Virus record (IMG/VR): IMGVR_UViG_3300043397_000007
Location: 1-23,554 of that record
From: a virus
Direction: 5' to 3' (one strand)
Length of the DNA: 23,554 bases
Shown here: positions 1 through 23,554 of the stretch, piece after piece
How positions within the stretch are numbered: position 1 is the first letter of the stretch
Layout of the letters: the number at the start of each line of letters is the position of its first letter
The notes under the pieces: generated by a model
What the model saw: only the letters and a program-made list of their open reading frames with translations
What the model was told of the DNA's origin: nothing
Database searches by the model: none
Program-made: the position numbers and the translations under genes

Positions 1-1
1 A

Positions 2-367
2 GGACATTTTGCCTATTTCCAAAACACATCAAGTTTAAATGTAGGTTCAGTAAGTGGCATGGATGCGTATAATGTAACTGGCATTGATGCAAAAGGCTAC
101 TGGGCATTCTCACACGCAGACGGTGGCGGTGTTAATGTTTACAGAAATGGTGTACTAGTAACTCCAAACGTGTCAGGGTATGTGCAGCCTTTCCCTGCAG
201 GCAACACATTGTTGATTGGTGCTAGACACAACAACGATGGGTCAGGTACAACAGACTTGTGTACAGGAAACTTCTACTATACCAACGTTAACAATGGCAC
301 CGCATTAGATGCCACAGCCATTCAATCGTCTTACGACAGTTTAAAGAGTACCTACGGGCTACCTTGA
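2..367 (+). CDS. Tail fibre-like protein, C-terminal part (truncated by window start)
   Basis: The reading frame is open from base 2, so the gene begins before this window; the first internal ATG at 59 is not a convincing start. About 121 residues are visible. The segment YWAFSHADGGGVNVYRNG, followed by a LLIGARHNNDG stretch and ending STYGLP, has the beta-sandwich pattern of a concanavalin/LamG-type lectin domain (aromatic, Gly and Asn rich, 'yRNG' hairpin, 'liGa...dG' strand). Such domains commonly end tail fibre or adhesin proteins of T4-like phages, where they bind cell-surface sugars. The gene stops 19 bases before a promoter that starts the replication genes. The lectin-like fold is my reading of the pattern; the tail-fibre role is inferred from family context. 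A head-decoration protein with the same fold is the main alternative. Confidence 0.6.
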   Translation, partial: GHFAYFQNTSSLNVGSVSGMDAYNVTGIDAKGYWAFSHADGGGVNVYRNGVLVTPNVSGYVQPFPAGNTLLIGARHNNDGSGTTDLCTGNFYYTNVNNGTALDATAIQSSYDSLKSTYGLP

Positions 368-385
368 TAAACGGTTGAAAACTAT

Positions 386-414
386 TTGAGTTTTAGCATA
401 CAGAACTATATAAT
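386..414 (+). promoter_or_regulatory. Sigma70-type promoter for primase/helicase
   Basis: TTGAGT at 386-391, a 17-base spacer, and a perfect TATAAT at 409-414. The predicted transcription start (about 7 bases after the -10 box) falls on or next to the primase ATG at 421, so the transcript would be leaderless; there is no Shine-Dalgarno sequence before that ATG. Confidence 0.7.
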
Positions 415-420
415 AGTCGT

Positions 421-1485
421 ATGCTAACAACAATACAAGACGCAGTAAAACAATACCTGCCTTCTAAACGCAAGACCAGTTCTAATGGCTGGACTTCGTT
501 TAATGCTGTGTGTTGCGAGCATAACGGTGAGAGCCGAGACAATCGGGGGCGTGGCGGCGTGATCTCTAATGCCGACGGATCCATATCATACTCTTGTTTC
601 AACTGTAACTTCAAAGCCAACTACACACCGGGACGTCATCTGAACTTTAAGTTTAGAAAGCTACTGAGTTGGTTAGGAGCTGATGAAAACTCCATCAAGC
701 GTTTGGTAATAGATGCGATCCGTGTTAAAGATCTAGTCAGTCCAGAACAAATAAAACAAGCACCTGACGAAGAGGTTACGTTTAAGCCACGCCCATTGCC
801 CGAGGATTCAGTTAGTTTCCAACAATGGAAAACTTTTCTAATGCTACAGGATCAAGACGAGCCTGTGCATCCCCAGTTTGTTAAAGCGTTTAACTATATA
901 CATGAACGCAAGGTCGACTGGGAAAAGTACGAGTTCTACACTACAGAAAACGAAGCATACAACTTATACAAACGTGTAATCATTCCATGCTATTGGAAAG
1001 GCGATTTAATTGGATACACAGCAAGAACTTGGGAAAGCCCAGAGTCAGTCAAACCTAAATATCATAACAGTTACGAGCCTAATTTTGTCTTTAATGTGGA
1101 TATGCAGACTCCTGATAGGAAGTTTGTTCTTGCAGTTGAGGGTCCGTTTGATGCGATGGCAGTTGACGGCGTTGCTGTGCTGTCTAACGAGGTATCTGAG
1201 GTTCAAGCAGATATTATCGACAGTCTTGGGCGGGAAGTCATTGTAGTCCCGGACTTTGACCTTAAAGAAGTACGCGGACGAATGGTATGGGCAGGAGAGA
1301 AACTAGTTGAACAAGCATTAGAGTTTGGATGGAGTGTTAGCTTTCCTGTATGGAGAGATGAGTGTAAGGATGTATCCGCAGCGGTACAAAAATACGGCAA
1401 ATTATTTACGATGAAGGCCATTTTAGAAGGCAAAGAATCGAGCCGCTTAAAAATAGAGTTAATGCGTAAACGCATACATAGTTAA
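421..1485 (+). CDS. DNA primase, T4 gp61-like
   Basis: A 354-residue primase that makes short RNA primers for lagging-strand synthesis, working with the helicase encoded immediately downstream. An N-terminal zinc-binding site is visible as C31-x2-H34 (C32 is also present) and C59-x2-C62, the second pair inside SCFNCNF. A C-terminal Toprim catalytic domain is shown by E240 in EGPFDA and by D278/D280 in VVPDFD, the acidic metal-binding residues of primases and topoisomerases. The length is close to T4 gp61 (342 residues). The stop codon is 2 bases before the helicase ATG, so the two form an operon, as expected for the T4-type primosome. The ATG at 421 lacks a Shine-Dalgarno sequence and lies 6 bases after a TATAAT box. 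Function is well supported by the motif set; the exact start is a little less certain. Confidence 0.9.
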   Translation: MLTTIQDAVKQYLPSKRKTSSNGWTSFNAVCCEHNGESRDNRGRGGVISNADGSISYSCFNCNFKANYTPGRHLNFKFRKLLSWLGADENSIKRLVIDAIRVKDLVSPEQIKQAPDEEVTFKPRPLPEDSVSFQQWKTFLMLQDQDEPVHPQFVKAFNYIHERKVDWEKYEFYTTENEAYNLYKRVIIPCYWKGDLIGYTARTWESPESVKPKYHNSYEPNFVFNVDMQTPDRKFVLAVEGPFDAMAVDGVAVLSNEVSEVQADIIDSLGREVIVVPDFDLKEVRGRMVWAGEKLVEQALEFGWSVSFPVWRDECKDVSAAVQKYGKLFTMKAILEGKESSRLKIELMRKRIHS

Positions 1486-1487
1486 CA

Positions 1488-2930
1488 ATGAATAAAGAAT
1501 ATAACGCAGAAATACAAAAACTATTTTTAGAGATGATGTTGCAAGACGCCCAAAACTTTGTGCGTGTGCAAAATATTTACAACCCAGAGAACTTTGACCG
1601 TAGTCTACGAGAGACCGCAACGTTCATTACTGAGTACAGCGACAAATATAAAACGCTGCCAACACCTGACCAAATTAGAGCAACCACTAGCATTGAACTA
1701 AAGCCTGCTGCCGAAATGCAGGAACATGCTGAATGGTTTATCAATGAGTTTGAGAACTTTACTAAACGGCAAGAACTAGAACGTGCCATTCTAAAGTCAG
1801 CTGACATGATTGAAAATGGAGACTTTGCTCCAATTGAAAAGCTGATCAAAGATGCAGTACAAATCTCCTTAACCAAAGACCTAGGCACTGATTACTTTGC
1901 AAACCCCAGTGAACGTATTAACAAATACTTCAACAGTGGCGGACAAGTAAGCACAGGTTGGCCACAGATGGATAGACTGCTATACGGCGGATTTAGCCGT
2001 GGTGAACTAAACATCTTTGCAGGTGGTTCTGGTTCGGGTAAGTCTCTTGTTATGATGAACATTGCACTTAGCTGGCTACAAATGGGCCTAAGCGGTGTTT
2101 ACATTACACTGGAACTTAGTGAAGAACTGTGTTCATTACGTACTGATGCTATGTTAACTAGCATGGGTACCAAAGACATTCGCAAGGACATCGAGACCAC
2201 TGAACTTAAAGTTAAGATGGTTGGTAAGAAGAGCGGCAAATACCGCATCAAGGGCTTGCCTGCACAAAGTAACGTAAACGACATTCGTAGCTTTATCAAA
2301 GAGTATCAGATCCAAACAGGTAATGCTGTTGACTTTATTATGGTTGACTACTTGGACTTGATTATGCCAGTTAGTGCTAAGGTTAGCCCCAACGACTTGT
2401 TTGTTAAGGACAAGTATGTGTCAGAAGAATTGCGTAACTTAGCCAAAGAGTTGGGTGTGCTGTTTGTTACAGCATCGCAGTTGAACCGTAGTGCTGTTGA
2501 AGAAGTTGAATTTGACCACAGTCATATTTCGGGTGGTATCTCTAAGATTAACACTGCTGACAACGTATTTGGTATCTTTACAAGTCGTGCTATGAAAGAG
2601 CGTGGCAAATATCAGCTTCAATGTATGAAGTCACGTAGCTCAACAGGTGTTGGGCAAAAGATCGATCTTGAGTACAACATCGAAACCATGCGTATCAGCG
2701 ACCCGGGTATCCCTGAAAACAACGGCGGTGGGCCACCTTTAGTTAACAGTATCATGAATCGTATCAAGAGCACTCCTGCTCCTGCTGCTAGCAGTGACGA
2801 GGACGAAGGGCCAGCTAAGTTTGAACGGGCCACAGGCACTCCTGCATGGGAGCAACCTGCTAAAGTATCAGGCGAAGCACAAAGCACAACGCTAAAAAGA
2901 ATGTTAGCGGGTATCAAGAAAGGGGAATAA
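1488..2930 (+). CDS. Replicative DNA helicase, DnaB-family (T4 gp41-like)
   Basis: A 480-residue hexameric 5'-3' replicative helicase that unwinds DNA at the fork and partners the primase just upstream. The RecA-like domain carries Walker A GGSGSGKS at residues 179-186 and a Walker B-type FIMVDYLDLI with D287. A downstream SQLNRSAVEE stretch matches the DnaB H3 region, and the HISGGISKINTADNV segment matches the region around the arginine finger. The N-terminal about 150 residues are helical, as in gp41. Length compares with 475 residues for T4 gp41. The last about 60 residues (Pro/Ala/Glu-rich, 'TPAPAASSDEDEGPA') look disordered and may dock primase or the loader. It is co-transcribed with the primase; a hairpin begins on the last base of its stop codon. 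Confidence 0.93.
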   Translation: MNKEYNAEIQKLFLEMMLQDAQNFVRVQNIYNPENFDRSLRETATFITEYSDKYKTLPTPDQIRATTSIELKPAAEMQEHAEWFINEFENFTKRQELERAILKSADMIENGDFAPIEKLIKDAVQISLTKDLGTDYFANPSERINKYFNSGGQVSTGWPQMDRLLYGGFSRGELNIFAGGSGSGKSLVMMNIALSWLQMGLSGVYITLELSEELCSLRTDAMLTSMGTKDIRKDIETTELKVKMVGKKSGKYRIKGLPAQSNVNDIRSFIKEYQIQTGNAVDFIMVDYLDLIMPVSAKVSPNDLFVKDKYVSEELRNLAKELGVLFVTASQLNRSAVEEVEFDHSHISGGISKINTADNVFGIFTSRAMKERGKYQLQCMKSRSSTGVGQKIDLEYNIETMRISDPGIPENNGGGPPLVNSIMNRIKSTPAPAASSDEDEGPAKFERATGTPAWEQPAKVSGEAQSTTLKRMLAGIKKGE

Positions 2931-2950
2931 TTGTGGGTAAGACTCACAAT
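2930..2950 (+). terminator. Hairpin at end of helicase gene (possible weak terminator or processing site)
   Basis: ATTGTGGG and CTCACAAT form an 8-pair stem (one G-U) with the 5-base loop TAAGA. The stem starts on the last base of the helicase stop codon. Only TTT follows, so it is a poor intrinsic terminator; attenuation or mRNA end protection is as likely. Confidence 0.45.
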
Positions 2951-2961
2951 TTCCCAAGTAG

Positions 2962-2977
2962 TAGCAAGATATTGCTA
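2962..2977 (+). other. Small hairpin upstream of late-type promoter
   Basis: TAGCAA and TTGCTA form a perfect 6-pair stem around GATA, 12 bases downstream of the helicase-end hairpin and 3 bases before the CATAAATA box. It could be an RNA structure or a small palindromic protein site. The role is unknown. Confidence 0.4.
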
Positions 2978-2980
2978 AAC

Positions 2981-2988
2981 CATAAATA
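2981..2988 (+). promoter_or_regulatory. T4-late-type promoter box CATAAATA
   Basis: CATAAATA matches 7 of 8 bases of the T4 late consensus TATAAATA (-13 to -6 in T4). It would start RNA near 2994 and drive the three-gene set from 3010 to 7554. It lies at the switch between the replication genes and the virion-type genes. Confidence 0.5.
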
Positions 2989-3009
2989 TACTAAATTGGA
3001 GTGAATATC

Positions 3010-3261
3010 TTGCAGAAGCGTACTCGTAGCATTTTAGACGAACTTGCAAGCATGCCTGTTGCCAAAGATCAGGCTAGCTTAGTCGAAAGTCGTGCAACCC
3101 ATGTTATTCAAGGTGCTATCAACTTGATAAATTTTATCAAGGAAAATTACGATGCTGAAACCAGTGCTGAATTAGAGCGCCGCCTCTTAAACAGCATTAG
3201 AGCACAAGATCCTGCTAAATTCACTCGAGGAATCAGGAGACAACGTAGTAATGAAAATTGA
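3010..3261 (+). CDS. Conserved-looking small protein of unknown function
   Basis: An 83-residue, mostly helical, charged protein (RTRSILDELASM ... ERRLLNSIRAQDP ... RGIRRQRSNEN). No enzymatic motif or membrane segment is visible. I place the start at TTG 3010, because TTGGAG at 2996-3001 is then a Shine-Dalgarno sequence at normal spacing; the alternative GTG at 3001 would overlap that ribosome site. The 3' end overlaps the next gene by 11 bases, suggesting coupled translation with the large LysM protein. I do not recognise a function; a small scaffold-like or structural accessory role would fit the neighbours but is only inference. Confidence 0.6.
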   Translation: MQKRTRSILDELASMPVAKDQASLVESRATHVIQGAINLINFIKENYDAETSAELERRLLNSIRAQDPAKFTRGIRRQRSNEN

Positions 3262-5680
3262 TAGCATTTTAACCGAAAGCGTTTTAGTAAAACAACGCAT
3301 TCTTGAAGATAACACATACAAACAATTCTATAAATTGGGCCTTGCACTTAATGAAGCTGCATTAACTCAATCACAGATTAAACAAGTTTTCCAAGCTGTT
3401 GCAGACGGTGCAGCAGGTGGAGCAAACGTTAAGCAAGCTGGTGATGATCCAGTTAGCAATAGAACTATTTTAGGCAAAGGCGCTGACATTGGCGCTAAAG
3501 TCGCGGATGCGTTTAACGGATTAAAAACAGCTATTAGTCAAAGCGGCCCAGTTAGCGGCCTAGACGTAATGTTTGACAAGCTACAAACACAGATTCTTAA
3601 AGCATCTGGTGGTCAACGTGGTAAAGTTGGACAAGCATTACAATGGTACCGTGAACTTAGCAAAGTTCCTGGCATGCAAATGGCAGTTAAAACTATCATC
3701 TTAGGCCTAGCAGGTTTAAGTGGAGCAGGCCTAGGTGGAGCTGCATTGGTTGCAGGTATCGCTACTATTGACAAAATGCTACAAGGTGACAAGTTAAGCA
3801 GCAGCATTTGGTCTGGCGTTAAAGCAGGTGCAGCAACAGCAGCAGTTGGAGCCGCAGGAAAAGCAATGCAAGGTGGTGCCGGTGCAGGTATGCCAGAGCA
3901 CCCAAGTGCTGCAAGCGATTATGGTATGAATACATACGAGCCCGATGCTGCTGGCCAATTAGATATTCCGGCAGCAGATGCCGCAACAAACGCACAAGCT
4001 GATATACAGGCTGCACAAGATTGGTTAAATGCAGACGAAGCAGGAAGAGCTCAAATTGAGCAAACCACTGGTATGCCAGCAGCTCAATTGCAGGATATTG
4101 CAGTTGGTAATAATCTACAACCAGGTGGCACAGTACCAGACACTGTGGCACCAGCTGATAGCTTAGGTGCAGGCGAAGAAGTTGTGGGTGCAACAGATGA
4201 GTTAGGATCTTACACTGTTACTAAAGGTGACACCTTAGGAGCCATTGCACAAGCCAATGGAGTAAGTGTTGAAGACCTTAAGGGCATGAATCCACACATT
4301 GATTTTTCTAAGCCACTACAACCTGGCATGAATTTAACATTGCCACCGGCAGGTGATAACGCAGGTTCAGTATGGCAAGGTTACACAGGCAACACATTTG
4401 GCGACAAAACTGCCATGCCACAGGCACAAGCAGATACACTAAGTGGTCGTGCCGATAACTTGGCAAACATGCAAGCGCCAGCAGAGCCGGCAGCACCTGC
4501 AGAAGAACCACAATACACACCTCGTATTCCGCCAAATGTTGACGTTAACAGCTTTAGCAACTATGTGCCAACTGGTAACCCATATGTTGATCACTTAAAC
4601 AAACTTAAGGCTCAGGGTATTAATATTCGTGAGTCAATGATCGACAAGTATGCAACCACTCGCATGTGGGCCCTAAACGAAGCAATGGGCAAGCCTAGTC
4701 GAACTGTTCAGCTAACTGACTTAGGTCGTAAAGCAATTTTCTCAGCAGTTTGCGAGGCATCTGCACTAAGCAACCTTAAGAAGTTTAACAAGACGGCAGC
4801 TAAAGCAGTAGGCAAAGTTACACAACCAATTGGCAAAGCAGCAGCCGCAGGTTGGGACAGTGCAACCAACAACATCACCTACGATAAGTTGGATATGAAC
4901 TGGCGCCGTGGAACTAATTTGGCTACCTCTAAGTCTGTGGACAGTGGCGAAGTTATTAAATTCTTGCAAGACCAAGGACTACAAGAGCCACTAATTAAAG
5001 CAGCGTTTGAACATTTGGGTATTCCTTTTGAACCAAATCGTGCAGGCACAACACAAGCAAAGGGCGGGTTCTGGCAAAGTCTATTAAAAGGCGCAGGGGC
5101 TAACCAAGCTGCTCAAGCAGTATCAGACTACTCAGATACAGACACAGGCGGTATGGTTGCACGTGATACTCCTGCTCCAGCAGCAGCACCTGCGGCAGCA
5201 CCGGCACCAACAGTTGCAAGTACCAGCAGACAGCAACGTACTGCTCCTACTCCTGCACAAATGGCAGCAGCCAAGACTAGCACAGCAGCACCGAAAACTG
5301 AACCAATTAAAATTGGCGGTCAAACATTGGATCCAAACAATCCAGCTGATGCCAAAATTATTGCACAAGTACAAAAGCAACAAACAGCACCAAAAGCTGC
5401 ACCGGCAGCTCAACCATCTGCATCGACAACAAATCCATCAAGTAGTACAATACCTAATGTAAATTACGGATTGAGAAACTTGCCGCAGGCAGCACCAAAA
5501 GCTGCACCTGCACCAGCAGCAAACTTCTCAAGAGGCCAACAAACCGTTGCACCGTCAAAGGTAAACTACAATATGCCAGCTAAAGCACCTGCCAAAGCCC
5601 CAGCCAAAGTAGCCGCTCCGGTTGCTGAAAGCATTGACTTAGCAGAAGTTTTGTGGCGCAAGATGAAATCTAAGAGATGA
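3251..5680 (+). CDS. Large Ala/Pro-rich LysM-domain protein, probable virion protein
   Basis: An 809-residue protein. Residues 1-30 are a charged helical start (MKIDSILTES...). Residues about 144-173 form a hydrophobic Gly/Ala/Leu/Ile segment that could insert into a membrane. Residues about 319-366 are a LysM domain (GSYTVTKGDTLGAIAQ ... LQPGMNLTLP), the fold that binds peptidoglycan sugars. Residues about 640-790 are low-complexity Pro/Ala/Gln, and the C-terminus is the charged helix SIDLAEVLWRKMKSKR. A LysM domain with a hydrophobic stretch and disordered linkers suggests a virion protein that meets the cell wall, perhaps ejected with DNA. That role is inference; the LysM call is strong. 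Its stop overlaps the next ATG (ATGA), so it is translationally coupled to the nucleotidyltransferase fusion. Confidence 0.75.
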   Translation: MKIDSILTESVLVKQRILEDNTYKQFYKLGLALNEAALTQSQIKQVFQAVADGAAGGANVKQAGDDPVSNRTILGKGADIGAKVADAFNGLKTAISQSGPVSGLDVMFDKLQTQILKASGGQRGKVGQALQWYRELSKVPGMQMAVKTIILGLAGLSGAGLGGAALVAGIATIDKMLQGDKLSSSIWSGVKAGAATAAVGAAGKAMQGGAGAGMPEHPSAASDYGMNTYEPDAAGQLDIPAADAATNAQADIQAAQDWLNADEAGRAQIEQTTGMPAAQLQDIAVGNNLQPGGTVPDTVAPADSLGAGEEVVGATDELGSYTVTKGDTLGAIAQANGVSVEDLKGMNPHIDFSKPLQPGMNLTLPPAGDNAGSVWQGYTGNTFGDKTAMPQAQADTLSGRADNLANMQAPAEPAAPAEEPQYTPRIPPNVDVNSFSNYVPTGNPYVDHLNKLKAQGINIRESMIDKYATTRMWALNEAMGKPSRTVQLTDLGRKAIFSAVCEASALSNLKKFNKTAAKAVGKVTQPIGKAAAAGWDSATNNITYDKLDMNWRRGTNLATSKSVDSGEVIKFLQDQGLQEPLIKAAFEHLGIPFEPNRAGTTQAKGGFWQSLLKGAGANQAAQAVSDYSDTDTGGMVARDTPAPAAAPAAAPAPTVASTSRQQRTAPTPAQMAAAKTSTAAPKTEPIKIGGQTLDPNNPADAKIIAQVQKQQTAPKAAPAAQPSASTTNPSSSTIPNVNYGLRNLPQAAPKAAPAPAANFSRGQQTVAPSKVNYNMPAKAPAKAPAKVAAPVAESIDLAEVLWRKMKSKR

Positions 5681-7554
5681 GCCAGACTAGCACAGGCAAT
5701 GGAGCAATAAAGAATGCAACACCGATAGCACGTAATGATGTGCCCGGTGTTGTTTCTGTGATCAAAAAAGCGTTACCAGAAGAGTTACTATCCAATTTAC
5801 AAATGGACATTGGTAGTGCCGGGTTCAAAGATGAATCAGGCGACATTGACTTAATGGTTGACTCTTTTGACGTTATTGAGTATTTCCAAGCCAACAACTC
5901 ACAGGATGCAAAGAAAGAACTTCAAAAGTATCTTGAGCAACGTGGGTATAAAGCTGTAACCAAAGGGCGTAATGTTCACGTAGGCGTACCTTACAAAGAT
6001 CAAAGCGGTGACTCAAAGCTAGCACAAGTTGACATTATGGTCATCGACGATGCGGCATCTGTTGCTCCGTGGCATCAACATGGACCACGTGGCATGTATG
6101 CACAGCCCGGCTTTAAAGGCAGCAGCAACTTTATTCTAATGAGCAGTATTGCCAAACACATGGGACTAAAGTTTGATGCATTTGGTGGCAAATTAATTGA
6201 CCGCAACACAGAAGAAGTTGTGGGAAAGTCACGCAGACAAGTTGCTAAAATCCTACTAGGCCCCAAGGCCAAAGAAAAAGATTTAGACAGCGTTAGCTCT
6301 ATTATGGCTAGACTTGCAGATGATCCAGATCGCGAAGGCAAACTAGCACAAGCTAGACAAGATGCACAAGCAGGATTACTGGAACTTCCAGAAGATATTT
6401 ACCCAGGCACAAAGACTTGGCTAAACCAAATGGAAGAAAGCCCTAAGTTTGCCTTTGTTAAGTCGTTAAAAGAAAATCACGATACCACAGGACGTACACC
6501 ACACCCTGAGGACAGTATCTTTGATGGCAGCAATGCAGCAGCATTGGCATTACAGTCCCTTGGTGGCGTAATTGCAAACCCATCTAAAGTAACAGTGAAA
6601 TGGGACGGGTTTCCTGCACTTATCTTTGGGCGTACCCCAGAAGGTAAGCTGGCTATCATGGACAAGTACATGTTTGATAAGCGTATACTTGCAACTAGTC
6701 CACAAGACTGGCAACAGTACGATTCCACTAAGCCTAGCGGAACAATGCGTCCTGATTTGTACACTAAACTAGCAGCTATTTGGGCAGGGCTAGATGCTGT
6801 AGTTAAAGGCGAAGGGTTCTTTTGGGGCGATTTGCTGTGGGCAGGGGCATTAAATCCTGTTAAAGGTAACTACGTATTCAAGCCTAACACTGTGGAATAT
6901 CATGTTCCTGTGCAGAGCCCAATTGGACAGACAATCAAGGGCAGCAGTGGCGGCATTGTGGTCCACCAGCATTTTGGTGAACTAGGTGGCACAGCCAGCG
7001 AGTGGGATGGCAAAGGGTTAGTTACGGTACCGGGCGGCGTTACTATTATCAAACCTGGACTGGGCATTAGATTCAGTTTGCGTGACCCAGTGTCTGCAAG
7101 CAAAGCAGCGGCAGCAGCACTTGAAAAGTATGGCACAGCAGTAGATGACTTGTTTGTTAACATTCCATCTAGCACCAAAGCTCTGATTAAAACATACTTC
7201 AACAAGAAGATCACTTGCCAAACCAATCAAGACTTACATGATTGGATGAAGGGTAACGTTAGCAGTAAACAATATAACGCCCTAGTTGGCGACGACTATT
7301 CGGGCAGTTTGTTTACCACAGATGGCGAAGGACAAGTACACGAAAGCCAAGGATACGCAGGGTTAAAAGCAATTTGGAACTCAATATATGCGTACAAATT
7401 GAATCTAGTGCAGCAACTTGAGCAGCAAGTACAAGGTGTACAGCAGTCCGTTAATGGGCAAGCAGGCGGCGAAGGATTTGTATTCCCAAGCCCCAACGGG
7501 TTAATTAAACTTGTTAACAGAGGGCAGTTTAGTCGAGCTCTTTTTAACAAGTAA
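5677..7554 (+). CDS. Pol-beta-type nucleotidyltransferase fused to KWDG ligase-type nucleotidyltransferase
   Basis: A 625-residue protein with two apparent nucleotide-transfer domains. N-terminal: G46-S47 followed by D56-I-D58 (IGSAGF...GDIDLMVD), and D119 in QVDIMVI, give the GS...DxD...D signature of the Pol-beta nucleotidyltransferase superfamily. C-terminal: K308-W-D-G311 resembles motif I of DNA/RNA ligases and capping enzymes (the lysine that takes AMP/GMP); FFWGDLLW at 381-388 resembles motif III; E599-GFVF resembles motif IV; and LIK611LVNR resembles motif V, close in style to T4 RNA ligase 2 (EGxV then IKxxN). KWDG-type proteins of unknown substrate are common in marine T4-like phages as I recall; the N-terminal fusion is unusual to me. 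Substrate could be RNA ends, tRNA or a protein (AMPylation). It overlaps the LysM gene by ATGA and has no clear terminator after it. Confidence 0.72.
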   Translation: MSQTSTGNGAIKNATPIARNDVPGVVSVIKKALPEELLSNLQMDIGSAGFKDESGDIDLMVDSFDVIEYFQANNSQDAKKELQKYLEQRGYKAVTKGRNVHVGVPYKDQSGDSKLAQVDIMVIDDAASVAPWHQHGPRGMYAQPGFKGSSNFILMSSIAKHMGLKFDAFGGKLIDRNTEEVVGKSRRQVAKILLGPKAKEKDLDSVSSIMARLADDPDREGKLAQARQDAQAGLLELPEDIYPGTKTWLNQMEESPKFAFVKSLKENHDTTGRTPHPEDSIFDGSNAAALALQSLGGVIANPSKVTVKWDGFPALIFGRTPEGKLAIMDKYMFDKRILATSPQDWQQYDSTKPSGTMRPDLYTKLAAIWAGLDAVVKGEGFFWGDLLWAGALNPVKGNYVFKPNTVEYHVPVQSPIGQTIKGSSGGIVVHQHFGELGGTASEWDGKGLVTVPGGVTIIKPGLGIRFSLRDPVSASKAAAAALEKYGTAVDDLFVNIPSSTKALIKTYFNKKITCQTNQDLHDWMKGNVSSKQYNALVGDDYSGSLFTTDGEGQVHESQGYAGLKAIWNSIYAYKLNLVQQLEQQVQGVQQSVNGQAGGEGFVFPSPNGLIKLVNRGQFSRALFNK

Positions 7555-7576
7555 TTTGCCCCTTTTTTATCAAAAA

Positions 7577-7584
7577 GATAAATA
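7577..7584 (+). promoter_or_regulatory. T4-late-type promoter box GATAAATA
   Basis: GATAAATA is followed by TTTAC and then ATG at 7590, nearly the same run as at 8576 (ATAAATATYTACATG). The predicted RNA start is about 7590, giving a 37-base leader before the ATG at 7627. The leader contains a tiny frame ATG-AGG-CGA-TAA at 7590-7601. Confidence 0.55.
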
Positions 7585-7626
7585 TTTACATGAGGCGATA
7601 AGCCCATTAATATTAGGAGAAATAAA

Positions 7627-7989
7627 ATGGCATTAGGACAATTACGTGTAAACGGCACAACTCAAGCAGGTAGCTTCTACGGTTACCAACCAACATTCTT
7701 GTTGATCACTGGTACCAACGTTGGTACAGCTGATACACAACCAGGCGGTGGTGTAGCTATCACTGAAGGCAACTTCACTAAAGCTATCCGTGCTATCCAA
7801 ACTTTGGGCAGCATTGTTATCATCGGCGAGCGTCACAATGACGGTTTCGTTGTTGCTTTAGACGGTGCTACTGCATCTGACAACGGCGAAGGCTCTTTGG
7901 CTGCTCGCGTTGACACAGTTGTAACAGCAGCTACTGGTGTTTCTACAACAGTTGCAGTTAAGACTTTGGTTAAGACTGAATTCGCTTAA
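7627..7989 (+). CDS. Small abundant-type virion protein, MALG paralogue 1
   Basis: A 120-residue, Gly/Thr/Val/Ala-rich beta-type protein with no membrane segment or enzymatic motif. Its start MALGQLRVNG closely matches the start of the next gene (MALGALKVNG), so the two share at least an N-terminal module. AGGAG at 7615-7619 lies 7 bases before the ATG. The gene has its own late-type promoter upstream and a strong intrinsic terminator 17 bases after its stop, an arrangement suited to high-level single-gene expression. Codon choice also fits strong expression: 6 of 7 Ile codons are ATC and all 5 Phe codons are TTC, unlike its neighbours. A head decoration, tail-tube-associated or fibre-linked structural protein is inferred; the exact role is not readable from sequence. 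Confidence 0.7.
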   Translation: MALGQLRVNGTTQAGSFYGYQPTFLLITGTNVGTADTQPGGGVAITEGNFTKAIRAIQTLGSIVIIGERHNDGFVVALDGATASDNGEGSLAARVDTVVTAATGVSTTVAVKTLVKTEFA

Positions 7990-8006
7990 TTAATTAAGTG
8001 GTACAT

Positions 8007-8031
8007 AAAAAGGCTCTTCGGAGCCTTTTTT
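8007..8031 (+). terminator. Rho-independent terminator
   Basis: AAAAAGGCTC and GAGCCTTTTT form a perfect 10-pair stem closed by a UUCG tetraloop and running into a T tract. It ends the single-gene unit at 7627-7989. Confidence 0.93.
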
Positions 8032-8055
8032 GTTGGCTGCAAAATCTACAACTAA

Positions 8056-8063
8056 CTAAATAC
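8056..8063 (+). promoter_or_regulatory. Late-type promoter candidate CTAAATAC
   Basis: It lies within AACTAACTAAATACA (8050-8064), a 15-base string repeated exactly before the tail spike gene (13794-13808). It resembles the T4 late box TATAAATAC with two changes. The predicted RNA start near 8069 leaves a short leader holding TGGAGA before ATG 8083. Confidence 0.45.
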
Positions 8064-8082
8064 ACTATATTGGAGATATAAC

Positions 8083-8526
8083 ATGGCCTTAGGCGCATTA
8101 AAAGTAAACGGCGATGCAACCGCAGTAGTTGCAACAGACGTAGATGGTAACACAGACGGTTCAGCAAGAACAGCCACTGGCATTATTGCCCCTGGTATGA
8201 CTGGTCGTATCACTGCATACAAGATCACAGGTGTTGGCGGCTACGCTGCAAGCAACTTGACCCTAGAGAGCGGTGTTAACCGTACCAGCGGCAACGTTGG
8301 TCTAGTATCACAAATCTTAAACGTCATCCAGCAACGTAATACCGTTGTAGCTTATCAAGTTGAAAGCTCAAGCAGTCAACTAAGCTGCTTGGTAGAGCAC
8401 AGTGCTTGGACTGATGCAGACTTGCAAGCATACATTCGTGCAAACATTACACAACTAGGTGTATACGGTAACAGCACAGTGTCTAGCGTATCTGTATCTA
8501 GCACAGGCGGGTTGAAGTTAGCATAA
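8083..8526 (+). CDS. Small virion-type protein, MALG paralogue 2
   Basis: A 147-residue, Ser/Thr/Val/Gly-rich beta-type protein beginning MALGALKVNG, like the gene before it. The rest differs and includes SARTATGIIAPGMTGRITAYKI and a Ser/Val-rich tail VSSVSVSSTGGLKLA. TGGAGA at 8071-8076 is a good ribosome site. It sits alone between a late-type promoter candidate and a second strong terminator, so it is a separate transcription unit from paralogue 1. No catalytic motif or membrane helix is seen. A structural role (head or tail surface protein) is inferred from the beta composition and expression layout; the two MALG proteins may share an assembly partner recognised by the common N-terminus. 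Confidence 0.68.
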   Translation: MALGALKVNGDATAVVATDVDGNTDGSARTATGIIAPGMTGRITAYKITGVGGYAASNLTLESGVNRTSGNVGLVSQILNVIQQRNTVVAYQVESSSSQLSCLVEHSAWTDADLQAYIRANITQLGVYGNSTVSSVSVSSTGGLKLA

Positions 8527-8544
8527 GAGTTCACACTCACATTG

Positions 8545-8569
8545 AAGGCAGTTTCGTACTGCCTTTTTT
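8545..8569 (+). terminator. Rho-independent terminator
   Basis: AAGGCAGT and ACTGCCTT form an 8-pair stem with loop TTCGT followed by TTTT. It ends the unit at 8083-8526, 7 bases before the next late-type box. The downstream run TTTTTTGTTGGC is also found after the terminator at 8007. Confidence 0.92.
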
Positions 8570-8575
8570 GTTGGC

Positions 8576-8583
8576 CATAAATA
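8576..8583 (+). promoter_or_regulatory. T4-late-type promoter box CATAAATA
   Basis: CATAAATA ends 5 bases before ATG 8589. With T4 late geometry (box at -13 to -6) the first RNA base is the A of that ATG, so the message would be leaderless. Confidence 0.6.
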
Positions 8584-8588
8584 TCTAC

Positions 8589-9035
8589 ATGGATAGAGGC
8601 TTGCAATTTTATACAGGTTACACACTAGTAGACATCACTGCTACTGGTGTAACTCGCTATAGACCTGATCAAGAATTCCAACGTAACCAACAACGTAATT
8701 GGGAAACTGTATTACAAACAATTGGTCTGCGTACCCAACCTGTTTTAATTAAGGGCCCAGTATGTACTGAAAGCACTTTAGGCGACGGGTGGGAGTTTGG
8801 CGAGTATTATCAGGGACGCCACAAGATTTGGATTTGGACTTTTGCAGTAGAGACGCCAGACGTCTTTTTGCAAGACAACGATCCACTTGGTGCGTTAGTT
8901 CAAGACTTCGAACAGATACCTATTATCCAAGGATTAGAAGAAACAGCCCGTTTCATGTTACCTATATTTTACCCCCACGGTTCTATTAAAAACGTATACT
9001 TTAAAAATCGAGCAATCGATTTAAATAACGTTTAG
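8589..9035 (+). CDS. Conserved-looking phage protein of unknown function
   Basis: A 148-residue protein starting MDRGLQFYTGYTLVDIT and rich in aromatic residues (WEFGEYYQGRHKIWIWTF). It continues with an acidic stretch and a C-terminal PIFYPHGSIKNVYFKNR. I start it at ATG 8589; the in-frame upstream codon at 8568 lies inside the terminator of the preceding gene. No Shine-Dalgarno sequence precedes 8589, but a late-type promoter ends 5 bases before it. No catalytic motif or transmembrane helix is evident. Late promoter and neighbours suggest a virion or assembly function, which is inference. I have a general memory of similar 'LQFYTG' proteins in marine T4-like phages without an assigned role. 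Confidence 0.65.
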   Translation: MDRGLQFYTGYTLVDITATGVTRYRPDQEFQRNQQRNWETVLQTIGLRTQPVLIKGPVCTESTLGDGWEFGEYYQGRHKIWIWTFAVETPDVFLQDNDPLGALVQDFEQIPIIQGLEETARFMLPIFYPHGSIKNVYFKNRAIDLNNV

Positions 9036-9087
9036 CCGCCGGTAGTATATTAACATTACGGCATACACTATTAAGGAGATGAAGCAA

Positions 9088-9342
9088 ATGGCTTCTTCGG
9101 ATATTGAAAAGAAAAGTCTTGAAGCACACGTTGAATTGTGCGCCGAGCGATATAAGAACTTAGATGATAGACTTTGCAGTCTTGACGACCGAATGGGGAA
9201 AATTGAAGCCCTAATCACAGAAGTAAAAACAGCCATTGCATCTGTACCAAACGAGTCAAGCAAAACCTTTATCGCCATTGGTACTACAGTACTTGGTGCG
9301 TTGATTGGGGTAATTGGCACATTGGTCATACACATCAAATGA
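9088..9342 (+). CDS. Small coiled-coil protein with C-terminal membrane anchor
   Basis: An 84-residue protein: residues 1-55 are a charged, heptad-like helix (EKKSLEAHVELCAERYKNLDD...), then one hydrophobic helix (FIAIGTTVLGALIGVIGTLV) ends 4 residues before the C-terminus HIK. The layout resembles XhlA-type or other single-span lysis-associated phage proteins. I choose ATG 9088, since AAGGAG at 9073-9078 is then spaced 9 bases away; ATG 9079 would touch the ribosome site. The next gene overlaps by ATGA. Membrane anchoring is clear; a role in lysis, or in anchoring a phage complex at the membrane, is inference, and the dedicated lysis genes here lie far away at 21.9-23.4 kb. Confidence 0.65.
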   Translation: MASSDIEKKSLEAHVELCAERYKNLDDRLCSLDDRMGKIEALITEVKTAIASVPNESSKTFIAIGTTVLGALIGVIGTLVIHIK

Positions 9343-9548
9343 GAATCGTAGAACTAATCAATCACTTACAAGTGCCCATCACAAACGAGGAATCGGATGT
9401 ATTGGGCAAGTTCCACGAGGATGAGATAATTGAAAAATCTCAGCTAGATTTGCGTGAGCAACATATAGCAAATCAACTAGTCAATAAAGATGTTTTATTG
9501 AGAAAAAATCAAGATGGCAAAATCATTTACAAAAAGAAAATCCGTTAA
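9339..9548 (+). CDS. Small winged-helix-like protein
   Basis: A 69-residue basic protein: MRIVELINHLQVPITNEES, then LDLREQHIANQLVNKDVLLRK, then DGKIIYKKKIR. The order helix, 'lReq.ianqLv.kdvLlRk' helix and a short beta hairpin ending in basic residues is typical of compact winged-helix DNA-binding domains, so a regulator or DNA-binding accessory is possible. Start overlaps the stop of the upstream gene (ATGA), and its 3' end overlaps the following gene by 35 bases, so all three are probably translated from one message. The fold assignment is a visual pattern match only; no partner or target site can be named. Confidence 0.55.
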   Translation: MRIVELINHLQVPITNEESDVLGKFHEDEIIEKSQLDLREQHIANQLVNKDVLLRKNQDGKIIYKKKIR

Positions 9549-10050
9549 CGCTCCGCATATTAAAGAAGTTATTGCAGCAACAGAAGCCACTAGTTTATAC
9601 ATTGGCGTATGGGCAAAGCAAGAAGCAGAGCGTTTACTTAAACAAGAGCCTGTTATTATTCCGCTTAAAAACGGATACCATGTAGGCAAGTTTACCGTTA
9701 AGAATGCAAATCACACATGGCATGTGTATAATGTGTGGAATGAATTTGTAAACGCATTTAGCAGCAAGCAATCTGCTGTATCCTGGTGCATTTTAGAGCA
9801 CACTGGTAGGATTATTCAGAGCCGAAAACTCATGGATCAAGATGCGAAGGTAAGTAAGTATACGCAGGATCAAACCAATTATTTTCATTCTAGACAGCAG
9901 GCCATTAAACGTGGTGACTATTTTGCTGTTGATTTAAGCGATGCTAGGATTGCCAAAGTCCAAAGTATGCTAGAAGATGCTAAAAATGATCTTGAAAAAA
10001 CTTTAAATTCGGCTAAATATTTGAAAGGTATTTGGGAAAAACCACTATGA
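9514..10050 (+). CDS. Phage protein of unknown function
   Basis: A 178-residue protein. The first about 110 residues look like a small mixed alpha/beta domain (AKQEAERLLKQEPVIIPLKNGYHVGKFTVKN...WHVYNVW, then SAVSWCILEHTGRI). The C-terminal half is helical (DARIAKVQSMLEDAKNDLEKTLNSAKYL) with likely coiled-coil character. No catalytic motif or signal sequence was found. The gene starts inside the end of the previous gene (35-base overlap, another frame) without a clear ribosome site, implying translational coupling, and its stop overlaps the next ATG (ATGA). Placement directly before two probable virion proteins suggests a structural or assembly role, which is inference. Confidence 0.6.
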   Translation: MAKSFTKRKSVNAPHIKEVIAATEATSLYIGVWAKQEAERLLKQEPVIIPLKNGYHVGKFTVKNANHTWHVYNVWNEFVNAFSSKQSAVSWCILEHTGRIIQSRKLMDQDAKVSKYTQDQTNYFHSRQQAIKRGDYFAVDLSDARIAKVQSMLEDAKNDLEKTLNSAKYLKGIWEKPL

Positions 10051-10754
10051 AATTAAACGATATGGCACAAAAGCCTACCACAAAACAAATGAAACGAGTG
10101 ATGGAAAGCCGCTTTGGCTTCTCTGTAGATTACGAAAATCTAACACTCAAGAAGGCTTATAGTATGGCTACGTCTATTACAGAAGCCCTAAACAAAATTA
10201 AGAAAACACACGGCGCCCACGTTGCAGAACGTAACGCAAAGTACATGGAAATGTACATGGTGCGTGAAAGCATTCATAGCTGGATGCGTGAAAACCAAAA
10301 GAGCTTTATCGCTGAAAGCGAAATGGCTAAGAGTGAAGCTATCCTAGCTGCAAAAGACATGGTTGACAGCATTCAAGACATGCTTGAAAAGATTGGTAAA
10401 ATGCAGAACGAGCAATTGCCTGCATTGCTAGATACAATCCGTGACCAATTGGGCATTGAGCAAGCTGACAGCTTTAAGAACGCAGTGGCTCCGCTATTGC
10501 AAGACTTAGCTGGTACACTACAACAAGGTCGCGAAACAGCAGACAATGCTGCACGTGGCTTGGCAGGTGAACAAGTTGAGCAGCCAATGGGCATGGGCGG
10601 TGGCGCACCAGGAATGGGCGGCATGGGCGACTTAGGTGGCGACATGGGCGGTCCAGCTGATCTAGGTGAGCCAAGCGACCTAGATATGGGCGACTTTGCT
10701 GCTACTGATGCTGCTGCTGGCGGTTCTGCTGAACTAGGTAGAGAGCGTAGATAA
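10047..10754 (+). CDS. Probable virion or assembly protein with Gly/Met-rich tail
   Basis: A 235-residue protein. Residues 1-150 are strongly helical and well ordered in appearance (KQMKRVMESRFGFSVDYENL ... MVDSIQDMLEKIGKMQNEQLPALLDTIRD). The last about 55 residues are a low-complexity Gly/Met/Asp tail (MGMGGGAPGMGGMGDLGG...). I start at ATG 10047, which overlaps the preceding stop as ATGA; an in-frame TTG lies 15 bases upstream but has no advantage. The next gene overlaps by TAATG. As I recall, proteins with this helical body occur in marine T4-like phage structural lists; I treat the virion assignment as inferred. Alternative: a scaffold-type protein given the helical body and flexible acidic tail. 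Confidence 0.62.
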   Translation: MKLNDMAQKPTTKQMKRVMESRFGFSVDYENLTLKKAYSMATSITEALNKIKKTHGAHVAERNAKYMEMYMVRESIHSWMRENQKSFIAESEMAKSEAILAAKDMVDSIQDMLEKIGKMQNEQLPALLDTIRDQLGIEQADSFKNAVAPLLQDLAGTLQQGRETADNAARGLAGEQVEQPMGMGGGAPGMGGMGDLGGDMGGPADLGEPSDLDMGDFAATDAAAGGSAELGRERR

Positions 10755-11197
10755 TGCGTTTTAGCGAATTTGTCACAGAAAGCAGTGGCCTCGGGGAAAT
10801 GATTGAGGACGAAGCCGAATCACGCGGCGACAGCGTCCTCTTAACTGCCCTCGAAGAACTACGCAATAGAGCTCACGGACACTCAGTTCCGCGAGTTCGT
10901 GTTGACGCTTTAGTGAACTTAATCAAGCGTTTGCCAGGTGGCGAAATGTTTAACGCAGAAGCATTGGAAAACGCTCGCAAGAGTAACGAAGCTGTTAAGA
11001 ATTTAATTGCAGACATTAAAGACGACGAAGTACACGACCCAAGCGTTGGCGGCACTTCAATTGTTAAGTACGTTTACCTAACTCCATTTGATGATGATCC
11101 ATTCTCAAGTGAAGGCGACGGTGGTACTAAAGCTGGTCAAACTGCACCGGAAAAAACTGTTTCTGGTATGGCTAGCAGAGCACTCGGCAAACGATAA
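10754..11197 (+). CDS. Probable virion-associated small protein
   Basis: A 147-residue acidic protein beginning MRFSEFVTES, a start very like MKIDSILTES of the large LysM protein at 3251. The middle is helical (VLLTALEELRNRAHG, RVDALVNLIKRLPGGEMFNAE), followed by a predicted beta stretch (GGTSIVKYVYLTPFDDDPF) and a disordered tail. No enzymatic motif is visible. It starts on the last base of the upstream stop (TAATG), so the pair is coupled. It ends 3 bases before a long inverted repeat. The role is not recognised; gene context and the shared N-terminal start suggest it is a virion or assembly partner. Confidence 0.6.
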   Translation: MRFSEFVTESSGLGEMIEDEAESRGDSVLLTALEELRNRAHGHSVPRVRVDALVNLIKRLPGGEMFNAEALENARKSNEAVKNLIADIKDDEVHDPSVGGTSIVKYVYLTPFDDDPFSSEGDGGTKAGQTAPEKTVSGMASRALGKR

Positions 11198-11200
11198 ATT

Positions 11201-11239
11201 ATATCATACTTGTAGTTTTGATAATTACAAGTATGATAT
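11201..11239 (+). repeat. Perfect 14-bp inverted repeat covering the next gene's start codon
   Basis: ATATCATACTTGTA (11201-11214) and TACAAGTATGATAT (11226-11239) are exact reverse complements separated by 11 bases. The ATG at 11233 lies inside the right arm. As RNA this hairpin would hide the start codon; as DNA it could be an operator. No T tract follows, so it is not a standard terminator. Confidence 0.75.
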
Positions 11240-12315
11240 TAGTTTACAGCGACAGCCAAATCATTGATAATGAGTGGCTACCCCACATAAGTTTTAAAAC
11301 CCCCTACACACTTTCTCACAGCATTGATGAGTTTGAAGCAGCAGAAGCCACGCTAAAGGTTGCATTCACTACACATCGACTGCACTGTGATTTTGACACT
11401 GCGTACATTGGGTTTGAAGATAAAATCAACCGTTTAAGTTATATAAGTGACTTGGTGTTTACTTTTGAAAGTGAACTCCATAACTTCCATTGGCAAATTT
11501 GGGAAAAGTGTCACCACGATAATGTGTACTGGTTATTACCCGGTGCAGTAAATGATCGTGATGATATTAACAGTCACATTATTTGCTGGGGCGATTGGTT
11601 TAAGACTACAGCCAACATTTACAAAGCCTTGCCGGATAAGGTACTACACATTAACCCATATGCAACCAAGCCCAAGTACTTTGATGCCTTACTAGGCAGT
11701 CCAAAGCCGCATAGAGACTTTGTGTTCAATGCAGTTAACGCAAACGATCTTAACCATAAGTTTATTATGACCTACGGCGGAGATTGGAAAGAAGGCGAAT
11801 TCTATGCCAAGGATTACTTTATTTGGGAAGAAGGCACTACGCCAATTGGGCAGACAATTGGCACAGCAGACTGGGCCGACTACTGTGGGCAACGTGTGCA
11901 TCTAAGTCAAATCATTCCAATTAAGGTAATGAATGATAGTGCTTACACTATTATTGCTGAAACAGACTTTGATAATACCCTAAGTTGCTTTACAGAAAAA
12001 ACAGCCAAGCCAATGATTGCACGTCGACTGTTTATTGCGTTTACTGGATACAAGTTTTTGCACAATTTACGTGCATTGGGATTCCAGACATTTGATGGAA
12101 TCATTGATGAAAGCTATGACTTAGAAATTGATGATAACAAACGATATGCAATGGCGTTTGAACAAGTCAAATATTTGTGTGAACAAGAACAAGATGTGAT
12201 CTACCGCAAGATTAAACCTATTGTAGACCACAACTATAATTTACTAATGACTCGAGACTGGACGCAATGGCCAGCAAAGCAAATCGAGCAAGTTATTAAC
12301 TCTTTATCTGTTTAG
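11233..12315 (+). CDS. Glycosyltransferase-like protein
   Basis: A 360-residue protein. The C-terminal half carries the pattern seen in nucleotide-sugar-using transferases of the GT10/fucosyltransferase-like sort: an 'E' element, then FTEK at 253-256 (typical 'sEK' loop), a hydrophobic RRLFIAFTGYKFL segment, and LRALGFQTFDGIIDESYD at about 279-296 followed by a charged helix. Similar 'EK...lGF.tF...iDEsYD' proteins occur in aquatic T4-like phages. The expected action is transfer of a sugar onto a phage or host glycan. I choose ATG 11233 over an in-frame TTG at 11218. The start codon sits in a hairpin arm and lacks a Shine-Dalgarno sequence. Its 3' end overlaps the convergent SGNH-hydrolase gene by 20 bases. 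The family call is moderate; donor and acceptor are unknown. Confidence 0.55.
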   Translation: MILVYSDSQIIDNEWLPHISFKTPYTLSHSIDEFEAAEATLKVAFTTHRLHCDFDTAYIGFEDKINRLSYISDLVFTFESELHNFHWQIWEKCHHDNVYWLLPGAVNDRDDINSHIICWGDWFKTTANIYKALPDKVLHINPYATKPKYFDALLGSPKPHRDFVFNAVNANDLNHKFIMTYGGDWKEGEFYAKDYFIWEEGTTPIGQTIGTADWADYCGQRVHLSQIIPIKVMNDSAYTIIAETDFDNTLSCFTEKTAKPMIARRLFIAFTGYKFLHNLRALGFQTFDGIIDESYDLEIDDNKRYAMAFEQVKYLCEQEQDVIYRKIKPIVDHNYNLLMTRDWTQWPAKQIEQVINSLSV

Positions 12316-13045
12316 TAACATATTCTGCCCAGGCTTTGTGTGCATTATGTCCTGGGTGGAATCCATCTTCCATAAAATCATTCATGCTCTTGGCCATTTC
12401 ATAAAGGCCATTACGTTCAGCATCAGTGAATATCCACGTGTCTAGTTCTAACTCTCTGATTAATGAGTGCAGTCCGGACATGGCTGTTACACCAAAGTCA
12501 CCGTTGGGGCTAACATTCTTTTTATCATTCCAGTAGTTAACATAACTCATAAACTTGTACTTGATGCCTTTGGCTTCTAAGAAGTTTTTGAGCTTGACCA
12601 TTTCGGTGATGTTAATGGTTGCTAGGCTGTACTCGCTAGACACTTTGTACATCTCGTAGAACATCTTGTGTGCAACAGGGTTCTTAAACCACGTGCCCAT
12701 TTGCCCGCCACTAAAAATGTAACCTAACTTGTTGTCTGGTAATCTACGATAGAATCCGTAGCTGTCAAATAGTTCATTCCATGCTGGATCGGTGATATCT
12801 GTTAGGTAATCTAGTCGGCTTACTCCACTCCACATTACTAGAACTTGATCGTACTTGCCAGGATTATCAAGTACTTCTCGAATAATACTATCTGCAATGT
12901 ATTGGTTACCAGCTGCTGCTTCTGCTAGGTTGGTAATCTCATCGTTGGGGTTCATCTCACTAAAGTATCTTGGCCAACATACATTGGGACCGCCGGGGAA
13001 ATCGGGCCATTGACTAAAACTACATCCGGATATTAGAATTTTCAT
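12296..13045 (-). CDS. SGNH/GDSL-type hydrolase-like protein
   Basis: A 249-residue protein and the only minus-strand gene here. The SGNH family blocks can be followed: GCSFS at 7-11 (block I, likely nucleophile S9), NLAEAAAGN at 39-47 (block II Gly-Asn), VLVMWSGVSR at 68-77 (block III position, GxxR rather than GxND), and D227-GFH230-PG (block V Asp-His). Such enzymes hydrolyse or transfer acyl/acetyl esters, often on polysaccharides. No signal peptide is seen, so it acts in the cytoplasm or on virion parts. I start at ATG 13045; the TTG just before it is less likely. A late-type box on the minus strand ends 5 bases before the ATG. Lying convergent to a glycosyltransferase-like gene, it may modify the same glycan; that link is inference. 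Confidence 0.7.
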   Translation of the reverse strand: MKILISGCSFSQWPDFPGGPNVCWPRYFSEMNPNDEITNLAEAAAGNQYIADSIIREVLDNPGKYDQVLVMWSGVSRLDYLTDITDPAWNELFDSYGFYRRLPDNKLGYIFSGGQMGTWFKNPVAHKMFYEMYKVSSEYSLATINITEMVKLKNFLEAKGIKYKFMSYVNYWNDKKNVSPNGDFGVTAMSGLHSLIRELELDTWIFTDAERNGLYEMAKSMNDFMEDGFHPGHNAHKAWAEYVTKQIKS

Positions 13046-13050
13046 CAAAA

Positions 13051-13058
13051 TATTTATT
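13051..13058 (-). promoter_or_regulatory. T4-late-type promoter box AATAAATA (minus strand)
   Basis: Read on the minus strand, AATAAATA is followed by TTTTG and then ATG (13045), the same 5-base gap as at 8576. It predicts a leaderless late transcript for the SGNH-hydrolase gene. It overlaps by 2 bases the -35 box of the plus-strand promoter. Confidence 0.58.
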
Positions 13059-13085
13059 GACTAATCTGTTTGTAACATTTATAAT
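13057..13085 (+). promoter_or_regulatory. Sigma70-type promoter for the PD-(D/E)XK nuclease
   Basis: TTGACT (13057-13062), a 17-base spacer and a perfect TATAAT (13080-13085). The predicted RNA start is next to ATG 13093, which has no Shine-Dalgarno sequence, so a leaderless message is expected. Confidence 0.75.
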
Positions 13086-13092
13086 TACATAT

Positions 13093-13803
13093 ATGATCAT
13101 TCCCCGTTACAATTACTCACCACTTAGCAGAACCACATTAGAAGGCAAAAGACATTATTGTTTGCCAGATGGTAGCAAAGTTCCTAGCGTTACAACTATT
13201 CTCGATAAAACAAAGCCACAAGAAACCCGCGAAGCTCTCAACAACTGGAAGAAGCGTGTAGGCGAACAACGAGCACAGCAAATTACCACTGAAGCTGCAA
13301 ATCGTGGCACTAGGATGCATGCATACCTTGAACAGTATATTCTGCAAGATGACATGAAGCCATTGCCCGAGAACCCATTTGCACATCCAAGTTGGTTTAT
13401 GGCAGCAGAAGTTATTCTTAAAGGACTTTGCCATGTAGACGAATTCTGGGGCACAGAAGTTCCTGTGTATTATAGTGGGTTATATGCTGGCACCACAGAC
13501 TGTTTAGGTGTGTGGAAGGGCCGTCCTGCTATCATGGACTTTAAGCAAAGTAACAAAGTTAAAAAGCGTGAGTGGATTGAAGACTACTTTTTGCAGTTAG
13601 CAGCCTACGCAGCAGCACACAATGAAACGTATGGTACCAATATACGTGATGGTGTAATTTTGATGGCTGTGCAGCCAAAACAGCTAGAAGATGGCACCTT
13701 TTCGACGCCAGAATACCTGGAATTTGAAGTCTCAGGAGACGAGTTTGACCACTGGAGCCAACAGTGGATGAAACGTGTAGAGCTCTATTACCTAACTAAC
13801 TAA
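13093..13803 (+). CDS. PD-(D/E)XK nuclease (RecB/Cas4-like exonuclease)
   Basis: A 236-residue nuclease-fold protein. The catalytic signature is clear: D136 in AGTTDCLGVW, D149-F-K151 in AIMDFKQSNK, and the trailing helix with Q168 and Y172 (QLAAYA), the order found in the RecB/lambda-exonuclease-like branch. An upstream conserved-looking GTRMHAYLEQYI helix with a His fits the same branch. It probably trims or processes DNA ends during phage recombination or host DNA breakdown. I start at ATG 13093 rather than the in-frame TTG at 13057, because that TTG is the -35 box of a good promoter. It is transcribed away from the SGNH gene and followed 26 bases later by the tail spike gene with its own late-type promoter. 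Confidence 0.85.
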   Translation: MIIPRYNYSPLSRTTLEGKRHYCLPDGSKVPSVTTILDKTKPQETREALNNWKKRVGEQRAQQITTEAANRGTRMHAYLEQYILQDDMKPLPENPFAHPSWFMAAEVILKGLCHVDEFWGTEVPVYYSGLYAGTTDCLGVWKGRPAIMDFKQSNKVKKREWIEDYFLQLAAYAAAHNETYGTNIRDGVILMAVQPKQLEDGTFSTPEYLEFEVSGDEFDHWSQQWMKRVELYYLTN

Positions 13804-13807
13804 ATAC
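13800..13807 (+). promoter_or_regulatory. Late-type promoter candidate CTAAATAC
   Basis: It lies within AACTAACTAAATACA (13794-13808), identical to 8050-8064. It is followed by AGAGGA and ATG 13830. The box also sits between CTAACT (13796-13801) and AGTTAG (13813-13818), an imperfectly spaced inverted repeat. Confidence 0.45.
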
Positions 13808-13829
13808 AAGATAGTTAGAGGATTGACAC

Positions 13830-15398
13830 ATGGCTGTCGTACAGATTAGTAGAATTCAAGCCCGTAGAGGTTTACAACAAGATTTACCAACCTTAGCAAG
13901 TGCAGAGTTTGGGTGGAGCGTTGACCAACGTAGATTGTTTATTGGTAACGGCACCCTAACAGAAGGTGCTCCTACCGAAGGCGTTACTGAGGTTTTAACA
14001 CAGTATACTGACTTAACCACAGTATTAAGAAATTACACATTCCGCGGTAATGCAGGCGGATACACAGCACAAACTGGCCCATCTATGTTGAGCCCAACTG
14101 TGCGTAGTTTCCAAGACAAGCTAGATGACTTTGTTAACGTTAAAGACTTTGGTGCAACAGGCAACGGTGTAACAGACGACACCGCAGCCATTAACAGAGC
14201 AATTACACAGATTTACTATGCACCACACTTAAGCGATACACGAGTTCGCAGAACCTTGTATTTCCCTGCAGGCACTTATGTAGTTTCGGGTGCAGTATTG
14301 TTGATTCCACCATATGCCCGTTTAGTTGGCGACGGTATTGAAAGTACAGTTATCCAACAAACAGACAGCTCGCAAACTTGCTTGATGCAAGTAACTGACA
14401 GCTTATACCAAACTGGTGCTAGCATGGGCCAAAACAGTGCAACACTTCCTGGTTATGTAACCATTGAAGAAATGACATTGGCCAACACCAGCGACAAAGA
14501 CGTTATTATCCTTGACAGCGTATTGAACTTTACGTTCTTTGCAGTTGAGTTCTTGGGCGGGTTATCTAACCCAACTACTGCTGGTAGCCAAGCGTATGCT
14601 GGTGTAAAGGTTAAGTCATTTGCACGTACCAGTGAAAACGTTAACTTTTGGTCATGCACCTTTAAGAATACACGCTATGCAGTGTTAAGCGACGATGCAG
14701 GCTCTGACGTTAAGCTAAACGGCTGCTCATTTATTGGTTTGTACAAAGGTATCAAACTAGGACAAAACAGCACACCTACAACAATGCCTTCAAACTACAA
14801 GGTCATTAACTGTGTGTTCTACAGCGTTGCAAACAATGCAATTGACTGCTATGCAGGCGTAAGCGGCGTTTTAAGCAGCGGTAACAACTACGTAGACGTT
14901 GGCAATAACTTTGCCGGTGTTGGTAGCCCAGTTGCTCCTGTATTATCCTTTGTGTCGGATGGTAACTATAGCCTATGCGATACATTTACTCGCACAGATG
15001 CAGATGATGTTGTACAAAAACGTATCAGCTACAACAACAGCAAATTTGTAAGCATTCAATCCAACGTTGGATTGGTATCTGGTAATTTTGTTACCGGTAT
15101 CGGTGGCATAGTTACATTAGCAGATAACACATCGGCTTACGCATCTACTGGTATCGTCTTGCAATCTACCTGTCAAGTTAACTATACTATCACACGTGGT
15201 ACTACTGTAAGACACGGGACGTTTACATTTACATATGACGGAACAACTCCGAACTATTCTGACAACTACATGACCTCTGGTGCAAACAGTATCACATTGG
15301 CTACTGGAACTAACTTAGGCCGAAACGTTATCACATACATTTCATCAAACACTGGCGTTGACGCCACAATGAAATACAACATCAACTACTTTAATTAA
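13830..15398 (+). CDS. Tail spike / tail fibre with pectate-lyase-like beta-helix
   Basis: A 522-residue adsorption protein. Residues about 1-40 (VQISRIQARRGLQQDLP...AEFGWSVD..RLFIGNG) match the short N-terminal module often found at the base of phage fibres, 'iq.RrG....lp.l..aE.gw..d..rlfiGnG'. Residues about 101-120 (FVNVKDFGATGNGVTDDTAA) are the hallmark start of a pectate-lyase-type right-handed beta-helix; the rest is a Ser/Thr/Asn/Val-rich repeat region typical of such helices. It probably binds, and may cleave, host surface polysaccharide. No obvious catalytic residues can be assigned by eye. AGAGGA precedes the ATG, and a late-type promoter lies just upstream. A C-terminal trimer-forming segment is likely but not identified. 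Confidence 0.82.
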   Translation: MAVVQISRIQARRGLQQDLPTLASAEFGWSVDQRRLFIGNGTLTEGAPTEGVTEVLTQYTDLTTVLRNYTFRGNAGGYTAQTGPSMLSPTVRSFQDKLDDFVNVKDFGATGNGVTDDTAAINRAITQIYYAPHLSDTRVRRTLYFPAGTYVVSGAVLLIPPYARLVGDGIESTVIQQTDSSQTCLMQVTDSLYQTGASMGQNSATLPGYVTIEEMTLANTSDKDVIILDSVLNFTFFAVEFLGGLSNPTTAGSQAYAGVKVKSFARTSENVNFWSCTFKNTRYAVLSDDAGSDVKLNGCSFIGLYKGIKLGQNSTPTTMPSNYKVINCVFYSVANNAIDCYAGVSGVLSSGNNYVDVGNNFAGVGSPVAPVLSFVSDGNYSLCDTFTRTDADDVVQKRISYNNSKFVSIQSNVGLVSGNFVTGIGGIVTLADNTSAYASTGIVLQSTCQVNYTITRGTTVRHGTFTFTYDGTTPNYSDNYMTSGANSITLATGTNLGRNVITYISSNTGVDATMKYNINYFN

Positions 15399-15403
15399 TT
15401 TTA

Positions 15404-15841
15404 ATGTTTAAACTAGCAGCTACCGAGCGTTTGTCTCGGTGGCGTGAATTTCGAAAATCGCTGGACACCTTATCTTTAGAACAAGCCGTAAAGGCTACTG
15501 TGGACTTTTGGCACGGGTGTCCTTTCTCTCCTTACTACCTTGATCCGGCAAAGCCTGAAGAATGGCCAAACCCGTGGACATTAATCGAGGAAAACTACTA
15601 CTGCGATATTGCAAAAGCTCTGGGCATGCTGTATACTATTAAGTTCACTGCACACAATCCTAGTGTAGAGCTACGTATGTATGTCGATCCAGAAACTCGG
15701 TACAGTTATAATTTAGTCTGGATTGACGACGGGAAATATGTTATTAATTTGATCGAAGGTGAAGTCGTAAATAAACAACTTGCCGATAATCTAACGTTAA
15801 AGGTCAAATACGCAGACGAACTAAATTTGAATAGTTATTAA
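15404..15841 (+). CDS. Conserved-looking phage protein of unknown function
   Basis: A 145-residue protein with a helical N-terminus (RLSRWREFRKSLDTLSLEQA), a Trp/Pro-rich middle (FWHGCPFSPYYLDPAKPEEW, then PNPWTLIEENYYCDIAKALG) and a beta-rich C-terminus (SYNLVWIDDGKYVINLIEGE). I recall similar 'RWREFRKSLD ... YYLDP' proteins in marine T4-like phages next to tail or structural genes, without known function. No catalytic motif is assigned. It begins 5 bases after the tail spike stop with no strong ribosome site, so it is probably coupled to the spike and may help its folding or attachment. That role is inference. Confidence 0.68.
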   Translation: MFKLAATERLSRWREFRKSLDTLSLEQAVKATVDFWHGCPFSPYYLDPAKPEEWPNPWTLIEENYYCDIAKALGMLYTIKFTAHNPSVELRMYVDPETRYSYNLVWIDDGKYVINLIEGEVVNKQLADNLTLKVKYADELNLNSY

Positions 15842-15850
15842 GAGGAATCA

Positions 15851-18151
15851 ATGAGTCAAATACAAGTAACAAAAAGAGACGGACGTAAAGAGCCGCTAAA
15901 TCTAGAAAAATTACATAAGGTTGTATTCTGGGCAACCGAGGGCATTACAGGAGTTAGTGCTAGCGAAGTAGAAATTAACAGTCATGTGCAGTTTTATAAC
16001 GGTATCAAAAGCACAGACATCCAAGAAACTCTAATCAAGAGTGCAGCAGATTTAATTAGTGAAGACAATCCAAACTACCAGTACGTAGCAGGGCGTTTGC
16101 TTACATATCATATCTACAAACAAGTTTACGGTGGCTATACCCCATGGCCCTTGCTAAAGCTAGTTAAGCGTAACATTGATATTGGCTACTACACACCCGA
16201 GTTGTTGGAAAATTACACAGAGGATGAGATTAACCAACTTGATACCTACATCCACCACCGTCGTGATGAGACCTTTACCTACGTTGCTATGGAGCAGTGG
16301 AGAGGCAAGTATCTAGTACAGAACAGAGTTACCAGTGAGTTGTATGAAACTCCACAGGCAGCATACATGATGATTGCTGCTACATTGTTTATGGCATACC
16401 CTAAAGAAACACGTATGCAATGGGTAAAAGATTATTATGATGCCATTTCTAGCTTTGACATTTCCTTGCCTACTCCTGTTATGGCTGGCGTTCGAACTCC
16501 ACAAAAACAGTTTAGTTCGTGTGTGCTTATCGAGTCCGGTGACAGTTTGGATAGCATTAATGCTACTGCATCAAGTATCGTTAAGTACGTATCACAAAAA
16601 GCCGGAATTGGTATTGGAGCAGGACGAATTAGGGCTTTGGGTTCGCCTATTCGTTCCGGGGACGCATACCACACGGGTGTTACCCCATTCTTGAAATTGT
16701 TCCAAGCTGCTACACGTTCATGCAGCCAAGGTGGTGTGCGTAACGGTGCAGCCACAATCTATTATCCAATTTGGCACTTGGAAGTTGAAGACCTATTGGT
16801 GTTGAAAAACAACAAGGGCACCGAAGACAACCGTGTACGTCAAATGGACTACGGTGTGCAGTTTAACAAACTAATGTACGAACGCTTGATCACTGGTGGC
16901 GACATTACTTTGTTCTCTCCACATGATGTGCCTGAAATGTACGAAGCGTTCTTTGCTAACCAAGATCGTTTCAGAGAGCTGTACGAAAAGGCTGAACGTA
17001 ATACCAAGCTACGTAAGAAAACATTTAAGGCTGCTGAACTTTTCAGTAAGTTTATGACAGAGCGTAAAGACACTGGTCGCATCTACTTGATGAACGTAGA
17101 CCACGCTAACACACATAGCCCATTCAAAGAGGATATCCATCCAATTAAGATGAGCAACTTGTGTACAGAGATTGACTTGCCTACTAAGCCATTGAATGAC
17201 ATCAATGACGAAGAAGGTCGTATTGCATTGTGTACATTATCTGCACAGAACTGGGGCAACGTTAAGAAGCCACAGGACTTTGAACGTATGTGTACACTAA
17301 GCGTTCGTGGTCTAGATGCATTGTTAAGTTACCAGAACTATCCAGTTAAGGCTGCTGAACTTGCCACAAAAGAATTCCGCCCAATTGGCAACGGCATTAT
17401 CAACTTTGCTTACTTCTTGGCCAAGCATGATGTATCCTATAGTGATCCACGTGCTCTTGAACTAGTTGACGAGTATGCAGAAGCATGGTCATACTACTTG
17501 ATCAAGGCATCTGCTGACCTAGCTAGAGAGCAAGGCCCTTGCGAGAAATGGCAAGAGTTGAAGTATGCAGATGGCATCCTTCCAATCGACACACGTAAGA
17601 AAGAAGTTGACGAGTTAGTTGAACACAAAGAGCGTATGCCATGGCGTGCTCTGCGTGAACAGATTCTAACCACAGGCATTCGCAATGCAACACTAATGGC
17701 GTTAATGCCAGCAGAAACATCTGCACAGATCTCCAATGCCACTAACGGTATTGAAGCTCCACGTAGTTATGTTTCAGTGAAGCAAAGCAAACATGGGGTA
17801 TTGAAACAGGTTGTACCTGAATTTAAGAAACTTAAGAACAAATACGAATTGTTATGGGACCAACGTAGCCCAGAAGGCTACCTAAAACTTTGTGCAGTAT
17901 TGCAAAAATATATTGATCAAGGCATCAGTGTCAACACTTCGTACAATCCTAAGTTTTACGAAGATGAAAAGATTCCTATGAGTGAGATGCTCCAGCACCT
18001 GATCATGTGCTACAAATACGGAACTAAACAACTTTACTACTTTAACACAAACGATGGCCAAGGTGAGATTGACGTTGACAAGCTGGGTGCTGCACAGCAA
18101 CTACCAGAAGGCGACCTAAGTCAAGAAGACTGCGATAGCTGTGTGATTTAA
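15851..18151 (+). CDS. nrdA: Ribonucleoside-diphosphate reductase class Ia, alpha subunit
   Basis: A 766-residue large subunit that reduces ribonucleoside diphosphates to deoxy forms, raising dNTP supply for phage replication. The N-terminal ATP-cone is present (VTKRDGRKEPLNLEKLHKVV). Active-site residues are intact: C224 in FSSCVL and C461 in ALCTLSAQNWG as the redox pair, and N436-L-C438-T-E440 as the thiyl-radical triad. The YYFNTND segment matches the radical-transfer tyrosine pair near the C-terminus. The C-terminal reducible pair is C761-D-S-C764, spaced by two residues rather than the four of E. coli NrdA. AGAGGA precedes the ATG. nrdB follows after 21 bases, so subunits are made together. 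Length and motifs agree with T4 NrdA. Confidence 0.97.
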   Translation: MSQIQVTKRDGRKEPLNLEKLHKVVFWATEGITGVSASEVEINSHVQFYNGIKSTDIQETLIKSAADLISEDNPNYQYVAGRLLTYHIYKQVYGGYTPWPLLKLVKRNIDIGYYTPELLENYTEDEINQLDTYIHHRRDETFTYVAMEQWRGKYLVQNRVTSELYETPQAAYMMIAATLFMAYPKETRMQWVKDYYDAISSFDISLPTPVMAGVRTPQKQFSSCVLIESGDSLDSINATASSIVKYVSQKAGIGIGAGRIRALGSPIRSGDAYHTGVTPFLKLFQAATRSCSQGGVRNGAATIYYPIWHLEVEDLLVLKNNKGTEDNRVRQMDYGVQFNKLMYERLITGGDITLFSPHDVPEMYEAFFANQDRFRELYEKAERNTKLRKKTFKAAELFSKFMTERKDTGRIYLMNVDHANTHSPFKEDIHPIKMSNLCTEIDLPTKPLNDINDEEGRIALCTLSAQNWGNVKKPQDFERMCTLSVRGLDALLSYQNYPVKAAELATKEFRPIGNGIINFAYFLAKHDVSYSDPRALELVDEYAEAWSYYLIKASADLAREQGPCEKWQELKYADGILPIDTRKKEVDELVEHKERMPWRALREQILTTGIRNATLMALMPAETSAQISNATNGIEAPRSYVSVKQSKHGVLKQVVPEFKKLKNKYELLWDQRSPEGYLKLCAVLQKYIDQGISVNTSYNPKFYEDEKIPMSEMLQHLIMCYKYGTKQLYYFNTNDGQGEIDVDKLGAAQQLPEGDLSQEDCDSCVI

Positions 18152-18172
18152 TAGACCAACAGAAAGATTAAT

Positions 18173-19300
18173 ATGAGCGTATTCAATTTACACGATAAGA
18201 AAAAACACACTGAAAAATTGGCGTTCTTAGATAACACTGGACCCACTGCGGTCCAGCGTTACGAGACACTAAAGTACAGACAATTTGACAAGCTCACTGA
18301 CCGACAGCTTGGTTTCTTCTGGAGACCGGAAGAAGTCGACGTTATGCGTGACGCAAAAGACTTCAAGGAGTTGACAGATTTTGAGCAACACATTTTTACA
18401 AGCAATCTTAAGCGACAAATTCTATTGGACAGTGTGCAAGGTCGTAGCCCCAATCTTGCTTTTCTACCTCTATGCAGTTTGCCTGAACTTGAGACATGGA
18501 TACAAACTTGGGCATTCAATGAAACGATCCACAGTCGTTCTTACACCCATATCATTCGTAACGTTTACAGTGATCCTGGTCGAATCTTCGATGAACTATT
18601 AGACATTGAAGAAATTGTAAACTGTGCCAAGGACATTTCCAAGTACTACGACGATGTAATCGAAATGGGCACTTGGCACCGTATGCTGGGTGCAGGCAAA
18701 CACGTTATCAATGGCAAGGAAATTGTTGTTGATGAATATGAACTAAAGAAGAAGCTATGGCTTGCTATCAACAGTGTTAACGCACTTGAAGGTATTCGCT
18801 TCTATGTTAGCTTTGCTTGTTCATGGGCGTTCGCAGAGTTGAAGAAGATGGAAGGTAACGCTAAGATCATTAAACTGATCTGTCGCGATGAGAACTTGCA
18901 TCTTGCATCTACGCAAACACTGATCAAAGTGTTGCCAACTGATGATCCAGACTTTGCCAAGATTAAAGAAGAAACTAAAGACGAATGTACTCGCATGTTC
19001 CTAAGTGCAGCAGCACAAGAGAAACAATGGGCTGAGTACTTGTTCAAGGATGGATCAATGATTGGGTTAAACACACAATTGCTGTGCCAATACATTGACT
19101 GGTTAACATGCAAGCGTATGAATACTGTTGGCTTAGATTGTGGCACTAAGCCAGGGTCTAACCCATTGCCTTGGACACAGAAATGGATTGCAGGTAGCGA
19201 AGTGCAAGTTGCTCCACAAGAGACTGAAATCAGTTCTTATATTGTTGGCGGTACCAAGCAAGACGTTGACGGCAATACTTTTAAAGGCTTTAGTCTCTAA
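18173..19300 (+). CDS. nrdB: Ribonucleoside-diphosphate reductase class Ia, beta subunit
   Basis: A 375-residue small subunit holding the di-iron centre and tyrosyl radical. By position against E. coli NrdB (offset +2) all ligands are present: D86 in LLDSVQGRSP, E117 and H120 in NETIHSRSY, E206 in VNALEGIRFY, and E240 and H243 in RDENLHL; the radical tyrosine is Y124. The sequence is strikingly like the gammaproteobacterial enzyme (for example IHSRSYTHIIRN and QVAPQETEISSYIVG). The C-terminal tail, which docks into NrdA, ends FKGFSL. The gene lies 21 bases after nrdA and 24 bases before glutaredoxin. No strong Shine-Dalgarno sequence precedes the ATG. Function is certain within normal limits. 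Confidence 0.97.
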   Translation: MSVFNLHDKKKHTEKLAFLDNTGPTAVQRYETLKYRQFDKLTDRQLGFFWRPEEVDVMRDAKDFKELTDFEQHIFTSNLKRQILLDSVQGRSPNLAFLPLCSLPELETWIQTWAFNETIHSRSYTHIIRNVYSDPGRIFDELLDIEEIVNCAKDISKYYDDVIEMGTWHRMLGAGKHVINGKEIVVDEYELKKKLWLAINSVNALEGIRFYVSFACSWAFAELKKMEGNAKIIKLICRDENLHLASTQTLIKVLPTDDPDFAKIKEETKDECTRMFLSAAAQEKQWAEYLFKDGSMIGLNTQLLCQYIDWLTCKRMNTVGLDCGTKPGSNPLPWTQKWIAGSEVQVAPQETEISSYIVGGTKQDVDGNTFKGFSL

Positions 19301-19310
19301 GATATATAAT
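19286..19310 (+). promoter_or_regulatory. Possible middle-type promoter before glutaredoxin
   Basis: A perfect TATAAT at 19305-19310 has no good -35 box at 17 bases, but GGCTTTA (19286-19292) lies 12 bases upstream of it, resembling the T4 MotA box (TGCTTTA) at about the right spacing. It overlaps the end of nrdB. Weak evidence only. Confidence 0.3.
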
Positions 19311-19324
19311 ACACAAGGAGACAT

Positions 19325-19567
19325 ATGTTAACAGTTTATTCAAAGAACCATTGCCCCTTTTGCGATCAAGCAAAGGCGCTACTAAAAAGCAAAGACATTC
19401 CATTTGAGGAAGTTAAGATTGACGAAAGCACCGAGGCCCGTGAGTTTATCATAGCTGAAGGTCATCGCACAGTCCCACAAATTTACAAAGACGGCAAAGT
19501 GTTTGTAGAAGGTGGCTTCCAAGGACTGCGTAAGTTAAACGAAGATCAATTAAAGGCAGCTCTATAA
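19325..19567 (+). CDS. Glutaredoxin, likely electron donor to the reductase
   Basis: An 80-residue glutaredoxin. The redox site is C10-P-F-C13, the cis-proline is in T49-V-P51, and the GGFQGLRKL segment matches the glutathione-binding region. T4 carries a comparable small protein (NrdC) that reduces its ribonucleotide reductase, and the position directly after nrdB supports the same job here. AAGGAG precedes the ATG by a normal distance. Its stop shares a base with the next ATG (TAATG), linking it to the Sm-like protein and then to PAAR. The CPFC rather than CPYC site is common in phage glutaredoxins. Confidence 0.92.
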   Translation: MLTVYSKNHCPFCDQAKALLKSKDIPFEEVKIDESTEAREFIIAEGHRTVPQIYKDGKVFVEGGFQGLRKLNEDQLKAAL

Positions 19568-19884
19568 TGTTAGTTTCAAATTCAACAAAGTATGAAAAAG
19601 ATGACGTTGTCACTTTCAAGATGGTTAACGGCGACGAGATTGTTGCCAAGATTATCGAAGACAGCGGTATGAGCTTTACCGTTGATCGCCCATGCACTGT
19701 TGTACCAAGCCATCAAGGTATTGGACTAACACAGAGCTTGTTTACCAGTGATGTTCGTAAGCCTATTGTGATTAGCAAAAATCACGTTATGTTCTCTTGC
19801 GAAACTATCAAGGAAATGGCTAACCACTATTTCCAAATTACCACTGGTATCCAACCAGTAACAGCAGGAAGCATTGTAACCTAA
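19567..19884 (+). CDS. Small Sm/SH3-barrel-like protein of unknown function
   Basis: A 105-residue protein. Residues about 12-45 (DDVVTFKMVNGDEIVAKIIE, then a strand ending VDRPCTV) show the 'NGdEivakI' hairpin typical of small five-stranded barrels of the Sm/LSm type. The remainder, ending HYFQITTGIQPV, is unlike a plain Sm protein, so it may be a barrel with an added domain. It is tied by TAATG overlaps to glutaredoxin upstream and PAAR downstream. I have a general memory of similar proteins in marine T4-like phages without a known role. RNA binding (Sm-like) or a structural barrel are both possible; I cannot decide. Confidence 0.6.
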   Translation: MLVSNSTKYEKDDVVTFKMVNGDEIVAKIIEDSGMSFTVDRPCTVVPSHQGIGLTQSLFTSDVRKPIVISKNHVMFSCETIKEMANHYFQITTGIQPVTAGSIVT

Positions 19885-20171
19885 TGGCAGGAGCAGCACG
19901 CCTTGGAGACCCAGACACTAGTGACGGAACAATCACTAGTGGCGTAAGCACAGATGTGATTATTAACGGTCAGGGTGCTGCTATTGTGGGCAGCATTGAT
20001 AGCCCACATGCGCCATATGGCCCACCACATCCACCTCACGAAGCTGCAACAATCACAGTTGGCAGCAGTTCTGTTATTGTTAACGGCCAAGGATTAGCGT
20101 TTGCGGGCAGTGACTTAAGTTGCGGCCATGCCATTAAAAGTGGCAGCGATGACGTCGATATTGCGCCATAA
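19884..20171 (+). CDS. PAAR-motif spike-tip protein (T4 gp5.4-like)
   Basis: A 95-residue PAAR protein that caps the membrane-piercing spike of contractile tails. It starts MAGAARLGDPDTSDG, a typical PAAR opening, and has two similar beta repeats, VSTDVIINGQGAAIVGS and VGSSSVIVNGQGLAFAGS. Candidate metal ligands are H42, H49, H52 and, near the end, C80 with H82 in CGHAI; PAAR tips bind one metal ion through His/Cys side chains. Length agrees with T4 gp5.4. Its start overlaps the preceding stop (TAATG), and the next gene is a large probable virion protein. Presence of PAAR argues for a myovirus tail. Confidence 0.88.
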   Translation: MAGAARLGDPDTSDGTITSGVSTDVIINGQGAAIVGSIDSPHAPYGPPHPPHEAATITVGSSSVIVNGQGLAFAGSDLSCGHAIKSGSDDVDIAP

Positions 20172-20175
20172 GTAC

Positions 20176-20181
20176 TATAAT
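20176..20181 (+). promoter_or_regulatory. Possible -10 box before the Ala-rich virion-type gene
   Basis: TATAAT is present 11 bases before ATG 20193, but no -35 match is seen at 16-18 bases upstream (20152-20159 reads ACGTCGAT). An AGGA ribosome site at 20183-20186 follows. It may be chance. Confidence 0.25.
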
Positions 20182-20192
20182 AGGATAAAAAT

Positions 20193-21773
20193 ATGTCTGG
20201 AATTAGTCCAACAATGCTCATTGCTGCTGATGGTATCACTAGTGGTAGTGGACTTGGCGTAAGTGCCAATTTAACAGCAGCTTTAAGCTCATTTAACTCA
20301 TCACCATTGGTTCAGTTATACACTGATGTTCGCACTGCCCTAACCGGTGCCAACGTTGCGGTACCCGATGTGCCCAGCTACTTAAACGGTAAGATTACAT
20401 CTACATCAGAGACCAGTATTACTGTGGCAGTTTCGTCGGCAGCGGCAGCTATTGCCCCGGACGCTAAAAAGTTTATTGCTAATTTTGCAGCAGCAGACAG
20501 CTTTGCACAAACTAGCTTTACTTGGTTAGGTGCAATGAGTGACATGGGCACCAAGACCTTTGAGAGCTTTGGACTAGGAGTCACTAACTTCAGTGAAATG
20601 GTGTCGGGCGGCGCAGGTAAAGTCTTTGCAGCAGCAGAAGGTGTTAAGGCCGATCTTAACTCGTTGTCTTCATCGTTGACTAAGTTTGGTTCTGCATTTG
20701 ATCCAAGCAATCTACAAAAGATGTTTGAGCCAGCTGGTTTCATTGCCAATTTGGCCAAGCAAGGTTTAGGAAACGTAGGTGGATTAAGTGACGCATTGGA
20801 AGCAGCAGGACTGGATCCAAAGAGCCTTGAGTCAGCCAATCCCGAAGTAGTCAAGCAAACACTTGCAAAGATTACTGGATCAGATTTAGAAAAGATCATT
20901 GCACAGACTAAAATCTCTTTGCCAATCAACCACATGGTTAAGACCGCAGCAGATTTGCTTGATGCAAAGAAAGTGTTGAGTCCAACTGAGTTGGCTGCTA
21001 TCCCAGGTGGTGCGTTATCGGGATTAGGTAACGCCCTAACCAACATGGGCGGCAGTTTTAAATCAGCGGCAGACATTGCAAAGAATCTAGCAGTAACAAA
21101 GATTCCATCTCTTAAACATTTAGACGCATTACCAAATCCACTACCAGCTGGTGTGATGTCTAGCTTTGCAAGCAAGATGGGATCAGGCGGCGGACCATTC
21201 GGCAATCCAACCATTAGCGATATCATTGGCACCGCAGCCGGATACAAGCACACTGATGCCTTTACCACTTTAGTAAATGGACACACTGCTATTCTTGCAT
21301 CAAGTCAAGGACAAGCCTTGCAGGCAGCAGCCACGGCTCTTATCGCAGACCCAACTAACTCAACCAAGTTGTCTAACTTTACTGCGGCACAAGCTGCTAT
21401 CACTGGAGCCACAGATGCTAACTTGGCAAAAATTGTAAGCGACTGCTCTGCGGCTGTGACTGCAAGTAGCAATCAACTAATCACAGAAGCCACTAACCAA
21501 TCCAAAGCCGGTCTAGTAGTTTCTGCGGCAGCGACTCCAAATACTGCACAACTTTTAGCCTTTGCAAATAAGTTGCCCATGTACGGAATCGACAAAACAC
21601 AAGCAGGATACAACTACATCCTAACCAATATGGCTACCGACGATCAGTACGGTGAAGCCATTATTGCCAGCTTGTCTGAAGGCATAAACGCCGCCAAAAA
21701 TGCCCTTGCTGGCATTGCAAGTACCACTCAAAGTAACGCAGCAGACGCCCTGGCCAAGTTGCAAAAGAGCTAA
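20193..21773 (+). CDS. Large Ala/Ser-rich probable virion protein
   Basis: A 526-residue protein of small residues (Ala, Ser, Gly, Thr, Asn) with long helical stretches and no charged catalytic motif. Notable parts are an N-terminal MSGISPTMLIAADGITSGSG, repeats of amphipathic Ala-rich helices in the centre, a Gly-rich hinge (SKMGSGGGPFGNP) and a helical C-terminus with AADALAKLQKS. It follows the PAAR gene by 21 bases, with AGGA as ribosome site. The location suggests a spike/baseplate-associated or ejected virion protein; some PAAR neighbours are delivered cargo, but no toxin domain is visible. I do not recognise a family. An antisense frame of 302 codons (20378-21286) is open only because of this composition. 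Confidence 0.65.
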   Translation: MSGISPTMLIAADGITSGSGLGVSANLTAALSSFNSSPLVQLYTDVRTALTGANVAVPDVPSYLNGKITSTSETSITVAVSSAAAAIAPDAKKFIANFAAADSFAQTSFTWLGAMSDMGTKTFESFGLGVTNFSEMVSGGAGKVFAAAEGVKADLNSLSSSLTKFGSAFDPSNLQKMFEPAGFIANLAKQGLGNVGGLSDALEAAGLDPKSLESANPEVVKQTLAKITGSDLEKIIAQTKISLPINHMVKTAADLLDAKKVLSPTELAAIPGGALSGLGNALTNMGGSFKSAADIAKNLAVTKIPSLKHLDALPNPLPAGVMSSFASKMGSGGGPFGNPTISDIIGTAAGYKHTDAFTTLVNGHTAILASSQGQALQAAATALIADPTNSTKLSNFTAAQAAITGATDANLAKIVSDCSAAVTASSNQLITEATNQSKAGLVVSAAATPNTAQLLAFANKLPMYGIDKTQAGYNYILTNMATDDQYGEAIIASLSEGINAAKNALAGIASTTQSNAADALAKLQKS

Positions 21774-21789
21774 AAACGGCCCACATAAC

Positions 21790-21818
21790 TTGCAAATAAC
21801 TGAAAAAAGTGCTATAAT
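21790..21818 (+). promoter_or_regulatory. Sigma70-type promoter for the lysis region
   Basis: TTGCAA (21790-21795), a 17-base spacer and a perfect TATAAT (21813-21818). The predicted start is near 21825, giving a leader of about 78 bases before ATG 21903. Confidence 0.72.
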
Positions 21819-21839
21819 AGGCGTACTTAACCAGTTATA

Positions 21840-21880
21840 GTAGTCGTTATCTACCTATTTTTATAGGTTATATAAACTAC
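21840..21880 (+). promoter_or_regulatory. Structured 5' leader upstream of the cell-wall hydrolase
   Basis: ACCTAT (21853-21858) and ATAGGT (21863-21868) form a 6-pair hairpin with a TTTT loop, enclosed by GTAGT (21840-21844) and ACTAC (21876-21880). It lies between the promoter and the AGGAG ribosome site at 21893-21897. It could tune mRNA stability or timing of lysis gene translation. Stem pairing is seen; function is inferred. Confidence 0.45.
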
Positions 21881-21902
21881 AGAAAGAAACAAAGGAGAAA
21901 GT

Positions 21903-22478
21903 ATGACAACAAAAAAGTCAAACGGTAATCCAATTTTTTGGTTTACTCTTTCTAGAAATGTTATCCAATTTCTAGCATTCATGTTAGTGATGTCACTGTT
22001 ATGGTCAGTGACTCAAACAAAACTAGCAACCCTTGAGGAAGGCAGTGACGTCTACCGCCAAGGTTTTATCAGTGCGGAAGATCGCACCAAGCAACTTGAT
22101 TGCTTAACAAAAAACATTTACAATGAAGCAGCCACCGAACCTTTTGAAGGTAAAGTTGCTGTCGCCCAAGTAACAATGAACCGTGTGGATAGTGGTAAGT
22201 TTGGCAAAGGCGTGTGCGGAGTTGTTTATCAACGGAACGTGATATATGAAAAAGTCATTTGCCAGTTTAGCTGGGCGTGTATGCCAAGTGTTGCTAAGAA
22301 AGCAGTTTACCCTGCACTCTATAAAGAAAGCGAAGAAGTCGCTAAGAAGGTTCTACTAGAAAACTTCCGTCTACCAAGCATGAAAGAGGCAATGTACTAT
22401 CATGCAGACTACGTCAACCCAAAATGGGGTAAGCCAAAAATTACACAGATTGGTCACCACATTTTCTACAAGGACTAA
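21903..22478 (+). CDS. Membrane-anchored cell-wall hydrolase, SleB/CwlJ-like (endolysin)
   Basis: A 191-residue probable endolysin. An N-terminal hydrophobic helix at about residues 21-36 (IQFLAFMLVMSLLWSV) follows positive residues, fitting a signal-anchor. The Hydrolase_2 (SleB/CwlJ) catalytic domain is recognisable by LTKNIYNEA (likely catalytic E75), then GKVAVAQVTMNRVDSGKF, VCGVVYQ, and CQFSWACM. These enzymes cleave peptidoglycan glycan strands. A membrane-tethered hydrolase is expected to be released or activated at lysis, as for signal-anchor-release endolysins; that mechanism is inferred. AGGAG is spaced 5 bases before the ATG. It is followed by a multi-span membrane protein one base after its stop, so the lysis pair is co-expressed. 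Confidence 0.82.
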   Translation: MTTKKSNGNPIFWFTLSRNVIQFLAFMLVMSLLWSVTQTKLATLEEGSDVYRQGFISAEDRTKQLDCLTKNIYNEAATEPFEGKVAVAQVTMNRVDSGKFGKGVCGVVYQRNVIYEKVICQFSWACMPSVAKKAVYPALYKESEEVAKKVLLENFRLPSMKEAMYYHADYVNPKWGKPKITQIGHHIFYKD

Positions 22479-22479
22479 C

Positions 22480-22794
22480 ATGACTTTCAATTTGGATTCA
22501 GTTAAAAATGCTGTGCAGAAATTCTTTGAAGAGCATCTCTTGAAGATCTCTGCAGAAACCCTGGAATGGCTCAGCATCATTGTGATACACTGTGCCACTG
22601 TGCCAACAATGTTGGCCATGATGACTGGGCTCAGTGATCACACTCCGAGCCTAGACATCATTATGTTTATTTGGGGCGGCTTACTGTTGATGTTTATCCG
22701 TGCTATCATTCTCAAGAATAGCCTAAACATCATCACTAACGGCTTTGGCTTTATTGCACAAGCTGTTATTATGGCATTCATCTTATTCCGCTAA
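22480..22794 (+). CDS. Small multi-span membrane protein, holin candidate
   Basis: A 104-residue protein. After an amphipathic N-terminal helix (VQKFFEEHLLKISAETLEW), about three hydrophobic helices are visible: LSIIVIHCATVPTMLAMMTG, SLDIIMFIWGGLLLMFIRAI and FGFIAQAVIMAFILF. Size, span count and position immediately after a cell-wall hydrolase fit a holin that lets the endolysin reach or be activated at the cell wall. I start at ATG 22480, one base after the upstream stop; the frame extends 78 bases upstream but only inside the endolysin gene. The next gene starts on its stop (TAATG). Similar proteins in marine T4-like phages are, as far as I recall, unassigned, so holin is a reasoned guess. 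Confidence 0.65.
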   Translation: MTFNLDSVKNAVQKFFEEHLLKISAETLEWLSIIVIHCATVPTMLAMMTGLSDHTPSLDIIMFIWGGLLLMFIRAIILKNSLNIITNGFGFIAQAVIMAFILFR

Positions 22795-23438
22795 TGCACC
22801 CAACCGAGCCATACCTAATCTATTTTCTGACTACGTACAGACGTATCGCAGAATTGAAATACCGTGTGGCCGGGCGTTCATACACTCCATCAAAATTCAC
22901 AGACTTGATACGCAGACAATTTAATGCTTCTGCGTTTGTTGTAAAGACTGAGCGTGATCCCGCCGTGGATCCGGATCAAGTTATTGTTGCCGGTTTGTAT
23001 GATTGTCATGATGATTCGGAAATGCTGCCAAGCATTACCATCACACTATGCTACCATCCTGCACAAGAAACATACTTTGTTGATCTAATCAACTGGGAAC
23101 AGTTTACATTTGATCTTGCTGAGTGTGTAGGGCACGAGATGGTGCATATGCATCAATACAAGTTTGGGCGAGTTCCGGCTCTAAAGGAATACAAAAGCCC
23201 AGCCGATGCAGAGACAACGCTGGATCAAGAATACCTTGGCGACGAAAGCGAAATTGAAGCATATGGTTTCAGCATCTCCGCTGAAATGTTTATGTTTAAC
23301 AAATCCATACAGGATTGCGTGATGTATGGTGTGTATCAACAAACGTTTGCAAAGGATACACGAATTGTTTTACAATTAGAACAAAAAGTAGAACAGTATT
23401 ATAAAATTTTGGAGCAACTATATGAGCAAATTGACTAA
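22794..23438 (+). CDS. Zincin-like metalloprotease-type protein (HEMVH)
   Basis: A 214-residue protein with H114-E-M-V-H118 (HExxH), the zinc-binding and catalytic helix of zincin peptidases, preceded by a hydrophobic-acidic segment (FTFDLAECVG) as expected. A candidate third ligand is E153 or E155 in DESEIEAYGF, about 35 residues on, on a predicted helix, a layout like small zincin families. No signal peptide is seen, so it would act in the cytoplasm or inside the virion. The C-terminal helix is coiled-coil-like (LEQKVEQYYKILEQLYEQ). It begins by TAATG overlap with the holin candidate. Function could be processing of a phage or host protein. The motif is seen; protease activity is inferred. 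Confidence 0.68.
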   Translation: MHPTEPYLIYFLTTYRRIAELKYRVAGRSYTPSKFTDLIRRQFNASAFVVKTERDPAVDPDQVIVAGLYDCHDDSEMLPSITITLCYHPAQETYFVDLINWEQFTFDLAECVGHEMVHMHQYKFGRVPALKEYKSPADAETTLDQEYLGDESEIEAYGFSISAEMFMFNKSIQDCVMYGVYQQTFAKDTRIVLQLEQKVEQYYKILEQLYEQID

Positions 23439-23554
23439 ACAACAAGAAGAGCAAATCGACGAGCTCGCTGAAATGATGGAAGACACGCTGGCCGATGATG
23501 ACTATTGCATTATTGTTGGCCCTGATGGCGAAGTTAAGTCCATTATGTTGCCCG
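23422..23554 (+). CDS. Small acidic protein, N-terminal part (truncated by window end)
   Basis: The frame opens at ATG 23422, preceded by GGAG at 23411-23414 (7-base spacing), and runs open to the window end (44 codons). It overlaps the zincin-like gene by 17 bases in another frame. The visible protein starts MSKLTKQQEEQIDELAEMME with an acidic helical stretch, then CIIVGPDGEVKSIMLP, a short beta-hairpin pattern. The function is unknown. Confidence 0.6.
   Translation, partial: MSKLTKQQEEQIDELAEMMEDTLADDDYCIIVGPDGEVKSIMLP

Follow-up and report, generated by a model that had tools for sequence, protein, structure and literature searches.

The 23,554-nucleotide viral stretch analysed here (the window; positions 1 to 23,554 of IMG/VR record IMGVR_UViG_3300043397_000007) carries a giant-phage gene for a protein that joins a polymerase-X-like nucleotidyltransferase (NTase) to a predicted ligase-like domain of the family DUF6267, which carries a KWDG motif. 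This fused gene is the exception: in most relatives the two parts are encoded by two adjacent genes. Since most relatives carry T4-type head-loading tags, the gene probably specifies a repair or modification kit that is injected with the viral DNA. We tentatively propose, with slightly less than even confidence, that the protein is a fused two-enzyme module, packaged in the virion and injected, in which the Pol-X-like half would add nucleotides and the DUF6267 half would seal; catalysis, substrate and packaging are here what we infer.

The fused gene and its surroundings

The protein of 625 amino acids is read in a single frame (ORF 5677-7554), and its ATG is part of the ATGA that closes the gene for an upstream LysM protein. 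The features of the locus and of the protein are as follows.

3001..3261, plus strand: small virion structural protein family (phrog_11854, 1.1e-16), upstream context; most related loci have it ahead of KWDG
3251..5680, plus strand: LysM protein of 809 aa (LysM, 2.5e-12), upstream; its start, MKIDSILTES, matches the tag pattern
5677..7554, plus strand: fused coding sequence, NTase plus DUF6267, 625 aa, stop codon counted in; the same fusion occurs in the close relatives L001-L005
5677..6426, plus strand: polymerase-X-like nucleotidyltransferase domain, residues 1-250 (AlphaFold and Foldseek against the PDB)
5812..5850, plus strand: GS...SGDID motif, residues 46-58, with D56 and D58; G46, D56 and D58 invariant in 54/54 relatives
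6031..6033, plus strand: third catalytic Asp, D119 (QVDIM), kept in 54/54
6448..6474, plus strand: FAFVKSLKE linker, residues 258-266, inferred remnant of a tagged start with a possible prohead-protease site after E266
6475..7551, plus strand: DUF6267 (KWDG) ligase-like domain, residues 267-625 (Pfam, AlphaFold, Foldseek)
6598..6609, plus strand: KWDG, residues 308-311: motif I, in which K308 is the candidate nucleophile; K308, D310 and G311 in 90/90
6823..6840, plus strand: WGDLLW, residues 383-388, motif III; D385 in 90/90
7471..7485, plus strand: EGFVF, residues 599-603, motif IV; E599 and G600 in 90/90
7501..7521, plus strand: LIKLVNR, residues 609-615, motif V; K611 in 90/90
10032..10754, plus strand: virion structural protein family (phrog_14154, 7.2e-13), downstream neighbour in nearly all related loci
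10754..11197, plus strand: conserved downstream neighbour with a tag-like start, MRFSEFVTES

The first-pass annotation, made from the sequence without database searches, had described a Pol-beta-type NTase joined to a ligase-type domain, and the motifs on which it relied all lie at the residues it gave (G46-S47, D56, D58, D119, KWDG at 308-311, WGDLLW at 383-388, EGFVF at 599-603 and LIKLVNR at 609-615). Comparison with three close relatives gives dN/dS of about 0.02-0.11 for both halves, although for two of these relatives dS is close to saturation.

The C-terminal end of the LysM protein (window 5620-5679) reads ESIDLAEVLWRKM, and a near-identical stretch, EGIDLADILWRKM, stands directly before the NTase in L030 (protein from 3891), where the upstream protein and the NTase form one ORF. 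Further along, the window holds a 365-aa ORF with no family match (11218-12315, plus strand), a 250-aa protein that faces it and has weak DUF6071/GDSL-lipase similarity (12296-13048, minus strand), and a cell wall hydrolase (21903-22478; PF07486, 5.2e-24) with a hydrophobic stretch at its N-terminus. Scanning the window for defence systems, RNA families and tRNA revealed none of these.

A polymerase-X-like half and a ligase-like half

The NTase half, modelled alone with AlphaFold2 from an alignment of its own family, gave a model with a pLDDT of 87 in which the NTase fold is present. Its palm/thumb fold and Asp triad bear out the earlier assignment to the Pol-beta superfamily, and the enzyme can be described more exactly as polymerase-X-like and without the 8-kDa domain. 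All 50 matches listed by Foldseek against the PDB are Pol lambda, Pol mu or TdT, at a probability of 1.00 (best E 3.6e-7; TM about 0.40-0.49 by query length), and G46, G55, D56, D58, Q117 and D119 are invariant in 54 diverse NTase relatives, down to 25% identity. At the level of sequence, the window N-terminal half alone matches no Pfam family and Pfam DNA_pol_B_palm matches three of the 54 relatives (best 5e-4). PDB sequence searches with the whole protein and with profiles of both halves returned no real match, nor did a tblastn search of annotated phages with the NTase half. PF14792 matched none of the nine related contigs scanned, so structure and motifs are the basis for the Pol X assignment. 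Only about 40 residues lie ahead of the GS motif and the 8-kDa gap-binding/lyase domain is absent; we have therefore filed the enzyme as Pol-X-like and not as a complete Pol X. Because the positions that we take to be equivalent to Pol beta Y271, N279 and R283, which presumably serve base selection, look unconserved, the NTase may be a non-templated or RNA-acting derivative.

The C-terminal half matches DUF6267 (PF19782) over residues 276-624 at 2.8e-28, with a score of 99.8 bits against a curated cut-off of 27 and coverage of profile positions 6-373 of 376. Across 90/90 KWDG relatives, the most distant of them at 23% identity, there is no change at K308, D310, G311, G318, K330, D385, Y408, H430, K574, E599, G600 or K611. 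We take the order K, D, E, K in this family to represent ligase motifs I, III, IV and V. The ligase-type motif set recognised by the first-pass annotation is thus found in order, with K308, D385, E599 and K611 invariant throughout, and the loss of catalytic residues in homologues that would have spoken against a two-enzyme protein is seen in neither half (residues kept in 54/54 and 90/90).

This half was also modelled alone from its own family alignment (AlphaFold2; pLDDT 94). Foldseek matches in the PDB are weak and led by ligases, with human DNA ligase 1 at the top (E 0.14) and the adenylyltransferase domain of the Candida tRNA ligase also present (E 0.23). Among viral models outside the family, an RNA ligase from Agrobacterium phage Atu_ph07 is the best named match, at 4.5e-4 and a probability of 0.96; giant-virus RNA ligases come next, and the overall superposition is poor (TM about 0.2-0.25). 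Support for the ligase fold expected around K308 is weak: it comes from the ranking of ligases and the match to a viral RNA ligase, but not from the closeness of the PDB match or of the superposition; judged from these models, the DUF6267 half likely has a ligase-like fold. The C-terminus lies 14 residues past K611, a tail too short to hold an OB domain or motif VI, neither of which is found. Comparison by hhalign with T4 Rnl1, Rnl2, gp30 and 57B, and with a profile of Rnl2 relatives, gave no match, RNA_lig_T4_1 matches only one of the 90 KWDG members (E 0.0097), and the RlaP Pfam model is not among the Pfam matches of the 54 NTase relatives. As the sequence tests for Rnl1/Rnl2 and for RlaP failed, the protein is not filed under either.

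Gene pairing, head-targeting tags and virion partners

Scans of IMG/VR yielded about 270 loci, some of which share contigs, and DUF6267 relatives were found in about 470 of the searched phage records, mostly T4-like cyanophages. DUF6267 relatives also occur in bacterial and archaeal genome records (L319-L352), nearly all metagenome-assembled, and these are probably phage contigs binned with cells.

Among 95 loci with the N-terminal domain, KWDG is a separate downstream gene on the same strand in 76 and is fused in 13, while the contig ends 0-1.1 kb later in six. The search that the first-pass annotation recommended, for the N-terminal domain attached to KWDG proteins elsewhere, is thus answered by an NTase just upstream of or fused to KWDG in 89/95 loci. 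The distance from the NTase to the start of the KWDG domain is either 27-47 bases, the genes overlapping or abutting, or 1-1.7 kb, and most of the longer gaps contain a second Pol-beta-type NTase gene, which in this set never occurs without the first (31/31 loci). This second NTase (GRPTGSSAYHEQD...YGDIDLQM...VQIDFMW), with the tag-like start MKISDIITEGGWDTT, sits between the first NTase and KWDG in L247 (L247:3808-4824) and also in L022, L027, L209, L212, L230, L266 and L271. KWDG without an NTase is common, including on contigs of 158 kb and 374 kb, in a search run without a positive control. Fusions fall in two separate places in the tree of KWDG domains, a topology indicating that the NTase-KWDG fusion arose at least twice. 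Two independent fusions, and an NTase beside or fused with KWDG wherever the contig continues, lend weight to the functional link between the two domains that had been suggested from the window alone.

In the relatives, KWDG starts such as MKTYREFLTEAEQDPR (L218), MKTYTEYLVEAAEG (L204) and MKRFVEYLAEAITDG (L221) resemble those of T4 IPII/IPIII (MKTYQEFIAEA) and Alt (MELITELFDED); in T4, such a sequence targets proteins to the capsid and the propeptides are removed by the protease gp21 (PMC5694885). The pattern (L/I/V)xE is present in the first 24 residues of 58/58 KWDG proteins and 35/36 NTases as against 160/601 other ORFs, with start codons picked by rule and with some virion proteins among the other ORFs. 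The enrichment gives Fisher p of 4e-31 for KWDG and 3e-18 for the NTase, values for which the sample is overstated, the loci being non-independent. In eight distinct relatives (L208, L221, L222, L228, L232, L241, L256 and L276) the NTase forms the C-terminal portion of a longer upstream protein, to which it is joined by (L/I)xE-GG. A T4-type prohead protease gene was found in 7 of 14 contigs tested, one of them a 354-kb contig with an NTase/KWDG pair. Carriage in the virion had been suggested from the ATGA coupling to the LysM gene; that coupling is weak evidence, but the idea itself is backed by the tags on nearly all relatives and by published proteomics in which related or adjacent proteins of other phages were detected.

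The start of the window protein, MSQTSTGNGAI, aligns with the stretch right after the presumed cleavage site of the relatives (EGGNAIP), an alignment indicating that the N-terminal tag was lost in its clade. A tag-like sequence is found instead inside the protein, where tagged KWDG starts (MILEFVEFITE-DITGR in L238) can be aligned with the linker FAFVKSLKE-NHDTTGR. Every fusion in the window clade retains FVKSL(K/N)E, the preceding residues being variable; L260, which represents the second, independent fusion event, still has both LYE-GG at the N-terminus and LME-A internally. The alignment makes it possible that the FVKSLKE linker is a processing site, and the window protein itself may be packaged and cleaved. 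An internal start at the Met of QMEESPKF, giving a free KWDG protein, is disfavoured, this Met being absent in L004 and L005.

Cyanophages show a different pairing. KWDG adjoins a cytidylyltransferase gene in 154/160 cyanophage loci from IMG/VR, five of the remainder being contig edges, and no NTase-type locus contains this gene. The cyanophage KWDG proteins examined are without a tag-like start. The cytidylyltransferases beside them mostly have a T4-like capsid-targeting start (MKKFSAFLTEAEK, MKRFLQFLSEAET; for example L034:8905-10062, L035:8200-9279 and L036-L198). The KWDG fold is also matched by two viral models named cytidyltransferase-like, one from S-PM2 (591 aa) and one from an uncultured phage (599 aa), and this suggests direct cytidylyltransferase-KWDG fusions in these two phages. 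The cytidylyltransferase is a reported virion protein in S-SM1 (PMC3037559), S-CREM2 (PMC10665884), S-SZBM1 (PMC9146016) and, as an NMNAT-like protein, in S-SCSM1 (PMC9602691); the authors of the S-CREM2 and S-SCSM1 studies note that such enzymes may contaminate purified virions (PMC10665884; PMC9602691). The S-SZBM1 virion list includes the neighbours 139 and 140, and 141 (KWDG) is not among its entries (PMC9146016).

S-CREM2 gp156 was detected in virions with 6 peptides (PMC10665884). Our analysis shows that this protein, annotated as hypothetical (L116:7013-7723), belongs to the NTases (PF01909, 21.4 bits with the cut-off at 21) and shares 37% identity with the third NTase of L230 (L230:2759-3466; PF01909). 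The S-CREM2 locus contains the virion cytidylyltransferase and this NTase, with no KWDG gene in the stretch examined. The window helicase is closest to that of the Pseudomonas jumbo phage PA5oct (46%). In the syntenic locus of this phage, gp253 contains GS...TGDIDL...QVDFM...YKGS and is annotated as structural (ESI-MS/MS), and gp256 contains KIDG...EGYVI...VKIVD and is not marked as detected in the virion. Their profile scores are weak, at 12.7 bits and 7.5 bits, when a T4 frame reached 13.3 by chance, and gp253, located through synteny and motif alone, is a probable NTase homologue. A fold match to the KWDG model (2.8e-5, probability 1.0) was obtained for a PA5oct protein of 446 aa, as long as gp256.

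Proposed role, alternatives and known systems

In our preferred reading the usual form of the module would be two adjacent genes, for a polymerase-X-like NTase and for DUF6267 as a ligase-like covalent nucleotidyltransferase. A T4-type capsid-targeting sequence would load the products into the head, the prohead protease would trim them and they would be ejected with the DNA. With metal bound at D56/D58/D119, the NTase would extend a 3' end or fill a gap, and DUF6267 would self-adenylylate on K308 and then seal. The target would be nucleic acid damaged early in infection, either tRNA cut by a host defence or nicked or gapped phage DNA, and in the window protein a prohead-protease cut at the internal FVKSLKE remnant would free the two enzymes. 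RNA is slightly favoured over DNA as the target, since an RNA ligase is the best named match among viral folds and the protein has neither of the two DNA-binding domains, 8-kDa and OB. Addition followed by sealing has precedents in the RlaP NTase of jumbo phages, which acts with RNA ligases (PMC7824862), and in the PolX-ligase fusion of PgV (PMC5537341). Counting against the reading are the weak match of the ligase fold, the missing OB domain and motif VI, the lack of sequence similarity to T4 ligases, the lost N-terminal tag of the window protein, the low profile scores in PA5oct, and the absence of the KWDG protein from the S-SZBM1 virion list and from the proteins marked as detected in PA5oct. 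A broader reading, which we regard as possible though doubtful, is that DUF6267 would be a new covalent nucleotidyltransferase family and the hub of a virion-packaged, genome-delivered repair or modification module with exchangeable partners, namely Pol-X-like NTases in one phage group and cytidylyltransferases in cyanophages, with fused forms made as a polyprotein that the prohead protease would cleave.

Proteins or tRNA can be substrates of Pol-beta-type NTases, and tag-like starts of the kind found on T4 Alt and the internal proteins would suit an injected effector that, like Alt but with nucleotide transfer replacing ADP-ribosylation, nucleotidylates a host protein or RNA and has no part in repair. 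The swap of partner for a cytidylyltransferase in cyanophages also speaks for such an effector. Nothing in the analysis points to a host target, however, and a ligase-type K/D/E/K set beside a Pol-X-like NTase is better suited to adding and sealing; we consider an effector unlikely. A similarly low probability is given to a kit for DNA only, in which the Pol-X-like half would fill, and the ligase-like half seal, gaps or breaks that the phage genome carries as it enters the cell. Replication genes surround the locus, the listed PDB matches of the N-terminal half are all family X DNA polymerases, the top PDB match of the C-terminal half is human DNA ligase 1, and there is a functional viral precedent in the PolX-ligase fusion of PgV (PMC5537341), with bacterial LigD by analogy. 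Against this stand the absence of both the 8-kDa lyase domain and the OB domain, the lack of any sequence match to DNA ligases and the RNA ligase as best named viral match. That the two enzymes merely share a locus and a packaging route, the fusion having no mechanistic meaning, would explain why KWDG occurs without an NTase on the 158-kb and 374-kb contigs and with another partner in cyanophages; we think this improbable given two separate fusion events and given that an NTase without KWDG was not seen where the contig continues.

DUF6267 is named in no paper of the literature searched. It becomes open to direct testing through its ligase-like assignment, in which the lysine is specified, together with its Pol-X-like partner and the head-targeting tags, and the module reading provides a testable role for a family present in hundreds of phages. 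If correct, some tailed phages would deliver, along with their DNA, an enzyme already made for adding and sealing; this would be a new route to outrun tRNA-cutting defence or to mend virion DNA and would help to account for the recurrence of cytidylyltransferases in cyanophage virions.

Among known systems, DUF6267 (PF19782) corresponds to T4-GC 71 of T4-like cyanophages, which has the same invariant residues as the window C-terminal half, although the cyanophage members analysed here are separate genes next to a cytidylyltransferase, with neither an NTase nor a tag-like start. The window NTase shares the palm and thumb fold, the Asp triad and SGDxD with the family X DNA polymerases Pol lambda, Pol mu and TdT, but is without their 8-kDa domain and has no significant sequence match to PDB chains. 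In the PolX-ligase of PgV (Phaeocystis globosa virus), an N-terminal Pol X is fused to a C-terminal ligase and gap repair is proven (PMC5537341); that protein has 1093 aa, a lyase domain and an NAD+-dependent LigA-type DNA ligase, whereas the window protein has 625 aa and no OB domain. The jumbo-phage RlaP is a Pol-beta NTase that acts with an RNA ligase and is predicted to restore nucleotides before sealing (PMC7824862); relative to RlaP systems, DUF6267 differs by sequence from T4 Rnl1/Rnl2. The T4 internal head proteins (IPI-III and Alt) are different enzymes and the window protein bears the tag motif internally only, but the starts of nearly all its relatives are similar to theirs, with an (L/I)xE cleavage site.

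Follow-up and report, generated by a model that had tools for sequence, protein, structure and literature searches.

As the start codon of a glycosyltransferase-like gene in this viral DNA lies inside a long perfect inverted repeat, we wondered what the repeat does and how a gene with such a start could be expressed. The repeat is exactly as a sequence-only reading had described it: two 14-bp arms, 100% complementary, flank an 11-base spacer. The left arm (11201-11214, ATATCATACTTGTA) lies directly 3' of one gene, just after its TAA stop codon, and the right arm (11226-11239) includes the ATG of the next. No other perfect inverted repeat in the window, by which we mean the whole 23,554-nt stretch of DNA that was analysed, combines arms of >=11 with a loop of 3-30; a loop-less palindrome is also present at 15057-15074. 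The suspicion that chance would hardly produce such a repeat was borne out in 60 dinucleotide shuffles of the window, where the longest arm was 12 (four cases) and 13 was never reached. The locus comprises:

10032-10754, plus strand: gene before the upstream gene, matching PHROG 14154 (virion structural protein)
10754-11197, plus strand: upstream gene, probably a virion gene, itself with no Pfam or PHROG match, for which we infer the late class
11195-11217, plus strand: 5' strand of the hairpin, opening with the upstream stop codon TAA (11195-11197), holding the left arm and identical in 5/5 repeat-bearing relatives
11218-11222, plus strand: apical loop, the sole variable part (one substitution in L006; one substitution and a 3-nt insertion in L007)
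11220-11225, plus strand: GATAAT, a possible -10 box 7 nt before the ATG, from which RNA would be leaderless and would lack the left strand
11223-11246, plus strand: 3' strand of the hairpin, holding the right arm and the start codon (11233-11235)
11233-12315, plus strand: downstream gene with the masked start, encoding 360 aa with a predicted GT-B fold; the start is supported by homologues
12296-13048, minus strand: convergent gene, with a DUF6071 match below the curated cut-off

In the predicted RNA fold, the repeat is larger than first noted. Positions 11195-11217 pair with 11223-11246 in an extended stem of 23 pairs with one bulge, G-U pairs counted, which begins at the upstream stop codon, reaches into the next gene as far as codon 5 and includes the AUG among its paired positions. 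The 81 nt from 11180 to 11260 fold at -27.5 kcal/mol, where shuffles average -9.65 (z -6.95) and none of 200 reached so low an energy; 11195-11246 fold at -21.4 kcal/mol. When 871 start regions from the window and seven related contigs were folded, the lowest three were a terminator-like region and two copies of the repeat locus. No Shine-Dalgarno sequence is visible for the glycosyltransferase-like gene, and no Rfam family matched the window at the gathering score.

The window probably represents part of the genome of a jumbo myovirus-like phage. Its DnaB-like helicase has its closest named-phage matches in PA5oct, Paride and Atu_ph07 (46-50% identity), and primase, helicase, exonuclease and nrdA follow a common order in the window and in Paride, the window primase match lying below the curated cut-off. 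Neither the DNA of the two genes flanking the junction (distant mode) nor either of their proteins had a match in the named-phage collection at E 1e-5. The downstream protein matches no Pfam or PHROG family, and its label as glycosyltransferase-like, first given from the sequence, is supported by the GT-B fold of its predicted model (mean pLDDT 85). The best Foldseek row for this model is TarM (E 2.3e-3, TMq 0.34), and the best VIA-align match is EXT2 (Z 13.0, rmsd 4.6, 265 aligned), followed mostly by glycosyltransferases.

Relatives of the downstream protein were found at 22 viral loci, some of them near-duplicates. Five of these (L003-L007; proteins 93-99% identical) carry the repeat, and the other 17, which are more distant, are without it; the carriers are thus few, all of them uncultured relatives of giant phages. 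The check for covariation that had been suggested for the arms revealed invariance in place of compensation: the arms are identical in all five carriers. As the arms never vary, RNA and DNA readings are inseparable by covariation. Across the five carriers, the two strands of the hairpin show no change in 47 positions and the loop alone varies; the invariant positions include those that are G-U-paired or bulged in the extended stem, which are partly stop codon or coding sequence. When the window is compared with L007, 15% of positions in the upstream gene and 17% of those in the downstream gene differ, values that are also the upper limits among the five carriers, and fourfold sites differ at 19 of 63 (30%) and 47 of 98 (48%), respectively. 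The 20 non-coding positions of the left strand are unchanged in this pair. Under an expected change of 30-50% this is very unlikely (by a simple estimate, 0.7^20 ~8e-4 and 0.5^20 ~1e-6), which argues for selection on the repeat. The downstream gene itself has a dN/dS of 0.009-0.025 within the group; it is under purifying selection and therefore used. We conclude that the hairpin, predicted to mask the start, is real and under selection.

Relatives of the upstream gene, at 17 loci, show that the junction is a slot whose content varies, with virion genes on one side and the exonuclease gene on the other. Iron-sulphur genes fill the slot in several relatives and the exonuclease gene alone does so in others; the former were identified as NifU_N and Fe-S_biosyn by Pfam in L031 and assigned by likeness at the other loci. 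These phage-borne NifU_N (IscU-like) and Fe-S_biosyn (IscA-like) genes lie at 2959-3652 of L031 and are also found in L034, L039 and L041. The repeat therefore sits where the window's group lacks those genes, and the simplest reading of this gene content would be that the group has lost them. The start of the glycosyltransferase gene overlaps the stop before it in L031 and, by eye, in several other relatives, so that the gene was coupled there. Other hairpins occupy the same junction elsewhere: on one contig (L011/L030) a terminator-like hairpin, with a 10-bp stem followed by TTTTATT, replaces the repeat, L040 has a strong terminator-like hairpin and L037 has a hairpin without a T run.

How might a gene whose AUG would be buried in RNA from upstream be read at all? 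Early genes of these phages offer a possible answer, as the -10-to-ATG distances of strong sigma70-type promoters peak sharply at 5-7 nt (28 of 117, with homologues counted separately). This peak, which is absent with two scrambled motif pairs, predicts leaderless early RNAs. Many early genes of the phage group look leaderless, in G006 (L046-L063), in the window at the exonuclease gene and in others, and phage transcripts are described as often leaderless (PMC5312081). Two such starts in the window are:

386-427, plus strand: primase start hairpin (arms 393-401 and 419-427) with TTGAGT at 386-391, TATAAT at 409-414 and ATG at 421
13057-13095, plus strand: start of the exonuclease gene (assigned by PHROG 298) with its predicted leaderless early promoter, TTGACT-17-TATAAT-7-ATG

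A late-type TAAATA lies on the minus strand at 13056-13051, directly before the convergent gene, and touches the exonuclease -35 box on the opposite strand.

The primase is the best case of a predicted leaderless early start. Its layout is TTGA..-17-TATAAT-6-ATG. A hairpin that begins 25 nt after the upstream stop takes up the AUG in its right arm and the -10 box in its loop. The ORF before it has only a sub-threshold Laminin_G_3 match and is a probable virion gene in the window. A primase promoter 5-8 nt from the ATG (-35 at least 4/6, -10 at least 5/6) is present in 32 of 38 distinct segments. Its hairpin has the arm sequences TTAGCATAC/GTATGCTAA (window), TAGCATCACACA/TGTGTGATGCTA (G001 and G004) and TTTGACATTGTG/CACAATGTCAAA (G011); the hairpin keeps its pairing while its letters change, that is, by compensation. 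Across 26 non-redundant loci, the mean pairing of each start with its own flank was better than in all 20,000 permutations (p 5e-5). Stems reach -9 kcal/mol at only 10 of the 26, and at five the start pairs better with its own left flank than with any other; the stem lies in a different place in L073, and the hairpin is absent in G006 and G009.

A similar layout is found at the exonuclease start of Paride, a cultured phage (L160 29494-29532), where TTGACA-17-TATAAT-7-ATG lies in a predicted hairpin; the 150 kb scanned of its 287 kb show no peak at 5-7 nt. At the exonuclease starts of RaK2, 121Q and XbC2, the promoters lie at least 13-17 nt before the start and strong hairpins are absent, and Atu_ph07, an Agrobacterium phage, has a terminator-like hairpin there without a leaderless hairpin promoter. 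Most of 46 non-redundant exonuclease starts have neither a promoter nor a strong hairpin. For leaderless early promoters in general, the enrichment of hairpins was not significant (n=16, p 0.097). Hairpin-masked leaderless early genes were not found among the titles and abstract beginnings of the literature matches listed, which is no proof of absence.

Within the repeat, GATAAT matches the -10 box at 5/6 positions and is accompanied by at most 3/6 of a -35; a sigma70 promoter with a -35 box was not found in the repeat, and the 3-nt insertion in the loop of L007 would alter any -35 spacing. GATAAT-like hexamers lacking a -35 box are not enriched at 5-7 nt from ATG. When 1108 start contexts were compared, own copies set aside, the GATAAT/ATG region best resembled the predicted leaderless promoter of the exonuclease gene (22/28). 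An internal promoter at GATAAT giving a leaderless RNA is, on these motif comparisons, a weakly supported candidate. A late promoter inside the repeat, of the strict T4 gene e type, was rejected: TAAATA(C/T) is absent, its nearest approach, TAAATT at 11195-11200, is not the motif of the group, and RNA starting near 11207 keeps a stem of about -9 to -10 kcal/mol.

The late-type motif itself is evident in G006, a 354-kb related phage contig, whose upstream regions are enriched in the words TAAATAC/ATAAATA, classed as late-type by likeness to T4, and TATAATA/GTTGACC, classed as sigma70-type. Intergenic over coding density in this contig is 5.0-fold for TAAATA and 1.9-fold for TAAATT. We measured how well leaders pair with the DNA that precedes the predicted RNA start, and found this pairing significant (p<=0.01) at 12 of 137 late-type motifs near starts, where ~1.4 were expected, homologues being counted apart. 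For the late promoters of G006 alone (n=54), pairing of the own left flank and leader beats that with swapped leaders (p 1.5e-4), whereas at 150 control starts own pairing was no better than swapped (p 0.84). The window holds one such hairpin:

2964-3013, plus strand: T4 gene e-like hairpin (arms 2964-2973 and 3004-3013) enclosing a late-type TAAATA at 2983, before the gene at 3001

Both this hairpin and those at the G006 late promoters have the layout of T4 gene e (PMC3014915).

That paper describes hairpins at T4 gene e (lysozyme), soc, 49 and I-TevI that mask the start codon and/or the Shine-Dalgarno sequence in read-through RNA; at gene e and I-TevI, the gene is kept off early RNA and a late promoter lies at the 5' strand (PMC3014915). 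The repeat is like these four in that its predicted hairpin pairs the start region in RNA from upstream genes, and like gene e-type locks in that the helix is kept in close relatives (5 of 22 loci, arms identical). It differs from gene e and I-TevI in lacking the late motif TAAATA, with TAAATT only, and from the T4 hairpins in that the AUG itself is masked, no Shine-Dalgarno sequence is visible and the stem begins at the upstream stop codon. As the defining late promoter was sought and not found, we do not count the repeat as a member of the gene e type. In mobE of phage Aeh1, described in the same source, a hairpin reduces translation initiation (PMC3014915); there too an accessory gene has a start-masking hairpin, although mobE, unlike the gene at the repeat, is a homing endonuclease gene. 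With the primase hairpin, the repeat shares the AUG in the right arm, the -10-like hexamer in the loop and, in the window, a position downstream of a probable virion gene; the distance from hexamer to AUG is 7 nt in the repeat and 6-8 nt in four primase hairpin cases. The primase, in contrast, has a -35 of at least 4/6, TATAAT or TATACT as its -10 and arms that change with compensation. The repeat is a variant of known start-masking hairpins and resembles the T4 switch.

From this anatomy, the selection on the repeat and its analogues, we infer a lock on read-through RNA. The repeat would work as RNA: in transcripts reading through from the virion genes, 11195-11217 would pair with 11223-11246 and bury the AUG of the glycosyltransferase-like gene. 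As the AUG would be buried and no Shine-Dalgarno sequence is visible, such RNA would be poorly translated for this gene. Among the functions that had been proposed from the sequence alone, start masking in read-through RNA fits best, in keeping with the paired AUG of the predicted fold, the invariant arms around a variable loop and the hairpins around other promoters and starts in relatives; the operator that had been offered beside it is less likely. We consider it likely that the repeat is an RNA lock in some form. That likelihood is composed of a lock that is not opened by translational coupling, including the version with an internal start, and of one that is. The former is the best explanation, and we give it an even chance. 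Its preferred escape would be an RNA initiated within the hairpin around 11231-11233, with GATAAT as the -10 box, beginning at or just before the AUG and lacking the left strand, as predicted for the primase of the same genome; with this internal start included, the explanation is tentative and falls somewhat short of an even chance. In this way, an accessory enzyme gene located right after late virion genes would stay out of the late programme.

The main rival is translational coupling, in which the hairpin likewise masks the AUG but is opened by a ribosome that finishes the upstream gene at the base of the stem, which would make synthesis of the second protein depend on translation of the first. 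It requires no new promoter, the stem starts at the upstream stop codon itself, and the overlap of start and preceding stop in L031 and other relatives with iron-sulphur genes upstream gives it a precedent. How far it would work depends on the reach of the ribosome: RNA blocked to 11212 leaves no stem and RNA blocked to 11209 leaves -4.9 kcal/mol, but coverage to only 11207 leaves -9.1 kcal/mol. A 35-nt gap without a Shine-Dalgarno sequence, as at the repeat, should moreover make re-initiation inefficient, and the primase hairpin of the same genome, 25 nt past its upstream stop, needs no coupling. We regard coupling as possible but rather unlikely. A DNA operator, that is, a palindromic site for a dimeric regulator over the gene start, would account for a long perfect palindrome with both arms under selection. 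However, among 11 related records, which range up to 354 kb, five have the half-site (<=1 mismatch), only at the repeat locus and with no second copy, and the RNA stem continues past the perfect arms by way of G-U pairs and a bulge, at positions that are invariant too, if partly as stop codon or coding sequence. The operator is therefore improbable.

Three further readings would make the hairpin an RNA-processing site, a 3' end or an accident. T7 uses RNase III processing sites of this kind, and the 23-pair stem has a suitable length to be cut, which would separate the virion mRNA from the downstream mRNA and free the AUG; such a site, however, should not need exact letters over its whole length, and the other junction hairpins in relatives are shorter or terminator-like, which leaves this reading quite improbable. 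The hairpins of L011/L030, L040 and L037 at the same junction, together with the one before the exonuclease gene of Atu_ph07, would fit a role of the repeat in weak termination or in stabilising the 3' end of the virion operon, with a chance overlap of the next start. As an intrinsic terminator, however, the repeat was rejected, as its stem is A+T-rich, no T run follows the stem on either strand and a terminator scan made no call; termination here would also remove the only evident transcription of a gene under selection, and we find this reading very improbable. Finally, the repeat could be a mutational relic, a functionless inverted duplication left by the loss of the iron-sulphur genes: it sits where relatives have NifU_N and Fe-S_biosyn genes, and its right arm carries a start region common to homologues. 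The absence of change in the 20 non-coding left-strand positions, against the fourfold divergence of both flanking genes between the window and L007, makes a relic extremely improbable.

The lock on read-through RNA may be one side of a two-way timing scheme in which promoters of these giant-phage relatives, late and early alike, are wrapped in hairpins, a scheme that we put forward as speculative and rather unlikely. On the late side, hairpins around late promoters would silence late genes on read-through RNA, as in T4. On the early side, hairpins around promoters for leaderless RNAs would silence the primase and glycosyltransferase genes on late read-through RNA; what they hide would be the start codon itself, and the key would be an RNA that starts at the AUG. 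The locus also carries a caution, as a gene sited after virion genes need not be expressed late. As the exonuclease start of Paride has a similar layout, the idea is open to direct test in a cultured phage. If it is true, leaderless early mRNAs would become a predictable and testable feature of this phage group, and hairpins that hide start codons would be a general timing device of the group, beyond a few genes of T4.
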